Source of the DNA: Fusobacteria bacterium ZRK30
GTDB lineage: Bacteria; Fusobacteriota; Fusobacteriia; Fusobacteriales; Fusobacteriaceae
Length of the DNA: 64,000 bases
NCBI GenBank assembly: GCA_024628785.1
Contig: CP102405.1
Location: forward strand, 1,674,001-1,738,000
Direction of reading: 5' to 3'
Part shown: positions 1 through 64,000 of the stretch, piece after piece
How positions within the stretch are numbered: the first letter of the stretch is position 1
Layout of the letters: every line of letters starts with the position of its first letter
Program-made: the position numbers and the translations under genes
The notes under the pieces: generated by a model
What the model saw: only the letters and a program-made list of their open reading frames with translations
Told to the model about the DNA's origin: nothing
Databases searched by the model: none

Positions 1-909
1 CACAGCTAAGTTATAAGAAAGGTCAAAGGTAGCTTGGGCTTGGTTTTTAGCATCATTTAAAACAGTTCCCTCTAATTCTCCCCTTTCAACCATTGCAAGA
101 GCTTCTGGAAGAGCATCTATTCCGAATACCGGTATATCCGATCTTCCGGCTGCTTTTAATGACTCTATTGCTCCGAATGCCATCCCATCATTATTTGCTA
201 TAACTACCTCAATCTTATCTTTATTAGGGCCTGCAATCCATGCATCCATCTTATCTTTAGCCATTGCTGTATCCCACATTGCTGTATCTAAATGTAATGC
301 TTCTGTATCTATACCTTTTTCATTTAAAGTCTTTACTGCCCATTCAGTTCTGGCTTCAGCATCTGGATGACCAGGTTCTCCTTTTAGCAATACAAATTGA
401 ATCTTTCCATCTTTATTTAAATCCCATTTATCACTGTTATTCATCCAGTGCTTGGCAATGAGTTCACCTTGAATTACCCCTGACTCCTTAGAATCTGTTC
501 CCACATAGTATACTTTGTCATATGAATTCATATCTTTTTGAGATGGTTCCTTATTGAAAAAGACCACTGGTTTATTTTCTTCCTTAGCTTTATTGATAAT
601 AGTCGAGGCAGAAGCAGGGTCTACTAAGTTTACAGCTAAAACATCCATTCCCTTAGATAAAAATACATCTATTTGATCATTTTGAGTAGACTGGTTATTT
701 TGTGAATCTACCAGATCAAGTTTGATTCCTTTGGCACTTGATATTTTACCCAGATCTTGTCTCAACACAGACATAAAGTTATCGTCAAACTTATAAATAG
801 CTACTCCGATCTTAGGTGCACTTTCACCCTCTGTAGTTGCTGATTTTTCATTTCCACCACAAGCTGTTATCGCTGCTACCATTGCCATTACTGCAAATAT
901 TTTCTTCAT
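1..909 (-). CDS. mglB: Galactose/glucose-binding lipoprotein (partial)
   Basis: This is the substrate-binding subunit of an ABC sugar importer, probably for galactose, methyl-galactoside or glucose. The gene starts at 909 behind a GGGGAT ribosome site and runs off the window's left edge, so the C-terminus is missing and about 303 residues are visible. The first residues form a lipoprotein signal with a lipobox ending at Cys17 (AAITACGG). The type I periplasmic-binding fold shows in [10 protein letters not shown], the repeated '[10 protein letters not shown]' strand and [15 protein letters not shown]. The family normally continues with mglA and mglC downstream, which here would lie outside the window. 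The family call is firm; the exact sugar is inferred from the family. Confidence 0.85.
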
Positions 910-1273
910 ATAGATCCCCCTAAATTTTATTTTTAATACAATACCCTTTAATAAAATTTACCCCATGATTTTTTAAATGTCAAATCATTTTTAACTGAGT
1001 TAATAAAGTTATTTTCATTTTTATGTATATATAACATATATGATTTTTTGTTTTTCTTTACCTATAGGATATTAGGAGGATCTTTTAAAGCTATTATTTA
1101 TTTATTTTAATTTTAAATACTTTTTTTATAGTACGAAAAAGTTATTTTATAGTAAAAAATCATCAACAAAACTAATAATCACTGATTTATCAATTTAATA
1201 TATATATTTTTAATATAGTGAAAAAATTGATATTATACTTGTATAAATAAGATTTCAATAGGAGGAAATAAAA
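910..1273. other. Intergenic region, mglB / small gene
   Basis: No coding region is seen. This is the divergent control region of mglB (leftward) and the 46-codon gene (rightward). It is very AT-rich with short TA runs near 1027 and 1200, which are non-coding. A GGAGG ribosome site at 1261-1265 belongs to the small gene. No operator could be assigned. Confidence 0.5.
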
Positions 1274-1414
1274 ATGGCAAGAATTAAAAGAGCAGGAATA
1301 AACTTTTTAAACTTTTTCAGAGCAGAGGAGATCTTACCAGCTGAATTTAAAGGACATCATGAATTAGAAAACTTCGATAAGATTCAAAACACAGAATTTT
1401 ATATCAACTTCTAA
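1274..1414 (+). CDS. Small 46-residue protein, unknown
   Basis: A compact gene in its own transcription unit: a strong GGAGG ribosome site 8 bases before the ATG, 46 codons, and a rho-independent terminator 15 bases after the stop. The product begins MARIKRAGINFLNFF and ends TEFYINF. It is basic and aromatic at the start (RIKRAGINFLNFFR) and mixed-charge in the second half, with two neighbouring His residues (GHHELENF). It has no signal peptide and no convincing membrane segment, although INFLNFF could form one face of an amphipathic helix. I do not recognise the family. The ribosome site plus terminator make it a likely real gene. Confidence 0.6.
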   Translation: MARIKRAGINFLNFFRAEEILPAEFKGHHELENFDKIQNTEFYINF

Positions 1415-1428
1415 GAAGAATTTCAAAA

Positions 1429-1468
1429 GAGAGATCGCAGATTAGTTTGAATCTGAGATCTCTTTTTT
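1429..1468 (+). terminator. Intrinsic terminator of the small gene
   Basis: The inverted repeat GAGATC(g)CAGATT / AATCTG(a)GATCTC is followed by a run of six T. It sits directly behind the 46-codon gene. Confidence 0.8.
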
Positions 1469-1488
1469 CATATCTATTTCATATATAA

Positions 1489-1611
1489 AGAAAGTTAGGA
1501 AAAATCTAACTGCAAGGGTCATCACCATAATTCTAATAATTTTTTCAGAAATTAAGAATTATGAGAGAAACTCGCTTTGCTCAGACAATCGGATATTTTC
1601 CTAAACTTTCT
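1489..1611. repeat. Inverted-repeat-bounded element, distant copy of the 3'-end repeat
   Basis: The element is bounded by AGAAAGTTAGGAAAAAT on the left and its near-complement ATTTTCCTAAACTTTCT on the right. Its inner left part (GCAAGGGtCATCACCA) resembles the core of the repeats at 42650 and 44521 (GCAAGGGgATCACCA). No coding region is present. It could be a degenerate miniature mobile element; kinship with the other copies is tentative. Confidence 0.4.
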
Positions 1612-1669
1612 ATACATATTCCATTTACGATATTTTTAAAATGTCGATTTTAATAATAATAGCCCTTAT

Positions 1670-1759
1670 TTACTTCTCTCTTAATTTCTTAGACTCCCTA
1701 ATAGCCTTTTTCTTATTTTTGTATTCTTCAAAATACATATTAGAATGTTTTGACCCATA
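1670..1759 (-). pseudogene. Remnant of a second copy of the lipoprotein tail
   Basis: An open stretch of about 29 codons ends in FEEYKNKKKAIRESKKLREK-stop and has a stop immediately upstream and no start. It closely echoes the tail of the gene just upstream (LEEYKKDRRKALKEYKKLQ). I read it as the relic of a duplicated or replaced immunity-type gene at the outer edge of the toxin locus. The likeness is seen in sequence; its origin is inferred. Confidence 0.45.
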
Positions 1760-1766
1760 TCAAATT

Positions 1767-2336
1767 TTATGATGTCCATATTTCTTTAAGGGTTTCAAAT
1801 ATATTTTGTTTTTCTTCTTTCTTCTTTTCTGCTTTTTCTTTCTCTTTCTGTAATTTTTTATATTCTTTAAGAGCTTTTCTTCTATCCTTTTTATATTCTT
1901 CCAACGGACCTAAATATATGGTTTTTTCAGTATCTATATTCAATCCATCAAGAAAAAGGTTTACTTTTGTTATAAATATGTATTTTTTGAATTTTACAGG
2001 AGGGACATCTACGATTCTTGTCCCGTCAACTTTAACCTTACCAAAATATATCTCCATACCATCATCTGTAACATTAGGAACAGTTTCATCTAATCTAACC
2101 ACTTGACTTTTTAAAGGGATATTCCAGTTATACTCTACCCCTCCAGAATGACTCTTAATGACAATATTGTCTTTTGAAATAGGTAAATAGTATTCTTTAT
2201 CCTTATATATTACTTTAATTTTATCACTTAATACCTCAACATGTTTTGATCTGTAAGCTTTGCCATCTATTACTTCATACTCATTAGGTGCTATAACTAC
2301 ATATGATAAAGAAGTCTTTTCATCATATTTATCCAT
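1767..2336 (-). CDS. Putative immunity lipoprotein, C-terminal part (out of frame)
   Basis: This is a 189-codon open frame beginning MDKYDEKTSLSYVV. It has a predicted mostly beta N-terminal two thirds and a highly charged Lys/Glu coiled-coil tail (EEYKKDRRKALKEYKKLQ). It overlaps the lipoprotein signal ORF at 2297-2491 in another frame. Removing one TA unit from the (TA)8 tract at 2347-2363 would fuse the two into one 240-residue lipoprotein. The GGAGG before its own ATG is only about 4 bases away, too close for comfortable independent initiation. Its position directly after a detached toxin module suggests an immunity role, which is inference. I do not recognise the domain. Confidence 0.6.
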   Translation of the reverse strand: MDKYDEKTSLSYVVIAPNEYEVIDGKAYRSKHVEVLSDKIKVIYKDKEYYLPISKDNIVIKSHSGGVEYNWNIPLKSQVVRLDETVPNVTDDGMEIYFGKVKVDGTRIVDVPPVKFKKYIFITKVNLFLDGLNIDTEKTIYLGPLEEYKKDRRKALKEYKKLQKEKEKAEKKKEEKQNIFETLKEIWTS

Positions 2337-2491
2337 GATCCCTCCGTATATATATATATATATTTCTCATATTCTTTATTTGGAGTATAACTAATTGGCT
2401 GGTCATCGAAAGAATATTCTTTGAATGTGGTACTGCATCCCGATAAAATTAGTATTAAAAATATTAAGACTGATTTTAATATTTTTTTCAT
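2297..2491 (-). CDS. Putative immunity lipoprotein, N-terminal part (frameshifted)
   Basis: The 64-codon ORF opens with a classic lipoprotein signal (SVLIFLILILSGCSTT, lipidated Cys19) and then reads SFDDQPISYTPNKEYEK into a Tyr-Ile run encoded by (TA)8. After that it is in the wrong frame and ends 14 codons on. Its ATG directly abuts the TAA of the toxin module (TAAATG), so the two are translationally coupled. That is the usual toxin-immunity arrangement. As read, the product would be truncated; a one-unit change in the TA tract would restore a 240-residue lipoprotein. A sequencing error in the tract cannot be excluded. Confidence 0.65.
   Translation of the reverse strand: MKKILKSVLIFLILILSGCSTTFKEYSFDDQPISYTPNKEYEKYIYIYTEGSWINMMKRLLYHM
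2347..2363. repeat. (TA)8 tract inside the lipoprotein gene
   Basis: A 17-base alternating TA run lies exactly where the signal-bearing ORF and the downstream ORF change frame. Dinucleotide tracts of this kind are known substrates for slipped-strand mispairing. Loss of one unit joins the frames; as sequenced they are not joined. Confidence 0.8.
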
Positions 2492-3925
2492 TTATTTTCC
2501 TCCTTTTTCTATAAATTCTTTTATTTTTCCCGAAATATGTTTTGCCTTCTCTCCTTTTCCCCGCTTAATACTGTTTGGTCTTTCATATTTTATTTCTCCA
2601 TTTTTATCAGTAGTTTTTACCATATCAAAGTGATAGTTTTTCATTGGATGATATTTATCTCCTCTCGTTGTCACCTCATTCCCTGTAATATATTTTAAGA
2701 TATCGCCTTCATTAAACAGAACATTTACATGTTCTTCTCCTACTATATCTTCTATATCTTTTAGATCTTTTTCTGTTACTGCACTTCCTGCAAACACCAG
2801 TTCACCTACATTTTCCCTTATCAGTTTTTTTCCTTCTTCGGTTTTATTCAATGTCTTTAGTACTTGAGTTAACTTTATTGTCCCTTGACTATGTGCCATC
2901 ATACCATTTAATAATGATGGTTGTTCTTTAATAATATCTGTTAAATCTTTTGCATTAATATTACTCCCCATCAATATCCCTACTTTTCCTACTGCAGATT
3001 CTATAACATCCGCTATAATACCATTTGTCGGGTTATGTATAGATAACATATGGATAGTTTCACCATTTGTTATCGCATCTAAATTTTCTTCTGAAATAGT
3101 CCCGTTAAATGTACCTTCTACTGCCCCTTCCAGTGTGTTTCCTATCCCATTTAATGATACCCTTATATCAGGATTGTTTTTTTTGATCTCTTCATATTCT
3201 TCCTTTGTTATTACTTGAGTTACTACTTTTAGCTGTGCTACCCCATCTTTGTATAATGATTCCCCATTTTCATCTTTGACAGCTTCAACCATATTGACAT
3301 ACAATTTTTCTTGACCTCTTACAATAGCATCAGATTCTCCTAAGATACCTCCATTTGTTGCTTTTGTTGGAACAATCCCTAAGGTTTCATTGAATAATTT
3401 TTTATCAACTATTTTTTCAATTTCGCCATATGTCTTTTTAAACCCTTCTTCCATCTCTTCTTCCAGATTGTATTTCCCACCTGTTGCAGTGTCTAAATCT
3501 TTTCCAAGGGTTTTCCCATGTTCTCCCATTATATCTTGTACTTCACTCCACTCTCTTACCTCAGAATCATACTCAGCATTTATACTATCCACAGTGACAT
3601 CTTTTGTTACCTCTTGCCCCTTACTTTCATCTCTGTTGATATCAGGGTTTTGTTCCTTTCCTCCTACTATTACTTTTCCATCTCCTATAGTTGCCCGTGT
3701 GGTTTGTTCCCTATCTAGAGCACCATAATTTCCTCCTACACTTCCTTCATATTCGCTTCCACCTTCTATTTTGTTTCTTGATAAATTACCATTTATCCCT
3801 ATATCTATCCCCTTATCTTTATCTTTTATATCTGTAAAAGTTAAACTTCCAGTATCAAGAGTAGTATTTTCTCCTTTGGAGGCTTTAGATAATTTATACC
3901 TTTTATTAGAACTCCCAACTATCAT
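2492..3925 (-). CDS. Orphan CdiA-type C-terminal toxin module
   Basis: A 477-codon module without signal peptide or TPS domain. Its residues from about 20 to 90 (NTTLDTGSLTFTDIKDKDKG to TIGDGKVIVGG) are nearly identical to the segment just before the variable tip of the large exoprotein upstream. After that point the two diverge completely. The unique part carries IHNPTNGIIADVIES and NGMMAHSQGTIKL; the latter resembles a lipase nucleophile elbow (H-S-x-G), so an alpha/beta-hydrolase toxin acting on lipids is possible. This matches the 'orphan' cassettes of contact-dependent inhibition loci, which are silent until recombined onto the main gene. The start at 3925 forms an ATGA overlap with an upstream remnant. 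The cassette reading is strong; the enzyme activity is a weak inference. Confidence 0.75.
   Translation of the reverse strand: MIVGSSNKRYKLSKASKGENTTLDTGSLTFTDIKDKDKGIDIGINGNLSRNKIEGGSEYEGSVGGNYGALDREQTTRATIGDGKVIVGGKEQNPDINRDESKGQEVTKDVTVDSINAEYDSEVREWSEVQDIMGEHGKTLGKDLDTATGGKYNLEEEMEEGFKKTYGEIEKIVDKKLFNETLGIVPTKATNGGILGESDAIVRGQEKLYVNMVEAVKDENGESLYKDGVAQLKVVTQVITKEEYEEIKKNNPDIRVSLNGIGNTLEGAVEGTFNGTISEENLDAITNGETIHMLSIHNPTNGIIADVIESAVGKVGILMGSNINAKDLTDIIKEQPSLLNGMMAHSQGTIKLTQVLKTLNKTEEGKKLIRENVGELVFAGSAVTEKDLKDIEDIVGEEHVNVLFNEGDILKYITGNEVTTRGDKYHPMKNYHFDMVKTTDKNGEIKYERPNSIKRGKGEKAKHISGKIKEFIEKGGK
3659..3869. repeat. 211-bp direct repeat, orphan-module copy
   Basis: It matches 5034-5244 base for base with a single mismatch. 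It marks the shared conserved segment of the orphan toxin module and the main exoprotein gene, and homology ends sharply at both borders. It is a ready site for homologous recombination that would delete 1,375 bp and swap the toxin tip. Confidence 0.95.
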
Positions 3926-4053
3926 TGAGAGTTCTGTAAAAGAGATAATTTTATTTTGTCCAATATATCAATGCCTATCTTAAAACGATTGGAATCCACC
4001 TTAATACCAATATCAAGGTTGGCATGATAATTATTTTCAATAGTCGATTTTTT
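3922..4053 (-). pseudogene. Relic of a gene tail before the orphan module
   Basis: An open stretch of 43 codons follows a TAG and has no start. It ends VDSNRFKIGIDILDKIKLSL...NSQ-stop, and its TGA overlaps the ATG of the orphan module (ATGA). It is likely the surviving C-terminus of an earlier immunity or toxin gene displaced by cassette turnover. I do not recognise the family. Confidence 0.4.
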
Positions 4054-4104
4054 CTAAGATAATAAAAATAAAGAATATTAAAGATATCTAATTGTCTTTA
4101 TTTT

Positions 4105-4620
4105 TTAAACACTTCCCGCCAAACCAACCATCATTACTAATCCAAACGTAAATAAAATTAATACTGACACAAGACTAGGCATAATAATAATTTTAAGCAA
4201 TTTCTCTTTCTTAAAACGATAAAAACAATATATATTTATGAAATAAAAGGCAATATAAAGTAAGATACATAATACAATGTATTGCTTTACCCACCCTATC
4301 AAAATAAAAGCATACACTTGAAGCAATGTATATATATATATATATATATCGATTTTACTAATGGTATTATCAATTTTTTTCATCGTAAAACCATAAAGTA
4401 CCATTCCTAATAATGAAGCTCCTATAAAAATAGTGTTAAAATTCGACTCATAAAATTCATAAAAAAAAGTTCCAATACTAAATATCATAGCAATTTCTAT
4501 GCAAAATATAAATGCTGGGTATAGTATAATTTCTTTAACTATCATTGTTTTTATAAAATTACATATATATAATAATATTAATAAAAATAGTATTAAAAAT
4601 GTTAGTGCTATAAAAATCAT
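4105..4620 (-). CDS. Membrane protein, putative immunity protein of the large exoprotein
   Basis: A 171-residue, very hydrophobic protein with about five membrane segments: residues 1-22, a stretch around 30-55 that may be two, about 60-80, about 95-120, and about 145-170. Its ATG lies two bases after the stop of the 2,375-codon exoprotein gene, the position occupied by cdiI in contact-dependent inhibition loci. The family is not recognised. A membrane location would fit protection against a toxin that acts at or crosses the inner membrane. A 21-base TA tract encodes IDIYIYIYT in the middle of the protein, so slippage would truncate it; as sequenced the frame is intact. The immunity role is inferred from position only. 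Confidence 0.6.
   Translation of the reverse strand: MIFIALTFLILFLLILLYICNFIKTMIVKEIILYPAFIFCIEIAMIFSIGTFFYEFYESNFNTIFIGASLLGMVLYGFTMKKIDNTISKIDIYIYIYTLLQVYAFILIGWVKQYIVLCILLYIAFYFINIYCFYRFKKEKLLKIIIMPSLVSVLILFTFGLVMMVGLAGSV
4329..4349. repeat. (TA)10 tract inside the membrane immunity candidate
   Basis: A 21-base alternating TA run lies inside the 171-codon gene and is read as Tyr-Ile repeats. A change of one unit would shift the frame. The same kind of tract sits in the other immunity candidate at 2347-2363. Confidence 0.8.
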
Positions 4621-4622
4621 TT

Positions 4623-7600
4623 TTATTCCCCCTCAAAATATTCATCTTTATCCTTTAGATTTTCTTTTGCTGCGTCTACTTGTGGTTTTAAAACTAAATT
4701 TACATGTGTATCAAAAGTTTGCTTACTGATTGTTTCCCTTTCTTCCCTAGTGGTAGGATCGTCTCTTCCTGTTCCATACTTTATCCAAAGCTTAACATCG
4801 CTTGTACTTCCTTTTGTATGTAAATATATATCTCTTGGTCCGTTTATATTTACTTCTCCTCCCGCTATATTATATGTTCCATCATTTATCCCATCTTTTA
4901 TCACCTTTCCAGTTTTTTTATTAAACACTACTTCCTCCCCTTTTGTATTCATATATTTTTCATTTGGAAGATTTAGATTTACTTTTAATTTACCATTTGT
5001 ATCTCTTTCTATATTATGAAATATAGAGGCACCTCCTCCTACTATTACTTTTCCATCTCCTATAGTTGCCCGTGTGGTTTGTTCCCTATCTAGAGCACCA
5101 TAATTTCCTCCTACACTTCCTTCATATTCGCTTCCACCTTCTATTTTGTTTCTTGATAAATTACCATTTATCCCTATATCCATCCCCTTATCTTTATCTT
5201 TTATATCTGTAAAAGTTAAACTTCCAGTATCAAGAGTAGTATTTCCTCCTCCTAATAACCCTCCTACTATATTTGTATTACCATTTATTGTTATCTCTGA
5301 GTTTTCAATCCCTATAATAGAACTTTGATTATTAACCCATTCTTTCTCATAATCACTATAGTTAACTCCTATTCCTCCTGAGAGGGAGCTGTCTCCTCCT
5401 CCACTTGCATTTATATTTATTCCAATATTTTTAGATTTTCCAGTATCTTGCACACTTTCTATCACTAGATTATCTATATCTATTTCCACCTCATTCCCTA
5501 TGATATTTCCACCTTTTATTGTAAGGTCTTCTCCTGAAATATCTACCTTGTTTCCTGCTATAAATTCTGAATTAGAATGTATAGTTTCGCTATTTGATCC
5601 TTTAGATCCTCCTATACCTCCTGATATTTGACCAGTCATGAAATTGAGTTCTCCACTTATATTCATTGATGAAGATTCTCCTTTGTTTGTGCTTTCCCCG
5701 CTAATAATATTGATATTTTCTCCAGAGTCGAGACTTATATCATTTCCTGCTGTTACCTTAGCACCCTCAAAGTTCATATTACCATTATCAGTTTTTAAAG
5801 TTACATCATTATTTGCTGTTATTGTGCTTCCTACTCTATTTGTACTGTCTTGACTACTCTCATCTTTTGATAGTTCTATCTTTCCATATATCCCAGCACT
5901 AGTTCCTTCACTTGATGGTCCATTTATTATATTGTTTATAGCATTCAACCCACCTTCATTTCCTGCTAGAGATTCATTTAAATCTTTTCCACTTATTAGA
6001 CTACTTGCGACATTAACTACTTCTGGTAGATCTTTTATCCCTTTTGTAGCATTGACCATAGAGTCAAAAGTATCTTTTATTCCAGATAGATCTACTCCTA
6101 CACTTAGTTTTATTTCTCCTTTTTCATTTTTCTCACTACTGCTATGAATCTCATCTCTACCAATAATATTAATCTCGTTTACTGCCTCGATATCTACATT
6201 ATTTCCAACTATATCACTAGCCTCAACATTAGTATTATTTCCACTAATTATTTTAATATCTCCATCACTTGATATATTACTACCAACAACTTTAGTATCC
6301 AAGCTTGTATTTTTGTTTTTTTCTATACTAGTACTTATTCCCACCTCGATACTTGGTCCATCTACACTTCCAAATAACGAAGTTCCATATTTTGTTTTCT
6401 GTTTTTGTTTTTTAGTTATATCATCGACTGCCATAATATTTACATTATTTTCACTATCTAATAAAATATCTCCTCCACTTTCTATATCAGATCCTAAGAT
6501 ATTTATATTTCCATTTTTAGACTGAATTTCTAAATTCCCAACAGAACCAATATTAGACCCTACGTTTGTATACTTAGTTTCAACTTCCTTTTGAGATCTT
6601 CCGCTAAGTCCCATAAATCCACTCTTCACACTCTGTTTAGAATCTATACTTCCTTTCATAGCAGAACTAATATTCACGTTGTTTACTGCCCCTATCGAGA
6701 TATCTCCCTCACTGAGGACATTGCTTCCTGCCACATTAACATTGTTTCCTGATACTATCAGCGTGTCACTTCCAGAGACCAGATTACTGCTGTTTAGGTT
6801 TTCATTATATTTAATCTCTGTTGTAGTTTTCCCCCTGCCCCATGATTTTTCCCTTGTTTTCTGCTTCTCATAATAGTCAGAATCAATAGTTGCTGTGATA
6901 TTTATATCATTTCCTGCTTCTAGAGAAAGATTTTTTTCTGCTGCTATATCCGATCCGATTACATCGATATTTTTTTTAGCAGAAAGAGAAACATTTTCTC
7001 CACTTACTAAACTACCTTTATTTCTTACACTTTCCTTGATGGTATAGTTTTTACTGCCACCTTTCTTTTCATAGTTGTATATCTCATCGGAGCCGATTAC
7101 GACCTCATTTCCTTCTAATTCAACATTCCTCTTACCTTTTATCTCGCTTCCTATATTTATTATCTTATCTCCACTGATTTTTATATTGTTCCCTGCCTCT
7201 ATCACCCCTGTGTTTTCAAGACTTGATCTAATCTTTTGATCTATATTTGTATTTACCCTTTTAGTGTTTATATTACTGATTTTCCCATTAACTGACTCTA
7301 AGATCAAATCATTTTTAGCCTTGATAGCAGCACCAATATTATCTATATCATTAGCAGATACTATACTTATATTGTTTCCTACTATCTTTGCTATTCCCCC
7401 GCCTTTTATGGTTTTATTCAAAAGTGAATCTATATCTATCTTAAGATCTCCATCTGATTTTATTACCCCTGTATTATCTAATTCCAGGGCTGTTATTTCC
7501 ATCTTATCCCCGGCAGAAAGACCAGTCCGGTTACTACCTTCCAATGAAGCCAGTGTCTCTTTAGAGAGATAGACTTTAGGGACCAAAACATCCACACCAT

Positions 7601-10600
7601 TAACTTTTTTTTCTACATACCATACTATATCCTCTTTTAAGTTGTTTATTTGTGCCTTAGTCAGAGCAACTCCTAATGACAGTTCTAAATCATCCATAGC
7701 TACTACAGAGTTATCAAATAGCATTTTCATCTGATCCTTTTCATTTGTTGCACCATTTAGATATCTGGCTCCTGTGTTTTCAAGGATCGCTCTGTTGACT
7801 ACCCTTGTTTCATAAAAAGCGTCTCCCAAAAGTCTGATATCTTTTTCAGGATTATATCCTATCTTCCCAAAGAAATAATCTGAACCAAGGTAATAACTCA
7901 TATCTACAAACTTAACATTTGTTTCTATCAAATAGCTAAACCCAGGTTTATTACTGCTCTTTAGGTCATTTACAACAAACATCCCTTTATCTCCACTTGG
8001 AATTTTTATATAATCTTCTGTATCGACAGTATCCAAAAGACTACCTTCCCCTCCTACGGTTCCCTTTATCTTCTCATTTTCCAAGGCACTATTGATTTCT
8101 ACTTTATTATTATTTAATACAACATTACCGATATTAGTGTTGTTGCTATTTACTATATTTTTATCATTTGACAATACTCCATTCCCTATTTTTGTTGCTG
8201 TTATACTCATATTACCACCAGCAGAAATTTTACTTGCCTTATTTCCACCTACTTTTTGGATAGCATCACTTTCTGCTAAGATATATCCCTTATCTCTATT
8301 TCCGTTATAAACTTTTCCATTCAAATAATATGTATCATGATCTAGCTGATACATAGCTGCCCCGTGTAATTCATAATCTTTTTTCCAATATAGCTTTATT
8401 TTTACATCTTTAGTCATATTTTCATTATACAGATTTCTAGCTTTAATATTGATATTGTTATTTGCTAAGATATTCCCTTCTCTATTAATAATGTCATCTG
8501 TTATCTCTAGTTTTATATTGTTCCCTGAGGAAATATATGACAAATAACTTACATAATTGCTTATTATCTTGTCTGTTTTGTATAACGATAACCCTCTAAA
8601 CCAAGTCCAACTTCCCTTGGAAGATAAGTTATTTTCATATAGTTGATTCATAGTTATATTCATTTGATTTTCAATAGGGTTTTTATCTATCTGACTTTGA
8701 TCTATATTTGTTACTAACCCTGACTCCTTCTCTACACTATGAGTTCCTGTTACCTCTCCTATATTTTCCAAACTTCCAGCTTTTATCTCTATATCTCCTA
8801 TTGCTTCTATATCTCCTACAATATTAGACACCTTTCCACTTGCTACTATCTTCATGTCTCCACCAGAGTACAGTTCGCCACGATTATTTTTTACATTACC
8901 ACTAGAGGAAACTACCATGTCTCCACCAGAATATATGAGCATCCCTTCATTATTTAGGATACTTCTACCACTTAATGTTAGGTTGTTTCCACTGGCTATT
9001 TGTCCACTATTTACAATATTTAGACCCTTTAATTTTATATTTCCTTTTCCTGTCAAAAATCCATAATTTCTTATATCTCCACTCGTTACGCTTATACTGC
9101 TACTTCCACTACCCAGACTCATCTCACTATTATTTACCATACTACTACCGATAGTTAGTGTAGAATTTTGTGCACCACCTAGTAACCCATTATTAGTAAA
9201 GTTTTTTCCTTCTACTTTTAATGAGTTTCCTATTATTATTTTATCTTTATTATTAACAAAGTTATTTGCTGCAGATATCTCAATTATTCCTAACCCTTCT
9301 ATTAATCCATTATTTATAAAATTTGTAGTGTTTATATCTATCTTTTTATTCCCTACATACCTTCCATCAACTGTAAGTTCCCCTGTATTTACTATTAAAT
9401 CTCCTTGAGACAAGATCTCTCCATTTTGATTTTCTATCTTGTCTGCCCTTATACTTAATTTCGAGCTGTCCTTTCCTGTTGTTATCTTCCCTCCTTTATT
9501 GTCTAAGTTTCCTTCATTAAGAATCTCTATCTCTACTCCTGATATTGTTCCCTTATTTTGATTTAGTTCTTTTAAAAAGATACTGCCATCACTATATATA
9601 TTTCCTGTATTCACAGTGTTATTTATTGTAATGTTGTCCCTTCCAGATAAGATCCCTTGATTTTTCAAACTACCGACCACTTCAATATCCCTTCCACTTA
9701 CGATAATACCTATATCACTATTTAATAGTTCCCCCCCTATATAAATATCATTTTGACTAGAGATTGTCCCTGTATTTGTAGTATTTTCGCTTTGGATCTT
9801 ACCTACTGTTGTTATTTTTCCATTGTTATTCTCCATTGTTTTATTGACTAACAAGTCTTTTGTTGTAGAAACAATACCACTATTTTTTAAGTTGTCTAGG
9901 GATATTTGCCCCTCACTAAGGATCTCTCCACCACTTTTATTTTCAAGGAGACTATCTACTTTAATACTTTTCTCTCCAGAGATTACTCCGCTATTTGTTG
10001 CATTTTTTGTCCAGATATCCCCCTCACTTACAAGGATACCTTCCTTATTATTAACTATACCTTCTCCTGCTTTAACTCCGGTTATTCCAGAAATAATCCC
10101 GCTGTTTTCTATAAGGTTAGATCTTATTTCTTTACTAGTTACAATTTTCGCTCCTTTTTTATTAACTAATCCTTCTGTAATATCTATACTTTCTACAGCT
10201 GAAATTATTCCTTCATTGTCTATGTTTTTCGAGGCAATAGTCCCCTCAGTAACGATGGACCCATCTACTTTATTGATTAGATTATTTTTTATATCTATAT
10301 TATTCTTAGCTGAAATAGTACCTTCATTATCTATGTTTTTCGAATCGATAGTCCCTTCAGTAACGATAGAACCCTCTACTTTATTTAGTAGATTATTTTC
10401 TATATCTATATTATTTTTAGCTGAAATAGTACCTTCATTATCTATGTTTTTCGAAGCTATAGTCCCTTCTGCAATGATAGTTCCATCTCCATTATTAACT
10501 AATCCTTCTGCAATATCTATACTTTTTACAGCTGAAATGGTTCCTTTATTATCTATGTTTTTTAAAGAAATTTTCTCACCACTAACCAAAATACCTTCTT

Positions 10601-11750
10601 TTTCATTAGTAAGATTGCCTAAGATATTAATAGATTTTGTTGTAACTATCTCACCTTGATTCTTTAAAGTATTGCTGCTTACTTTTAATGTTTCGCTTGA
10701 TATCTCTCCATTGTTTTCAAGGGTGTTTCCAAGGATATCGGCAGATTTATTGCTCCCAATCTTTCCATTATTTTTGAGATAGTTAGATCTTATCTCTATC
10801 CCCTCTTCCCCTACCAATTTTTCTTGAATAATAGTATTTTTAGCTGTTATCTCGATATTCTTTTTAGCCTGGGCATCTCTTAGGACAAGATCACCATTTA
10901 CATTAATCCTAAAATCTTCTACTCCTGCTAACACCTCTCCTTGACTATTTACTCCTACTCCATCTTCTGTACTTTGAATAAATATTCTTCCAGCGTATAG
11001 AGATCCTAAAGCACGCCCATCTAAAGCTACCTTAGGTTTTTTTCCGTATCCTCCTTCTTTCTTACTGACCTTCCCTGTATCGTAGTTATACTTATTTCTC
11101 CCTAAAACAACCCTTAGTTCATCCCCCCCATAGACTGCTCCATTAAGTTCTGCTGTTCTTGAGATAATATCTACCATCCTTACATTTCTACCATCGATAC
11201 CTTCACTTCCAATTACTACTGATCCATTATCTATATCAAATTCTTTTAAGTTTCCAAGGTCATCAATTACAGATCTTCCTGTAGTTAATGTTACCCTTGG
11301 AGTATTAATAAATCCTGCTCCATTTACATATATTCCATTTGGATTAGCCAAAATATAGTCAGCTGCTCCTCCTACGATCTCTGTATACCCCTCTAGCTTA
11401 CTTCTATTTATTCCTGTTACTTCTGTCAAAATTGTATTGGCTTCCCTGCCTAAGTTAGAGTTTCCTTGGATAAGCCCGCCTAATTGTGTTCTAATGTTTT
11501 CCTCCTTACTATTATTTATGAGTACTCCCTTGTTCTCTACATTGTATTCCTTAAAATAGTTGTGAGATAACCCATTTTTGTTGGGGTTATTAATGTTTAC
11601 AATGGGAACCCCGTTAGGAGCGTTTTCCACACCTGCCTGTTGATTTTTACCCTGATCTATTACAATGCCAGCAGCCATTATTGGTTGTCCAAATATACTA
11701 AAAAAGATGTATAAGTAAATTAAACTTTTCTGAAAATATTTTACTTTCAT
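4623..11750 (-). CDS. Two-partner secretion exoprotein, filamentous-haemagglutinin/CdiA-like
   Basis: A giant secreted adhesin/toxin-delivery protein of 2,375 residues, exported across the outer membrane by the TpsB porin encoded just upstream. A signal peptide (to about residue 26, GQPIMAA) leads into the TPS domain (residues about 27-290) with GVPIVNINNPNKNGLSHN and the hallmark ILANPNGIYVNGAGFINT. A long beta-helical filament of haemagglutinin repeats follows, including exact 37-residue tandem units, then glycine-rich segments. The last 140 residues are unrelated to the orphan module's tip and contain GTYNIAGGEVNI and IKYGTGRDDPTTREERE; they are probably the toxic or effector tip. No VENN pretoxin motif was seen. 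A contact-dependent inhibition role is supported by the adjacent putative immunity gene and the orphan cassette, but a plain adhesin remains possible. Confidence 0.9.
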   Translation of the reverse strand: MKVKYFQKSLIYLYIFFSIFGQPIMAAGIVIDQGKNQQAGVENAPNGVPIVNINNPNKNGLSHNYFKEYNVENKGVLINNSKEENIRTQLGGLIQGNSNLGREANTILTEVTGINRSKLEGYTEIVGGAADYILANPNGIYVNGAGFINTPRVTLTTGRSVIDDLGNLKEFDIDNGSVVIGSEGIDGRNVRMVDIISRTAELNGAVYGGDELRVVLGRNKYNYDTGKVSKKEGGYGKKPKVALDGRALGSLYAGRIFIQSTEDGVGVNSQGEVLAGVEDFRINVNGDLVLRDAQAKKNIEITAKNTIIQEKLVGEEGIEIRSNYLKNNGKIGSNKSADILGNTLENNGEISSETLKVSSNTLKNQGEIVTTKSINILGNLTNEKEGILVSGEKISLKNIDNKGTISAVKSIDIAEGLVNNGDGTIIAEGTIASKNIDNEGTISAKNNIDIENNLLNKVEGSIVTEGTIDSKNIDNEGTISAKNNIDIKNNLINKVDGSIVTEGTIASKNIDNEGIISAVESIDITEGLVNKKGAKIVTSKEIRSNLIENSGIISGITGVKAGEGIVNNKEGILVSEGDIWTKNATNSGVISGEKSIKVDSLLENKSGGEILSEGQISLDNLKNSGIVSTTKDLLVNKTMENNNGKITTVGKIQSENTTNTGTISSQNDIYIGGELLNSDIGIIVSGRDIEVVGSLKNQGILSGRDNITINNTVNTGNIYSDGSIFLKELNQNKGTISGVEIEILNEGNLDNKGGKITTGKDSSKLSIRADKIENQNGEILSQGDLIVNTGELTVDGRYVGNKKIDINTTNFINNGLIEGLGIIEISAANNFVNNKDKIIIGNSLKVEGKNFTNNGLLGGAQNSTLTIGSSMVNNSEMSLGSGSSSISVTSGDIRNYGFLTGKGNIKLKGLNIVNSGQIASGNNLTLSGRSILNNEGMLIYSGGDMVVSSSGNVKNNRGELYSGGDMKIVASGKVSNIVGDIEAIGDIEIKAGSLENIGEVTGTHSVEKESGLVTNIDQSQIDKNPIENQMNITMNQLYENNLSSKGSWTWFRGLSLYKTDKIISNYVSYLSYISSGNNIKLEITDDIINREGNILANNNINIKARNLYNENMTKDVKIKLYWKKDYELHGAAMYQLDHDTYYLNGKVYNGNRDKGYILAESDAIQKVGGNKASKISAGGNMSITATKIGNGVLSNDKNIVNSNNTNIGNVVLNNNKVEINSALENEKIKGTVGGEGSLLDTVDTEDYIKIPSGDKGMFVVNDLKSSNKPGFSYLIETNVKFVDMSYYLGSDYFFGKIGYNPEKDIRLLGDAFYETRVVNRAILENTGARYLNGATNEKDQMKMLFDNSVVAMDDLELSLGVALTKAQINNLKEDIVWYVEKKVNGVDVLVPKVYLSKETLASLEGSNRTGLSAGDKMEITALELDNTGVIKSDGDLKIDIDSLLNKTIKGGGIAKIVGNNISIVSANDIDNIGAAIKAKNDLILESVNGKISNINTKRVNTNIDQKIRSSLENTGVIEAGNNIKISGDKIINIGSEIKGKRNVELEGNEVVIGSDEIYNYEKKGGSKNYTIKESVRNKGSLVSGENVSLSAKKNIDVIGSDIAAEKNLSLEAGNDINITATIDSDYYEKQKTREKSWGRGKTTTEIKYNENLNSSNLVSGSDTLIVSGNNVNVAGSNVLSEGDISIGAVNNVNISSAMKGSIDSKQSVKSGFMGLSGRSQKEVETKYTNVGSNIGSVGNLEIQSKNGNINILGSDIESGGDILLDSENNVNIMAVDDITKKQKQKTKYGTSLFGSVDGPSIEVGISTSIEKNKNTSLDTKVVGSNISSDGDIKIISGNNTNVEASDIVGNNVDIEAVNEINIIGRDEIHSSSEKNEKGEIKLSVGVDLSGIKDTFDSMVNATKGIKDLPEVVNVASSLISGKDLNESLAGNEGGLNAINNIINGPSSEGTSAGIYGKIELSKDESSQDSTNRVGSTITANNDVTLKTDNGNMNFEGAKVTAGNDISLDSGENINIISGESTNKGESSSMNISGELNFMTGQISGGIGGSKGSNSETIHSNSEFIAGNKVDISGEDLTIKGGNIIGNEVEIDIDNLVIESVQDTGKSKNIGININASGGGDSSLSGGIGVNYSDYEKEWVNNQSSIIGIENSEITINGNTNIVGGLLGGGNTTLDTGSLTFTDIKDKDKGMDIGINGNLSRNKIEGGSEYEGSVGGNYGALDREQTTRATIGDGKVIVGGGASIFHNIERDTNGKLKVNLNLPNEKYMNTKGEEVVFNKKTGKVIKDGINDGTYNIAGGEVNINGPRDIYLHTKGSTSDVKLWIKYGTGRDDPTTREERETISKQTFDTHVNLVLKPQVDAAKENLKDKDEYFEGE
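5034..5244. repeat. 211-bp direct repeat, main-gene copy
   Basis: It is identical to 3659-3869 except for one base and codes for the conserved segment just before the variable tip of the exoprotein. The tip begins directly after it (VIVGG then GASIFHN here, KEQNPDI in the orphan). Confidence 0.95.
10198..10560. repeat. 111-bp tandem repeats in the exoprotein gene
   Basis: Units of 111 bp (37 residues) begin at about 10198, 10309, 10420 and 10531. They encode variations of EGTIASKNIDNEGTISAKNN. They belong to the beta-helix filament and could vary in number by recombination. The central two are the most alike. Confidence 0.85.
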
Positions 11751-11884
11751 AACATTCCCTCCTTTCTCTCCCTAAAACTTTTAAACCCAAAACCTTCTTG
11801 AAGGCTGAGCCTTCACCCAGATAGGTTCCACATAGACTTCTTATAAACTTAATTCTTATCCATAACCAAAACTCCCTCACTATC

Positions 11885-11910
11885 AAAAAGTCCTCAAAGA
11901 TTGAGGATTT
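11885..11910 (-). terminator. Hairpin between tpsB and the exoprotein gene
   Basis: CCTCAA-tct-TTGAGG followed by ACTTTTT on the minus strand, in the 230-bp gap after tpsB. It may terminate part of the transcripts before the large gene. Next to it is a run of 'AAAGTCA' direct repeats at about 11925-11965. Confidence 0.55.
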
Positions 11911-11983
11911 AGGTGTTTGAATCCTTTGACTTTGACTTTGACCTTAATTTTGACTTTAAATTCAATTTTTTAAACTCGAAATT

Positions 11984-13627
11984 TTAAAACTTTATACTGG
12001 TTGTAAAATATAGTTCATGTGTATTTTTTTCTATATATGATGGTGCAGTCAAAGGTTTAGAGTATGATAAACTCATATCAAAATAATTTAAATATACCTT
12101 GACCCCTATAGTTGCTCCGCTCATCTTATCCCCACTTTTTTTATAATATTCATCTTTAAAAACACTTTTGACCCTTCCATAATCGTATCCAATAAATGGC
12201 TCGAAAAATGTATACCTGTAGCCAAGTTCATTTCTTAGATAGAACCCTTTATCTCCAGAAGAGGAATCATTTCTAAATCCTCTTATAGTGGTGTCATCTC
12301 CTATATTCATACTTTCAGAGGAATATAAAATATCATCTGTATATTGTCCGCTGAAAGTAAATCTGTATAAAAGGTTTTGTTTTTTTATTACAAATGGTTT
12401 ATACCAATTTAGATTAGCAGTATATTTTTGAAATTGTGCCTTTGGAGAAAATACTCCGTTATCCTCATCACTTTTTGCACCAAACCTGTCGAGACCCTCG
12501 TGATAAGCTAAATTTCCAGACAAAATCCCACCTAAAAATCTCCTGTTGTGGTTAAGATCTGTTTTTAATATAGAAAGTTTTCTTGAACCGGTTATGAGCT
12601 TTATCCCATCAAAATAGTTTTTTGTATCTTTTTCTGTAAGGGTCATTCCAATAGATGTTTTCCCTTTACTATTTCTGTTGACTATACGTCTCACAGAATA
12701 ATTTATATTTGTAGAAACTCCTGTAGATTCATAAATATGATTAAAAGATTCTATTGCGGAAAGATATTCTGATTGGGACCTTGATATAGAAAATTCCCAA
12801 TATTTTACGGGAATTTTAAAGAAAAATGAAAAATCATCATTATCTTCATCGATCTCCCATCCCAGTTTTTGCTGATAACTAACCATAAAGGAATCGTTAA
12901 CCCCCAAGATATCTTCAAACATAAGGGATAATTTCACCCTGTCTTTTCCAGTAAAGTCTTGTCCTAAATTATTATAATTAATAGTTCCGGAAACTCTTTT
13001 AAATTTTTGATTATCAATTTCAATAATACTTCCACCTAGAGATTTTCCGGGGAGTATATCTAGTTTTGCGTTATTTGAAGATACAGAATTTAAATTATCT
13101 ATCCCCTGATCCAGGTCATTGATATTAAGTATATTTCCTTTAGAAACTGGGAATGAGGTAAATATTTTTAACCTGCCTCTATTTCTTTTATCTTTAAATT
13201 GTATATCTTCCAGAACTCCCTCTATTACTTTTAGATAAACCACCCCATCCTGTAAATTTGATTTTTCCGTATTTATCTTTACCCTTACAGAGATATACCC
13301 TTTTTTTAAATATGCATTCTCAAGGTCTTTCATTAAGTTAATGATACTTCCCCCGTCTTTTTTCATAAGATGTTTATTTTTTATTTTCTCGATCTTCTTA
13401 TATTCTAATATTGTGTTTCCATCAATAAATACCATCCTTAGTTTCTTTACTGACTTCGGAGCTTTCTTTTCTATCTTATGTAGTTGTACTTCCTCTTGCG
13501 TATTATATTTTTCAAGTTCCCTTACCTCTTTTTCCTGTTTTCTCCTCTCCTCCCTGTTGATTTCCTGCTGGTTAGAGTAACTAAAGTTAAACATCAAAAA
13601 AAATAGTAATATAATTTTATTATTCAT
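11984..13627 (-). CDS. TpsB outer-membrane transporter, ShlB/FhaC/HecB family
   Basis: A 547-residue outer-membrane pore that recognises the TPS domain of the exoprotein and threads it to the cell surface. A signal peptide (LLFFLMFNFSYS) is followed by a charged linker, POTRA domains (about residues 60-210, with GYISVRVKIN and VIEGVLEDIQF) and a C-terminal 16-strand-type barrel ending in the expected aromatic residue (TTSIKF). The conserved loop 6 motif is visible as TTIRGFRND. The length is typical of the family. It is read together with the exoprotein gene 233 bp downstream. The function is assigned by family with high confidence; the precise cognate substrate is inferred from adjacency. 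Confidence 0.93.
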   Translation of the reverse strand: MNNKIILLFFLMFNFSYSNQQEINREERRKQEKEVRELEKYNTQEEVQLHKIEKKAPKSVKKLRMVFIDGNTILEYKKIEKIKNKHLMKKDGGSIINLMKDLENAYLKKGYISVRVKINTEKSNLQDGVVYLKVIEGVLEDIQFKDKRNRGRLKIFTSFPVSKGNILNINDLDQGIDNLNSVSSNNAKLDILPGKSLGGSIIEIDNQKFKRVSGTINYNNLGQDFTGKDRVKLSLMFEDILGVNDSFMVSYQQKLGWEIDEDNDDFSFFFKIPVKYWEFSISRSQSEYLSAIESFNHIYESTGVSTNINYSVRRIVNRNSKGKTSIGMTLTEKDTKNYFDGIKLITGSRKLSILKTDLNHNRRFLGGILSGNLAYHEGLDRFGAKSDEDNGVFSPKAQFQKYTANLNWYKPFVIKKQNLLYRFTFSGQYTDDILYSSESMNIGDDTTIRGFRNDSSSGDKGFYLRNELGYRYTFFEPFIGYDYGRVKSVFKDEYYKKSGDKMSGATIGVKVYLNYFDMSLSYSKPLTAPSYIEKNTHELYFTTSIKF

Positions 13628-13892
13628 AGACAGCTCCCTTTTATAAACGTATTTTCATTAAAGAATATATCTAAAATGATACAGTAATTACAAAAAAATA
13701 CTCTACCAAAAGTAACTATCTTTATTTAACTATTAATGGTATGATTAGGGTTTATTGTTTCTTTACAAAAATTTAGACTGCGTCATAAATATATCAAAGT
13801 CAGTTAGAAGGATACTAGGAATAACTACACGAAGAATAAAGATTTAGAATCAATAATGGAAAACTTTTAAAAATTTAGGTGAAAAGTATAAA

Positions 13893-13985
13893 ATGATAGC
13901 CTTTAAGCAATCAGAAAAGGAGGCTCAGGATCTAAGCCAGAGAACTAAGGAAGCTTTTATAAAAATAAAAGCCCTAATATATTAA
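13893..13985 (+). pseudogene. Recombinase-like C-terminal remnant
   Basis: Thirty codons reading AFKQSEKEAQDLSQRTKEAF end with a stop, directly before a terminator. The phrase LSQRTKEAF recalls the helix after the catalytic domain of serine recombinases (SERTKEGL). It is far too short to be functional. Low certainty. Confidence 0.3.
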
Positions 13986-14027
13986 AAAATGAGGAGTGAT
14001 AATTCTTTAATTATCACTCCTCATTTT
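13986..14027 (+). terminator. Strong hairpin terminator
   Basis: AAAATGAGGAGTGATAATT pairs with AATTATCACTCCTCATTTT around a 4-base loop, with A and T flanks on both sides. It could work in both directions. Confidence 0.8.
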
Positions 14028-14102
14028 ATAAAAGCTTTACGTTAATTTTTTTTAGAATTTAAACAAAACTTGCGACAGTCCCAATTATAAATTTAATGTT
14101 TT

Positions 14103-14145
14103 AAAAAAAAAGATCAAAATCATAGAAGATTTTGATCTTTTTTTC
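14103..14145 (-). terminator. Terminator downstream of pflA
   Basis: AAAGATCAAAATC / GATTTTGATCTTT with runs of T on both strands. It lies 35 bases beyond the pflA stop and is probably bidirectional. Confidence 0.8.
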
Positions 14146-14179
14146 TAAAAATTTTATAAATTTAGAGAGTATTTTTTAT

Positions 14180-14917
14180 CTAACATTCAATACCTTTATC
14201 TCTAAATATTTGTCTTGCTTCCTTCATCTCTGATGCAGTAGGTTCCTTCACATCTTTTAGAGGGTACTCAAGGTTCATCTCTTCCCACTTATGTGTTCCA
14301 AGTTGATGAAACGGAAGTAGTTCAACTTTTTCTACATTTTTTAATTTAGAAACATAATTTGCTAATTTTTCTAAATTTTCCTTCTTATCTGTTATTCCAG
14401 GAACAACAACATGTCTTATCCACACAGGTTTTCCTATGCTATTTAAATATTCAGCAAATTTTAGAGTATTTTCTAATTCTACTCCTGTCAGGTTCTTATA
14501 AGTATCTGGATTTATACTTTTGATATCTAATAATACTAAGTCCACATATTCAAGAACTTCCTTTACCCTGTCATTGAATATATAACCAGAAGTATCTACA
14601 GCAGTATGAATTCCTTCTTCTTTAGCTCTTTTGAATAGAGCTTCTATATAATTTATTTGTACAAATGGTTCCCCGCCTGTAACTGTTAATCCTCCACCAT
14701 TTCTAAAAAACGGCTTATATTTTTTTATTTCATTTATAGTAAAATCAATACTTCTTTCATATTTAGCATCTTTAAGATCCCATGTATCCGGGTTATGACA
14801 ATATTTACATCTTAAAGGACACCCTTGTGTAAATACAATAAATCTAATACCAGGCCCATCTACGGTCCCACAACTTTCAAATGAATGTAACTTTCCTGTT
14901 AATTCCATCTCTTTCAT
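14180..14917 (-). CDS. pflA: Pyruvate formate-lyase activating enzyme
   Basis: A cytosolic radical-SAM enzyme that installs the glycyl radical on pyruvate formate-lyase. The 245 residues are the family's usual size. The 4Fe-4S motif CPLRCKYC is near residue 34, preceded by the family signature HSFESCGTVDGPGIRF; GGGLTVTGGEPF is the SAM-binding GGE motif. The gene follows pflB with a 148-bp gap containing a hairpin terminator, so it is probably expressed partly by readthrough. The assignment is firm. Confidence 0.97.
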   Translation of the reverse strand: MKEMELTGKLHSFESCGTVDGPGIRFIVFTQGCPLRCKYCHNPDTWDLKDAKYERSIDFTINEIKKYKPFFRNGGGLTVTGGEPFVQINYIEALFKRAKEEGIHTAVDTSGYIFNDRVKEVLEYVDLVLLDIKSINPDTYKNLTGVELENTLKFAEYLNSIGKPVWIRHVVVPGITDKKENLEKLANYVSKLKNVEKVELLPFHQLGTHKWEEMNLEYPLKDVKEPTASEMKEARQIFRDKGIEC

Positions 14918-15012
14918 CTCCTTTGCTTTACCCTTTCTCGTATATCACTAACCTTTTAGTAAGTAATTTACAAAAAGGAAGAGGGATATCATTATTAATA
15001 CCATTATAACAT

Positions 15013-15048
15013 AAAAGTGGCAGTTAAAATTAATTAACTACCACTTTC
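15013..15048 (-). terminator. Terminator/attenuator between pflB and pflA
   Basis: AAAGTGGTAGTTAA / TTAACTGCCACTTT hairpin on the minus strand, 18 bases after the pflB stop, with a short T-rich tail. It probably lowers pflA expression relative to pflB. Confidence 0.7.
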
Positions 15049-15065
15049 TAAACTATAACTTTTTA

Positions 15066-17297
15066 TTACATAGTTGAGTTAATAGTTCTTTTTATAACAT
15101 CTAATTGTTGTTCCTTAGTTAATCTAACAAAGTTAACTGCATATCCAGATACTCTGATAGTTAATTGAGGATATAACTCAGGTCTTTCCATAGCGTCTTC
15201 TAATAATGATCTATCGAATACGTTAACGTTTAAATGTTGTCCACCAGTTGGAGAGAAATATCCATCCATTAATGAGATTAGGTTGTTTCTTCTGATAGAA
15301 TCTTCTTTTCCTAATGCTCCTGGAGTTATAGCGAATGTATAAGATATACCATCGTTTGCATGTTCAAATGGTAATTTTGCAACAGATGACATAGAAGCGA
15401 TTGCTCCTCTTCTGTCTCTACCGTGCATAGGGTTAGCTCCTGGACCAAATGGTTCTCCAGCTCTTCTACCGTCAGGAGTATTTCCTGTCTTCTTTCCGTA
15501 TACTACGTTTGAAGTGATAGTTAATAGAGATTGAGTAGGTCTAGCTCCTCTATACATGTGGTGAGTTCTGATCTTGTTCATGAAGTTTTTAGTGATCATT
15601 ACTGCAAATCCATCAGTTTCATCATCGTTGTTTCCGAATGGAGTATATTCTCCTTCGATCTCATAGTCAACTGCTAATCCATCTTCATTTCTAATTACTT
15701 TTACTTTAGCATTTTTGATAGCTGCTAATGCGTCAGCAACGATTGAGATTCCTGCGATTCCATGAGCTTGTGTTCTGTCTATTTCTAAATCATGTAATGA
15801 CATTTGGAATGCTTCGTAAGCATACTTGTCATGCATGTAGTGAATTATGTTTAATGCTTTTCCGTATACTTTAGATAACCATTCCATACTTTGGTCTAAT
15901 TTTTCCATAACTTCATCGAAGTCTAAGTATTCAGATGTGATAGGAGCGAATTTAGGAGCTACTTGTGCACCACTCTTCTCATCCTTTCCACCATTTATAG
16001 CATATAATAATGCTTTTGGTAAGTTTACTCTGGCACCGAAGAATTGCATTCCTTTACCTATTTTCATAGGAGATACACAACAAGCGATTCCATAGTCATC
16101 ACCAAATTGGTTTCTCATAAGATCATCATTTTCATATTGTAATGATGATGTATCCATAGATACTTTTGCAGCAAATTGCTTAAAGTTCTCAGGTAAGCTA
16201 GTTGACCATAATACTGTTAAGTTTGGCTCAGGTGCTGGACCTAAGTTATATAAAGTATTTAATGTTCTGAATGAAGTTTTAGTAACTAAAGTTCTTCCGT
16301 CTGTACCCATTCCACCGATTGATTCTGTAACCCATGTAGGGTCTCCTGAGAATAACTCGTTGTATGCAGGTGGTCTTAAGAATCTTACTATTCTTAATTT
16401 CATGATGAATTGGTCCATATATTCTTGAGCCTCTTCTTCAGTGATTGTTCCTTCAGCAACATCTTTTTCAATATAGATATCTAAGAAAGTAGATACTCTT
16501 CCTAATGACATAGCAGCTCCGTCTTGGTGCTTAGTAGCAGCAAGGTATGCGAAGTAAGTCCATTGGATAGCTTCCTTTGCATTTGTAGCTGGCTTAGATA
16601 CGTCAAATCCGTATGCATTACACATATTGATTAAAGCTTTTAAAGATGAAATTTGTTGTGCAATTTCTTCTCTGCTTCTGATGATATCTTCAGTCATTTC
16701 AGCTGTATCTAAAGTTTTCTTTTGAGCTACTTTATCAGCTATTAATCTGTCTACACCATAAAGAGCTACTCTTCTGTAATCTCCTATGATTCTTCCTCTT
16801 CCGTATGCATCTGGTAAACCAGTGATGATTCCAGATCTTCTAGCTGCTCTGATGTCATCAGTATATGCTGAGAATACACCATCATTATGAGTAGGTCTAT
16901 TCTTCTTAAAGAAGTCAGCTGTTACTGGATCCATTTCATATCCATAAGATTCTAATGCGTTTTGAACAGTTCTTAATCCACCTTTAGGGAACATTGCTCT
17001 CTTTAATGGTGCATCAGTTTGTAATCCTACAATACTTTCTAATTCTTTCTCTATATATCCTGCTCCATATGCATCTACATCTGAAGGCATTTTAGTTTCT
17101 GCGTCATAAACACCTTTTTCAATTTCTACTTTGAACATTTCTGTTAATTTATCCCATAATTTTTTAGAGTTATCAGTAGCACCTGCTAAAAATTCATCTC
17201 CACCTTCATATGGTGTATAGTTACTTTGTATAAAATCTCTTACGTTGATCTCTTTTTTCCAAAGATCTCCTTTGAAGCTATTTAAATAATTACTCAT
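15066..17297 (-). CDS. pflB: Pyruvate formate-lyase (formate acetyltransferase)
   Basis: This enzyme converts pyruvate and CoA to acetyl-CoA and formate during anaerobic growth through a glycyl radical. It has 743 residues, close to the usual 760. The active-site cysteine pair is in [14 protein letters not shown]. The C-terminal glycyl-radical site is RVSGYAVNF, with the radical Gly at 718. The start at 17297 has an AGGAGG site. It is paired with pflA downstream. A 380-bp leader region upstream suggests regulated expression. Codon use is clean and strongly biased, as for an abundant enzyme. The assignment is firm. Confidence 0.98.
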
Positions 17298-17676
17298 TTT
17301 ATTCCTCCTGATTCCAAAATAGTCTTACTATGTGAAAAGTATAACAGTTTGAATAAGAAAAGTCAACCCTTTTCATTCATTATAATTTAATTTTTTTCAC
17401 ATTTATTAAGTTTAAGTTAACAACAGTCTTTTACTTTGATTTACAAAGTTCTCCTTATTGTAACTCATAAGCCGTTAAATTACAAACTTTATTTACTTTT
17501 TCACTTATTTTTTATTAAAATTGTCAACTAATATATTTTTATAGGATAAAAAGTTCGTTTTTCGTATACTTTGTGTCGCTTTTTTCGCACTTGTGAAAAA
17601 AGGAATTACTTTAGAAGCCTAAAAACGGAATACTTGGTACTTGTTTTTTAGTACTTAAAATTAAAAAGTATTAATT
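17298..17676. promoter_or_regulatory. Control region upstream of pflB and 3' end of nrdB
   Basis: No gene is present. It holds several TGTGAAAA / TTTTCACA-like words (about 17333, 17395 and 17592) that could be halves of Rex- or CRP/FNR-type operators for the fermentative pflB gene, but no complete palindrome is convincing. Nearer nrdB there is a weak hairpin AAAATTA/TAATTTT with T-rich flanks (about 17656-17682). Confidence 0.35.
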
Positions 17677-18723
17677 TTAAAGTTCATCCCACCCGTCTAT
17701 GGAGGAGCTCATATTGTACGAAGTTACATTTCCTTCAAAGAAGTTAGCTTTTACATTTCCCTCTCCTTCGGTGTCTGCTAATTTTTCCAGATGTTTATAA
17801 GGGTTTTTGTCGTATCCCTCATAAAGTTTATTCAACCCAAGACTTCTGAGCCTTTCATTGGCCAGCCACTTAGTGTAGTCTTCAATAGTTTTCTCTGTAA
17901 CTCCTAATATTTTCTTACCTATGATATGTTTACTCCATTTTATCTCCTGATTTACGGCTACTTCAAACATCTCATATATTTCTTTTTCACTAAAATAATC
18001 TGCATTTTCTTGTTTGATCTCATTTATCATATTCTGAAATAAGACTACATGGGATAGTTCATCCCTGTTGATTAATTTAATGATATCAGAGGTTCCCATC
18101 ATCTTATTCCTGCTGGCAAGGAGATAGAAGAAATTAAATCCATTGTAGAAATACAGAGATTCTAACAAGAAGTTAGCTATTAATACTTTGGAAAAATTTT
18201 TGTTGCTGGGAGTATCTATAAAATCCTGATATATCTTTGCTATATATTGATTTCTTTCAAACAATACCTCGTCATCTCTCCACTTATCATATATAAGGTT
18301 TCTCTTTTCCTTAGGGAGGATACTTTCGATTATATATTGATATGACTGAGAATGGATAGCTTCCTGATATGTCTGGATAGCCAGGATCAAATTCACCTCT
18401 GGAGCTGTTATATAGTTTGAAATATTCGGTACATTGTTAGTTTGGATACTATCCAGGAATACTAGAAATGACAATATCCCATCATATGCATCTTTCTCCT
18501 CATCCACTAAACTGACATAGTCATTTTTATCCTGTGTCAGATCTGTTTTTTCTGGGATCCAAAAATTCCCCATCATAGTTCTATACAGATTATTTGCCCA
18601 TTGATATTTAACGTTGTTCAGATTGAATATATTAGTTGTATCTCCGCCTATGATTTTTCTCTGATCCAAGCTGTCTATCCCTTGGGGGTTAAATATTTTT
18701 TTTCTATCCACTACAGCTTTCAC
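17677..18723 (-). CDS. nrdB: Class I ribonucleotide reductase, small (radical) subunit
   Basis: The beta subunit of an oxygen-dependent class I ribonucleotide reductase houses the metal-radical cofactor used by NrdA. It has 348 residues. The carboxylate/histidine ligands are all visible in order: Asp in FLDSIQ, Glu and His in QEAIHSQSY (which also holds the radical Tyr), Glu in LLESLYFY, and Glu/His in NRDELSHV. The C-terminal tail ends in SIDGWDEL, a subunit-binding peptide. The gene overlaps the end of nrdA by 20 bases, so the two are translationally coupled. Its presence in an organism with anaerobic pyruvate formate-lyase implies tolerance of some oxygen. Confidence 0.95.
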   Translation of the reverse strand: MKAVVDRKKIFNPQGIDSLDQRKIIGGDTTNIFNLNNVKYQWANNLYRTMMGNFWIPEKTDLTQDKNDYVSLVDEEKDAYDGILSFLVFLDSIQTNNVPNISNYITAPEVNLILAIQTYQEAIHSQSYQYIIESILPKEKRNLIYDKWRDDEVLFERNQYIAKIYQDFIDTPSNKNFSKVLIANFLLESLYFYNGFNFFYLLASRNKMMGTSDIIKLINRDELSHVVLFQNMINEIKQENADYFSEKEIYEMFEVAVNQEIKWSKHIIGKKILGVTEKTIEDYTKWLANERLRSLGLNKLYEGYDKNPYKHLEKLADTEGEGNVKANFFEGNVTSYNMSSSIDGWDEL

Positions 18724-20956
18724 ACTCCTCTTTCTCCCTCATTATATTACTGTTTTTTTGAATGGTTCTAGTATAGTATATTGACTTACACTGAGTTTTC
18801 CATGCAGTCATTATAGTGTCATATATATCTTTAGCTTTTATATCTTTGTTCAGATCAAATAATAATTCCATAGATACACCTTGAGTGATCCACCTGGAGA
18901 TCTTACTCATTACACGAACATATTCTTTGGGATCTATTTTTTTAGCTTCACTGTAAAACCAAGATCGGTCATTCAGGTGTTTTACTACCCTTGGAACGGC
19001 TCCTTTTTGGTTTTTTTCAATAAAGAACCTGGAGAATACCGGATTTACAGAAGCTGTAGCTCCCATTAGAAGTGATGTAGATGTGTTTGGTGCTACTGCT
19101 GTAAGTTCCCCATTTCTGATCCCATCAGCCGCTACCATCTCAAATACCTCTGCCCATTCCAAAGCTATCTCTGAACTATCTATATAGTGTTGTTTTGGTC
19201 TCCCAAAGAAGATCCCCTTATCCCAGCTAGACCCGGAGAACATCTTGTATTGTCCTCTTTCCTTGGCTAAAATAGCACTTCCTTTCAGAGTATAGAGAGC
19301 AATTTTTTCAAATAATTTATCGACCTCTTCTGCCGACTCCTCATACATAAGATATCTATATGCCAAATAATCAGATAAGCCCATAGCTCCTACACCGACA
19401 GTTCTATATAGTTCATTGTGTCTGTCAGATTCTCTGAGGGGTGATTTTGTAAGTTCGATTGTATTATCCAGAAGTCTTACAGCTAATATACTGATCTCCT
19501 CTAACTCTTCGTCTTGTACCTCTGCCAGATTTAAAGACAATAGGTTACAAGTGTGCACCTCTCCCAGTGTATTCTTAGATATCCCAATATTATCTTCTCT
19601 CACTTCATCAAACTTTTTCGTAGGAGAGAAATTTGAAAAACTTTCCATACAAAGATTTCCGTTACCAATCATCCCACTATGGGAATTATGATTCATCCTA
19701 TTAGCCGTATCTTTAAAAAAGATGTAAGGCATTCCTGTCTCTATCTGTGTCTTCATAATCTCTTTTAGGAGTTCACGAGCACTTATTTTTTTTACTATTT
19801 TTAGATCAAAATCTTCCTCAAGTTTATTATAAGCCTCTTCAAATTCATCTCCATACAGCTCACACAGTTCAACATTATATTTCTTTCGAACTTCATAGGG
19901 GTCAAATAAGGTCCAGATTTTATTTTCTTCTACTCTCTTCATGAATAGATCCGATACCACTACCTGGGGATATACATCATATGATTTACCTCTCTGGTCT
20001 CCATTTTCACTCTGAAGCTCTAAAAATTGTTCCATATCTATATGCCAGGTATCTAGTGCCACAGTCACAGCTCCTGCTCTTCTTCCCTGCTGATTTACAG
20101 CTACTGCAGTATCGTTTATTATCTTTATCCAAGGGGTTACTCCTCCGCTGGCATTTAAATACCCATTAACCACCGATCCCTTTCCCCTTATTCTAGAAAG
20201 ATTTACTCCTACTCCTCCACCATTTTTACTTATTTTTGCTATAGAATCTACATTATAAAATATAGATTCTATATTATCATCTATGGCACTTATAAAACAT
20301 GAAGCAAGATTTCCATTAGGTACCCTAAGATTAGCTAAAATTGGTGTTGCCAATGATATTTTTTTTAGTGATAAGACATCATAAAACTTTTTAACCTTCT
20401 CTACCCTGTCTTTTTTCTCATTCAGGGAGAGCATCATAGATATGGTCATAAATACCTCTTGAGGCAGTTCCCATACTTCCCCACTATACTTTAATAGGTA
20501 TCTATTTATAAACATATTAGCTCCGGCATAGTCATAGTTCATATCTCTATCGGGCACCATATAGTTATTTAACTCTTGAATTTCTTTTTTTGTATAATCT
20601 AATAGTCTATTGTCATATATACCATCTTTACATAGATCAGTTATAGTTTTATAAAAGTCATTATACGAATAACCTCTGCCGTGATACACTTCCCTTTCGA
20701 TCTCCATCATCAGGAGTCTTCCGCCGACATTTGTCCAATGGCTGGATTCAAAGTTTGTCATAGATACAGTTAGGTTGATCAGAGATTCCTGTATCCTTTT
20801 AGTTGTAATATCCTCCTGATAGATAGTATCTATGTGACTTTCCAGCTCTACCATATTAATATCCAACCCTTCACAGGCTTTAATTAATTTTTCTCTGATT
20901 TTATCTATATCTATAGGTTCCTTTATCCCATCTCTATTGATAACCATCCTATTCAT
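18704..20956 (-). CDS. nrdA: Class I ribonucleotide reductase, large (catalytic) subunit
   Basis: It reduces ribonucleotides to deoxyribonucleotides. It has 750 residues: an N-terminal ATP-cone (about 1-90, starting MVINRDGIKEPIDIDKI), then the catalytic barrel with the redox Cys in NLASCFISA, the finger loop GNLCMES holding the thiyl radical Cys, its partner Cys in EVHTCNLLSLN, and PNTSTSLLMGA. The tail ends CESCSG, the Cys pair recharged by a glutaredoxin-like protein. nrdH lies 1 base upstream and nrdB overlaps downstream, giving an nrdH-A-B operon. The assignment is firm. The ATP-cone suggests allosteric dATP control. Confidence 0.97.
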   Translation of the reverse strand: MNRMVINRDGIKEPIDIDKIREKLIKACEGLDINMVELESHIDTIYQEDITTKRIQESLINLTVSMTNFESSHWTNVGGRLLMMEIEREVYHGRGYSYNDFYKTITDLCKDGIYDNRLLDYTKKEIQELNNYMVPDRDMNYDYAGANMFINRYLLKYSGEVWELPQEVFMTISMMLSLNEKKDRVEKVKKFYDVLSLKKISLATPILANLRVPNGNLASCFISAIDDNIESIFYNVDSIAKISKNGGGVGVNLSRIRGKGSVVNGYLNASGGVTPWIKIINDTAVAVNQQGRRAGAVTVALDTWHIDMEQFLELQSENGDQRGKSYDVYPQVVVSDLFMKRVEENKIWTLFDPYEVRKKYNVELCELYGDEFEEAYNKLEEDFDLKIVKKISARELLKEIMKTQIETGMPYIFFKDTANRMNHNSHSGMIGNGNLCMESFSNFSPTKKFDEVREDNIGISKNTLGEVHTCNLLSLNLAEVQDEELEEISILAVRLLDNTIELTKSPLRESDRHNELYRTVGVGAMGLSDYLAYRYLMYEESAEEVDKLFEKIALYTLKGSAILAKERGQYKMFSGSSWDKGIFFGRPKQHYIDSSEIALEWAEVFEMVAADGIRNGELTAVAPNTSTSLLMGATASVNPVFSRFFIEKNQKGAVPRVVKHLNDRSWFYSEAKKIDPKEYVRVMSKISRWITQGVSMELLFDLNKDIKAKDIYDTIMTAWKTQCKSIYYTRTIQKNSNIMREKEECESCSG

Positions 20957-20957
20957 A

Positions 20958-21164
20958 TTATTTTACCTCTTCTAAAAAACTATCCATAGTAAAGAATTTA
21001 TTATTATATTCAACTATTGGTGCTGACATTATTTTCGCCTTACTGGCTACAATTCTTAATTCTTTGATATCTTCTATATATTTAAACTCTGTACCGCTAT
21101 TAATCAGTTTAGACTTTAACTCCTCACATTGTCTGCAATTTTCTTTTCCGTATATTTTTATCAT
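20958..21164 (-). CDS. nrdH: Glutaredoxin-like electron donor NrdH
   Basis: A 68-residue thioredoxin-fold protein that probably passes electrons to the C-terminal Cys pair of NrdA. The redox motif is C-R-Q-C (GKENCRQCEELK) at about residues 10-13, and the cis-Pro loop is MSAPIVEYN. NrdH proteins usually have CxQC, matching here. It is the first gene of the nrdHAB operon, and its stop is directly before the nrdA ATG. The region upstream (21165-21285) has TACACTATA/ATATAGTAC words that could be part of an NrdR site, but no clear box pair was found. Confidence 0.88.
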   Translation of the reverse strand: MIKIYGKENCRQCEELKSKLINSGTEFKYIEDIKELRIVASKAKIMSAPIVEYNNKFFTMDSFLEEVK

Positions 21165-21285
21165 TAAAAATACCTCCTGTTGTGATTATATGTTTTTTTA
21201 ATACTAGATATAGTACACTATAAGTTTTACCATACAATTGTATAAATTACAATTATAAAATAATTATAAAAACATTTTTAAAAAA

Positions 21286-21316
21286 TAAGGTAGGAAATTC
21301 CTACCTTATTTTTTCA
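21286..21316 (-). terminator. Terminator at the end of mocA
   Basis: AATAAGGTAGGAA / TTCCTACCTTATT with T runs. The 5' arm includes the last codons and stop of mocA, so it closes the molybdenum-hydroxylase cluster. Confidence 0.85.
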
Positions 21317-21861
21317 TATTCTTCCACAGTATCTATATCTAAAAAATCACTTCCATCAAAAAAATTTACATATTTTATACTATCCAGGTTATTTTTTATT
21401 ATTATTTTTCCACCGGTGTCTCCAGTTAATTTTAAGAGCTCACCTCTGTATACATTCCCAAATGTAACAGGACTTTTATTTTTACCTAAAAATCTCGGAA
21501 CTACTATATATTGATCGTCTGAAATATCCATTATTTTTTCTATAACTTCACTGGTAAGAAATGGCTGGTCCCCCATAAAGAACATAAAATTAGAATCTAT
21601 ATCTGTATTGTTTACTCCTAACTTTATACTTTCACTTATTCCATTTTGCGGCATATCATTTATAACCGTTGTATAACCATATGATTTAGCCAGATCCTCC
21701 ACTTCCTTATACTGGGTAACCACTATAACACTATGAAAATTTATCTTACACAATTGACGAAAAATGTGTTCAACCATTGGGATACCATCTTTTAATAGTA
21801 GGAGCTTATTATCTCCCATCCGTGAACTATACCCAGAAGCCAGTACTATTGCTGTAATCAT
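21301..21861 (-). CDS. mocA: MobA-like nucleotidyltransferase (molybdenum cofactor cytidylyltransferase type)
   Basis: It probably activates molybdopterin to its cytidine dinucleotide form for insertion into the hydroxylase encoded upstream. It has 186 residues with the nucleotidyltransferase signature AIVLASGYSSRMGDNKLLLL at the N-terminus, NGISESIKLG, and FMGDQPFLTSE (the metal-binding Asp). It lies 16 bases after yqeC and downstream of xdhA, matching known selenium-dependent hydroxylase gene clusters. The family is certain; the cytidylyl specificity is inferred from context. Confidence 0.85.
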   Translation of the reverse strand: MITAIVLASGYSSRMGDNKLLLLKDGIPMVEHIFRQLCKINFHSVIVVTQYKEVEDLAKSYGYTTVINDMPQNGISESIKLGVNNTDIDSNFMFFMGDQPFLTSEVIEKIMDISDDQYIVVPRFLGKNKSPVTFGNVYRGELLKLTGDTGGKIIIKNNLDSIKYVNFFDGSDFLDIDTVEEYEKIR

Positions 21862-21877
21862 GAGATTCCTCCTACTG

Positions 21878-22552
21878 CTATATGTTTAAAAACTCTCCAA
21901 CAAAATTTTTATCGTATAGTTTATTTTTTATTTCATCTATAATTTTTAAATCTGTCATCAGATCTACCTTACTGAAATATATAACTTTTTTACCCTTTGA
22001 GTTTTTAAAGATCCCATCTTTTTTTAGAATGATTTTAATATAATCATCTATGGTAAGGATATCTCCCTCTCTCTTCCCCACTAACTTACAAAATAATTCT
22101 ATCCTATGGATAAATTCTTTGTCTATTGCTTTCCCTATATGGATAAGGTCTATTATACCTATAGTTATAGTGGTATCAGCACAGATAACAGGTTCACTTT
22201 CATTCCATCCCTTAAGGGGTTTCATCTTGGAACCATCTGCCTCTATAAAAGTATAGTCAAAATATTCTATCAATCTTTCTAAATCTTTCCTAGGAAGACT
22301 AGACAGCTTATTCTTATATTTAGGAGCCACTACATAGAGGCTATTTTTTAATGGATGAGATACTGTATCTAAAAAATTTATATCATGATAAAGGTAATCA
22401 TAATTTAAAGGTGTAAATATCTTAGTTGTTGTTGTCATAAGAACTGAGTTATCCAGACTATACTCATTGGATAGATGATTTAGAAGGGTGGTTTTCCCTC
22501 CTGCTCCTACTATAGATACAACATCTCCTTTTTTAATTTTTAAATTGATCAT
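21878..22552 (-). CDS. yqeC: YqeC-like accessory protein of selenium-dependent Mo hydroxylase
   Basis: A 224-residue P-loop protein (VSIVGAGGKTTLLNHL near the N-terminus, then TTTTKIFTP and EADGSKMKPLKGW). YqeC proteins are markers of selenium-dependent molybdenum hydroxylases and are thought to help prepare the selenium-containing cofactor. It sits between xdhA and mocA, consistent with that job. The family is recognised by the GAGGKTT and EADGS-K--P-K motifs; the biochemical step is not established. Confidence 0.85.
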   Translation of the reverse strand: MINLKIKKGDVVSIVGAGGKTTLLNHLSNEYSLDNSVLMTTTTKIFTPLNYDYLYHDINFLDTVSHPLKNSLYVVAPKYKNKLSSLPRKDLERLIEYFDYTFIEADGSKMKPLKGWNESEPVICADTTITIGIIDLIHIGKAIDKEFIHRIELFCKLVGKREGDILTIDDYIKIILKKDGIFKNSKGKKVIYFSKVDLMTDLKIIDEIKNKLYDKNFVGEFLNI

Positions 22553-22565
22553 AACAAATAACCTC

Positions 22566-22662
22566 TCTTGACACAGAGATTCACAGAGAAAAATATAGAA
22601 TTACACAGAGTGTAATCTCTGTGTATCTTTACATTCTCTCAGTGTAACTCTGTGACTAATTT
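22566..22662. repeat. Dispersed ACACAGAG repeat, copy 1
   Basis: A palindromic intergenic element with ends GACACAGAGATTCACAGAG and CAGTGTAACTCTGTGAC and several inner copies of ACAGAG/CTCTGT. A diverged copy is at 29013-29125, with a fragment at about 43863. It lies between xdhA and yqeC and is probably transcribed. Repeats of this style occur in many bacteria. Confidence 0.7.
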
Positions 22663-22684
22663 TCATTTTTTTAGTTATTAATTT

Positions 22685-24988
22685 TTAGTTTGAATGCTTT
22701 GTATTTAATATTCCCATAAGTACTTTTTCAGGTGTAATAGGTAATGTTCTTACCCTTACCCCTGTAGCATTAGCTACTGCATCTGCAATTGCAGGAGCAG
22801 AGGTATTGATAACTACCTCTCCTATTGATTTTGCACCAAATGGGCCTGTATGTTCAAAACTAGGTTTAAATTCTACCCTTATCTCCCCAACATCACATCT
22901 AGATGGTATCTTATATTGCATAAATGTATCAGAGATCATCTTACCCTTTGCGTCATATTTTATATCCTCAAATAGAGCTAATCCTATCCCTTGAGCTACT
23001 CCACCCTCAACCTGGATACGGGCCAGATTTGGATTGATCACTGTACCGCAGTCAACTACAGCTGCATAGTCTATCATCTCTACCTTCCCAGTTTCTAAAT
23101 CTACTTCAACTTCAGCAAACCCGGCTATAAATGGCGGTGGAGAAGTATGTCCTCCCCAGGTTCCGGTAGTTATAATTTGATTCTGCCCTTCATAGGCTAC
23201 CAGTCTATATGCTATTTCATCCAACGAGATCTCTTTCCCATCTTTTAATAATAGTGATTCTCCGTTAAACTCTATATCCTCTTCCGGGATATTCAATATC
23301 TTAGAGGCCCCACCAACTATCTTTTCTACCATAAGGTTAGCTGCTTTTATAACTGCATTTCCTGTAACATAGGTCCCGCTAGAAGCGTAGGCACCTGGAT
23401 CGTATGGATTTACATCTGTATCTGTACTATTTACAATTATTTTAGATACAGGCACACATAGTATCTCAGCAGCCATCTGAGCTACCACAGTATCGCACCC
23501 CTGTCCCATATCACTTACACCTACTAATAACGTGTAGAATCCATCATCATTTAATTTTAATGTTGCAGACGCTGTATCTATCCCATGGATTCCTGATCCC
23601 TGCATAGTTACAGCCATTCCAACACCTCTAGCCTTTGTAGGTGATATCTTCTGCATAGGATATTTTTTATCCCATCCGATCATCTCCTTACCTCTGGTAA
23701 TACACTCATCCAAAGTACTACTGTCCAGAACAATAGATTTCTCTCCTACAAAACTATTCAGAGTAGGATTTACTTCCCCTTGTTTCACCAAATTTTTCTC
23801 ACGTATTACACTTGAATCCATATCCAATTTTTTAGCCAATTCATTTACTGCTGATTCCAATGCAAAGGTTCCCTGTGTAGCCCCATAACCTCTAAATGCA
23901 CCTGCTGTAGTCATATTGGTATATACCACTTCTCCGTAAAATCTACGTGCTTTAGCTCTATACATAGGCAGGGTCTTTTGCCCTACAACACTAAATACAG
24001 TCCATGCATGTTCCCCATATGCTCCTGTATTGGATAATCCGTGGATATCCACAGCATTTATAATTCCGTCTTTAGTAGCACCTAATTTCACAGTTAATTT
24101 CATCTCATGTCTGGTAGTGGTGCAAGTATGAGTTTCCTTCCTGTTATATACTAACTTTGCAGGTTTCCCGGTTACTTTGGTTACTAATGCAGGGTATATT
24201 TCCATTGGAGCAGTTTGTTTACCTCCGAACCCTCCTCCTACACGAGGTTTTATAACTTTTATCTTACTTCTCGGTATATCCAGTATCTTAGATACATGTC
24301 TTCTCACATGAAATGGTATCTGAGTAGAACTGATTATATTCATCCTATCCTGGAAGTCCATATAGGTAACTGCTATATAATTTTCCATCATCCCATGGAT
24401 CTGTGCCTGAGTATGATAGCTGTGCTCTATCACTACATCTGATTTAGCCAGTTCTTTCTCCACGTCCCCTTCCACAAGGAGATCCTGGGCAGCTATATTT
24501 CGCATATGTTCATTCCCGTAGTTAAAACTTGTGTATGGTTTTTCAGTATGTATTATACTTTTATGATCTATAGCTTTTTCAAAATCTAATACAGGTTCTA
24601 ATATTTCATAGTCTACCTTTATGAGTTTCATAGCCTTTAATACAGTTTCTTCATCTGTTCCTGCAATTATAGCAACTTCATCTCCTACATACCTTACATA
24701 TTCTCCCAATATTCTCCTGTCATGGGGAGATGGTTCAGGAAAAGACTGTCCTGCCAAAGTGAATCTTTTATCTGTTACATCTTTATAGGTCAATATACAC
24801 TCTATACCTTCTATCTTAGAGGCTATAGTTGTATTTATATTTTTTATTCTGGCAAAAGCATGGGGACTACGGAGTAATTTAACAGTCAGATAGTTATGTC
24901 CTAATGCTATATCTTCAGTATACGATGATGCTCCCTTGATGAGCCCCATCCCGTCTATCTTTTTTATTCCTTTCCCAACATATCCCAT
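22685..24988 (-). CDS. xdhA: Xanthine dehydrogenase-type molybdopterin subunit
   Basis: The catalytic subunit of a molybdenum hydroxylase, probably acting on xanthine or related purines. Its 767 residues cover the whole family length. Motifs include VKPRVGGGFGGKQTAPMEIY, GAFRGYGATQGTFALES, SDMGQGCDTVVAQMAAEILC, and the C-terminal GPFGAKSIGEVVIN, in which the Glu is the expected catalytic base. The start at 24988 overlaps the last base of xdhC. Context supports a purine substrate: a purine-riboswitch-controlled permease lies upstream. yqeC and mocA suggest a selenium-dependent cofactor. The exact substrate (xanthine, hypoxanthine or another heterocycle) is not visible. Confidence 0.93.
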   Translation of the reverse strand: MGYVGKGIKKIDGMGLIKGASSYTEDIALGHNYLTVKLLRSPHAFARIKNINTTIASKIEGIECILTYKDVTDKRFTLAGQSFPEPSPHDRRILGEYVRYVGDEVAIIAGTDEETVLKAMKLIKVDYEILEPVLDFEKAIDHKSIIHTEKPYTSFNYGNEHMRNIAAQDLLVEGDVEKELAKSDVVIEHSYHTQAQIHGMMENYIAVTYMDFQDRMNIISSTQIPFHVRRHVSKILDIPRSKIKVIKPRVGGGFGGKQTAPMEIYPALVTKVTGKPAKLVYNRKETHTCTTTRHEMKLTVKLGATKDGIINAVDIHGLSNTGAYGEHAWTVFSVVGQKTLPMYRAKARRFYGEVVYTNMTTAGAFRGYGATQGTFALESAVNELAKKLDMDSSVIREKNLVKQGEVNPTLNSFVGEKSIVLDSSTLDECITRGKEMIGWDKKYPMQKISPTKARGVGMAVTMQGSGIHGIDTASATLKLNDDGFYTLLVGVSDMGQGCDTVVAQMAAEILCVPVSKIIVNSTDTDVNPYDPGAYASSGTYVTGNAVIKAANLMVEKIVGGASKILNIPEEDIEFNGESLLLKDGKEISLDEIAYRLVAYEGQNQIITTGTWGGHTSPPPFIAGFAEVEVDLETGKVEMIDYAAVVDCGTVINPNLARIQVEGGVAQGIGLALFEDIKYDAKGKMISDTFMQYKIPSRCDVGEIRVEFKPSFEHTGPFGAKSIGEVVINTSAPAIADAVANATGVRVRTLPITPEKVLMGILNTKHSN

Positions 24989-25437
24989 TATTTTACCTCC
25001 ATATATTTTTTAACCGCTCTAAGCTGTCCCATATATCCAGTACATCTACATAGGTTACCAGTTAAATAATGCTTTATCTCATCTATTGTAGGAGATTCTA
25101 ATTCTCTCTTCATGGCTATTACAGTCAAAGTAAACCCAGGAGAACAATATCCACATTGATCTGCTCCTTCATCGGTTAAAACTTCGGCAAATTTTGCAAC
25201 CTCGACACTTTCCCCTTCTAAGGTAGTGATCTCTTTTCCGATTCCTCTCACAGCCAGCGTGGAGCATGAAAGAGTTGGCTTCCCATTTAATAATACTGTA
25301 CACAGACCGCAAGAACCAGTTTCACACCCCTTTCTTACATTTAAAAATCCCAGTCTTTTTAAAGCCGACTGTAAATATTCCCCATCTTTTATGGTTACCT
25401 CTTTATTTATACCGTTTATTTTTAATTTGATTTCCAT
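24988..25437 (-). CDS. xdhC: Xanthine dehydrogenase 2Fe-2S subunit
   Basis: The electron-transfer subunit has 149 residues and two 2Fe-2S clusters. The N-terminal plant-ferredoxin-type cluster is in RKGCETGSCGLCTVLLNG...LSC, and the C-terminal four-helix cluster in QCGYCSPGFTLT and NLCRCTGYMGQ. It lies 70 bases after the FAD subunit gene and overlaps xdhA by one base. The three-subunit arrangement (FAD, 2Fe-2S, Mo) is the usual bacterial one. Confidence 0.95.
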   Translation of the reverse strand: MEIKLKINGINKEVTIKDGEYLQSALKRLGFLNVRKGCETGSCGLCTVLLNGKPTLSCSTLAVRGIGKEITTLEGESVEVAKFAEVLTDEGADQCGYCSPGFTLTVIAMKRELESPTIDEIKHYLTGNLCRCTGYMGQLRAVKKYMEVK

Positions 25438-25507
25438 TTTATCCTCCCACCATCTTCTTTTTTAAAACCTCTTTATAGCTGATTCATATCTATGATAATA
25501 TAATTTT

Positions 25508-26281
25508 TTATTTCAGTTCCTCTATAGATCTTCTAATTAAAACTTTTGCTATCATCTCTCTGTATTTTCCACTGGCTCTCATATTTGTTCCAAATTTCAT
25601 CTCATCTACCACTTCTTCTATTTTTTTATCTATATTATTTATCAGTTCATCATTATTGATTATTTTTACTACCGCTCTTCCAGGTCTGGCTCCTACAGCT
25701 ACTCTATATTCTCCATCCAAGCAGGAAACAGCACAATTTAAGATGGCATAATCACTCTTTGAATTTCTCATAGCTTTAAAAGCTGCTCTTTTTCCATCTT
25801 TTTTTATTATAATTTTTACCAATATATCTTTAGGGACCTTTTCTTCCGATAAATATTCCTCTAAAGATAATATTCCACCTTTATATAACTCTATATGAGT
25901 GTCCAGTGACAAAAGTGCAGTTATAAAATCTGAGAACCCGTATTTAGAAGCTACAGTAGCTCCTGCTGTAATGACAGATCTTAATTGGATACCAACTATC
26001 TCTTCCACTGACTTGGCTACTACCCCGTCAAAATTTTCTTTCAACAGTTTATTAGTTTCTATACTCCTAAAAGTTGTCATAGGGCCTATCTCTATATTGT
26101 CTTCGCCTTCTCTGATATAATCCAGTTCTAAGTTAGACAGGTCTATTCCTATATTGATATTTTTATTTCCTAATCTCAAAAAGCCTGTTCCTCCTAAGAT
26201 CATATTATTTCTATTTTTAACTAAAGTTTCGTACCCTTCCTCTATGGACTGAGCCATTAAATGCTGTTTTATTGTAAACAT
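25508..26281 (-). CDS. xdhB: Xanthine dehydrogenase FAD-binding subunit
   Basis: The FAD subunit, 257 residues, a little shorter than usual (about 290). N-terminal flavin-binding segments appear as NMILGGTGFLRLG and IEIGPMTTFRSIE, followed by RSVITAGATVASKYGFSDF (the G-x-x-V/A pattern of the CODH-flavoprotein fold) and a C-terminal domain with VAVGARPGRAVV. It leads the xdhB-xdhC-xdhA operon, 130 bp after the permease gene with a terminator in between, so it may have its own promoter. Confidence 0.9.
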   Translation of the reverse strand: MFTIKQHLMAQSIEEGYETLVKNRNNMILGGTGFLRLGNKNINIGIDLSNLELDYIREGEDNIEIGPMTTFRSIETNKLLKENFDGVVAKSVEEIVGIQLRSVITAGATVASKYGFSDFITALLSLDTHIELYKGGILSLEEYLSEEKVPKDILVKIIIKKDGKRAAFKAMRNSKSDYAILNCAVSCLDGEYRVAVGARPGRAVVKIINNDELINNIDKKIEEVVDEMKFGTNMRASGKYREMIAKVLIRRSIEELK

Positions 26282-26364
26282 ACTCTCCTCCTACGTTTTT
26301 TTCTTCTTTTTTTTACTGTTTTTCTTTTGTTTTTCCTCTTTTAATACCTTATCCTTTATAAAAA

Positions 26365-26395
26365 AAACAGCTGAAAAGTAATTTCAGCTGTTTTA
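26365..26395 (-). terminator. Terminator between permease and xdhB
   Basis: AAAACAGCTGAAA / TTTCAGCTGTTTT, followed on the minus strand by eight T. It directly follows the permease gene. Confidence 0.85.
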
Positions 26396-26410
26396 CTTAT
26401 TTTAAAACAT

Positions 26411-27748
26411 CTATGCTCTTTTTAATTTGATTTCTTCTTTTTTTGCTTCTTTTTGCTCTATTTCTTTAGGTAGGATTATATTTAAGACAACTGCTATTCC
26501 AGCTGATACAACTATTCCAGATCCTCCAAATATTAATTTAAACGACTCAGGTAAATAAGCTAATGCTTCTGGAACACTTCCCATTCCAAATCCTAATCCT
26601 AAAGCTACAGCTACTATTACTGCATTTCTACCTACTAACTGCTCTTTTGTGATTAAGTTTATTCCACTTATAGCTATCATTGCAAATAACATTACTAAAC
26701 TTCCACCTATGACACTGGCAGGTATGATAGATATCAATGCTCCTATCTTTGGAATAAATGCTCCTGCTATTAAGAACATAGCTCCAGTTCCCACAACAAA
26801 TCTACTCATAACTCCTGTCATGGCTACAATTCCTGTATTTTGGCTGAATGAAGTAGTTGGTAAGATACTAAAAGAAGCTGCAATAACTCCTCCAAAACCA
26901 TCAGCTAAGATTCCTCCTGATAATTCTTTGTCTGTTACTTCTCTATTGGCTCCACCCATTGTTACTCCTGACATGTCTCCTACTGTTTCCACAGCTGATA
27001 CTACATACATCAGCATCATTGCTAATATAGCGTCTAAATGAAATTCTAATCCATATGTAAATGGTTTAGGTACTACAAAGTAACTGGCTTGACTCACAGC
27101 ACCAAAATCGATTTTCCCCATAAATCCTGCTATTATTATTCCTGCTACTGTTCCAACTGCTATTGCTGCTGTTCTCCAAATACCCTTTGCAAATTGATTG
27201 AAGATAATAACAACTACTAGTACTGTTCCACCTAAAAGTAAGTTTGATAATGATCCAAAATCTTTTGCTCCAAATCCACCAGCTAAGTTTTTTATCCCAA
27301 CCGGTAATAAAGACAATCCAATAGATAAAACTACTACACCTGTTACGATTGGCGGGAAAAACTTTCTAACTTTTCTCATGAATAATCCGATAAATGCTTC
27401 AAATAATCCACCGACCAATGCTGCTCCTAATACACCCTCGAATCCATATTTTAATCCGATTGAGATAGCTACAGGTACGAATGCAAAACTTGTTCCCACA
27501 ACAACTGGTAATCTGGCTCCAATAGGCCCTATTCTGTATGCCTGAATCAATGTATTTAGTCCTGATACAAACATAGTACATTGAATTAAAAATGTCAACT
27601 TCTCACTTGGAATTCCTATAACTCCTCCAACTATTAATATCGGTGCCAGGTTACTCACAAACATAGCTAATATATGCTGTAAACCTAATGGTATTGCTTC
27701 CTTAAGTACTGGTACTCCATCTAAATCATATGGTGATCTATTTTTCAT
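26411..27748 (-). CDS. Xanthine/uracil permease (NCS2 family)
   Basis: An inner-membrane nucleobase:cation symporter with 445 residues and about 12-14 membrane segments. It opens SPYDLDGVPVLKEAIPLGLQHILAMFVSNLAP, and the quoted 'GLQHILAMF' is diagnostic of the NCS2 family. SAVETVGDMSGVTMGG carries the conserved Glu region, and LPTTSFSQNTGIVAMTG the QNxG motif. A guanine-type riboswitch in the leader shows that it takes up a purine, most likely xanthine, guanine or hypoxanthine, which feeds the hydroxylase genes downstream. The Lys/Glu-rich tail is cytoplasmic. Confidence 0.93.
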   Translation of the reverse strand: MKNRSPYDLDGVPVLKEAIPLGLQHILAMFVSNLAPILIVGGVIGIPSEKLTFLIQCTMFVSGLNTLIQAYRIGPIGARLPVVVGTSFAFVPVAISIGLKYGFEGVLGAALVGGLFEAFIGLFMRKVRKFFPPIVTGVVVLSIGLSLLPVGIKNLAGGFGAKDFGSLSNLLLGGTVLVVVIIFNQFAKGIWRTAAIAVGTVAGIIIAGFMGKIDFGAVSQASYFVVPKPFTYGLEFHLDAILAMMLMYVVSAVETVGDMSGVTMGGANREVTDKELSGGILADGFGGVIAASFSILPTTSFSQNTGIVAMTGVMSRFVVGTGAMFLIAGAFIPKIGALISIIPASVIGGSLVMLFAMIAISGINLITKEQLVGRNAVIVAVALGLGFGMGSVPEALAYLPESFKLIFGGSGIVVSAGIAVVLNIILPKEIEQKEAKKEEIKLKRA

Positions 27749-27796
27749 TTTTTTCCTCCTAAAGTTTTTATAACTCTAATTGTGGTTCGAGTAAAC

Positions 27797-27839
27797 AAAA
27801 AATGCCCACTCCTCCCAATAAGTGAGAAAATAGGCATTT
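27797..27839 (-). terminator. Expression-platform terminator of the purine riboswitch
   Basis: AAATGCC / GGGCATTTTTT hairpin on the minus strand between the aptamer and the permease start, 50 bases before the ATG. Its loop contains CACTTATTGGGAGGAGT. Ligand binding upstream would favour this terminator, giving repression by guanine or xanthine. Confidence 0.75.
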
Positions 27840-27895
27840 AGGTTAAAGAACTCCCCTAATAACTTAGTAGAATTCACCATATACTTAATTTTTTC

Positions 27896-27963
27896 ACTCA
27901 TAGTAGGTCGTTTACGGTGACCTGTAGAGACGCTCCTCCTTATTAAGAGCATATACGAGTTAA
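27896..27963 (-). promoter_or_regulatory. Purine (guanine-type) riboswitch aptamer
   Basis: On the minus strand: P1 ACUCGUAUA/UACUAUGAGU, P2 GCUCUU/AGGAGC with loop AAUAAGG, J2/3 UCUCUAC, and P3 AGGUC/GACCU with loop ACCGUAAAC. The CCGUAAA loop pairing with the GG of the P2 loop is the hallmark of the class. The base that decides specificity (position 74) is C, which means guanine or hypoxanthine rather than adenine. J2/3 has UCUC where UUUC is usual, a change at an exposed position. It is followed by a terminator and the permease gene. Confidence 0.92.
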
Positions 27964-28011
27964 TTTATGTGGTTATAATACGATATTTATATGACAATGT
28001 CAAGAAGAATA

Positions 28012-28056
28012 ATAAAAAAAGCAATTAATCACAATGGGATTAATTGCTTTTTTTAT
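28012..28056. terminator. Bidirectional terminator
   Basis: AAAAAGCAATTAATC / GATTAATTGCTTTTT with A and T tracts on both flanks, in the gap between the GNAT gene and the riboswitch promoter. The 27749-28212 gap otherwise holds only the riboswitch and its promoter. Confidence 0.8.
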
Positions 28057-28212
28057 TAGAAGTGAATTTTCTAATTCTTTTAGGTTGATTTTATACCCTT
28101 ATAAAAATTTAAAATTAATATTATAGAGGTTCAAGTGTATAAACAAAAACTACTTTTTACTCCTATTTAAACTTTAAAGTTTCAAAAATATAAATATTAA
28201 TTCTTCCTCTTA

Positions 28213-28728
28213 TTATAACTTAACTTTCCAAATAAAATTATCTATTCTAGGACCCCAATAATTCTTCGCTTTAAAAAATGGTTCTCCTAAATTTTTAGTC
28301 CAATATATTTGGGCACTTTTATAACCGGAATCTAAATAAAATTCTTTTATATTTTTAGATTTTAATATTTTGTATATTTCATTCAAAAGAGTTTTTCCTA
28401 TACCTTTTCTTTGATAAGATGGATGGATATATACAGTTCCTATTTTCATAGAATCCTTTTTAAGACCTTTAATCACATTTTTTATATCTGAATTACAATA
28501 TGAAGATGATATAGTCCCTATTATTTTTTCACCATCTAGAGCAACCAGCATAGATATATTACTTCCTTCTTCAAAATAATTTTTACAATACTTCATTTTT
28601 TCTTCTACTTCTTCATCTACAAAATTTGAAATAGTTATTCCTTCTCTTTTAGCAGTATCAGATATAACTATTCTAAAAAATTCTTCTAGCTTAGGAAGAT
28701 TATTTTTTATTGGTTTTTTAATTTCCAT
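28213..28728 (-). CDS. GNAT-family N-acetyltransferase
   Basis: A cytosolic acetyl-CoA-dependent acetyltransferase of 171 residues and unknown acceptor. The acetyl-CoA loop is seen as VYIHPSYQRKGIGKTLLNEI (R/Q-x-x-G-x-G/A) at about residues 97-117. It begins with a helical segment rich in Lys and Glu and ends SAQIYWTKNLGEPFF. It is a single gene, not linked to its neighbours. The substrate cannot be told. Confidence 0.85.
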   Translation of the reverse strand: MEIKKPIKNNLPKLEEFFRIVISDTAKREGITISNFVDEEVEEKMKYCKNYFEEGSNISMLVALDGEKIIGTISSSYCNSDIKNVIKGLKKDSMKIGTVYIHPSYQRKGIGKTLLNEIYKILKSKNIKEFYLDSGYKSAQIYWTKNLGEPFFKAKNYWGPRIDNFIWKVKL

Positions 28729-28740
28729 AAGTCTCCTTTT

Positions 28741-28884
28741 TTATCTAATTATTTTAATTCCAATGTATGAAAATCCAGATCCTAACTCTAATAAAAATTT
28801 GGTTATATTTTCTACCAGAGAATCCTCTAATTCTTTTTCATTATAATTTTTTGTAAGAGTTCCCTTGATTGAATAATACTAGAG
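28741..28884 (-). pseudogene. Fragment of a DUF1016 (YhcG-type) nuclease gene
   Basis: About 43 codons read LTKNYNEKELEDSLVENI and then TKFLLELGSGFSYIGI, and end in a stop. This matches the central part of PDDEXK-type DUF1016 proteins (LExALixhlxxFLLELGxGFxFVG). There is no start and no catalytic half, so it is a relic. The rest of the 28729-29173 gap holds a repeat and a terminator. Confidence 0.65.
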
Positions 28885-29012
28885 TATACTACATAAATAA
28901 GAGAATAGTGCTCTTAACTTTCACTCTCTCATATTAATGTCATTTATGAAAGTTATAATAAAAATTATTTTCTCACCCTATCTCTTTCTATAAGTAAAAA
29001 GTGAAAACAATG

Positions 29013-29125
29013 GACACGGAGATACACAGAGAAAAAAAGACTATACATAGAAGTCTCAGCGAATCTCTAATATAATCTCTGAAAACCCCTGTGATCTCTG
29101 AGTCTCCGTGTTAAGATTTTCTGTA
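29013..29125. repeat. Dispersed ACACAGAG repeat, copy 2
   Basis: The ends GACACGGAGATACACAGAG and CTCTGAGTCTCCGTGT are inverted copies of each other and match the element at 22566-22662. The interior is diverged. Confidence 0.7.
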
Positions 29126-29137
29126 TTCTATGTTTAA

Positions 29138-29170
29138 AAAAAAGTTGCTCTTTAAATAAAGAGCAACTAA
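29138..29170 (-). terminator. Terminator of the MATE gene pair
   Basis: GTTGCTCTTT / AAAGAGCAAC, then seven T on the minus strand, just past the second MATE gene. Confidence 0.85.
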
Positions 29171-29173
29171 CGT

Positions 29174-30526
29174 TTAAGTTAAAGTAGAAATTTCTACTTT
29201 AGAATTTAATTCTTTTATGGTTTTTAGTAATGCCGGCAGCATTATAGTTAATGCTATAAGATCTGATATGGGTCTGCTTAACCATACCCCTTTCATCCCA
29301 AGAAGGTTTGGGAGCATAAAAATTATCGGGAATATAATTATCACTTTTCTTAAAAGGTTATAAGTGAATGCTCTTCTGGCATCTCCCATAGCTCTATAAA
29401 CTCCTGAAATCATAATAGTCATTATCATAACCGGGGCAAGGATAAACCCGTATCTCAAAGCCTCTATTCCTAACTCAATAGTTTCGCTGTCAGTAATAAA
29501 ACTTTTTATGACTAGCCCAGGGAATAATTGAATTAAAAAAAATATTCCTAAGGATATTAAAGTACCGCTTTTTACAGCAATTTTTATTGCTTCTGAAACT
29601 CTAAAATATTTTTCAGCACCTAGGTTATGGCTTATGATTGGCTGTACTCCTGCTGAAATGCCTGAACTAATCATCAAAACAACAGAGTGGATAGTCATAT
29701 ATATCCCATAAACAGCTACTGCTGTAGTACCTCCTAAAACTATTAATTTCATATTGAAGATATCTATTAATGCCCCATTTGCAAATGGAATTATTGCTGT
29801 AGCTGCACCTAATTTCAAAATATTTATTATTATTTTAAAATCAAATTTTAAATCCTTTAATTTTATTCTCATTAACCCATTGTTTCTAGACATAAAGTAA
29901 GTTATCATCCATAGGGGTAAAATACTGGCTATCAAACTAGCTATAGCTGCTCCTCTAACTCCTAAATCCAATGGAAATATAAAGATATAATGTAAAACTA
30001 TATTCGTCAAAGAACTGGCTACTGCAGTCAATAAAACTAATTTTGGATAACCTTGAGCTCTTATGGCATTGTTAAAGCTTAGTGTAATAGTGTTAAAGAA
30101 GGAACAGAATAAAAATACTCTCCCGTAACTTATCGCTTCTTCTACCATTTTTAAATTATTACCATGACCTTTTAAAAAATATGGTAAAAACAATATCTGA
30201 CCTACTATTACTACTAAACATAGAGTCAGAGTTAGAAAAATTTGATTTCCCAAGATTTTTCTCACCTTGTTTTTATTTTTTTCTCCCAAGGCTATAGAAA
30301 TAAGTACTCCGCCTCCAGCACTAATCAGCACAGATATTGAGTTAGATACTCTAGAGAGTGGAAAAACTATTGCAACCCCTGCCAATGATTCTGTTCCCAG
30401 TTTATGACCGATAAACATAGTGTCTACTACAGAATACATAACTGTGACTACCATTCCTAATATAGCCGGTATAGAATATTCAACTAATAATTTCGTTATC
30501 GGTTCATTTTCCAATCGATTAGGCAT
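29174..30526 (-). CDS. MATE-family efflux transporter (second of pair)
   Basis: An inner-membrane multidrug/cation antiporter with 450 residues and 12 expected membrane segments. The N-terminal signature is MPNRLENEPITKLLVEYSIP with AILGMVVTVMYSVVDTMFIG, typical of MATE proteins (P-A-x-x-x-M--------D--F). It starts 11 bases downstream of another MATE gene, so the two form an operon. They are quite different in sequence and are not a recent duplication. The substrate is unknown; Na+ coupling is plausible but not shown. Confidence 0.9.
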   Translation of the reverse strand: MPNRLENEPITKLLVEYSIPAILGMVVTVMYSVVDTMFIGHKLGTESLAGVAIVFPLSRVSNSISVLISAGGGVLISIALGEKNKNKVRKILGNQIFLTLTLCLVVIVGQILFLPYFLKGHGNNLKMVEEAISYGRVFLFCSFFNTITLSFNNAIRAQGYPKLVLLTAVASSLTNIVLHYIFIFPLDLGVRGAAIASLIASILPLWMITYFMSRNNGLMRIKLKDLKFDFKIIINILKLGAATAIIPFANGALIDIFNMKLIVLGGTTAVAVYGIYMTIHSVVLMISSGISAGVQPIISHNLGAEKYFRVSEAIKIAVKSGTLISLGIFFLIQLFPGLVIKSFITDSETIELGIEALRYGFILAPVMIMTIMISGVYRAMGDARRAFTYNLLRKVIIIFPIIFMLPNLLGMKGVWLSRPISDLIALTIMLPALLKTIKELNSKVEISTLT

Positions 30527-30537
30527 TAAATACTCCT

Positions 30538-31971
30538 TTATTTAGTTTCTATCTTGGTAAATTCTGCTTCCATCTCAACTTCTACACCTTGGTTTATTTT
30601 ATTTTTTACCCTCTCACCTTCAGTATCCCCTACTATACTCTTAAATTCAGATCTTTTATAGAAATATATAGCAACCAGCATAGCGATGATGTTGCTAGAA
30701 GATATGGCATACCATATGACCTTTTCTGTTTTACCTATAAAATATGGCAGCAGTAATAGAGTAGGTAGCCTAAATACCCAGAGTCTTGACATACTGAGAT
30801 ACATGGCTTTTTTTGTCTGCCCTGCACCCTGTAATGCTCCTGTAATTATAGGGAGGATAGCCAGTCCTATCAAACTTAAAGATATATATTTAAGATAGTC
30901 ATTTCCCAGGTATATGATATCTTTGTTGGTAGAGAAAAACCTGACAATACTGCTTCCCCAAAATAACAGGATAGTAGTACCTGCTACAGAAAAAACAGCT
31001 CCCAAGACTGAACTCTTGAATACACACTCCTTAACTCTCTTTACATCATTATTTCCTATATTTTGACCAACTATGGAAGATACAGCTCCTCCAATTCCCA
31101 TAGCAGGCATCACTATGAGTCCGTTTATCCTATTTCCAATTCCAAAAGCAGCCAGGGTTAACTCCCCATAAGTATTTACAAAACTATTAAGTACAACAAA
31201 TCCCATAGCTATGGTTGCCTGCCCTATAGAGGCAGGAATTCCTAATGTTGTTAATCTTTTTATATAACTAAACTCCGGCTTCAGATCTTTCAACCTTAAT
31301 TTCATAGGAGTATCTCTTATAAATAATTGATATACTATGTAAAATGACATTATAGCTCTAGCAAGGAGGGTAGCCAGAGCTGCCCCTTTTATTCCCAGGT
31401 CTAAGTAAAATATAAATATTGGGTCCAATACTATATTAATAGTTACAGATATAAGGCTGAGAATCATAGGAGAAATTGTATCCCCTTCTCCCTGTTTTAT
31501 AGATGAATATACAAAACTGGCATACATAAGGGGAGCACCTCCCACTATAAGGATCAGATAGATATAAGCATTACTGTATATATCTCCTGTGGCTCCCATA
31601 ACTTTTAATATATATGGTGTACTTATTATCCCACTTATACTGAGTAGTACAGAAAATCCCATAGCAAAACTTACCAGCTGTCCTGCTGTTTTTTTAGCTT
31701 CATCTATTTTCTCTGCACCTATATTCTGGGATATCAGGGTAGTGCCAGCTATTCCTATTCCCACCCCTAATGCCAGTTGTAAAAACACAACCGGCCAGGC
31801 CAAGGTCATAGAAGCCACTTCCACTGCACCTAATTTACTTAAAAAATATGTATCTGTCAGATTATACATGGTCTGTATAAGGTTGTTTAACATTATAGGG
31901 AGGGAGAGTAAGATTATTACCTTATACATATTCCCTTCTAATATCATCTTTCTTTTCTTCATTGTTTTCAT
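30538..31971 (-). CDS. MATE-family efflux transporter (first of pair)
   Basis: An inner-membrane MATE antiporter, 477 residues, about 12 membrane segments. The opening LEGNMYKVIILLSLPIMLNN continues into TMYNLTDTYFLSKLG, and the second half repeats the pattern with TLGIPASIGQATIAMG. The C-terminus is an acidic tail (EVEMEAEFTKIETK). It is first in the two-gene unit. Tandem MATE genes may act singly; a joint complex is not implied. Confidence 0.9.
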   Translation of the reverse strand: MKTMKKRKMILEGNMYKVIILLSLPIMLNNLIQTMYNLTDTYFLSKLGAVEVASMTLAWPVVFLQLALGVGIGIAGTTLISQNIGAEKIDEAKKTAGQLVSFAMGFSVLLSISGIISTPYILKVMGATGDIYSNAYIYLILIVGGAPLMYASFVYSSIKQGEGDTISPMILSLISVTINIVLDPIFIFYLDLGIKGAALATLLARAIMSFYIVYQLFIRDTPMKLRLKDLKPEFSYIKRLTTLGIPASIGQATIAMGFVVLNSFVNTYGELTLAAFGIGNRINGLIVMPAMGIGGAVSSIVGQNIGNNDVKRVKECVFKSSVLGAVFSVAGTTILLFWGSSIVRFFSTNKDIIYLGNDYLKYISLSLIGLAILPIITGALQGAGQTKKAMYLSMSRLWVFRLPTLLLLPYFIGKTEKVIWYAISSSNIIAMLVAIYFYKRSEFKSIVGDTEGERVKNKINQGVEVEMEAEFTKIETK

Positions 31972-32146
31972 AGATCACCTCGAATATAAGCTTTTTTTAT
32001 ACTATATATTCTACCACTAAAATAATTCCCTCTCAATACTGCTTCTTTTTATTTTAAAGGTTCACAATATTTTCTTTTAAGATCAATTAAAATAAAGAAT
32101 ACATATATATGTAACTTATCAAAAGGTTCATTTTTTAGGTTCATCT

Positions 32147-32986
32147 TTACTTATATTGAGACAGGGTGTCTTCTAAAAGAACCTTTATCTTTTTTCTAAG
32201 AGACAAAGGCTCTAAAATTTCAGCTTCATCATAAAACCTAGAAAAATATAAGGTAGCTTTTCTATCACTGGATTCACAGTAATATATATCTCCTTCTATC
32301 TTTACTAAAGTTGGTTTATAGTGACTTATCCTTTTGAACCAGATCTTTCCCTGGTCCGTTAATCTAACCTTTACAATATTCCCGTAGGACAAAAATGGGT
32401 CAAAGTTTTTATGTACCTTATCTATATAATCCATATCCACATATCTTTTATTTTTTCTAAATCTTATAGGAGTTACTTTGGATATCCTGGACAGGTTAAA
32501 GACACTGTATTGTTTTTTTTCATATATCCAGCAAAACAAGAAGTTGTTTTTCTCCTCAGATGTAACTTTAAAAAAATAAGGTTCTACTATATAATCATTC
32601 CCTAAGTGGGTTATCAAAACCTCCTCCTTCCTCTGTATAGCCTTTTGTATAGACTCATATTCAGAATAAAAAATTTTCCTCTCTCTCTTATAGTGGGGCT
32701 GGGATATATACGTTCTTATAAGATCTCTAAAATATTCCGATTCATTTTGTATCTTATTTTTGGGAAGTAGATTATCATAGATAAGCTGGTTTTCCTTATT
32801 TAAGTTAAACTGTATCTTTTTATTACCAGAACTCTTCTTAAATGGGTATTTATCCACACTGGTGTAGGAGCTGGTAAACAACCTGTTAAAAAAACTATTG
32901 ATCTTTATATCAAAGTTCTCTATATCCCTAAATGTTATCTCATTGACAAAATTTGGGACGGTAAACCTTATTTTCTTATCACTCAT
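32147..32986 (-). CDS. WYL-domain protein, probable transcription regulator
   Basis: A 279-residue protein. The N-terminal part (about 1-95) is helical and basic and probably binds DNA, although no textbook helix-turn-helix is obvious. The central part (about 115-190) has a WYL-type ligand-sensing domain: IVEPYFFKVTSEEKNNFLFC, then YSVFNLSRISKVTPI, in which NLSRI is the usual end of the motif. The C-terminal part is the WYL extension. WYL proteins often answer to nucleotides or single-stranded DNA. It is a single gene between the MATE pair and lepA. Confidence 0.75.
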   Translation of the reverse strand: MSDKKIRFTVPNFVNEITFRDIENFDIKINSFFNRLFTSSYTSVDKYPFKKSSGNKKIQFNLNKENQLIYDNLLPKNKIQNESEYFRDLIRTYISQPHYKRERKIFYSEYESIQKAIQRKEEVLITHLGNDYIVEPYFFKVTSEEKNNFLFCWIYEKKQYSVFNLSRISKVTPIRFRKNKRYVDMDYIDKVHKNFDPFLSYGNIVKVRLTDQGKIWFKRISHYKPTLVKIEGDIYYCESSDRKATLYFSRFYDEAEILEPLSLRKKIKVLLEDTLSQYK

Positions 32987-33234
32987 AACTTTCCTCCAAT
33001 ATTATATTGATTTATACCTAAGTATATAGTAAAAACTAGTTAATTAAAAATCAAAGTGAAAAGATAAAGAATAGAAAGATAGAAGTTGTTCTATATTCTG
33101 TGATATTCGTGAGCTAGATAGAAAACAAAGTACAGGGAGTAATGGTTGCTTTTTCTACTGAGATAGCTTATAATAGAATGTAAAATTATAAATTAATTTA
33201 TAAAAAATTTAATATAAACATTAGGAGGAACGTT

Positions 33235-35037
33235 GTGTCACAAGAATTAAAAAGAAATTTTTCAATAATCGCACATATAGACCATGGAAAATCTACCTTA
33301 GCTGATAGACTTATCCAATCAACAGGAACTGTTGCTGACAGGGATATGGAGAACCAGCTATTAGACAGTATGGACTTAGAAAAAGAGAAGGGTATAACAA
33401 TAAAAGCCAATACTGTTACTATTAACTATAAAGCTAATGACGGTAAAACATATGAATTGAATTTAATCGATACACCTGGACATGTAGACTTTATCTATGA
33501 GGTATCTAGATCTCTGGCTGCCTGTGAAGGTGCACTATTAGTAGTAGATGCAGCTCAAGGTGTAGAAGCACAAACTTTAGCTAACGTATACCTGGCTTTA
33601 GAGCAAGACTTAGAAGTAGTACCTGTAATCAATAAGATCGATCTGCCTGCTGCTGATGTAGAAAAGGTTAGAAATGAAATAGAAGACGTTATCGGGATCC
33701 CTGCAGATGAAGCGGTTCTTACATCTGCTAAATCAGGTATAGGAATAGAAGATCTATTAGAAGCTATTGTTAAATATATACCTGCTCCTGCAAACAATGA
33801 AGGCGGTCCTTTAAAAGCTCTTATATTCGATTCACATTTTGACGACTATAGAGGAGTAATTACCTATGTAAGAGTTATAGATGGAACTATAAAAAAAGGG
33901 GATAAGATCAAAGTATTCTCTAACGATCACCAATTTGATGTTCTTGAATGTGGTATATTCTCTCCTAACATGAATCCTACTAATGTATTGACTGCAGGAT
34001 CGGTAGGATATGTTATTACAGGTACAAAATCTATCCATGATTCACAGGTAGGAGATACTATTACTAGTCTTAAAAATCCATGTGAAACACCTCTAGAAGG
34101 TTATAGACAAGCTCAATCGATGGTATTTGCTGGATTATATCCAATATCTACCGATGACTATGAAGATCTTAGAGAAGCTATTGAAAAATTACAATTAAAC
34201 GATGCTTCACTTACTTTTGAACCTGAAACATCATTAGCATTAGGATTTGGATTTAGATGTGGATTCTTGGGCCTTTTACATATGGAGATTATTGTAGAAA
34301 GACTTAGAAGAGAATATAATATCGACCTTATATCTACTTCACCATCAGTTGAATATAGAATCCATAAGGAAAATGAACCAATGTACACTATAGATAACCC
34401 GGAAGATTTCCCTGGAGGCGGACAAGGAAAGGTAATCGTAGAAGAGCCATATATCAAAGGTAATATCATAGTTCCAAAAGACTTTGTCGGTGGAGTTATG
34501 GAATTATGCCAGTTAAAAAGAGGAACATATGTCAGTATGAACTATATAGACGATACTCGTGCTATGATTACATATGAGCTGCCCCTTGCAGAGATAGTGT
34601 TAGATTTTTATGACAAATTAAAATCTAGAACTAAGGGATACGCTTCATTTGAATATGAAATGATAGGATATAGACCTGGAAACCTGGTAAAAGTTAACAT
34701 CTTAGTGTCTGGTGAAGGTGTAGATGCATTCTCATTTATTGCACATTCAGACCATGCCCAGGCCAGAGGAAGGGTAATCGTAGAAAAATTAAAAGAAATT
34801 ATTCCAAGACAGCAATTTGAAATTCCTATTCAAGCTGCACTGGGAGCTAAAATAATAGCAAGAGAAACTATTAGAGCATTTAGAAAGAACGTTACAGCTA
34901 AATGTTATGGTGGAGATATAAGTAGAAAGAAAAAATTATTAGAGAAACAAAAAGCCGGTAAGAAGAGAATGAAACAGATAGGTAATGTAGAGATACCACA
35001 AGAAGCATTTATCTCAGTTTTAAAATTAAGTGACTAA
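33235..35037 (+). CDS. lepA: Elongation factor 4 (LepA)
   Basis: A ribosome-binding translational GTPase that helps ribosome function and biogenesis under stress. It has 600 residues, the standard length. The G1 motif is [15 protein letters not shown]3 DTPGHVDF, and G4 NKIDLP. The C-terminal domain with the LepA-specific tail is complete ([20 protein letters not shown]). It starts with GTG at 33235, eight bases after AGGAGGAA. A terminator follows. The assignment is firm. Confidence 0.98.
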
Positions 35038-35047
35038 ATATAAAATT

Positions 35048-35082
35048 ATAACTAGCTGATATCTATCGGCTAGTTTTTTTTG
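35048..35082 (+). terminator. Terminator of lepA
   Basis: AACTAGCTGATA / TCGGCTAGTT, followed by eight T, 12 bases after the stop. Confidence 0.85.
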
Positions 35083-35155
35083 AAATAAAATAAATTTAGG
35101 TATTTCATCCATTATATAGTAAACTAATATTAATCAAAATATGAGGGGGAAATAT

Positions 35156-35413
35156 ATGAATTCAAGAATTGATGAAATTATAAAAAAACTGTCTATGTAT
35201 GAAAGAGCTGAAGAAGTTGGTACATTTTTAAAATTACACGATACTGTTATCCATGAATTGCATATAGAGTTAGACCGTGCCTATGATATCATTCCAAAAG
35301 AGGAGATCGAATCAGATATAAAAGATTTGGAATCATATTTAACTGAGATCACTGATCATCATAAGAAGGAATTACTTCATGAAATTATCGCCTATATAGA
35401 GAAAAAAGTCTAA
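35156..35413 (+). CDS. Small helical protein, unknown
   Basis: Eighty-five residues, predicted all-helical and mixed in charge (MNSRIDEIIKKLSMYERAEE to HEIIAYIEKKV). I chose the ATG at 35156 because the upstream ATG at 35141 is part of the sequence that supplies the GAGGGGG ribosome site. It lies 31 bases before the cyclic-nucleotide-binding protein gene, so they may be one transcription unit. No domain is recognised; the pattern is like a short regulatory or toxin-antitoxin-size protein, but nothing specific supports that. Confidence 0.7.
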   Translation: MNSRIDEIIKKLSMYERAEEVGTFLKLHDTVIHELHIELDRAYDIIPKEEIESDIKDLESYLTEITDHHKKELLHEIIAYIEKKV

Positions 35414-35446
35414 AATCTAAAATGTAAGGGAGTTTTAATTATAGCT

Positions 35447-35962
35447 ATGAATACAAAAAAATCTAAACCTGAAGTAACTTATAAGGAAAAACAATTAATT
35501 TTTTCTATGCTAAATAAAATATCACTCTTTGGTGGTTTAACTGCCGGAGAACTAGAATGTCTTATACCTATGCTGACTACAGCTTCCTTTAAAAAAGGAG
35601 AATCTGTCTTCACCCAAGGGGAGTCACCAAATAATATCTTTATTATCCAAAGTGGTGAAATTAAAATAGTTAAGCAGCAGGATGACGTTGAAATTGAATT
35701 AATCCGGTTTAAGGAGGGTAATTTATTTGGTGAAACTGAACTTATTGGTATTTTCAAATATATTGCTTCTGCTATCGCCTTAACAGATGTAAAGTTACTT
35801 GTGTTTTCTAAATCTGCTCTTTACTCTCTGCACAGTAAAAACATGAAGTTATTCAGCAAGATAATTTTAAATGTCGCTCGTGAATCTTGTCGAAGAACTG
35901 CTAAAACCGATGAATATTGGTTGGATGAAATGGTTAAGTTAAGAAAAATCCACAAAAAATAG
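35447..35962 (+). CDS. Stand-alone cyclic-nucleotide-binding domain protein
   Basis: A 171-residue protein made almost entirely of a CRP-type cNMP-binding barrel: KISLFGGLTAGELECLIPML, then FKKGESVFTQGESPNNIFII, SGEIKIV, FKEGNLFGETELIG. The C-terminus has one long helix and then ends, with no helix-turn-helix. The phosphate cassette (GETELIG) lacks the Arg that contacts cAMP in CRP, so it may sense something else or nothing. A paralogue of the same layout lies at 50251. It probably acts by protein contacts. The target is unknown. Confidence 0.8.
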   Translation: MNTKKSKPEVTYKEKQLIFSMLNKISLFGGLTAGELECLIPMLTTASFKKGESVFTQGESPNNIFIIQSGEIKIVKQQDDVEIELIRFKEGNLFGETELIGIFKYIASAIALTDVKLLVFSKSALYSLHSKNMKLFSKIILNVARESCRRTAKTDEYWLDEMVKLRKIHKK

Positions 35963-35989
35963 ATATAAGTTGTCACATATATATTTTCA

Positions 35990-36025
35990 ATATCAAAGTG
36001 GTAGATATCTCTGCCACTTTTTTAT
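35990..36025 (+). terminator. Terminator before the ABC importer
   Basis: AAAGTGG / CCACTTTTTT hairpin with a 12-base loop that is itself partly palindromic, 30 bases after the preceding stop. Confidence 0.75.
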
Positions 36026-36059
36026 GATTAAAAAAAAATTTTAAATAGGAGTTTAAAAA

Positions 36060-36917
36060 ATGATAAGTAAAAAAATAAAAATAACAGCTTTGTTGAGTCT
36101 GGCTATATCCATAAATAGTTTTTCAATAGATGTCTATACACCAAAAGCTCCCCCCAGCATACCTATGCTCCCTATGAAAGATGACGTTGCACTCCATTAT
36201 TATCAGGATGTCCATACAGAAATCATTCCGAAACTCATTAAGAATCAAGATGGGGTCTATGTCATTCCCACTAATCTAGGTGAAAATTTAAAAAAGAAAG
36301 GTATTGAATTAGAACTATTGGGAGTAACCAGTCAGGGGCTTATCTCCATAATATCCAATAAAAAAATAGATAGTATAAAAGACCTGGACGGAAAAAATAT
36401 CCTTATTGGAGCTCAGGGTTCATCCCCTGATATAATTTCAAAGTTCTTATTTAAAAACAATGATATATCTCCTGTGATCACCTATAGAACCACTCCTGAA
36501 GTGGCTAAGCTGATGATCCTTCAAAAAGGTGAGAATGCTGTCCTTCCTGAACCTATGGCTACTTTGGTTCTTGAAAAAAATTCAAAATTGATCAGAAGCG
36601 TTGTGTATAAGGATGAGTGGGAAAAAGTAACTTCCCTTTCTGGAATCCCCCAAGTAGGGCTTTATACTACCAGTAAATATAATAAAACCCACTCCAAAGA
36701 GATAGAAACATTCATAAATGACTATAAAAACAATCTGAAAGAACTAGAGAAAGATCCCAATGAATTTATAGATCTGGCCCAGGTTAATTTCAATATTAAA
36801 CTGAGTGATAGCGGATATGAAGAATCCATAAAATATATGAACCTAACCCTTATCGATGGGAAAAAGGGAGATCAGCTGGTAGAAGAATATACAAAAATTT
36901 TAGGAGAGAATAGATGA
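36060..36917 (+). CDS. ABC transporter substrate-binding protein (NMT1/TauA-like)
   Basis: A periplasmic binding protein of 285 residues with a signal peptide (ALLSLAISINSFS) and no lipobox. The NMT1/SsuA-type fold is seen in LLGVTSQGLISIISNKKIDS followed by IKDLDGKNILIGAQGSSPD, and in NAVLPEPMATLVLEK. The next two genes encode the matching permease and ATPase, with overlapping or touching ends. The ligand might be a sulfonate, nitrate/bicarbonate-like ion or a thiamine precursor; the sequence does not decide. Confidence 0.8.
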   Translation: MISKKIKITALLSLAISINSFSIDVYTPKAPPSIPMLPMKDDVALHYYQDVHTEIIPKLIKNQDGVYVIPTNLGENLKKKGIELELLGVTSQGLISIISNKKIDSIKDLDGKNILIGAQGSSPDIISKFLFKNNDISPVITYRTTPEVAKLMILQKGENAVLPEPMATLVLEKNSKLIRSVVYKDEWEKVTSLSGIPQVGLYTTSKYNKTHSKEIETFINDYKNNLKELEKDPNEFIDLAQVNFNIKLSDSGYEESIKYMNLTLIDGKKGDQLVEEYTKILGENR

Positions 36918-37636
36918 GAAAAAAATTGATTCCCATCACCGTATTTTTAGTTTTATGGGCTGGGATCTCGACTAAGGTATCTCCTCTGGTTTTACCTTCA
37001 CCTCTACGGGTTTTTTATACCTCATTATTTTTATTACAAAATAATTATAGTGAGATCTTTATCACCCTGGGCCGGTTAGGGATCTCTCTCATTCTGACCT
37101 ACTTTATAGGGATAATTCTGGTTCTGGGGATAGTATCTTCTAAAAATCTTAAGATCTTCATTCGGCCTATATTACTTTTTATGCAGAGTACTCCTATAAT
37201 TTCATGGATCTTACTGGCGTTAATTTGGTTTGATAACAAGTATATTCCGATATTTATAATCTGTATCAATACTATCCCCATCCTGGTGTTAAATATAGTC
37301 AGTGGAATGGAGGGAATCGACAAGAAGATCTTGGAGATGGCAGATATATATAATATCTCTAAAAAAGATTGTTTCTTTAAGATACAGCTCCCATCCCTTA
37401 TCAGATATCTTCTTCCTGCCACCGAGATCATCCTCGGGTCATCATTTAAGGTGATCATCATGGCAGAGGTCATCTCCAGGGTCAGCGGCGGAATTGGGAA
37501 CGGTTTGAATATCGGATGGCTCAATATAGAAACAGATACAATTTTAGGATGGACTCTTATAATATATATTCTCAGTTTTCTCATCTCAAAATTAATCTTA
37601 ACATCTTTAAAGAGCCGATTTAGGAGGTACTTATGA
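36914..37636 (+). CDS. ABC transporter permease (SsuC/TauC-like)
   Basis: An inner-membrane permease of 240 residues and about six segments. The EAA loop that touches the ATPase is IDKKILEMADIYNISKKDCF with the following F-K-I-Q-L-P-S motif. It starts four bases inside the binding-protein gene (ATGA overlap), and its end overlaps the ATPase gene by four bases. The three genes form an operon. Confidence 0.88.
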   Translation: MRKKLIPITVFLVLWAGISTKVSPLVLPSPLRVFYTSLFLLQNNYSEIFITLGRLGISLILTYFIGIILVLGIVSSKNLKIFIRPILLFMQSTPIISWILLALIWFDNKYIPIFIICINTIPILVLNIVSGMEGIDKKILEMADIYNISKKDCFFKIQLPSLIRYLLPATEIILGSSFKVIIMAEVISRVSGGIGNGLNIGWLNIETDTILGWTLIIYILSFLISKLILTSLKSRFRRYL

Positions 37637-38319
37637 TTGAGTTAAAGAATCTTTCCCTCACTTTCCACGGGGAAAAAATCTTGGATAGGATCACATATAA
37701 ATTTAAAAAAAATAAGGTCACTGCAATCTTAGGACCTTCTGGAGGAGGAAAAACAAGTCTCTTTAATATCATTGCCGGATTAGAGATAAATCATACTGGA
37801 GAAGTGGTTAAAAATTTTGAAAATGTAGGTTATATATTTCAAGAGGACCGACTCCTCCCCTGGGAGAGTGTAATAGAAAATTTAAATATTATACCTGGAG
37901 CTACTGAGAAAAAAATATTAAATTTACTGGAACTTCTACACATCCCCCACAAGGCAGATCATCTGGTTAAAAATTTAAGCGGCGGTGAGAAGCAAAGGGT
38001 TGCAATAGCCCGTGCTTTTTTATACGATACAGAGTTAATATTGATGGATGAATCTTTAAAATCTTTAGATTTTTCCCTAAAGATCAAATTAATTGATCTG
38101 ATAACCTCCCTCCTGGAAAAATATTCAAAGACACTCATTATGATAAGCCATGATATAGATGAAATTTTACTCATGGCAGACGAAGTTATTATATTTTCTA
38201 AAAAACCAACTGTTATAGAAGAAGTTCTTACCATTGATTTCCCAAAATCTAAAAGAACTCTGTCTTCAAAAGAATTAAAAATATATAAAAATAAAATCTA
38301 TGATGCGATCCTTAAATAA
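37633..38319 (+). CDS. ABC transporter ATP-binding protein (SsuB/TauB-like)
   Basis: The ATPase of the importer, 228 residues. Walker A is GPSGGGKTS, Q-loop IFQEDRLLPW, signature LSGGEKQRVAIARAF, and Walker B LILMDESLKSLD (Asp-Glu present). The H-loop is MISHDIDE. The gene ends 34 bases before the LysO genes; a small hairpin (GCGATCCTTA/AGGATCG, about 38304-38325) sits between. Confidence 0.93.
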   Translation: MIELKNLSLTFHGEKILDRITYKFKKNKVTAILGPSGGGKTSLFNIIAGLEINHTGEVVKNFENVGYIFQEDRLLPWESVIENLNIIPGATEKKILNLLELLHIPHKADHLVKNLSGGEKQRVAIARAFLYDTELILMDESLKSLDFSLKIKLIDLITSLLEKYSKTLIMISHDIDEILLMADEVIIFSKKPTVIEEVLTIDFPKSKRTLSSKELKIYKNKIYDAILK

Positions 38320-38353
38320 GGATCGTATCTCTTATAATTAGGAGTGTGAAGTC

Positions 38354-38632
38354 ATGCAAAATATTTTAATATCATTAATTTTAGGCATTTTAATAGGTTC
38401 TACAGTGAAGTTTTCTGATAGGATGAAAAAATTTAATGGTGTATTTCAGCATCTAGGAGTAATTGTTTTATTGTTTGCCATTGGAATCACTATAGGAATG
38501 AACCGGTCATTACTCAGTAATTTAAATGAAATAGGCGGCATCTCCCTTATCTTTGCTTTTCTCACTTCGCTATTCAGTATTATTTTAGTATTTTTTATGA
38601 GTAGAATAATAATTAAAAGGAGGAACAATTAA
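38354..38632 (+). CDS. lysO: LysO family transporter, N-terminal piece
   Basis: Ninety-two residues with three membrane segments (ILISLILGILIGSTVKF, LGVIVLLFAIGITIG, SLIFAFLTSLFSIILVFF). This corresponds to the N-terminal third of LysO, the lysine exporter, which in enterobacteria is one protein of about 300 residues. Its stop overlaps the ATG of the next gene by one base (TAATG), so the two halves are made together. The split is clean, with no frameshift signs. The symbol is given by family. Confidence 0.8.
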   Translation: MQNILISLILGILIGSTVKFSDRMKKFNGVFQHLGVIVLLFAIGITIGMNRSLLSNLNEIGGISLIFAFLTSLFSIILVFFMSRIIIKRRNN

Positions 38633-39228
38633 TGACACTATCTATAGTAGCTTCTGTTCTAACAGGTATTTTAGGGGGATATTTTCTTATTCCTGAATCC
38701 TTTACCCCACATATCGATACCCTTATAGACTCAGCACTTTATCTTTTAATATTTTGTGTAGGAATAGATATAGGATTAAATAAGCACATTTTTAAAGATC
38801 TAAGAAAACATAGTTTAATTATTTTGATAGTTCCAACTTCTATAATTGCAGGGAGTTTAATAGGAGGACTTATTAGTGGTTATATCTTTCATATACCCAC
38901 TAACTTAAGTTTGGCCATTTCCTCTGGTTTTGGATGGTATAGCCTTTCTGGGATCATCCTCACGCAATTACACAGTGCAGAGATAGGCACTATAGCCTTT
39001 TTAACCAACATCTTTCGAGAACTTATCACTGTGGTTTCTATCCCATTCATTGCAAAATATTTAAATGATTATACTGCTATAGCTCCTGCTGGAGCTACTT
39101 CCATGGATTCTACTCTGCCTATAATCTCCAAATACACCAACCCGGAAACTGTTGTTATAGCATTTATCAATGGAATTTTATTGTCTGGATTAGTACCTAT
39201 CTTAGTTCCTTTTTTCTATACTCTCTAA
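38632..39228 (+). CDS. lysO: LysO family transporter, C-terminal piece
   Basis: This is the C-terminal part of a LysO (DUF340) exporter, 198 residues and about six membrane segments. It has FCVGIDIGLNK, SGFGWYSLSGIILTQLHSAE (the family's best motif) and IAPAGATSMDSTLPII. Together with the 92-residue piece upstream the full LysO length is covered. It probably exports lysine or toxic analogues across the inner membrane. An intergenic gap with a MerR-type promoter follows. Confidence 0.85.
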   Translation: MTLSIVASVLTGILGGYFLIPESFTPHIDTLIDSALYLLIFCVGIDIGLNKHIFKDLRKHSLIILIVPTSIIAGSLIGGLISGYIFHIPTNLSLAISSGFGWYSLSGIILTQLHSAEIGTIAFLTNIFRELITVVSIPFIAKYLNDYTAIAPAGATSMDSTLPIISKYTNPETVVIAFINGILLSGLVPILVPFFYTL

Positions 39229-39255
39229 ACAGCTTTAATAAATTTTATTTTTTTA

Positions 39256-39286
39256 TTGACCCTCGTGTAACACTAGGGTATATAAT
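39256..39286 (+). promoter_or_regulatory. MerR-type promoter/operator
   Basis: TTGACC and TATAAT boxes are separated by 19 bp, and the spacer plus -35 edge hold the palindrome ACCCTCGTGT-A-ACACTAGGGT (one mismatch). An over-long spacer with a dyad between the boxes is the hallmark of MerR-family regulated promoters. It points towards the serine hydrolase gene 125 bp downstream. No merR-like gene is in this window. Confidence 0.75.
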
Positions 39287-39411
39287 TTTCTCAAATAGGA
39301 AAATTCCTATTAAAAATAGTAATGATCGGTCAGTTTTTAGAGTTTTTTTTAATGATAAAGAAAGTTATAAGCTCATACAACTTATCATTCATTACCGAAG
39401 GAGGAAAAATT

Positions 39412-40668
39412 ATGAAAATAAAATATCAAATTGTTATGGGAATACTAGGTGCAGTTATTGCATTTCAACCAATTCACGCATCAGAATCTGCACCTTCAGC
39501 ATTTGGTTTAGGGTTTGATGTACAAAAATTTTATAGACCTTTTACATCAAAAGAAATTACATCTGAAAATCAACAAACATGGCCTTATTACAAATCTGTT
39601 AGTTCTCATTGGGATACCTATGCTGCTCACGGGACATCAAAGATTAAACACTCAAATAACCCTGCTAAACTGACAGTTGCAAAAAATGATAAAAGTTTTA
39701 ATCTAAATATAGAATTTAAAGATGGGAAAAGTTTTATTCAATCATTCCAAGATACTCAGGTTAAAGGATTTATTGTTATGAAAGACAATAACATTATCTT
39801 TGAGTTTTATGACAATGGATTCATGACTGAAGATACCAACCTATTACAATCAGCTTCTAAAACCTTTGCAGGGGTCATCACAGGGCAGTTAGTAGATAAG
39901 GGGTTGTTAGCCCCAAATAACAAGGTAGAAAAATATCTAAAAGATTTTAAGGGGACTTCCATAGGAAAAGCTACTGTCCAACAGGTTCTTGATATGACTA
40001 GCGGGATACCTCAACTATTGGATTTCCACACACCTGGAGCTGAAGGTTACAATTTTGAAATTGAACAGGGATTGAAAAAAGGTAAAAGCATCGGTCACCG
40101 TAATGCTATAAAATCTTCTCAAAGCATAGCAAAACCAGGAAAAGAATGGAATTATAACGATAAAAATACAGATATATTGGCTTTACTGGCAGAGAAAGTA
40201 ACAAGGAAGAAATATCCACAATTATTGTCTGAATTATTCGATTCTTTTGGAGCAAACTATGATGGATCTATTGCAAAAACAAGTGATGGAACAAGTTCCC
40301 CTTCTTATGGCATAAGTATAACAGCACGAGATTATGCTCTATTCCACCAATGGATTGCCCAAGGAAAAGGACCTGAGAGTTATTATAAATCAGCAATGGA
40401 TACAAGTAAAACTGAATTTGGTCAAAATGAAACCGGAAAACTTCTTGGTACTGACATTACTTATGGTTCACAAACCTATTATCTAAAAGATGAGGATATT
40501 CTTTATTCCAGCGGTTCTTTTGGTCAAGTTGGATTTAGTGATATGAAAACAGGTACTTCAATTGTATTTTTACAGGACTGGGCAGTTAATGCAGAACTTG
40601 ATAAATTTAAGAAAACAAGGGAACGTTCATTTAAAATCTTAGAGTATATAAGATCAAATAATATGTAA
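39412..40668 (+). CDS. Periplasmic serine hydrolase, beta-lactamase class C fold
   Basis: A 418-residue exported hydrolase. I start it at 39412 because AGGAGG lies 8 bases upstream and a signal peptide then begins (VMGILGAVIAFQPIHA/SE); the earlier ATG at 39322 has no ribosome site. The nucleophile motif S-x-x-K is LLQSASKTFAG, the Tyr motif is WNYNDKNTDILA, and SSGSFGQVGF near the end is in the place of the KTG triad. The family covers beta-lactamases, esterases and nylon-oligomer hydrolases; true beta-lactamase activity is doubtful. It is the first gene after a MerR-type promoter, so it may be inducible. Confidence 0.85.
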   Translation: MKIKYQIVMGILGAVIAFQPIHASESAPSAFGLGFDVQKFYRPFTSKEITSENQQTWPYYKSVSSHWDTYAAHGTSKIKHSNNPAKLTVAKNDKSFNLNIEFKDGKSFIQSFQDTQVKGFIVMKDNNIIFEFYDNGFMTEDTNLLQSASKTFAGVITGQLVDKGLLAPNNKVEKYLKDFKGTSIGKATVQQVLDMTSGIPQLLDFHTPGAEGYNFEIEQGLKKGKSIGHRNAIKSSQSIAKPGKEWNYNDKNTDILALLAEKVTRKKYPQLLSELFDSFGANYDGSIAKTSDGTSSPSYGISITARDYALFHQWIAQGKGPESYYKSAMDTSKTEFGQNETGKLLGTDITYGSQTYYLKDEDILYSSGSFGQVGFSDMKTGTSIVFLQDWAVNAELDKFKKTRERSFKILEYIRSNNM

Positions 40669-40671
40669 AAT

Positions 40672-40708
40672 AAAAAAACAGACAGGAAAAATTTCCTGTC
40701 TGTTTTTT
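40672..40708. terminator. Bidirectional terminator
   Basis: AAACAGACAGGAAA / TTTCCTGTCTGTTT with A7 and T6 flanks, between the convergent hydrolase and lipoprotein genes. Confidence 0.9.
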
Positions 40709-40730
40709 AATATTTTTAGGTTAAAAATAT

Positions 40731-41174
40731 TTATTTACTATTTTGAACCTCTACCTTTAATACTCTTTCCTTCGTTCTTTCTAATTCCAGTTCCTGTTTT
40801 ATTTCATTTTTAACCTTTATATTATTTAACTGTTCTTCTAATTTATCATACTTTGAGTTACTGGTATTTAAACTAGTTTCACCACTTTTCCTTGAAAAAT
40901 AAAAGTGAAGCGTTTTCTCATTGAAGCTGCCATCTATTATTTCATTTTTAGACTCTGTATCACTTTTTAACATTATAGAATGAATCCCATCCAAAGGAAT
41001 ATTAACCACAAGAAGTCCTCCATAAATTTCACCATAAGGTTTCCCATCTACAAATACCTCTGCTGTTTCAACATTTGTTGTAACAATAATACTTCTTACC
41101 TCTTTAGTCGTGGCAGATGAACAAGCTGTCATAAATAAAACTACCAAACCTATTATAATATTTTTAATCTTCAT
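40731..41174 (-). CDS. Lipoprotein with coiled-coil tail, unknown
   Basis: A 147-residue lipoprotein (signal GLVVLFMTACSS, lipidated Cys18). The middle part resembles a PEGA-type beta domain (VETAEVFVDGKPYGEIYGGL), common in surface-exposed proteins. The C-terminus is a coiled coil, EIKQELELERTKERVLKVE, that is nearly identical to that of the next gene upstream, so the two are paralogues with different heads. They may pair through the tails. It lies 15 bases downstream of that gene, in one operon. Confidence 0.7.
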   Translation of the reverse strand: MKIKNIIIGLVVLFMTACSSATTKEVRSIIVTTNVETAEVFVDGKPYGEIYGGLLVVNIPLDGIHSIMLKSDTESKNEIIDGSFNEKTLHFYFSRKSGETSLNTSNSKYDKLEEQLNNIKVKNEIKQELELERTKERVLKVEVQNSK

Positions 41175-41189
41175 ATTTTCCTCCTAATT

Positions 41190-41717
41190 TTAACTAGTTG
41201 CTTCTAATTTTAATACTCTTTCTTTTGTTCTCTCAAGTTCTAGTTCTTTTTTTATTTCATTTTTTAATTTTATTTTTTCAAGTTCCTTACTTAATCTATC
41301 CACCTCTTCATCTTTTGAAGATTCCGAGTTATTTTTCATAGAGAAATCCGGCATATAATAATTTAAATTAGCCAGTCTTCCTGTCCCCCCTGATGGATAA
41401 TCTACGATATAAGGAAGCCCGTAAGCAAATAGAAAATTCCAGGTTGACCAAGGGTTATATTCTCTCTCTAAATAAACAGTTTGAACATTTCCTTCATTCC
41501 CAACTTCCTTCAAAAGAACATATTCGTCCCCATTTCGACTTCGATTACTTGCATTAAAAGCAAATACTTTTCCTTCTCCGATAAATTTCTTTCCATCAAC
41601 ATAAGCTTTCACAGGTGTTGCTGATTGAATTGTAACAGTTTTCCTGGATGGTTCCATCATAGTCCCACAGCCTGTAAATAAAAACACTAAAATAATAAAC
41701 AAATAATTTTTTTTCAT
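41190..41717 (-). CDS. Lipoprotein with coiled-coil tail, paralogue
   Basis: A 175-residue lipoprotein. The start at 41717 is preferred: a GAGGAGT ribosome site lies before it, and the signal LFIILVFLFTGCGT follows directly. The middle resembles a PEGA-like strand set (VKAYVDGKKFIGEGKVFAF) and a hydrophobic NFLFAYGLPYIVD. The tail NEIKKELELERTKERVLKLE matches the neighbouring lipoprotein. Function is unknown; outer-membrane or periplasmic location is likely. Confidence 0.7.
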   Translation of the reverse strand: MKKNYLFIILVFLFTGCGTMMEPSRKTVTIQSATPVKAYVDGKKFIGEGKVFAFNASNRSRNGDEYVLLKEVGNEGNVQTVYLEREYNPWSTWNFLFAYGLPYIVDYPSGGTGRLANLNYYMPDFSMKNNSESSKDEEVDRLSKELEKIKLKNEIKKELELERTKERVLKLEATS

Positions 41718-41986
41718 TTCAACTCCTCTTTCCCTTTTTTTAGCTATCTTCCTCAAAATTTAATACTAAAATCCCTATATTTTGTCCTCAATAACTCAAC
41801 TGCTAAAAACAACAATTATCCTTTAAGTATTTTTTAATAAAATAGACTTTTAAAATTTTACTATATATCCATTGGAAAATCAAGGAGTTTCAATTTTAAC
41901 CCTTAAACACCTAAGAGTTTTTAATGAAATTTATTCAAAAATACTGTATAATAATATTATCACAAATAATAACTAGGGGGATTAAC

Positions 41987-42580
41987 ATGAAAAAACTAAT
42001 ATTACTTTTGACAATGATTGTTTCTTTAGCAACGACTCATGAAGTGTATGCCAAGGGAAATTCCGGGAAGGATAAGCCTGAAAGAGAGAAACCTGAGAGG
42101 GATAAACCGGAAAGAGAAAAAACAGAAAGAGAGAGGCCTGAAAAAAATAAACATGAAAAGAATATAAAGGCAGAAGATGCTCAAAAAAACTGGGGTAAGT
42201 TAAAAGTTGAATATGAAGATTTGGATAAATCTGAACAAAAAGAAATAAAGGAAGAAATTACTACTAAAAAAATAATCAGAAATGAGATTAGAAGGGAAAT
42301 AGAAAAAAATCCTGATCTGGACTTAAGTTCAATACCTCAATATGATCCAAATAACCCCACTGATCTGGAAAATTTGGTTGAAAAACTGATCGATGATTAT
42401 TCTCCTGATAAAATAAATGAAGATACTTTAACAGCTTTAAAATTAGCAGGGATGAGTGAGCTTTCTATAAATAAGATAGAAACCTCTCTTTCAAAATATA
42501 ACGAGAACTCGGAGATCTTAGAAGAAACTAGTGATGAAACGGATAGTTCATCTGAAGACACTGAAGAAATAGAGATATAA
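41987..42580 (+). CDS. Secreted charged-repeat protein, unknown
   Basis: A 197-residue exported protein. The start at 41987 has AGGGGG and a good signal peptide ending EVYA/KG. The mature N-terminus is a run of K-P-E-R-E/D repeats (six near-copies of a four-residue unit), then a helical middle (LDKSEQKEIKEEITTKKIIR) and an acidic end (SDETDSSSEDTEEIEI). Such charged tails are common in cell-surface or metal-binding proteins, but no family is recognised. A terminator follows. Confidence 0.65.
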   Translation: MKKLILLLTMIVSLATTHEVYAKGNSGKDKPEREKPERDKPEREKTERERPEKNKHEKNIKAEDAQKNWGKLKVEYEDLDKSEQKEIKEEITTKKIIRNEIRREIEKNPDLDLSSIPQYDPNNPTDLENLVEKLIDDYSPDKINEDTLTALKLAGMSELSINKIETSLSKYNENSEILEETSDETDSSSEDTEEIEI

Positions 42581-42607
42581 TTTTTTAGGTCTATTTAATA
42601 TTAAATT

Positions 42608-42644
42608 AAAATGTCTCTTAGAAAAATTCTAAGAGACATTTTTT
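42608..42644 (+). terminator. Terminator of the charged-repeat gene
   Basis: AATGTCTCTTAGAA / TTCTAAGAGACATT followed by T6. Confidence 0.9.
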
Positions 42645-42649
42645 ATTAT

Positions 42650-42768
42650 CTAGGAAATTATACCCGCAATGGCATCACCAAAATGCTATTACTTTACAAC
42701 ATAAACATAGGATTTTGAAATAAAAACCTTAATTATACTTATTTGGATGCAACGTCACGTTGCTTTTC
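42650..42768 (-). repeat. 3'-end repeat family, copy A
   Basis: Read on the minus strand it begins GCAACGTGACGTTGCATCC (a small hairpin) and ends GGGTATAATTTCCTAGATA. It matches 44521-44640 over its whole length, with the highest identity in the middle (TTTACAACATAAACATAGGATTTT on the plus strand is common to both). It overlaps the last eight codons and stop of the rubredoxin gene, so part of it is translated. Confidence 0.85.
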
Positions 42769-42924
42769 TATTTTTTCAAACTGATCTTTATTTACAGCAC
42801 AGAGGGGACAAATCCAATTTTCCGGAAGATCCTCCCATTTTGTACCCTTTTCAACTCCTGACTTTGGGTGCCCTATCTCTGAATTATAAACATAACCACA
42901 TACTGTACATACCCATTTTTCCAT
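42739..42924 (-). CDS. Rubredoxin
   Basis: A one-iron electron carrier of 61 residues. The two Cys pairs that hold iron are WVCTVCGYVY and WICPLCAVNK. Usual rubredoxins have 52-54 residues; the extra C-terminus (KQRDVASK) is encoded inside a copy of a dispersed repeat (42650-42768) and is probably an accident of insertion. It stands alone; partners such as rubrerythrin or superoxide reductase are not in the window. The family call is firm. Confidence 0.95.
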   Translation of the reverse strand: MEKWVCTVCGYVYNSEIGHPKSGVEKGTKWEDLPENWICPLCAVNKDQFEKIEKQRDVASK

Positions 42925-43069
42925 TTAATCTCTCCCCCCTAATCTTATTTTTTATTAACTGTATCTATCCCCAATATTACCATCAAAATTACTCTTTTCC
43001 TATTTTTTTTATATTAAATTCTCTAACTGGATATAAATATTTTAAATAACTCTCACCCTTTAGCCATAA

Positions 43070-43102
43070 TAAAAAAAGGCAGAAAAAATTTTCTGCCTCT
43101 TA
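43070..43102 (-). terminator. Terminator of the PHP gene
   Basis: AGGCAGAAAA / TTTTCTGCCT hairpin, followed on the minus strand by T7. Confidence 0.85.
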
Positions 43103-43165
43103 AAATAGTTATTATTCAAAATGTTTAGATCTATAAATAGTGGACAAGTAAATTATCTATCAATT

Positions 43166-43822
43166 TTAATTTATTGGGAAAATCTCTCCGCATTTTTCAT
43201 AGTTATCTATTTTTATATATTTTCCATCTCTGTATACAGCAGGCATTACCCTCCTCCCTTTAATAGCATCTATTAAATCTTTTTCAGTTTCAATATTATC
43301 TAAAAATTTTGTACAATATTTACCTATTGCATCGGTAGTATGACAGTCACTGGCAGCTGTAGTAGCTAAATTTAATTCAATAGCACTCTCAAAGGCGTTT
43401 AAGTTATTATAAGATTTTGTACTCCCATTGAAAGTTTCAATAGCAGTAAGGCCCTTTAAATTCTTCAAGTGTTTACCACACCCTCTGTTATTTTCCCTGA
43501 ATGGGTGGGCAGCAATAGTAACTCCTCCCTTGGAGTTTACCAGATCTATCAATTCCTGGGCATAAAGTTTTTTTGTAGGGATCTCATCTAATCCAAAGAC
43601 TAGGATATCCCCTTCATGAGTTAAAATTTCCGCTCCTACAAAGATCTTAAAATTATGTTTTTTCCCATATTGAGTAGCATACTCTTTGACTTTATTATTA
43701 TCGTGATCTGTAATACATATTCCGTTGAGTCCCATTTTTTTTGCTCTTTTTACAATTTCTGGAATTTTAATGAAGCTGTCATCTGACCCTTCTATACAGT
43801 GCATGTGTGTATCTATAAACAT
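43166..43822 (-). CDS. PHP-domain phosphoesterase
   Basis: A 218-residue metal-dependent phosphoesterase of the polymerase-and-histidinol-phosphatase fold. The metal ligands are in FIDTHMHCIEGSDDSF (His-x-His), CITDHDN, GAEI, AAHPFREN and ASDCHTTDA. The set is complete for a trinuclear site. The likely function is hydrolysis of a small phosphate ester or of nucleotide 3',5'-bisphosphates; this cannot be decided from sequence. It is a single gene with its own terminator. Confidence 0.85.
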   Translation of the reverse strand: MFIDTHMHCIEGSDDSFIKIPEIVKRAKKMGLNGICITDHDNNKVKEYATQYGKKHNFKIFVGAEILTHEGDILVFGLDEIPTKKLYAQELIDLVNSKGGVTIAAHPFRENNRGCGKHLKNLKGLTAIETFNGSTKSYNNLNAFESAIELNLATTAASDCHTTDAIGKYCTKFLDNIETEKDLIDAIKGRRVMPAVYRDGKYIKIDNYEKCGEIFPIN

Positions 43823-44392
43823 TTTTTCTCCTTCTTCTAAATTTGATTAGTTTTTTCTGATTTATGACATAGAGATACATAATCTTTTCTATGTCTGATC
43901 TTTTATTTTTTCCATTAAAAAAATGGTTCAATAAAAACAGGGAGGTTCCTCCACATGTATATTGATAATTTCTATCTAATAAAGCCCCATAACAATGGCA
44001 TAAAAATATGAATCCCTTTAGGATTTACTTTATAGAATTTTAAAGTTTGTATTAAAATATAAAGGATGATCTAAGCAGAAAAAAGTGAATAGGTATAGTT
44101 TTTAAAACTATAAGAAGAGAAGTAGGGAACAGAAATATCTCTAAACCGACCTTATCTATACTATCCATTTGCAATAGATCTCATAACTTCCACCGGAAGT
44201 TTCAACTAGTTGTCAGTTTCATTGAAATTTTTTCATGTTTCCTCCTAAAATGTTTTTTATTAATTCATTATGTCTTATTTTACAGTATATTTAAATGTAG
44301 TGTCAACATTATTTTTTAAAATTTCATTATAATGTATGATATAATGTTTAGATAGAAAAAATATTTATGACTAATCTCTGGAGGAAAATGTT
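43823..44392. other. Gap upstream of the 27-codon gene, no long gene
   Basis: It holds a fragment of the ACACAGAG repeat family (GACATAGAGATACATA at about 43867), a minus-strand promoter with ribosome site and five-codon ORF (44219-44306), and an AT-rich region. Nothing longer than about 30 codons is convincing on either strand. Confidence 0.5.
44219..44306 (-). promoter_or_regulatory. Orphan promoter with ribosome site and five-codon ORF
   Basis: On the minus strand, TTGACA (44301-44306), an 18-bp spacer and TAAAAT form a good promoter. Then AGGAGG is followed by ATG AAA AAA TTT CAA TGA. The ORF MKKFQ stops at once, and no gene follows for over 390 bp until the PHP gene. It could be the stump of a deleted gene, a leader peptide, or the start of a non-coding RNA. 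Confidence 0.5.
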
Positions 44393-44476
44393 TTGAGTTT
44401 AAAGAAGAGTGATTATATTAGAACCATTATTATTGGAATAATTGGTGGAATAGCTTTATTGATAGTAACTAGATAG
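44393..44476 (+). CDS. 27-residue single-pass membrane peptide
   Basis: A TTG start lies nine bases after GGAGG, followed by 27 codons, a stop, and a perfect terminator 5 bases later. The product is SLKKSDYIRT, then the hydrophobic run IIIGIIGGIALLIVT, then Arg. It is a small one-helix membrane protein with a positively charged N-side. Such proteins often regulate transporters or act as small toxins. No family is recognised. The gene structure is good; expression is unproven. Confidence 0.55.
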   Translation: MSLKKSDYIRTIIIGIIGGIALLIVTR

Positions 44477-44480
44477 ATAT

Positions 44481-44518
44481 AAAAATGTGGAAGAGTTTTA
44501 ACTCTTCCACATTTTTAT
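44481..44518 (+). terminator. Terminator of the 27-codon gene
   Basis: AAAATGTGGAAGAGTT / AACTCTTCCACATTTT with A/T flanks. Confidence 0.9.
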
Positions 44519-44520
44519 AT

Positions 44521-44640
44521 CTATCTAGGAAATTATACCCGCAAGGGGATCACCAAGATGCTATTACTTTACAACATAAACATAGGATTTTAAGATAAGA
44601 ACCTAAATTGTGCTTGTATGGATTGAATATCACGCTGTTT
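44521..44640 (-). repeat. 3'-end repeat family, copy B
   Basis: A near-full match to the repeat at 42650-42768 (identical over ATCTAGGAAATTATACCCGC and over the central 30 bases). It lies 4 bases beyond the stop of the pyrophosphatase-like gene, in the same orientation to that gene as copy A has to rubredoxin. Confidence 0.85.
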
Positions 44641-44644
44641 TTTT

Positions 44645-45262
44645 TTAATCTATCAATCCTTTTAAATTATTTTCAAAAAATCTTTTGAATCCATCTTCCA
44701 TCTTGTCCTTATTTTTGGATTCATCCTCTATTTCTAAGTAATATCTCCCACTTTTAACCTCTTTAGACAGTGAGTCTATTGGGAACCCTGATAATCTTTT
44801 TTTATATGGCTTCTCTGAGATTATAAATTCCTCCGATGATATTTCAATTCCCTGATAACTAAATTCCGTTTCTTCATCTAAAATTAAATAAATAGCATTC
44901 TCATACCATCCTGTAATTTCTCCCCCATTTTTTCTGGCAATTTCAGAATAATGCTCAATCATCTCATCATCTGAAAGTTCTTTCCCGCCTACCCTTCTGA
45001 CATTTACCCCGGGCTGGTCTTCACTTTTTAAACCTTCTAAATACAATCCTGTATCACAGGCAAAAACAGGAATTTTAAATTCTTTAAAATATCCTCTGGC
45101 TTTTTTTTCTGCATTCTCCAAGGGAGTTTTCCCATCTTCTATTATTTTTATCGATGTTTCCCCTGCCTCCTTCAGTCCAATTATCTCAATCCCCAACTCT
45201 TTAATCATCTCTTTCATATGATTAATTTTTGAACCATTGGTTGTTCCATAAAGTATTTTCAT
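44645..45262 (-). CDS. Ham1/RdgB-family nucleoside-triphosphate pyrophosphatase
   Basis: It probably removes non-canonical purine nucleotides (ITP, XTP). It has 205 residues. The N-terminus MKILYGTTNGSKINHMKEM has the T-x-N-x-x-K pattern, PLENAEKKARGYF matches the family's E-N-A-x-x-K-A, and PVFACDTGLYLEGL its D-(S/T)-G-L. The centre (DQPGVNVRRVGG) is the 'P-G-V-x-x-x-R' motif. The middle of the protein is more diverged than in typical RdgB, so substrate range is unsure. It is followed by a dispersed repeat. Confidence 0.8.
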   Translation of the reverse strand: MKILYGTTNGSKINHMKEMIKELGIEIIGLKEAGETSIKIIEDGKTPLENAEKKARGYFKEFKIPVFACDTGLYLEGLKSEDQPGVNVRRVGGKELSDDEMIEHYSEIARKNGGEITGWYENAIYLILDEETEFSYQGIEISSEEFIISEKPYKKRLSGFPIDSLSKEVKSGRYYLEIEDESKNKDKMEDGFKRFFENNLKGLID

Positions 45263-45288
45263 CTTTCCCCCATAGTTTTAATATATTT

Positions 45289-46095
45289 TTATTTTTTTAC
45301 AACTATAACCATATGTTCAGTAGCATCTCTGTATTGCGGTTTCTCACAATATTCAGCTGCCGCTTTAATATAATTATTGTAAAGATCCTTTGATTTTTCT
45401 TTGACTTTTTCAATTTCAAGATTCATTCCAGAGATAAAACTCTCTGCACCGGCATAGGAAAGAATTTCAAAATTTGATTTTTGCATCTCCTTAATTGCCT
45501 GTGGCGGCGTAGTAAAGTGTACCGTTGTAAAAGCGTTTTTACTGTCTAATTTTAAATCTCCATCCAGCATCAATTTAAAATTATCTTTATCATGAAAACT
45601 ATCTGACAATTCATACAAACTTGATTTTAAAGTCCCCCAGGTATTTATATATGCAAATATAGCAATTCCATCTTTTTTCAAAATCCGATGAACGTTATTT
45701 TGAATTTTTATCCTATCACTTTCCTCATGGATGTGGTACATGGGTCCTAAAACCAAAATTGAATCGAAGTGGTCATCTACAAACCGATCTAGATCTAAAG
45801 CACAGCTGCAATAAAACCCATTGGAAGTGAGCCCATGATTTTCAAATTGATCTTTCGCTATATCTAATTCTGCCTGTGAAAGATCGAGAAGGGTCATATT
45901 ATATCCTAGCTTTGCAAGTTCAACTGAATACCGTCCGGGACCCGATCCGATATCTAAAATATTTCCCCTGTCAGGAAAATACTTTCTTATTAAAAACATA
46001 GTACTTTCAAATTCCACAAGGCTGTACGGGTTATTTAACCTTTCTAACTCATGAACAGCTATTTTATCATAATATTCTGTAACTTCATTTTTCAT
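45289..46095 (-). CDS. SAM-dependent methyltransferase
   Basis: A 268-residue class I methyltransferase. Motif I is NILDIGSGPGRYSVELAKLG with the acidic loop LLDLSQAELD; the 'post-I' segment DSILVLGPMYHIHEESDR and FAYINTWG are also as in the family. The acceptor cannot be identified. The gene starts 27 bp upstream of the Ham1-like gene, and both may be cotranscribed. Confidence 0.85.
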   Translation of the reverse strand: MKNEVTEYYDKIAVHELERLNNPYSLVEFESTMFLIRKYFPDRGNILDIGSGPGRYSVELAKLGYNMTLLDLSQAELDIAKDQFENHGLTSNGFYCSCALDLDRFVDDHFDSILVLGPMYHIHEESDRIKIQNNVHRILKKDGIAIFAYINTWGTLKSSLYELSDSFHDKDNFKLMLDGDLKLDSKNAFTTVHFTTPPQAIKEMQKSNFEILSYAGAESFISGMNLEIEKVKEKSKDLYNNYIKAAAEYCEKPQYRDATEHMVIVVKK

Positions 46096-46339
46096 CTTCT
46101 TCCCCCTTAATTTTCTCTTTATTGATCTGTCTAAATTAAAATATCATATATAAGAATTTTATTATTTTAAAATTTATTAGAGTATACTACATAAAAAGTA
46201 AACTTTATCTTTTTTTATTTAAATATATTAAAAGGAATTTTTCTTTTTCTTTATATAATCTATTTATAAAATTTATTTTATGCGAAGTATAGTTCTATAG
46301 TAAAATTTATCGTTTTATAATTTTTTCCCGGGAGGCTTT

Positions 46340-46786
46340 ATGAGCAAATTATTATTATTCCCTGTTATACAATCAGATAAAAATAAACTTGATCAGGCAT
46401 ATGAAGTTGCCCAAGACTTTAAGGCTGTATATGAAGGTAAAGACATTTGGGTCCCCCAGTTTTTTCAATATGATGGAGCCAGCATCCCGTCTCTGGCATG
46501 GCAGGTAATTGGTACTCCCTTTAACCCTCATTTTATGGAAGCAGCCGTTATACATGACTGGCTTTATCACACCCACCAGCTGGATAAAAAAGACGCAGAT
46601 AAATTATTTTATAGAATTCTCTTGGAAAATAAAGTTGATCCTGTAAAAGCTGTTTTAATCCGTGAAGCAGTAGAAAAATTTGGTAACTGGTATTGGATAA
46701 ATGACGAGGAAGACTCTAAATATATTCAAAAATTAAAAAACAAAATAATTCAAATTGGCAAAGACCCTTCAAAGTATGGAATATAA
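46340..46786 (+). CDS. DUF1353 protein
   Basis: A 148-residue protein of the DUF1353 family. The conserved core is VPQFFQYDGASIPSLAWQVI, followed by AAVIHDWLYHTHQLDKKDAD, in which the invariant H-D-x-L-Y pattern probably binds a metal. Members are common in phages and bacteria and their role is unknown. A GGGAGG site (46329) precedes the ATG. No phage genes are nearby. Confidence 0.85.
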   Translation: MSKLLLFPVIQSDKNKLDQAYEVAQDFKAVYEGKDIWVPQFFQYDGASIPSLAWQVIGTPFNPHFMEAAVIHDWLYHTHQLDKKDADKLFYRILLENKVDPVKAVLIREAVEKFGNWYWINDEEDSKYIQKLKNKIIQIGKDPSKYGI

Positions 46787-46792
46787 TCTATT

Positions 46793-46836
46793 AAAAAATA
46801 AAGGAAGGTATTTACTATCTCCCTTTATTTTTATTT
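46793..46836. terminator. Bidirectional terminator
   Basis: AAATAAAGG / CCTTTATTT hairpin with A and T flanks between convergent genes. Confidence 0.75.
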
Positions 46837-48000
46837 AATCATGATTTAAAGCTTCTACGACCTCTAACTTCGCCCCTCTGTATGCTGGAAATATACTGGA
46901 CAAAAATATAATTATAACATTCGCTCCTATTATTAGAAGCACCTCTTTAAATTTTATTTCCACAGGAATTTTACTTAGGTTATAAATACTGGTTATTTCA
47001 TTTATATTATAATTTTTTAGATACCATAATATTATACCTGAAACACTTAATCCAATAACTATCCCTAGTATCCCTAAAAATAAGCCTTCTATAATAAATA
47101 TTCTCATTATATTTTTACCGGAAAACCCCATAGATCTCATTATTCCTATATCTTTTATTTTTTCTTTGACAGACATACTCAATATTACCCAGATTAAAAA
47201 TCCCGCTATTATAACTATCAGGGAAAATACAACAACCATTCCACTTTTCTGTAGAGATAACGATGCCAATAAATTTCTGTTTAGATCTTTCCATGTTCTG
47301 GTAGAAAGACCTGTTTGTTCTGGGATCTGTAATGCTGTTTTATCTGCACTGTATATATCGTCTAAAAACACCTCTAAATCTGTTACTGAATCTCCTCCAT
47401 AGGTTAAGATTTGAACTGCTCTTAGAGGACTATTATGATAGTTTTATCGTATTCCTCATAACCTGATTGGTATACTCCAACTATGGTCAGAGTTACCTGA
47501 ATATTTTTAGAAGTAACTACGCTTACCTCATCCCCTAATTCTGCACCTAAGTCGTCAAAAAGTTTCTTTCCCATGAGAAATTCTGTGGGAGTTTTAGCAT
47601 CCATAGTTCCGTAAACTACTTTTTCATTCAAACCCATGGTTTTTCTGGCTTCATGAAAATCCAGACCATTTATCCTTACCCCTGTTACATATGACCCGTG
47701 AGTTTGATTATATTTTAATATTCCCTGTTCTGTACTTTGAGGAATTACTCCTTTTACTCCCCTTATTTTTTCTATTTTTGATTGTAACTCCCTGTAATTT
47801 TCTATGGATTTTCCATTTTTTGTGACTATTATATGGGAAGTCATTGAAAAGATACTTTCCATCATACTTCTATCCAGCCCATTGGATATCCCAAGGGAAA
47901 CTATCAATACTGTGATTCCTATCGCTACCCCAAACATTGCTACTACACTCTGTCTTTTTCTTTCAAAAATATGTTTTTTTGCTATAAAAAATTCTATCAT
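46835..48000 (-). pseudogene. ABC permease (LolC/MacB-like), split by frameshift
   Basis: One gene is read in two frames. The N-terminal half begins IEFFIAKKHIFERKRQSVVA and has the first membrane segment (FGVAIGITVLIVSLG) plus the extracytoplasmic domain (MTSHIIVTKNG, LGAELGDEVSVV). It breaks after KTIIIV by a one-base shift at about 47425-47440. The other frame continues PLRAVQILTYGGDSVTDLEV and has the three C-terminal segments (FSLIVIIAGFLIWVILSMSV, and so on) and the end PAYRGAKLEVVEAL. Both halves together give the full FtsX/LolE-type length. It is either a fresh pseudogene or a sequencing error. No partner ATPase lies next to it. Confidence 0.8.
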
Positions 48001-48482
48001 ATTTCAACCTCTATTCTTCTTATATATAGTTGATCTGGTTATTAGTAAAATATATTATTTATAATTTTTTTAGTTATTCCTTATCTTAGTCACTTCTATT
48101 ATTCATGAATTATGATCGACTCCCATAATTCCAGTATCAAAACTATTAATACTATCTCTTCTCAAAAAAATTATTCCCTGTATAGTTTATACAACACTTC
48201 ACAATTAAATTCAATTTTATTTAATTTTAACTTTTTTTTAACAAAATATAGGAGAAATAGAATTATAGACCTCCTAACAAAATATATTTTTATAATAGTT
48301 ATATAAATCCAGATGTTTTTTTCACATAACTTAAAAAAAATACTTTCCTCAGTTTTAAACTATTCCAATTTTCAAACTTTTTTAACTTTTTCTTAATAAT
48401 TTTTAATTCAATTTTAATTTAAATTATGTTAAGATTAATTGTCAACACAATTGCAGTAAAATATATTATTGAGGAGGATTTA
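48001..48482. other. AT-rich gap between permease and RAMP gene
   Basis: No gene is seen. TAGGAG / CTCCTA at about 48250-48277 may form a hairpin. The last 60 bases carry the RAMP gene's promoter region and the ribosome site GAGGAGG (48473-48479). Long T- and A-tracts dominate. Confidence 0.4.
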
Positions 48483-49163
48483 ATGGATTTTAGCAAATTT
48501 CAGAACAAATATATAATAGAAGGAACTTTATCAGTCTATTCCTTACACATTGGAAAATATAGAACAGAGGAAAATTTTGATTCTCCTACTATAAAATATT
48601 TAAATAACATAGCATATATTCCCGGGTCAAACTTTAGGGACCGTTTTCAATATAAATTAAAAACTTTAGTAAATTTAGGACTTACCCTTGAAGACAGAAA
48701 ATTACATGTTTTAGATATCAAGGAAATCTTTGGAAATATCAGTACAAGAAAAAACTTTAACAATGTTGGAGGGAAGATCTATATAGAGGATCTTGTTATA
48801 GAACCAAATAAAAAAAATTCTACCTATAGTGATATAACCATAAACAAACATACAGGAATAGCGAGAAAAAGTAATAAATTTGATTATAATACCATTGAAA
48901 ATTCAACTTTTAAATTAAATATTATTTTAGAAAATTTACAAGATTATGAGATAGATCTAATAAATATAGGATTAAATCTTATGAAAGATGATATGTTCGG
49001 GCAAAAAACAACCGGGCAAATCGGAAGGTGTAAATTAAATATTGACAGGGTAAAGTATATAACTAAAGATACTTTAAATGATTATTTATTCCACGGTAAA
49101 ATGAAAGTCGGAACCCAGGAAATTCTAAATAAGGGTAAAGTAATTCTGAATATGGAAAAGTAA
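48483..49163 (+). CDS. Solitary Csm3/Cas7-like RAMP protein
   Basis: A 226-residue protein of the RAMP superfamily, closest in layout to Csm3, the backbone and target-RNA nuclease of type III CRISPR effectors. The start at 48483 has GAGGAGG. Csm3-type marks in order: EGTLSVYSLHIGK (first strand), FDSPTIKY with Asp33 in the place of the catalytic Asp of Csm3, AYIPGSNFRDRF (IPGSS-x-(K/R) motif), HTGIARKSNKFDYNTIE, and ILENLQDYEIDLINIGLNLM followed by TGQIGRCKLN (the G-rich loop). No other cas gene and no CRISPR array lie in the window. A c-di-GMP riboswitch and structured RNA follow directly. The family is well supported; function outside a complex is unknown. Confidence 0.8.
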   Translation: MDFSKFQNKYIIEGTLSVYSLHIGKYRTEENFDSPTIKYLNNIAYIPGSNFRDRFQYKLKTLVNLGLTLEDRKLHVLDIKEIFGNISTRKNFNNVGGKIYIEDLVIEPNKKNSTYSDITINKHTGIARKSNKFDYNTIENSTFKLNIILENLQDYEIDLINIGLNLMKDDMFGQKTTGQIGRCKLNIDRVKYITKDTLNDYLFHGKMKVGTQEILNKGKVILNMEK

Positions 49164-49221
49164 ATTCAAAAAATTGACATGAGACATTAGTAGTACTCCA
49201 TTCTAAAGAGATAACTAAAAA

Positions 49222-49314
49222 CAACATGAAATATTGGCAAAGCAGGGGAAATCCTGTGACGCAAAGCTATAGGACCTTTAAAATGGTAGCCAGTTGCAGA
49301 TCTTTCGAGACCTG
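49222..49314 (+). promoter_or_regulatory. c-di-GMP-I (GEMM) riboswitch
   Basis: The conserved elements are in order: TTGGCAAAGC, P2 stem CAGG/CCTG with GGAAA tetraloop contacts (GCAGGGGAAATCCTGTG), the invariant GACGCAAAGCTATAGG, and P3/J end ATGGTAGCCAGTTGC. The base before GCAAA that decides ligand choice is G, as in c-di-GMP rather than cAMP-GMP sensing versions. It starts 60 bp after the RAMP gene stop. No gene begins within 300 bp behind it, so the regulated target is unclear. Confidence 0.85.
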
Positions 49315-49344
49315 TATTTTTTTTTGTATTAATATAGGAAAAAT

Positions 49345-49445
49345 GTAAAAGCTCAGACTGAGCTTTTACAAAATTTATTCTACTAAGAGCGATATACAAA
49401 TTAAGTTCCACAACGTAGTGAGGACTACAGCCCAAAAGCTCGTGG
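49345..49445 (+). ncRNA. Structured RNA with pseudoknot behind the riboswitch
   Basis: A perfect hairpin GTAAAAGCTCA/TGAGCTTTTAC (49345-49369) is followed by a compact fold: GAGC (49387) pairs with GCTC (49438), and CCAC (49408) pairs with GTGG (49442) across it, an H-type pseudoknot. Inside is GTAGT-GAGG-ACTAC (49415-49428). The region codes for nothing convincing. It may be the riboswitch's expression platform or an independent small RNA. Guide-RNA ends of IS605-type elements can look similar, but no transposase is near. Confidence 0.5.
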
Positions 49446-49564
49446 TTATTTTATCTCTACTTAGGAGCTATTTACAAAATTTGAGTTTTTCTTTTTCAGA
49501 CTCACATTTAAAATTAAATTTAGTTACATTTAATTTTAATAATCGTGAATCGTAAACAGGGTCC

Positions 49565-49607
49565 GTTAAGGGAGAAACCCTTAGATTTTAATTTTTTTTA
49601 TTTTTCC
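49565..49607 (+). terminator. Terminator of the riboswitch RNA
   Basis: TTAAGGG-agaaa-CCCTTA then a T-rich tail with eight T. It ends the transcript about 340 bases after the riboswitch begins, just before the next gene. Confidence 0.75.
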
Positions 49608-49632
49608 CTTATTCATATTTATAGAGGAATAC

Positions 49633-49896
49633 ATTTCAAAATTTGTGGTAACCAACAAAGGCACAATAATCAGAAGCGCTGTCAAATCAGAAATATATGA
49701 TAAAGCCTTCTGTATAGATAAATTTTATTATTCTGAAATAAAAGGAATAGGATGGTCTGATTTTAGATTTAAGCCACATATGAAAATCAAAATAACAAAT
49801 AAAAAATATCACTGCAAAGTTTATCCCTTTGGGCTCGGCATTAAAGAAAAAGAAGCCAAATTACTGACACAAATGATTGAAAATAAATTAAAATAA
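49633..49896 (+). CDS. Small protein, unknown, possible ATT start
   Basis: The only clear initiation codon in frame is GTG at 49645 (83 residues), but it lacks a ribosome site at the right distance. AGAGGAA at 49623-49629 is well placed for an ATT at 49633, which would give 87 residues starting (I)SKFVVTNKGTII. The product is mixed beta/alpha and basic: IRSAVKSEIYDKAF, YSEIKGIGWSDFRFKPHMKI, ending EAKLLTQMIENKLK. No family is recognised. It is the first gene after the c-di-GMP riboswitch RNA and its terminator, so it is a candidate target. Confidence 0.55.
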   Translation: MSKFVVTNKGTIIRSAVKSEIYDKAFCIDKFYYSEIKGIGWSDFRFKPHMKIKITNKKYHCKVYPFGLGIKEKEAKLLTQMIENKLK

Positions 49897-50250
49897 AGGA
49901 AAATTGTAAAACAATTTGAAATTAATTTACATAGAAGTAAAAACAGCTGGGGAGGAAGGGGTGGATAAATCTCGTGGATCCCAGAGGATGGTTTCAATGG
50001 TATTGCAGATATTATTATAGGAAAAGGAGGACAGAGGACAAATTAAACGGGGGAAGGCTATGAAAAAACACCTAGGAGCAGTTCTATAGACCTTGACTGC
50101 AGAGTAAAACAGAGACAAGCACTCCTACATCAGGCTTATGACAGCAGAAAGATCTAAAGTTCAAAAACTAATCTCTCTAGAAAAATTAAGGACTCTGGAA
50201 ATAAGTTAATTCATCAAAAAATTTATAACAGCTAAAAAAAGGAGCCGATT
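49897..50250. other. Gap with possible decayed ORF
   Basis: GC is a little higher than around it. Short open stretches such as TAERSKVQKLISLEKLRTLE (about 50133-50205, plus strand) and ribosome-site-like GGGGGAAGGCTATG (about 50049) are followed by early stops. It could be a decayed gene; nothing intact is seen. Confidence 0.35.
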
Positions 50251-50754
50251 ATGAAGGATTTAATGCCACTCTTTGAAATGGATAAAATTATTAACATACT
50301 TACCAAAATCTCTATCTTTGGAGGTCTTAACGATACTCAGCTCTATAAAATTTTTAAGATATTAAAAAAAGTAACATATAAAGATAACGAGTTTATTTTT
50401 AAACAAGGTGAAGCACCTACTTATATCTATATAATACTCAGAGGAAAAATAAGACTGATTGAAGATATAAACTATAGCAGTTACCAGCTCTTTGAATTTG
50501 CAGAGGGAAGTTGTATTGGTGAAGAATCCGTAATTGGAATTCAACCACACACACTATCTGCAGTAGCTGTAGGAGATATAGAGTTAGCTGTGATTCCTAA
50601 AAACTCATTTTTAAATTTCTATCACACTGATAAGGATCTTTTTTGTCTATTAATCCTAAACATAGCCAGAGATATTTCTCGCAGACTTAAACAGACAGAC
50701 GACCTTCTTCTCCATTATATAGATAAAACAGATAAAGTATCCCAATCTGATTAA
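50251..50754 (+). CDS. Stand-alone cyclic-nucleotide-binding domain protein, paralogue
   Basis: A 167-residue protein with one CRP-type barrel: KISIFGGLNDTQLYKIFKIL, then YKDNEFIFKQGEAPTYIYII, LRGKIRLI, FAEGSCIGEESVIG, and ending in NIARDISRRLKQTDDLLLHY with no DNA-binding domain. It has the same architecture as the gene at 35447, and the tail NIARDISRR matches NVARESCRR there. The Arg of the cAMP phosphate cassette is missing. Two such proteins in one window suggest a small local family with a protein target. Confidence 0.8.
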   Translation: MKDLMPLFEMDKIINILTKISIFGGLNDTQLYKIFKILKKVTYKDNEFIFKQGEAPTYIYIILRGKIRLIEDINYSSYQLFEFAEGSCIGEESVIGIQPHTLSAVAVGDIELAVIPKNSFLNFYHTDKDLFCLLILNIARDISRRLKQTDDLLLHYIDKTDKVSQSD

Positions 50755-50782
50755 CAAACAAATTATGAAAACTTTAAATTTA

Positions 50783-50819
50783 AATGAAAGGACACTAAAT
50801 TTAGTGTCCTTTCATTGCT
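50783..50819. terminator. Perfect palindromic terminator
   Basis: AATGAAAGGACACTAAA / TTTAGTGTCCTTTCATT, a 34-base perfect palindrome between convergent genes. The T tail is short on both sides. Confidence 0.7.
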
Positions 50820-50877
50820 TATTTCCGTGTTTCTGTAGGAATATCTGCAAGATTTACCTGTGATAATTTTAAATAGT

Positions 50878-51090
50878 CTAACATTCTTTTGAACAATAAA
50901 TACATCCATTAGATTGTGAAAATATTTGTTCAGCTTTTTCCACGGCATCTTCATAGCAATCAAAATTTCCAAGATATTCTCTATTTGCTGGGCTAGGTAA
51001 TCTTTTACAATCCTCCCTGTGGACTTCATGGTCTCCATTGTCTCGGGCATCTTTATCAACATAGTAATTAGAGCTTCTTATCTCACTCAT
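50878..51090 (-). CDS. Conserved small Cys/His protein
   Basis: A 70-residue protein of a widespread but uncharacterised kind. The pattern NGDHEVHREDCKRLPSPANR continues to REYLGNF and ends SQSNGCIYCSKEC. The Cys and His residues (DHEVHxxxC, GCxxC, C) could bind one zinc. I recognise this layout from many unrelated bacterial genomes but know of no function. It has GGAGGTAG before the start and stands alone. Confidence 0.75.
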   Translation of the reverse strand: MSEIRSSNYYVDKDARDNGDHEVHREDCKRLPSPANREYLGNFDCYEDAVEKAEQIFSQSNGCIYCSKEC

Positions 51091-51318
51091 ACCTTCTACC
51101 TCCTAATTTTATAAATAGTAAGTTAGTTTTAATATATATAAATATTTTTTTCTTCCTTCTTTTTAAAACTAAAAAAAAAATTTACAGAACTCTTTTTTTT
51201 CCTGAAAAAATATAGTATTATAGTGTCAACCAAAGGAAGAAATTTCCTAAAGCAACCTGATATTTCGAAGATGGCTAGAGGAAAAACTTCTTAATAAATT
51301 TACAGAGGAGAAAAGCTT

Positions 51319-51537
51319 ATGGACTTGGATGAATTAGAAGAGGTTATGACACCAAAGGATTTTGAAGATTATATGGATCTCTGTGACGCAAACGATGAGA
51401 TCTATACACCCCAATGGTTTATAACTGAGGAGATGAAAAAGGAAATTCTTGAAAAATATGGGCTGGATGATCCTAATGATCCCTATGAAATGGAGTCTCA
51501 CGAGGACGAGGATTACTATTACGAAGATGATTATTAA
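51319..51537 (+). CDS. Small acidic protein, unknown
   Basis: A 72-residue, strongly acidic protein beginning MDLDELEEVMTPKDFEDYMD and ending EDEDYYYEDDY. GAGGAGA precedes the ATG and a terminator follows at once. It is possibly a DNA-mimic-like or regulatory protein, but this is only an impression from charge. No family is recognised. Confidence 0.65.
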   Translation: MDLDELEEVMTPKDFEDYMDLCDANDEIYTPQWFITEEMKKEILEKYGLDDPNDPYEMESHEDEDYYYEDDY

Positions 51538-51568
51538 AAAGAGGTTTTTTTTAACCTCTTTTTGTTTA
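51536..51568 (+). terminator. Terminator of the acidic gene
   Basis: AAAAAGAGGTT / AACCTCTTTTT directly at the stop. Confidence 0.85.
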
Positions 51569-51681
51569 TAAAATTTGATTATTCTTTTGATAAATTTAAT
51601 TTATTTATTTTATTGACATCTATTTATAGTTATGGTATTTTAATATGCTTCAAAAATATAAGTTGATTAGGAGTAGAAAAA

Positions 51682-51879
51682 ATGAAGAAAATAATAATGA
51701 TATCTGTATTATTAATGTCTGTTTTCATGGTTAGTTTAGGTAAAACAAAAAAACAATCATTGGAAGGAAATGCTGGTTATATGAGTTATAAAAACAATCC
51801 TGAAAATAAAGAAAATCCTATTAAAAATACACCCTTAAACTCATATATTTTTAGAAAAACTACAAAAGTTTCAAAATAA
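51682..51879 (+). CDS. Small secreted protein, unknown
   Basis: A 65-residue protein with a signal peptide (IMISVLLMSVFMVSLG/KT) and a polar mature part of about 45 residues (NAGYMSYKNNPENKENPIKN). It is periplasmic or secreted. It has its own TAGGAG ribosome site and a terminator behind it. No family is recognised. Confidence 0.55.
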   Translation: MKKIIMISVLLMSVFMVSLGKTKKQSLEGNAGYMSYKNNPENKENPIKNTPLNSYIFRKTTKVSK

Positions 51880-51889
51880 ATTATGAATC

Positions 51890-51926
51890 CACTAAAAAAA
51901 TAAGGGATACATCCCTTATTTTTTTA
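51890..51926. terminator. Bidirectional terminator
   Basis: AAAATAAGGGAT / ATCCCTTATTTT with A and T runs, between the secreted small protein and nqrF. Confidence 0.9.
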
Positions 51927-51931
51927 GTTTT

Positions 51932-53044
51932 TTATGCAAAATTATCATAAAAGATATCTCTTATACCATTATGATTGAGAATGTTATTACAAGCCCCAAT
52001 CATCCCCGGACTTCCACACAGAAACCCTTCCCTATGTTTAGAAGGATCAATTTTAGTTTTTAAATATTTGTCCAAAACATCAGTGATTAAGCCTTTTTCA
52101 CCATCCCAATCCTCATCAGGCGGACAATTTGATAACGCAGGAATAAAGTGAAAGTTGGGCCATTTTTTTTCCATCTCCTGGAATTCTTTAAGTAAAAATA
52201 GATCTTTTGTAGTTCTGGCTCCAAAAAAATACCAAACTTCTCTGTCAATTTCTCCTTTTTCCAACATGTCATGGAACATAGACTTAAATGGAGCCATCCC
52301 AGATCCCCCGGCAATACAAACCATGGTAGAGTTACAGTCTGATTTTTCGAATTTACCAAAGGGTCCTATTAATTTTAATTCATCTCCTACTTTCATATAA
52401 TTATGAACCCATGTGGTAGCTATTCCATCTGGAATCAGCCGAATTAACATGGCAATCTTATTTTTTTCCGAAGGTTTAGAAGAAATAGAATAAGCCCTTT
52501 GAGTGTATTCTTTTATTTTTCCATATGGAGGAACAACTAATTGAATATATCTTCCAGAAACAAAATCTATAGATTCATCTCCTATAGATACGATAACTTC
52601 TTTAATGTCATAGGTTAGATCATTGATCTCTTCAACAACACCGGAAAATTCTTTTGCATTGAATAATTCTTCCGGGATATACATATCCAGGTTTTTTTTG
52701 ACCTTAATCTGGCACGCTAACCTTGTATTTTTATCGATCTCTTCATCGGTTAGATAGGGTTTTTCAGTGGGAAGGACAGGTCCTATATCTGTGGGAATTT
52801 CACATTTACAGGATCCACAGCTCCCCCTTCCTCCACAGGCAGAAGGAATAAAAATTCCTTCTGAAGATAAAGTTGTTAGGAGTTTATCCCCTCCTTTTAT
52901 ATTTATCACTTTTTTACCTTTATTAATATTAATTTCTACGTCTCCATAGTCATTGAGATGTTTGTCTAATATAGAGATAACAAGAGCAAGCAAGGCCGCA
53001 AGAAGTGCAACGATAATTGGTGCAATTAAAAATTCCATAAACAC
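51932..53044 (-). CDS. nqrF: Na+-translocating NADH:quinone reductase-type subunit F
   Basis: This is the NADH dehydrogenase subunit that feeds electrons into the complex. It has 370 residues, slightly shorter than the usual 407. One N-terminal membrane helix (APIIVALLAALLALVISI) is followed by a 2Fe-2S ferredoxin domain (CGGRGSCGSC and, later, LACQIKV), an FAD-binding domain (QRAYSISSKP), and an NADH domain (VCIAGGSGMAPFKSM, GFLCGSPGMIGA). This fold is specific for NqrF and is absent from Rnf complexes. It is the last gene of the nqrBCDEF operon. Confidence 0.95.
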   Translation of the reverse strand: MFMEFLIAPIIVALLAALLALVISILDKHLNDYGDVEININKGKKVINIKGGDKLLTTLSSEGIFIPSACGGRGSCGSCKCEIPTDIGPVLPTEKPYLTDEEIDKNTRLACQIKVKKNLDMYIPEELFNAKEFSGVVEEINDLTYDIKEVIVSIGDESIDFVSGRYIQLVVPPYGKIKEYTQRAYSISSKPSEKNKIAMLIRLIPDGIATTWVHNYMKVGDELKLIGPFGKFEKSDCNSTMVCIAGGSGMAPFKSMFHDMLEKGEIDREVWYFFGARTTKDLFLLKEFQEMEKKWPNFHFIPALSNCPPDEDWDGEKGLITDVLDKYLKTKIDPSKHREGFLCGSPGMIGACNNILNHNGIRDIFYDNFA

Positions 53045-53053
53045 TCCCTCCTT

Positions 53054-53647
53054 TTACTGAACTATAAGCATACCGGAAAAACCTATAAATGCCATGGCCA
53101 TGAATCCAATTGTTATGAGTGTTATTCCTGCTCCCTTTAAACCTTCAGGAACAGGAGCTTTTAAAACTTTTTTTTGTATGGCTGCTAAAGAAACGATAGC
53201 AAGCCACCACCCCAGACCGGAACCAAGGGCAAAAACAAGACTCTGTATAAATGAGTAACCTCTAATCTCCATAAATAACGCCACTCCTAAAATAGCACAA
53301 TTAACAGTTATTAATGGTAAGAAAATACCTAAAGCCATATAAAGAGCAGGAGAAAAACGATCGATAACCATTTCTAAAACCTGTACAGTAGCAGCAATAA
53401 TTATGATAAAAACAATAAACCTAAGATATAAAAGATCAAAAGGTATTAATATGAATCTATATACAACCCAGTTTATAGCCGTTGTAATAGTCAGAACTGC
53501 AGTAACAGACATTCCAAGACCGTTGGCAGAATCCATATCTTTAGATATTGATATAAAGCTGCACATCCCTAGGAAGTTAGCTAATAAAATATTACTGGTA
53601 AATATTGAAGCAAATAACAAAACTAATGGATTAATATCTGGTGCCAT
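53054..53647 (-). CDS. nqrE: NADH:quinone reductase-type subunit E
   Basis: An integral membrane subunit of 197 residues and six helices, homologous to RnfA. Together with NqrD it carries the symmetric Cys motifs that hold a 2Fe-2S cluster between them: NILLANFLGMCSF and ITVNCAILGVALF. The start follows a good ribosome site. It lies 9 bp upstream of nqrF. Confidence 0.93.
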   Translation of the reverse strand: MAPDINPLVLLFASIFTSNILLANFLGMCSFISISKDMDSANGLGMSVTAVLTITTAINWVVYRFILIPFDLLYLRFIVFIIIIAATVQVLEMVIDRFSPALYMALGIFLPLITVNCAILGVALFMEIRGYSFIQSLVFALGSGLGWWLAIVSLAAIQKKVLKAPVPEGLKGAGITLITIGFMAMAFIGFSGMLIVQ

Positions 53648-53657
53648 GTAAAACCTC

Positions 53658-54263
53658 CTATTTTGAACTTTCTTTTGAAAGTTTGATGTTATTAATTATC
53701 CAAATAACGACCCCTAAGATAAAAAATGCACTTGGAGCCATAATCATTATTGTCCAGGTTTGAAATCCTTCTGGCATGATCTGTATCCCAAATAGCGAGC
53801 CAAAACCAAATAATTCCCGGATAAAAGCTATAGCCATCAGGACCCACATATATCCTATCCCTGTTGTTATCCCATCCCAAAGAGAGATCAGCGGCTTATT
53901 TGATTGGGCAAAAGCTTCTGCTCTCCCCATGATAATGCAGTTGGTGATGATCAAACCTACATAGGGCCCCAGAGATTTACTGATGGCCGGTAAATAAGCT
54001 CTTAACAGTAAATCTACTATAATTACAAAGAAAGAAATTATAAGGGTCTGTATGATCATACGAACTTTACCGGGGATGAGGTGTTTTATGCTGGATACAG
54101 TAAAATTAGTCAATCCAGCAACAAACACTACAGAAACAGTCATTATAAATGTATTTGTTAAACTATTAGTAACTGCCAATGTCGAGCAAATCCCAAGGAT
54201 TTGAACAAAAACAGGGTTATTATCCCATAAATTTTCTCTAAAGATACCTTTATATTTATTCAT
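53658..54263 (-). CDS. nqrD: NADH:quinone reductase-type subunit D
   Basis: An integral membrane subunit of 201 residues and about six helices, homologous to RnfE. Cys motifs for the shared cluster are VQILGICSTLAVT and IITNCIIMGRAEAF. The start overlaps the end of nqrC by 8 bases, and nqrE follows 10 bp downstream. Confidence 0.93.
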   Translation of the reverse strand: MNKYKGIFRENLWDNNPVFVQILGICSTLAVTNSLTNTFIMTVSVVFVAGLTNFTVSSIKHLIPGKVRMIIQTLIISFFVIIVDLLLRAYLPAISKSLGPYVGLIITNCIIMGRAEAFAQSNKPLISLWDGITTGIGYMWVLMAIAFIRELFGFGSLFGIQIMPEGFQTWTIMIMAPSAFFILGVVIWIINNIKLSKESSK

Positions 54264-54858
54264 TCCCTGCCTCCTCTCTCAGACTTTTTATCTTTTGATT
54301 TATCATAACTTCTATAGAATGGCTGGTTCTGGTAGCTCCAACAATGCCATCTACGATTCCATCATTAGAATTATAATTCCCGTCTCCACTCCCCTGTACC
54401 ACTTTAATTTTATCTTTATTAATAGTCTCCCCCTGAAATTGCTTCAAAAACCACTCCTCTTCAATACGTCCTCCTAAACCAGGAGTTTCATTATGTGAGA
54501 TAATATCTATCCCTTTTATAGTTTTTAAATTTTTTTCCATGGCGATAATCCCATTTACTGTACCCCAGAGAGCTTTGCCGGAAAATTTGCTGACCAGTAT
54601 ATCTTTTCCATCAATTTTTGCTGTCATAATTTCATCGGTAGGAAGTTCTAAATTAAAGACCGATTTAAATTGTTCCTGAACCTCACGATCTTTAGGTTTT
54701 ATACCAACGGCTTTTAAGATAGAGGAAATTTCATAATTTCTCTTATATTCAGAGACTCTATTTTTAGTCACAATATGGGTTAAAGCCAGGAAAAACACAA
54801 GTATAAAAGTAATAACAAATGAAAAAACAGCAGTATAGGTCATTGAATTTTTTTCCAT
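54256..54858 (-). CDS. nqrC: NADH:quinone reductase-type subunit C
   Basis: A covalent-flavin subunit of 200 residues (usual NqrC about 257). One N-terminal helix (TAVFSFVITFILVFFLALTH) is followed by an outward-facing domain. The flavin attachment site is GIVGATRTSHS, in which the Thr receives FMN from the ApbE transferase. The region HNETPGLGGRIEEEWF is typical for the FMN-binding domain. The start directly follows the nqrB stop. Confidence 0.92.
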   Translation of the reverse strand: MEKNSMTYTAVFSFVITFILVFFLALTHIVTKNRVSEYKRNYEISSILKAVGIKPKDREVQEQFKSVFNLELPTDEIMTAKIDGKDILVSKFSGKALWGTVNGIIAMEKNLKTIKGIDIISHNETPGLGGRIEEEWFLKQFQGETINKDKIKVVQGSGDGNYNSNDGIVDGIVGATRTSHSIEVMINQKIKSLREEAGNE

Positions 54859-55746
54859 CTATTTCACCCCTTTTAATTTCAACTTTAATTTCCCAATAGT
54901 TTCATCAAACAATGGAGCAAACATATTCCCTAATAAAATGGCATAACTGGTTCCTTCATTAAAAAGAGAATAAGTTCTAATTAGCGATGTACAAACCCCA
55001 ATGAGTAGTCCGTATAAAATTAATGAATTATTTTTTTTAGGTGAAGACACAGGATCCGTAACCATAAATACAGCAATAAACAAAATACTACCAGAGAATA
55101 GACTATAAATAGGGTTAGCTCCTCCTAAATTCATAAAATAGAGGATAGATTGCATAATTAAAAATCCAATTATTGTAGAAATAGATGATTTATAACTTGC
55201 GGTTTTAGTATACAGTAAATAGATAAAAGCAATTAAAATAAGTATTATAGACCCTTCTCCAATAGATCCACTTTTAAAACCCGTAAACAAATTTAAAAGT
55301 GAAGGCAGTTCACCATCTTTCAATATTTCCAGGGGAGTTGCCCCTGCAAAACCATCAAGACCTCTCGGGTTTAACCACTGATTGACTGTATTTGGAAAAG
55401 AAATATAAATAAATAACCTTCCTACAATGGCCGGATTAAAAATATTTCTTCCAAAACCGCCATAAACCATCTTTCCAAGAGAAATTCCAAATATAATACC
55501 AATTCCCACAATCCACAAGGGAACTAAGGGGGGCATAGACAGGGCATAGAGGGTACAGGAGACCAGAACGGCTTCACTTACTTTCTTCTTTGCTTTTCGA
55601 ACAAACAACCATTCGGTGAATATACCTAAGGTAAAAGTAACAATAAAAATTCCTATACTTTTAAAACCATATAAAAATATTGAAAAAACTAAAAGAGGGG
55701 TAAGAGAAATTAAAACTTTTCTCATAACTGCTTGTTTTTGAAACAT
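54859..55746 (-). CDS. nqrB: NADH:quinone reductase-type subunit B
   Basis: An integral membrane subunit with a second covalent FMN; the attachment Thr is in GLDGFAGATPLE. It has 295 residues, well below the 410 of NqrB in vibrios and nearer to RnfD (about 320-350). GGFGRNIFNPAIVGR and VFMVTDPVSSP are the family's conserved loops. It is the first gene of the operon. No nqrA gene is found upstream, where the divergent lipB lies. The shortened protein may lack the N-terminal extension that contacts NqrA in known enzymes; this is inference. Confidence 0.9.
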   Translation of the reverse strand: MFQKQAVMRKVLISLTPLLVFSIFLYGFKSIGIFIVTFTLGIFTEWLFVRKAKKKVSEAVLVSCTLYALSMPPLVPLWIVGIGIIFGISLGKMVYGGFGRNIFNPAIVGRLFIYISFPNTVNQWLNPRGLDGFAGATPLEILKDGELPSLLNLFTGFKSGSIGEGSIILILIAFIYLLYTKTASYKSSISTIIGFLIMQSILYFMNLGGANPIYSLFSGSILFIAVFMVTDPVSSPKKNNSLILYGLLIGVCTSLIRTYSLFNEGTSYAILLGNMFAPLFDETIGKLKLKLKGVK

Positions 55747-55992
55747 ATCTGTAACCTCCAGAGTAAATTATTTTTCTTACACCAACAATACTCAAATAAT
55801 CAGATGAAAATAAAAGTGTATTTATCCGAGTAAAAAAAGAAATCCAGGTAAGAAATCTGTATGATATATAATACCAACTTTTAAAAGAAGTCCTCTAAAA
55901 TACAGAAATTAATTGTTCTGATTAAAGGAAATTCCCAGCTAACTGTAAATAAGATAACTATATATTTTGTTTTATTATATATGAGGGGGACT

Positions 55993-56622
55993 ATGGTGGA
56001 AATACATGATTTAGGATTGACTACCTATGAAAAGGGACAAAAAAAACAAGAAGAAATTTATGAATATGTACTAAATAATAAGAAAATAGACGGAGTTTTA
56101 ATCTTTTTAGAAGTGGTCCCGGTGATTACCACTGCTTATTCTTCAGAGAAGGAGGAAGTGATATTTTCAGAAGAAACACTAAATGAAAAGGGAATAAAAT
56201 GTATAAAAGTAAATAGAGGCGGGAAAACAACTCTTCACGGACCGGGGCAGTTGATCTGCTACCCTGTTTTAAATTTGGAAAAATTTGGAAAAGATCTACA
56301 TAAATACTTACGAAATTTAGAAAAGGTAGTAATTAATATTTTAAAAGAGTTAGATATTGACAGTGGCAGAAAGAATAAATACACAGGGGTCTGGATAGGG
56401 GAAGAAAAAATTTGTGCCATGGGTATCCATGTAAAAAAATGGATAACAACCCACGGAATTGCCCTAAACAATGATATTGATCTAAATCTATTTGATTCAA
56501 TAATTCCTTGTGGGATAAAGGAAGCCGGTGTAACTTCTATTAAAAATTTGAATATAGAAGTAGAAATGAGTGTTTTAAAAGAAAAATTTATAGAAAATTT
56601 TATAAAAGTTTTCTATCCTTAA
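55993..56622 (+). CDS. lipB: Octanoyl transferase
   Basis: It transfers octanoyl groups from acyl carrier protein to lipoyl domains, the first step of lipoate synthesis. It has about 209 residues. RGGKTTLHGPGQLICYP is the family signature, KICAMGIHVKKWITTHGIAL holds the catalytic Lys, and SIIPCGIKEAGVTS the catalytic Cys. I start at ATG 55993 because GAGGGGG at 55984 serves as the ribosome site; GTG at 55996 is an alternative. lipA and the pyruvate dehydrogenase genes follow, a logical grouping. The assignment is firm. Confidence 0.93.
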   Translation: MVEIHDLGLTTYEKGQKKQEEIYEYVLNNKKIDGVLIFLEVVPVITTAYSSEKEEVIFSEETLNEKGIKCIKVNRGGKTTLHGPGQLICYPVLNLEKFGKDLHKYLRNLEKVVINILKELDIDSGRKNKYTGVWIGEEKICAMGIHVKKWITTHGIALNNDIDLNLFDSIIPCGIKEAGVTSIKNLNIEVEMSVLKEKFIENFIKVFYP

Positions 56623-56735
56623 GGAAATAGAGTCTTATAAAAGTATAGATTTAAAATGACATTTAAAAAATTTTATGAGCAAAATATAAAGAACAATTTA
56701 GTTTTTATTAAATAAACATCTAATAGGAGGGGGAA

Positions 56736-57599
56736 ATGAATAAACCTGAATGGATTAGTAAAAAATTTTATAAAGATAATGAAATTGAAAAACTTTTAGA
56801 TAAAAATTTATTAAATTCTGTCTGTGAAGCAGCTAACTGCCCCAACAAATGGGAGTGTTTTAGGAAAAAAACAGCAACATTTATGATTTTAGGAAATAAG
56901 TGCACCAGAGGCTGCAGATTTTGTGCTGTAGATAAAGATATTGGAGGAGAGAACCTAAATTCAAATGAACCCATAAAAATAGCAGAAGTAGTAAAGAAGA
57001 TAGGATTAAAACATGTTGTAATAACTTCTGTGACCAGAGATGATTTAAAAGATCAAGGGGCCGCACATTTTAAGAAAACTATAGAGGAGATAAGGAAAAT
57101 ATCAGATGCTACTATCGAGGTTTTAATCCCTGATTTTAATGGAAAAAAAGAACTAATAGATATAGTTATAGATGCTAAACCAGATGTAATCAATCACAAC
57201 ATAGAAACAGTAGAAAATCTCCATAAAAAGATAAAGCCCATAGGAAGCTATGAAACTTCAATAGAACTCCTTAACTATGTTAAGGAAAGGGATAAAAACA
57301 TAATAACCAAAAGCGGCATAATGTTAGGGTTTGGAGAGACTATAGATGAATTAGCTGATTCTGTAGAGGATTTAAAGGATATAAGTTGTGACATACTGAC
57401 AATAGGGCAGTATCTGCGCCCCAGTGAGAAACATATAAAAGTTTCTGAGTATATAACAGATGAAAAATTTATTATGTATAAGAGACTGGCTTTAAAAATC
57501 GGTATACCAGTTGTTGAAAGCGGAAGATTTATAAGGAGCTCTTATAATGCCATAGATAGTATAAAAAAATTAATGAATAAGATCAAGGGGGAGTTATGA
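56736..57599 (+). CDS. lipA: Lipoyl synthase
   Basis: A radical-SAM enzyme that inserts two sulfurs into octanoyl groups. It has 287 residues, the family length. The auxiliary cluster motif is CEAANCPNKWEC, the radical-SAM motif CTRGCRFC, and the C-terminal serine is in GRFIRSSYNA. GGAGG precedes the ATG. The stop overlaps the pdhA start by four bases, so lipoate synthesis is coupled to the enzyme that needs it. Confidence 0.96.
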   Translation: MNKPEWISKKFYKDNEIEKLLDKNLLNSVCEAANCPNKWECFRKKTATFMILGNKCTRGCRFCAVDKDIGGENLNSNEPIKIAEVVKKIGLKHVVITSVTRDDLKDQGAAHFKKTIEEIRKISDATIEVLIPDFNGKKELIDIVIDAKPDVINHNIETVENLHKKIKPIGSYETSIELLNYVKERDKNIITKSGIMLGFGETIDELADSVEDLKDISCDILTIGQYLRPSEKHIKVSEYITDEKFIMYKRLALKIGIPVVESGRFIRSSYNAIDSIKKLMNKIKGEL

Positions 57600-58678
57600 T
57601 TTTTGAAAACCACAATCCTTTAGAAGGAAAAGTATTCCAAATATTAGATAAAACCGGAAAAGTAGTAAATGAAAAATATTATAAGGATATAGATAAAGAT
57701 ATGCTCTTGAAAATGTACAGGTGTATGGTTTTATCTAGAATCCAGGATGAATGGGCACTGAAGTTCCAGAGACAGGGGAGAATGTTAACTTTTGCTCCTA
57801 CACTGGGTCAGGAAGGTTTACAGGTGGCATCTATGGCAGCGTGCAGAGAGGACGATTGGTTAGTTCCTGCTTTTAGAAGTAATGCTGCCTGGTTATATAA
57901 GGGATTACCTATGAAAAATATCTTCTTATACTGGTGTGGAAATGAAATGGGAAGCAAAATTCCGGACCATATAAATATGCTGCCTATTGTAGTGCCAATC
58001 GGGACTCAGTTTAATCATGCAACTGGAGTTGGAATGTCATTTAGATATACTAAAGAGGATAAAGTAGTAGTAACTTATATAGGAGACGGTGGGACTTCCG
58101 AAGGGGAATTTTACGAAGGAATAAATTTTGCAGGAGTAATGAATGCTCCGGTAATATTCATTATCCAGAATAACCAGTTTGCCATAAGTACCAGCGTAAA
58201 GTCCCAGACAAAAGCAAAAACCTTGGCTCAAAAAGGAATTGCAGCAGGAATTCCATCTATAAAAGTTGACGGAAATGACATCTTTGCAATGTATTTTGCT
58301 ACAAAAGAAGCTGTAGAGAATGCAAGATCAGGAAATGGACCAAGTCTGATTGAAGCAGTAACCTACAGGCAGGGCCCCCATACAACGGCAGATGATCCCA
58401 CTATCTATAGAAGTGAGGAAGAGCATCTAGAGGGGATGTCTAAAGATCCTATTATCAGAACTAAAAACTTTTTGATAGAAAAAGGTATTTTGACTGAAAA
58501 AGACGAGGAAAAAATCAGAGAGGAATGTAAAAAAACAGTGTTTGAAGAGTTTGAAAAGGCTGATCAGGAAAATATAACTCCACTGGAAGATATTTTTAAA
58601 TATACCTATAAAGAGATGACAGAAAATTTAAAGGAACAATATGAGGAAGCTAAAAAACTGGAAGGGGGGAAAAATTAA
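57596..58678 (+). CDS. pdhA: Pyruvate dehydrogenase E1 alpha subunit
   Basis: The thiamine-diphosphate-dependent decarboxylase subunit of pyruvate dehydrogenase, 360 residues. The ThDP motif is VTYIGDGGTSEGEFYEGINF followed by the N-N of IIQNNQFAIS. The N-terminal segment QRQGRMLTFAPTLGQEGLQV and the phosphorylation-loop region YRQGPHTTADDPTIY match bacterial PdhA rather than acetoin dehydrogenase. The start overlaps the lipA stop, and the end overlaps pdhB by one base. Confidence 0.93.
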   Translation: MIFENHNPLEGKVFQILDKTGKVVNEKYYKDIDKDMLLKMYRCMVLSRIQDEWALKFQRQGRMLTFAPTLGQEGLQVASMAACREDDWLVPAFRSNAAWLYKGLPMKNIFLYWCGNEMGSKIPDHINMLPIVVPIGTQFNHATGVGMSFRYTKEDKVVVTYIGDGGTSEGEFYEGINFAGVMNAPVIFIIQNNQFAISTSVKSQTKAKTLAQKGIAAGIPSIKVDGNDIFAMYFATKEAVENARSGNGPSLIEAVTYRQGPHTTADDPTIYRSEEEHLEGMSKDPIIRTKNFLIEKGILTEKDEEKIREECKKTVFEEFEKADQENITPLEDIFKYTYKEMTENLKEQYEEAKKLEGGKN

Positions 58679-59655
58679 TGGGGGCTTTAAATAATATAGA
58701 GGCATTGAATCAGGCTTTGGATCAAATGATGGAAAAAGATGAAAAAATAGTTATCTATGGGGAAGATGCAGGTTTTGAAGGAGGAGTATTCAGGGCAACA
58801 AAAGGTCTACAGGCCAAGTATGGAAAGGACAGATGTTTCGACTCCCCTCTGACAGAGGCAGCCATAATAGGAACAGGAATAGGAATGGCAATAAACGGGA
58901 TGAAACCGGTTTTAGAAATACAGTTTCAAGGGTTTCTATTCCCCGGATTAAACCAACTGTTGGTCCATGGAGCCAGATTTAGGAATAGAAGCAGGGGGAG
59001 GTTTACAGTACCAATGGTTGTAAGGATGCCATATGGAGGTGGAATAAGAGCTCTGGAACATCATTCTGAAAGTATAGAAGCAATCTTAGCTCATACACCG
59101 GGGTTAAAAGTTGTGATACCATCAAATCCCTATGATACAAAGGGATTGATGATCTCGGCAATTAAAGATCCTGATCCGGTTGTTTTTTTGGAACCAAAGA
59201 GGATATATAGAGCTTTTAAACAGGAAGTTCCGGAAGAACTCTATGAAGTTCCTATTGGGAAAGCAAGAATTTTAAAAGAGGGAAATGATATTACTGTAGT
59301 CGGATGGGGAGCAATGATCCCGGAGATACAATCAGCAGTAAAGGATTTAGAAGAAGAGGGGATAAGTGTAGAGTTGATTGATTTAAGAACTATTTCCCCA
59401 ATTGATAAAGAAGCAATAGAAAACTCTGTGAAGAAAACAGGACGATTTTTAGTTGTTCATGAAGCGGTAAAATCATTTGGTGTAGGAGCAGAATTAATTT
59501 CAATAGTAAATGAAAAAGCTTTTTTACACTTAGAGTGTCCTCCTACCAGATTAACGGGATATGATATTACAATACCATTGGCAAAGGGAGAGGGATACTT
59601 TATGATTAATCCGGAAAAAATTAAATCAAAGGTAAAAGAACTTATAAATTATTAA
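58678..59655 (+). CDS. pdhB: Pyruvate dehydrogenase E1 beta subunit
   Basis: Completes the E1 heterotetramer; 325 residues. The N-terminal ThDP-contacting part (EDAGFEGGVFRATKGL, TEAAIIGTGIGMAING) and the transketolase C-domain (VVGWGAMIPEIQSAVKDLEE, HEAVKSFGVGAEL) are complete. It is followed directly by a dispersed repeat and then pdhC. Confidence 0.95.
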   Translation: MGALNNIEALNQALDQMMEKDEKIVIYGEDAGFEGGVFRATKGLQAKYGKDRCFDSPLTEAAIIGTGIGMAINGMKPVLEIQFQGFLFPGLNQLLVHGARFRNRSRGRFTVPMVVRMPYGGGIRALEHHSESIEAILAHTPGLKVVIPSNPYDTKGLMISAIKDPDPVVFLEPKRIYRAFKQEVPEELYEVPIGKARILKEGNDITVVGWGAMIPEIQSAVKDLEEEGISVELIDLRTISPIDKEAIENSVKKTGRFLVVHEAVKSFGVGAELISIVNEKAFLHLECPPTRLTGYDITIPLAKGEGYFMINPEKIKSKVKELINY

Positions 59656-59745
59656 AAAGGAACGTGACGTTCCATCCAGATGAGTATAATCTAGGGAATA
59701 TAAACTTTATTTTATTTGAATAATTTTATATCTCCTAGATATTAA
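59656..59745 (+). repeat. 3'-end repeat family, copy D (internally shortened)
   Basis: It starts GGAACGTGACGTTCCATCC just after the pdhB stop and ends ATATCTCCTAGATATT. Both ends match copies A and B, while the centre is shorter and diverged. The orientation relative to the upstream gene is the same as for copies A and B. It lies inside the pdh operon. Confidence 0.7.
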
Positions 59746-59767
59746 AAAGGAAAAAGAGGGGGAGACA

Positions 59768-61018
59768 ATGTTTGAGTTTAAATTTGCTGATATTGGAGAA
59801 GGAATCCACCAGGGAAAAGTAATAGATTGTTTTTTTAAGATTGGAGATGCGGTAGAAGAGGGAGACAGTTTATTTTTAGTAGAAACAGACAAAGTAAATG
59901 CTGAAATACCTTCACCTGCTAATGGTATAATTACGGCTATTAATTTTGAGGTAAATGATATTATCAATGTAGGTGATGTAGTCGTTGTCATCGATGACAA
60001 TAATTCTGCTAATCTTATTGAAACGGTAATAGAAGAAAAAAAAGAAGAAGCAGAGGAAGAAAAAGGAGCAAGTGTCGTAGGTGAGGTGACTGTTTCTAAT
60101 GAATTAATTCCAAGTTTTTCTACAAAAGAAAAAAAAGAGAAGATAATCCGGAAAAAATCTTTAGCAACCCCAGTAGCTAGAAGGATGGCTAAAGATTTAA
60201 AGATAGATATAAATGAAGTTAGAGGCAGCGGTTTAAATGGAAGAGTAATGAAAGATGATATCCAAAATTTCCATAACTTAAACAATAAGACAGAAGAGGT
60301 TAAAGCAGAAATAACAAAATCAATAGCTTCAGAAAGTTGTGATAATATAAGGGAAGAGATGTCAGAAGTAAGAAAAGCGATCTTTAAAGCTACCAGTATT
60401 TCAAAGAAAGAAATACCCCATACTACTCTATTTGATGATATAGACTTAGAAAAATTAGTAAAATTAAAGGAAGAATTATCAGAGGAGACAGGGATTAAAT
60501 TAACCTATATGCCATTTATAATGAAGGCAGTTTATTTAGGGATAAAGAAATATCCTATATTTAATTCCACGATAGATGGAGAAGAAATAGTTTATAAAAA
60601 ACAAGTAAATTTAGGAGTAGCAGTGGATACTGACTATGGGCTGGTAGTTCCTGTGTTAAAAGATTTATCCACTTTAAGTATTATTGAAATAAGTGAAAAA
60701 TTAAAAGATTTAGGTGATAGAGCTAAAAATAAAAAATTATCCATGAAAGATATAACAGGGGGGACATTCACTGTGAGTAATTTTGGAAAATTTGCTAGAG
60801 CAGGTACTCCTATAATTAAACATCCGGAAGTGGCTATACTAGGGGTAGGAAGAATTAATAAACAGGCTGTAATAGTCGATTCAGAAATTCAGATAAGATC
60901 AATCCTACCAATATCTCTGTCGGTAGATCACCGAATAATAGATGGAGCAGATGGGGGAAGATTCTCTGAAGAAATTAGGTCTTATCTGGAAAATCCAAAG
61001 TTATTATTACTTAGTTAG
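59768..61018 (+). CDS. pdhC: Dihydrolipoamide acetyltransferase (E2)
   Basis: The core of the complex moves the acetyl group to CoA. It has 416 residues: one lipoyl domain (1-80, with lipoyl Lys42 in LVETDKVNAE), a charged linker, a peripheral-subunit-binding domain (about 133-170: ATPVARRMAKDLKIDINEVR), and the catalytic domain ending with SVDHRIIDGADGGRF (the His and Asp of the active site). GAGGGGGA precedes the ATG. The assignment is firm; branched-chain specificity is unlikely given the pdhA/B type. Confidence 0.93.
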   Translation: MFEFKFADIGEGIHQGKVIDCFFKIGDAVEEGDSLFLVETDKVNAEIPSPANGIITAINFEVNDIINVGDVVVVIDDNNSANLIETVIEEKKEEAEEEKGASVVGEVTVSNELIPSFSTKEKKEKIIRKKSLATPVARRMAKDLKIDINEVRGSGLNGRVMKDDIQNFHNLNNKTEEVKAEITKSIASESCDNIREEMSEVRKAIFKATSISKKEIPHTTLFDDIDLEKLVKLKEELSEETGIKLTYMPFIMKAVYLGIKKYPIFNSTIDGEEIVYKKQVNLGVAVDTDYGLVVPVLKDLSTLSIIEISEKLKDLGDRAKNKKLSMKDITGGTFTVSNFGKFARAGTPIIKHPEVAILGVGRINKQAVIVDSEIQIRSILPISLSVDHRIIDGADGGRFSEEIRSYLENPKLLLLS

Positions 61019-61028
61019 GAGGGAAAAT

Positions 61029-62396
61029 ATGTATGACTTAATTGTTCTTGGGGGAGGTCCTGGAGGCTATGTGGCCAGTATAAAAGCAAGTCAGCTGGGA
61101 ATGAAAGTAGCTATAATAGAAAAAAATAGATACGGAGGAGTTTGTTTAAATGTGGGGTGTATTCCTACTAAAACTATGTTAAAATCATCGAGACTATTTA
61201 GTGACATGTTAGAAGCTGAAAAATTTGGAATAGATATAGATGGAAGTTTTAATATAAACTGGGAAAATGTTATAAAAAGAAAAGACAGAGTGGTAAATAA
61301 GCTTGTTACAGGAGTAGAGTTCCTACTAAAAAAAAATAAAATAGATATGTTTAATGGAGTGGGAGAGGTCATTGATAAAAATACAGTAGAAGTTAATGGT
61401 GAAAAACTAAGATGTAAAAATTTACTTATATGTACAGGATCAAATGCCAGGATCCCTGAAATAGAAGGAACAAAAGAAGCGATAGAAAAAGGTTATCTAA
61501 TGACAAGTACAGAAATTTTAAGCATTGAAGAGATCCCTGAAAGATTAACAATAATAGGAGGAGGTGTAATAGGAATAGAGTTTGCAATACTCTTTGCGAC
61601 CTTAGGGACAAAGGTTACCATAATTCAAAGAAGTGGAAGAATTCTCGATCCTCTGGACAAAGACGTAATTCAAGAGATTACAGAGGTTTTGAAGGAAAAA
61701 AATGTAGAAATAATCTATAATGCAAATACAAATTATATAGGAAGTAATTATATTAAGTATACTGATGGTGAAAAAATGGTGAAATTAGAAGGTGATAAAG
61801 TTTTAGTTTGTATAGGAAGATCACCTAATTTAAAGGGAGTAAAAAATTTAAATTTAAAGATAGAAAGAGGTGCTATTAAAACAAATAATAGGATGGAAAC
61901 TAGCATAGGTGGAGTTTATGCTGCTGGGGATGTCAATGGAACCATGCAGTTAGCACATGTTGCTTCTCATGAAGGAGTTGTAGCAGTGGAAAATATCTTT
62001 GGAGAGGATCAAAAAATAGACTATAAAAAAGCCCCTTATTGTATCTATACATTTCCAGAAGTAGCAGGGGTAGGCCTCACTGAAAGGGAGGCTAAAGAAC
62101 AATATCCAAATGAAATTAAAATTTCTAAATTCCCTCTATCTGTTAATGGAAAAGCATTAGCTGAAGGGGAGGCTAGGGGCTTTGTAAAAATAATAGCTAC
62201 TAAAAAATATGATGAAGTAATAGGAGTTCATATTGTTGCAAGCCATGCAACTGATATGATTAGTGAGATAGTTACGACTATGGAATTAGAAGGAACTGCC
62301 AAGGAGATAACACGGGCTATCCACCCTCATCCAACTATGTCTGAGGCTGTTGTAGAATCTGCCATGGGAATAGTGGATAAAGCAATTCATATTTAG
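61029..62396 (+). CDS. lpdA: Dihydrolipoamide dehydrogenase (E3)
   Basis: A flavoprotein that re-oxidises the lipoyl groups and forms NADH; 455 residues. I start at 61029 (MYDLIVLGGGPGG) because TAGGAGGG lies in front; frames that begin earlier overlap pdhC. The redox disulfide is in GGVCLNVGCIPTKT, the NAD motif in IIGGGVIGIEFAILF, and the C-terminal His-Glu pair in AIHPHPTMSEAV. It is the last gene of the lipB-lipA-pdhABC-lpdA cluster. Confidence 0.96.
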   Translation: MYDLIVLGGGPGGYVASIKASQLGMKVAIIEKNRYGGVCLNVGCIPTKTMLKSSRLFSDMLEAEKFGIDIDGSFNINWENVIKRKDRVVNKLVTGVEFLLKKNKIDMFNGVGEVIDKNTVEVNGEKLRCKNLLICTGSNARIPEIEGTKEAIEKGYLMTSTEILSIEEIPERLTIIGGGVIGIEFAILFATLGTKVTIIQRSGRILDPLDKDVIQEITEVLKEKNVEIIYNANTNYIGSNYIKYTDGEKMVKLEGDKVLVCIGRSPNLKGVKNLNLKIERGAIKTNNRMETSIGGVYAAGDVNGTMQLAHVASHEGVVAVENIFGEDQKIDYKKAPYCIYTFPEVAGVGLTEREAKEQYPNEIKISKFPLSVNGKALAEGEARGFVKIIATKKYDEVIGVHIVASHATDMISEIVTTMELEGTAKEITRAIHPHPTMSEAVVESAMGIVDKAIHI

Positions 62397-62461
62397 TTTA
62401 AAATTATAAAATGTGTATAACTCATGGGTATGTCCCAAAATAAATATTTGAAAGATCATTA

Positions 62462-62494
62462 AAAATAAGGGCTTTTAAGCCCTTATTTTTTTAA
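62462..62494. terminator. Bidirectional terminator after lpdA
   Basis: AAATAAGGGCTTT / AAGCCCTTATTT with A and T flanks, between convergent lpdA and the ybaK-type gene. Confidence 0.9.
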
Positions 62495-62495
62495 T

Positions 62496-62966
62496 TTATA
62501 TCGTTTCATCCTTGGTAATATCTATCCAAACTCCCTCAGTTATCTCGGATAAATATTCTACATCTATCTTTACAGCAGAATTAGGAGAACCTCCTGCCGG
62601 ATATACCGTGGTAAATTCCTTCAAAGATATATCCAAATATATCTCTAATTTTTTAGGAAGACCAAAGGGGCAGACTCCTCCTATAGGATGACCTGTGACC
62701 TTCTCGACTTTTTCACACTTAACAAATTTAGGTTTTTGTTTAAAATAATCTTTGAACTTTCTATTGTCAGTTTTGGCACGGCCCTTAGTCAAAATTAAAA
62801 TTTCCTTTTCTTTCAATTCAAATGCCAGAGTCTTAGCTATCATATCCGGTTCTACTCCCAGTGCTTTTGCTGCTTTTTCTACAGTAGAAGTATTTTCATT
62901 GGTTTCAATAATCTTTAAAGGAAAGTTATTATCTTTAAAATACTGTTTTACACTCTGAACACTCAT
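62496..62966 (-). CDS. YbaK/EbsC-family aminoacyl-tRNA deacylase
   Basis: A protein-synthesis proofreading enzyme that removes wrong amino acids from tRNA(Pro) or related tRNAs. It has 156 residues. The family signature is seen as TVEKAAKALGVEPDMIAKTL, then TKGRAKTDNRKF, GHPIGGVCPFGLPK and VYPAGGSPNSAVKI. The Lys in the catalytic position (around IAKTL) is present. The subclass (YbaK or ProX-like) is not clear. It is preceded 21 bp upstream by a small gene. Confidence 0.88.
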   Translation of the reverse strand: MSVQSVKQYFKDNNFPLKIIETNENTSTVEKAAKALGVEPDMIAKTLAFELKEKEILILTKGRAKTDNRKFKDYFKQKPKFVKCEKVEKVTGHPIGGVCPFGLPKKLEIYLDISLKEFTTVYPAGGSPNSAVKIDVEYLSEITEGVWIDITKDETI

Positions 62967-62987
62967 GATTCCCCCCCTAATTTAATA

Positions 62988-63179
62988 TTAGTTTTCTTTA
63001 TTTCTCTCTTCTGACTCAAAATCATGTTTAAGCCATTTCATAAAATTATTATTATGCAATATATAAGTTTTTTTAGGATTTTCTTTTAAATATTTACTTT
63101 CTTCTGCCTTTGGAACATCTTTTTCATATTGAGAATACATTTCTTCTAATTTTTTTAATAATCCTTTAGATACTCTCAT
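62988..63179 (-). CDS. Small basic protein, unknown
   Basis: Sixty-three residues, MRVSKGLLKKLEEMYSQYEK to HDFESEERNKEN, charged and helical. The start at 63179 has GGAGGGG 7 bases before it; a TTG 15 bases further upstream is an unlikely alternative because it contains the ribosome site. It lies 21 bp before the ybaK-type gene and is probably in one operon. No domain is recognised. Confidence 0.6.
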   Translation of the reverse strand: MRVSKGLLKKLEEMYSQYEKDVPKAEESKYLKENPKKTYILHNNNFMKWLKHDFESEERNKEN

Positions 63180-63329
63180 TATCTTCCCCTCCAAATATTT
63201 TAATCCTAATACTCTTTATACTACAATCTTGAAAGAAAATCAATTTTTCCTTACTGAAGGGTAACAATTACCTATAATTTTATAAAAAATCCCAAAGGAA
63301 TAAAAGTTTTATGAACATTTATATAAACA

Positions 63330-63360
63330 AAAAACCAAGGGTATTTCCCTTGGTTTTTTA
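63330..63360. terminator. Bidirectional terminator
   Basis: AAACCAAGGG / CCCTTGGTTTTTT hairpin between the gene pair and the GNAT gene. Confidence 0.85.
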
Positions 63361-63371
63361 TTCAATATTTT

Positions 63372-63923
63372 TTAAATCCGAGCTTCCCACTCTTCCCTCA
63401 ATACACCATAGCTTACAGAATCGTAATATTTGTTATCCAGAATACGGGCATTTCTATAAGTTGCTTCCTTTTTCATCCCTAATTTTTCTGATAATTTCAT
63501 CATCCGTTCATTTCCTGACCAAGTTGTAAGACCAAGTCTTACAATCTGAGGATTTTCATTAAACAACTCCGTTATCCATATCTTTAATGCATCATAACCT
63601 ATTCCTTTCCCCCAATAGTTCTCATTAAAGATAAGAATCCCAAATTCCATCCATAGTGTTTCTTTAGATTTCCAATAAGAGTTAAGTGCCCCAATCAGTT
63701 CATCGTTATCTGCATCGACAATCATTTTTCCTGATTTTACATCTTCTTCTCCGTTTAAAAATTTCTTCCTGTAATTTTCAACCTCTTCATTTAAATCTTT
63801 TAATGTTAACTTCTCAAAATACGGGCCATTATACTTATGGAACTCCCTCTCTGGCCTGTTTAATTCTAAGTAACTTTCTAAATCTTTTATCTCTAATTTT
63901 CTCAATTTAATATTTGTTCTCAT
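63372..63923 (-). CDS. GNAT acetyltransferase, RimJ/RimL type
   Basis: An acetyl-CoA-dependent transferase of 183 residues. It opens RTNIKLRKLEIKDLESYLEL, has the acetyl-CoA loop in FNENYWGKGIGYDALKIWIT (G-x-G) and a typical end RLGLTTWSGNERMMKLSEKL followed by GMKKEATYRN. This is the layout of RimJ/RimL-like protein N-acetyltransferases, many of which instead modify small molecules. The substrate is unknown. Confidence 0.88.
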   Translation of the reverse strand: MRTNIKLRKLEIKDLESYLELNRPEREFHKYNGPYFEKLTLKDLNEEVENYRKKFLNGEEDVKSGKMIVDADNDELIGALNSYWKSKETLWMEFGILIFNENYWGKGIGYDALKIWITELFNENPQIVRLGLTTWSGNERMMKLSEKLGMKKEATYRNARILDNKYYDSVSYGVLREEWEARI

Positions 63924-64000
63924 GGAACCTCCTAAAAAAATTCACTAATTTCTTAACATACATTAACCTCTTCAATAGATTGATTTACTCCTCCAAAATA

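Follow-up and report, generated by a model that had tools for sequence, protein, structure and literature searches.

Long TA tracts in the two candidate immunity genes of a CDI-type locus of Fusobacteria bacterium ZRK30

Introduction

Why should a gene that probably protects a cell against a sibling's toxin carry, in the middle of its reading frame, a simple repeat of slippage-prone length? The question is raised by a locus of Fusobacteria bacterium ZRK30, within a window of 64,000 nucleotides (the whole stretch of DNA analysed; assembly GCA_024628785.1, contig CP102405.1, positions 1,674,001 to 1,738,000 of the forward strand). The gene directly behind a large exoprotein contains (TA)10, and a lipoprotein gene 2 kb away contains (TA)8. 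The original prediction, made from the letters of the sequence, proposed that two neighbouring immunity candidates with the same type of tract reflect selection for switchable protection or surface variation, and not chance. Here we evaluate the architecture of the locus, the assignment of the two genes, the rarity of such tracts, and the readings that could account for them.

Results

A two-partner secretion island of the contact-dependent inhibition type

The genes run in the order ShlB/POTRA transporter, exoprotein, 171-aa ORF directly behind it, 477-aa ORF and lipoprotein (Table 1). Both the TPS secretion domain and the haemagglutinin repeats of the TpsA exoprotein score over the Pfam cut-off, and the TPS domain has its single occurrence in the whole genome here. 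Among 8 genomes of the genus, haemagglutinin-repeat proteins were found in this one and in G004 only. The sister genomes G007 and G006 have the same flanking neighbours with other genes or none between them, and the island is absent from this site there. At this site G007 (L060, G007:C2:1284000-1301500) has a 649-aa glycoside-hydrolase-like gene and a gene for a 553-aa membrane protein, both named by reading. Within the tpsA gene, four repeats with 111-nt spacing (window 10159-10616) are 70–77% like the first, and a dispersed intergenic repeat at around 13951-14104, whose core matches both strands, recurs many times in the other genomes of this genus. Judged from sequence, the TpsA, the TpsB and the tip-immunity layout place the locus among CDI-type two-partner secretion islands.

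Table 1. Features of the locus and TA tracts of at least seven units in the genome (window coordinates unless a contig is given).
Feature	Position	Strand	Details
TpsB/CdiB-like outer-membrane transporter, 547 aa	11984..13627	-	ShlB PF03865 E 1.9e-89; POTRA PF08479, PF17287
TpsA/CdiA-like exoprotein, 2375 aa	4623..11750	-	PF05860 E 7.8e-48, PF13332 E 2.2e-48 (Pfam)
217-nt direct repeat, tpsA copy just before the tip	5034..5250	.	99% identical to 3659-3875
CT1, variable C-terminal region, about the last 137 residues of TpsA, probable toxin tip	4623..5033	-	past the shared 217-nt repeat
171-aa polytopic membrane protein, probable immunity protein cognate to the TpsA tip	4105..4620	-	22.5% G+C
(TA)10+T tract	4329..4349	.	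TATATATATATATATATATAT, 21 nt; in frame, IYIYIY = residues 92-97 of the 171-aa ORF
217-nt direct repeat, copy heading the orphan module	3659..3875	.	99% identical to 5034-5250
CT2, displaced (orphan) toxin-tip fragment, 477-aa ORF, AHSQGT motif	2492..3925	-	without TPS domain
(TA)8+T tract, 17 nt	2347..2363	.	lipoprotein frame breaks here; run scan
Lipoprotein immunity gene of the orphan module	1767..2491	-	frame changes at the tract: parts 2297-2491 and 1767-2336
(TA)≥7 place	C2:371779		7 units; fusA/rpsG spacer
(TA)≥7 place, longest in genome	C2:1361286 (L017:2986-3028)		21 units, 43 nt; intergenic, DMT-type permease / peptide-transporter-like genes
(TA)≥7 place	C2:1857248		7 units; inside MscS-type channel gene
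(TA)≥7 places in this locus	window 2347, window 4329		8 units and 10 units; both intragenic

The 99% identity of the 217-nt repeat marks the downstream module as displaced, in the tip-immunity layout described for orphan CDI modules (PMC4927057; PMC3150448). Neither CT1 nor CT2 matched a Pfam or NCBIfam family over the cut-off, or a PDB sequence of note. A recognised toxin or pretoxin domain, which is common in CDI but not obligatory, is absent from the tip. The predicted structure of CT2 was unusable (pLDDT 38.7). Its HSQG motif is the sole hint of a lipase-like nature, which we do not claim for CT2.

Both candidate immunity genes lie where immunity genes are expected

CT1 has relatives in 8 of 97 other Fusobacteriota genomes, 13 places in all, and at every one the next gene is small and encodes a membrane or membrane-anchored protein; by eye, seven of these products look like polytopic membrane proteins and the other six have one N-terminal hydrophobic segment. 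These genes are not sequence relatives of the 171-aa protein, since a search of those genomes gave no homologue of it; in position and type, the 171-aa gene appears to match them. The lipoprotein family is located directly behind HSQG/FSQG-type tips at five of the eight places assessed in other genomes. L046 and L048 (plus strand read) are outside those eight; L047 and L071 have no tip in front, and L045 starts near the contig start. Synteny thus upholds both immunity assignments of the original prediction, and points to a polymorphic tip with its cognate immunity gene behind TpsA.

The 171-aa gene is intact across its tract

The 171-aa ORF (4620 to 4105 on the minus strand) contains no internal stop, and sequence and run scan confirm the 21-nt tract within its intact frame, as predicted, coordinates included. 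In the other two registers a stop follows 9 or 38 residues past the tract, and the out-of-register product would lack the last helices of the predicted structure, a low-confidence model with six helices (mean pLDDT 56.3). The protein matched no family in Pfam or NCBIfam. At E≤0.001, homologues were found neither in 60 relatives nor in 97 other Fusobacteriota genomes, and a search of IMG/VR and plasmids likewise returned none; sub-threshold matches (E 0.026–0.082) numbered four in other genomes and one elsewhere in this genome. Surface variation through the 171-aa protein, one of the two roles first suggested, is unlikely because the protein looks polytopic and is probably located in the inner membrane.

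The lipoprotein gene of the silent module is broken at its 17-nt tract, as had been proposed. In another species of the genus, a MAG contig (L065, the same as G004:C469) has an intact 185-aa homologue (L065:1898-2455) with a 16-nt TA run at the same spot, in frame. Identity to this homologue over the lipoprotein fragment aligned is only about 40%, and CT2 is 77% identical to the L065 tip in the CT part. The shared tract position is suggestive only, because the peptide YIYIY is conserved and codon usage alone then gives a pure TA run with a probability of about 0.15.

Long intragenic TA tracts are rare in the genome

The genome (3,596,527 bases, 5 contigs) was scanned for TA runs, with coding status taken from ORFs, for some from Pfam, and genes without a Pfam match named by reading their translations. 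Runs of at least seven units occur at five places and of at least six units at 13. Three of the five are intragenic, and the immunity-candidate pair, 2 kb apart, leads these three in length. No other TA tract inside a gene of this genome is as long as the neighbouring tracts of the original prediction, of which the one at 4329-4349 keeps the frame and the one at 2347-2363 does not. Exactly six units occur at eight places, four of them outside an ORF or at its very start and four inside ORFs (a CbiQ-like protein, a TMEM164-family protein and two without a family).

A first-order model built from the window predicts, for this genome size, about 0.5 runs of (TA)≥7 and 0.001 of (TA)≥10, and no 21-nt run appeared when the 171-aa gene was simulated as 20,000 Markov copies. 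On these models the tract at 4329-4349 exceeds chance at the level of composition. Given the peptide IYIYIY, however, codon usage alone (ATA for 52% of Ile, TAT for 82% of Tyr) generates the pure ATA/TAT run with a probability of about 0.08, and in a comparison of 92 ORFs none was more AT-rich than this gene. The earlier verdict of "not chance" thus stands for composition and is weakened once the peptide is given.

TA tracts in other genes and genomes

The third intragenic tract splits an MscS-type gene (G000:C2:1857248; L018:2448-3068 and 2947-3675) at (TA)7. In the sister genome G007 the gene is intact, has (TA)5 and encodes a protein 97% identical. This pair indicates that in this lineage TA tracts grow and disrupt reading frames, and that genes unrelated to immunity slip too. 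The expectation that long TA runs would set the immunity genes apart from unrelated genes therefore holds only in part, given this broken gene and the four ORFs with (TA)6. The same partial answer came from the relatives, which contain at least 34 (TA)≥7 places, all read. Among the places listed, at least seven are inside Pfam-family genes, all 14 or 15 nt long (in an EAL/GGDEF protein, an acetyltransferase, an autotransporter, a sugar transferase, a glycosyltransferase, an M20 peptidase and a PASTA protein), and the long runs, which reach 38 nt, are intergenic. In G009 a bacterial sugar transferase gene (L093:989-2466) is split at a 15-nt TA run; sugar transferases are a classical kind of phase-variation gene. 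The giant TpsA loci of G011 contain no TA run of five or more units in the stretches read.

The known immunity genes of this genus have tracts of 21, 17 and 16 nt (three of three, two of them homologous). By comparison, 20 immunity-like genes from other genera of the phylum, with 13–26% G+C, have TA runs of just 4–9 nt; the lipoprotein relatives L045, L046 and L048 stand outside this set. Neither AT-richness nor an immunity role is thus sufficient to produce such a tract. AT-richness alone was accordingly rejected as a full explanation, as was a general habit of the phylum's immunity genes (0 of 20 above 9 nt).

Discussion

The reading to which we assign an even chance is that of a CdiBAI-type locus whose active immunity gene contains a slippage-prone tract as a weak point, not a proven switch. 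TpsB would export TpsA, the tip CT1 would be the toxin, and the 171-residue protein behind it the cognate immunity protein. The present tip may have come in across the shared 217-nt stretch, pushing the older CT2-lipoprotein pair downstream. The TA tracts in both immunity genes are of a length at which slipped-strand mispairing could add or remove units, and two of the three registers would truncate the 171-residue protein soon past the tract. Where CT1 is deployed, out-of-frame cells would lose protection and be inhibited by their siblings; we propose that purifying selection of this kind keeps the gene in frame. In E. coli, cells lacking CDI immunity are eliminated by siblings, according to excerpts of PMC4927057. 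If CT2 is no longer deployed in the population, the orphan lipoprotein would go unchecked and could have drifted out of frame. We infer toxin and immunity activities, slippage in cells and sibling killing from the layout and the repeats. Two observations fit poorly with a mere liability: tracts in three of three immunity genes known from the genus, against none above 9 nt in 20 from other genera, would be unexpected, and the lipoprotein tract of L065 is kept in frame in another species.

The tracts could instead be selected contingency loci, with TA slippage toggling immunity at a high rate and the population always mixing differently protected cells. In variants of this reading, slippage would hedge bets on a costly membrane immunity, or the orphan gene would be an archive re-opened when neighbours deploy CT2. 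We regard the idea as rather unlikely. In its favour, the genome's longest TA tracts within genes are in two neighbouring candidate immunity genes, one of which is on and the other off, and the tracts in all three immunity genes known from the genus add weight. An in-frame simple repeat is present, and its length is right for a switch, since (TA)9-11 is reported as phase-variable for Haemophilus influenzae hifA/hifB in the part of PMC2651432 available; repeat unit and unit number are the same and similar, respectively. That tract is located between promoter elements and sets transcription, whereas the tracts here are in candidate immunity reading frames and their switching is unproven. A population that turned off protection against a tip it deploys would be expected to harm itself, and the same kind of break occurs in the MscS-type gene. 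Peptide conservation together with codon usage predicts the tract of the lipoprotein homologue with a probability of about 0.15. The 171-aa gene gave no homologue in the genomes, IMG/VR and plasmids searched, and no length variant of it was seen in a set with one genome per species. A genus-wide form, in which coding TA slippage would mix cells protected and unprotected against current and displaced tips, we consider doubtful; that kin recognition would then switch stochastically at the immunity gene and not at the toxin is a corollary for which we have similarly little confidence. Of the original interpretation, the paired tracts, the immunity synteny and the recurrence in the L065 lipoprotein were borne out, and selection for switching gained no clear support.

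A weak point of this kind must also be distinguished from a mere accident of composition, namely an alternation of Ile and Tyr in a gene that is AT-rich and recently acquired, encoded by the preferred codons ATA and TAT and lengthened by neutral slippage of no consequence so far. The AT content and codon shares of the gene favour this, as do the 14–15 nt TA runs in ordinary genes of the relatives, but the 20 immunity-like genes of 13–26% G+C reach only 9 nt, composition models never produced 21 nt, and two such tracts falling by chance in neighbouring genes of one locus are, by post hoc arithmetic, an event of roughly 0.3% for three intragenic tracts. We judge the accident improbable. More improbable still, in our estimate, is an assembly or sequencing error, by which the lipoprotein and MscS-type genes would really be intact and the tract length in the 171-aa gene uncertain. 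Two of the three genes with an internal (TA)≥7 tract have a broken frame, and error stays a rival because an ABC-permease-like gene in the same window (46835-48000) is broken in two frames near 47420 with no repeat there; that break is a pseudogene or a sequence error. The tract would exist regardless, however, and L065 and G007 have independent tracts at the same places.

The locus resembles CdiBAI islands with orphan cdiA-CT/cdiI modules in its TpsB, its variable-tip TpsA and the small immunity-like gene behind it, in the displaced tip and immunity gene that share a conserved stretch with tpsA, and in being absent from the site in sister genomes. It differs in that its tip and immunity families are outside Pfam and NCBIfam and in the long TA tracts of both candidate immunity genes. 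Meningococcal tpsA/tpsC cassettes also have tip cassettes with intervening immunity ORFs (IORFs) behind tpsA, many likewise broken by stops or a frameshift; they belong to a different phylum, and the sections of PMC3848433 available do not describe TA tracts. ZRK30 may be a marine fusobacterium akin to Psychrilyobacter; in the part of a study of that genus available, filamentous haemagglutinin is reported only in the host-associated strain (PMC10580919). A full-text literature search, within the passages it returned, gave no description of phase-variable or slippage-switched immunity in contact-dependent inhibition or polymorphic toxin systems, and a search aimed at TA repeats likewise turned up no paper.

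Taken together, we conclude that the locus is ordinary in kind and that its feature is unusual and testable. If the tracts do not switch, they offer a clean natural contrast, in which the same weak point is intact where immunity is needed and broken where it is not. If they do switch, self-protection in contact-dependent killing would be heritably turned on and off in a setting where siblings normally punish its loss.

What the first reader, a model, noticed from the sequence alone, without database searches (positions are those of the whole stretch)
49222..49314. c-di-GMP-I riboswitch with no gene directly behind it
All diagnostic motifs are present, but the transcript meets a hairpin, a pseudoknot and a terminator before any gene. 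It may control the small gene at 49633 over a long leader, or the product may itself be a ligand-sensing small RNA.
Basis: partly seen in the sequence, partly recalled or inferred. Interest (0 to 1): 0.65.

Follow-up and report, generated by a model that had tools for sequence, protein, structure and literature searches.

The report
Orphaned c-di-GMP riboswitch, target gene decayed
A genuine cyclic-di-GMP-sensing RNA switch sits in front of broken gene remnants and a scattered intergenic repeat rather than a working gene, so it is most likely a leftover switch that lost its gene, although its sequence is still well preserved in a sister species.

Summary
The riboswitch is real: Rfam c-di-GMP-I scores 59.7 bits (cut-off 35) at window 49226-49301, one of ten in this genome. 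It is a short subtype shared by 16 riboswitches in the genus. In that subtype the aptamer's 3' end also forms the 5' arm of an intrinsic terminator (49295-49325), so ligand probably prevents termination.

What follows is not a regulated gene. The hairpin/pseudoknot/terminator stretch (49341-49603) is a rearranged copy of a dispersed intergenic structured repeat found in several Fusobacteriaceae. The "small gene at 49633" is the C-terminal ~100 codons of a membrane protein ("GTNG" family) with an in-frame stop just upstream and no proper start. Behind it lie frameshifted remnants of a gene that is intact in a sister species. The only full-length GTNG genes in 61 family genomes lie behind the same riboswitch subtype in one congener, and one of those switches is the orphan's closest relative (2 of 62 differences).

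Best reading: a switch orphaned by gene decay, with a weakened terminator. A trans-acting c-di-GMP-sensing sRNA is not excluded, because the element changed far less than neighbouring third codon positions between species. Ordinary in kind; moderate interest.

The parts
48483..49163 (+). Stand-alone RAMP (Csm3/Cas7-like) gene, 226 aa, ending 62 bases before the aptamer match; conserved in the sister species at the same place
   Evidence: Pfam RAMPs 3.5e-8; PADLOC Csm3 2e-16; orthologue in G007, 90% identity
49226..49301 (+). c-di-GMP-I riboswitch aptamer (short-P3 subtype)
   Evidence: cmscan RF01051, 59.7 bits, gathering score 35
49295..49325 (+). Intrinsic terminator T1 (UGCAGAUCU-UUCG-AGACCUGUA plus U9) that re-uses the aptamer 3' end; carries an A.C mismatch shared with the sister-species orthologue
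   Evidence: RNAfold -5.1 kcal/mol against -9.2 to -11.8 for the 14 others; alignment A6
49344..49370 (.). Perfect 12-bp palindrome occupying the place of the normal 5' arm of the repeat; its strongest U tail is on the minus strand
49341..49486 (+). Copy of a dispersed ~143-nt structured intergenic repeat, 5' arm replaced
   Evidence: covariance model R1, 123.7 bits; alignments A1 and A2
49502..49556 (.). Second short dispersed repeat nested in the first one's 3' module
   Evidence: multiple 82-94% matches in G000, G002, G005, G007
49566..49600 (+). Terminator-like hairpin T2 with U-rich tail, 3' module of the repeat
   Evidence: pattern scan; RNAfold -7.2 kcal/mol; covarying bases in other copies
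49585..49896 (+). 5'-truncated remnant of a 'GTNG' family membrane-protein gene; only usable start is GTG at 49645
   Evidence: tblastn 39-41% identity to residues 76-176 of full-length homologues, E 9e-18; frame check
49941..50154 (+). Frameshifted remnant of a gene that is intact (167 aa) in the sister species downstream of the same riboswitch
   Evidence: tblastn in three frames, combined E 4e-22
50251..50754 (+). Next intact gene: cyclic-nucleotide-binding (CRP-type effector domain) protein, 167 aa
   Evidence: Pfam PF00027 4e-17

Best explanation
This is a genuine c-di-GMP-I riboswitch of a short subtype used in this genus before exopolysaccharide and adhesin genes. Its aptamer 3' end and the 5' arm of an intrinsic terminator are the same bases, so ligand binding should block termination (an ON switch; inferred). 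Here it has been orphaned. It probably once led a 'GTNG' membrane-protein operon. That gene lost its 5' part and the next gene was broken by frameshifts. Dispersed repeat elements now fill the gap, adding a second terminator. The present product is most likely a short terminated RNA of about 100 nt, or a read-through that ends at T2, with no gene to control.
For: Aptamer 59.7 bits. The same subtype, with the terminator overlapping the aptamer, occurs 16 times in the genus, before EPS kinase genes, DUF11/lectin adhesins and others. GTNG homologues occur in only 2 of 61 Fusobacteriaceae genomes: full-length in G002, always within about 5 kb downstream on the same strand of this riboswitch subtype, and as a C-terminal fragment 0.3 kb behind the riboswitch in this genome. 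The orphan aptamer is closest to the G002 GTNG-linked switch (2 of 62 differences against 5-9 for all other copies except its own orthologue). The fragment lacks residues 1-75 and has an in-frame stop upstream. A neighbouring gene remnant is frameshifted here but intact in G007. T1 is weakened by an A.C mismatch (-5.1 against -9.2 to -11.8 kcal/mol). The synteny break with G007 starts right behind T1. Precedent: in Bacillus thuringiensis Bc1, c-di-GMP unfolds T1 but a second terminator T2 masks the response (PMC11218506).
Against: The riboswitch has changed little between this genome and G007: 3 differences in 98 nt, where about 19 would be expected at the third-position rate of the adjacent gene, although neither copy has a gene directly behind it. 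Vestigial elements should decay. In G002 the intact GTNG operons also have long, repeat-containing leaders, one with a T2-like module, so that layout may be the subtype's normal one. No RNA data exist. That the switch once controlled the GTNG gene is inferred from adjacency and aptamer similarity.
Confidence: 0.68

Rival explanations
1. Ligand-sensing small RNA: the terminated ~100-nt aptamer RNA, or its read-through form, acts in trans on mRNAs or sequesters c-di-GMP, so it is kept without a gene behind it.
For: Conserved well beyond neighbouring third codon positions between two species that both lack a gene behind it; compact unit ending in its own terminator; trans action by terminated riboswitch RNAs is reported for Listeria SreA in papers listed.
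Against: Only two species carry the locus; loss of the genes could be recent, so conservation may date from when it was linked. The terminator is the weakest of the subtype. The orthologue has a G-to-A change at a probable ligand-contact base. No target was sought or found.
Confidence: 0.12
2. Functional long leader: the switch still controls downstream DNA (GTNG fragment, or the cyclic-nucleotide-binding gene at 50251) by read-through, with the repeat as part of the leader.
For: The same three-part layout (switch, repeat module, gene) occurs at intact GTNG operons in G002; T1 is weak here.
Against: T2 intervenes; the ORF is truncated and lacks a proper start; G007 keeps the switch but not this downstream order.
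Confidence: 0.12
3. 3'-UTR element of the upstream lone RAMP gene: the switch serves as ligand-dependent terminator or stabiliser of that mRNA.
For: It lies 62 bases behind the RAMP stop on the same strand in both species; no good promoter match between the two.
Against: The same subtype elsewhere precedes genes and is not linked to RAMP; G004 has the RAMP gene on a contig without this arrangement.
Confidence: 0.08

Closest known systems
c-di-GMP-I (GEMM-I) riboswitch, Rfam RF01051
   Same: Full-length match over the gathering score; GGCAAA, P2 GAAA loop, GACGCAAAGC and GGUAGCC motifs
   Different: Short P3 (CCUUUAAAAUGG), and the aptamer 3' end is itself the terminator 5' arm; no gene directly behind
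Bc1 c-di-GMP-I riboswitch of the Bacillus cereus group (PMC11218506)
   Same: Two successive terminators behind the aptamer; the second can mask ligand response
   Different: Bc1 is followed by intact genes; here the genes are remnants and T2 belongs to a repeat
Listeria SreA/SreB SAM-riboswitch sRNAs
   Same: A terminated riboswitch RNA that could exist as a free small RNA
   Different: No trans target or transcript known here; recalled precedent, not tested
131-bp intergenic repeat of Fusobacterium nucleatum (PMC1924603)
   Same: Dispersed repeat of similar size in intergenic DNA of the same bacterial family
   Different: Sequence identity to the present repeat not tested

Membership tests
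c-di-GMP-I riboswitch (RF01051) | Covariance-model score over the curated cut-off | tested here: met
   59.7 bits against 35, full model length
c-di-GMP-I riboswitch (RF01051) | Invariant core motifs and P2 GNRA loop | tested here: met
   Alignment to the consensus and to 14 genus relatives
c-di-GMP-I riboswitch (RF01051) | Full-length P3 with tetraloop receptor | tested here: inconclusive
   P3 tip is 11 nt shorter than the model in this whole subtype, CCUUUAAAAUGG; functional effect unknown
c-di-GMP-I riboswitch (RF01051) | Binds c-di-GMP | not testable with these tools
   Needs in-line probing or ITC
Cis-regulatory riboswitch with expression platform | Expression platform mutually exclusive with the aptamer | tested here: met
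   Terminator 5' arm overlaps the aptamer's last positions in 15 of 15 aligned copies; sequence overlap only, switching itself not measured
Cis-regulatory riboswitch with expression platform | Intact gene under control | tested here: not met
   Truncated and frameshifted remnants and a repeat
Riboswitch-derived trans-acting sRNA (SreA type) | Free RNA with trans mRNA target | not tested
   No expression data; no target search made

The most novel reading that the evidence does not exclude
The element is kept by selection as a stand-alone c-di-GMP-sensing small RNA acting in trans, the first of its class with that role as far as I know.
Probability: 0.1. Interest if true: 0.72.

Novelty: new member of a known kind. 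Interest (0 to 1): 0.33.

Why it matters
It is a clean case of a riboswitch outliving the operon it probably served, with an informative sister species. That allows a direct test of whether an orphan riboswitch is mere debris or gains a role as a ligand-sensing RNA. It also shows that an annotated riboswitch near an ORF need not regulate it, and that intergenic repeats can bring extra terminators into riboswitch leaders.

Tried and rejected
Group I intron, ribozyme or other known RNA behind the switch: permissive Rfam scans of 49150-50260 and of six intact repeat copies found nothing credible. Repeat as part of a TnpB/IscB or other transposon gene: no transposase next to the copies examined (judged by eye from ORF lists, flanking ORFs were not scanned against Pfam). 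Exact search for a repeat core in genome contigs: 0 matches. Working type III CRISPR locus with the RAMP gene: no Cas10/Csm1 over the cut-off in three genomes. Organism name: only a Fusobacteriaceae MAG (UBA2433) at 86% NqrF identity was found; the genus is left unnamed. The long-leader hypothesis was weakened by the truncated ORF and T2.

Full report
Observation. cmscan places a c-di-GMP-I aptamer at 49226-49301 on the + strand with 59.7 bits (gathering score 35), full length, as the only c-di-GMP aptamer in the window. The sequence shows GGCAAA, a GAAA-capped P2, GACGCAAAGC and GGUAGCC. The genome holds ten such aptamers and its genus relatives up to eleven.

Subtype and expression platform. 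In 16 of the genus copies the aptamer is 76 nt, with a short P3 tip (CCUUUAAAAUGG), and its last bases (GCAGAU) begin an intrinsic terminator, GCAGAUCU-loop-AGAUCUGU-U7 to U10. The terminator therefore competes with the 3' strand that would close the aptamer, so ligand should favour read-through. That direction is inferred, though it agrees with Bc1 of Bacillus thuringiensis, where rising c-di-GMP unfolds T1 (PMC11218506). The window copy's T1 (49295-49325) has an A.C mismatch shared with its G007 orthologue: -5.1 kcal/mol, against -9.2 to -11.8 in the 14 other copies; its U tract of 9 is longer than in most.

What the subtype normally controls. Other copies stand before an exopolysaccharide tyrosine-kinase/chain-length operon, large DUF11/lectin/OmpA surface proteins (including a tandem pair of switches) and other genes, at 90 to about 500 bases (the kinase operon is named from its sequence by eye, not by a family search). 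The longer subtype of the genus stands before transporter-like sensor and TPR genes (likewise by eye).

What is behind this copy. (a) 49341-49486 matches a covariance model (R1) built from repeat copies elsewhere in the genus, 123.7 bits. The normal 5' arm (AATTTTGAAGGC) is missing and a perfect palindrome, 49344-49370, sits there. (b) The 3' module of the repeat runs to about 49603, interrupted by another short dispersed repeat (49502-49556), and ends in hairpin T2 with a U-rich tail. (c) From 49585 to 49896 a frame is open without ATG, directly behind an in-frame TAG. Its product aligns at 39-41% identity to residues 76-176 of 176-residue membrane proteins with an N-terminal GTNG motif (E 9e-18). 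Pfam has no family for them. The apparent ribosome-binding site and start near 49633 are codons of that protein's middle (IEEYISKFVV). (d) 49941-50154 holds three frames of a protein that is intact, 167 aa, in G007 (combined E 4e-22). (e) The next intact gene, at 50251, is a cyclic-nucleotide-binding protein.

Where the switch came from. Among 61 genomes of the family only two carry GTNG homologues: this one (fragment) and G002 (full length). All G002 copies lie on the same strand within about 5 kb behind short-subtype switches. The orphan aptamer differs from the G002 C9 GTNG-linked aptamer at 2 of 62 positions, but at 5-9 from every other copy except its own orthologue. The simplest history is that this switch led a GTNG operon that has decayed.

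Sister species. G007 is collinear through the RAMP gene, riboswitch and T1 (45176-49337) and again from 51933, and differs between. It also has no gene directly behind the switch: the next gene is on the other strand, then the intact homologue of (d). Yet the switch plus terminator differs at only 3 of 98 bases, whereas the adjacent RAMP gene differs at 44 of 227 third positions. The simple Poisson chance of 3 or fewer is about 8e-6; this treats third positions as neutral and is only indicative. Gene-linked switches are similarly conserved (82-100%). So the element was under constraint for much of the time since the split; whether that persisted after gene loss cannot be told from two genomes.

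A base of note. The G007 orthologue reads UAGCAAA where the window reads UGGCAAA; in contrast, the 2604-aa-protein switch reads A in this genome and G in G007. From memory of the Vc2 numbering this is position 20. A G20A class I aptamer was crystallised with 3',3'-cGAMP (PMC6274999). The mapping is by motif alignment and was not tested structurally.

Mechanism judged most likely. Transcription gives a short aptamer RNA that ends at T1. With ligand, or because T1 is weak, some transcripts pass and end at T2. No intact gene is reached. Shown: aptamer homology, terminator overlap, gene remnants, repeat identity. Inferred: ligand binding, ON direction, former control of GTNG genes, and lack of present function.

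Limits. There are no RNA data. The promoter is unclear; no good sigma-70 match lies between the RAMP stop and the aptamer. The G002 operons also have long leaders with repeat modules, so their control by the switch is itself untested.

Noticed in passing
window 49341-49486; L044:6279-6421, L048:5242-5384, L099, L104, L108-L113: Dispersed ~143-nt structured intergenic repeat across Fusobacteriaceae: 33 copies in G002, 12 in G007, 37 in G011, 30 in G020, 22 in G031, without Rfam match. The core UAAGUUCCGCA-[NN-GNA-NN]-GAGGACUGUAGCU shows compensatory changes (23 cells, 0 of 500 shuffles). Possibly related to the 131-bp repeat of F. nucleatum (PMC1924603), not tested.
   Followed up: partly
L059:10130-10205 (G007 orthologue), L010, L087: Three genus c-di-GMP-I aptamers carry A instead of the first G of GGCAAA, probably Vc2 position 20; orthologous pairs differ G/A in opposite directions, suggesting ligand change (cGAMP) or decay.
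   Followed up: partly
window 48483-49163: Lone Csm3/Cas7-like RAMP gene without recognisable Cas10 over the cut-off in the genome; relatives in G007 and G004.
   Followed up: partly
window 46835-48000: FtsX-like permease split into two ORFs here, a single 388-aa frame in G007: frameshift or pseudogene.
   Followed up: no
L062:7414-7669, L063, L040: Tandem c-di-GMP-I switches, each with its own terminator, before a lectin/DUF11/OmpA surface protein, conserved in three species.
   Followed up: no
window 27881-27978 (-): Purine riboswitch, 68.4 bits.
   Followed up: no
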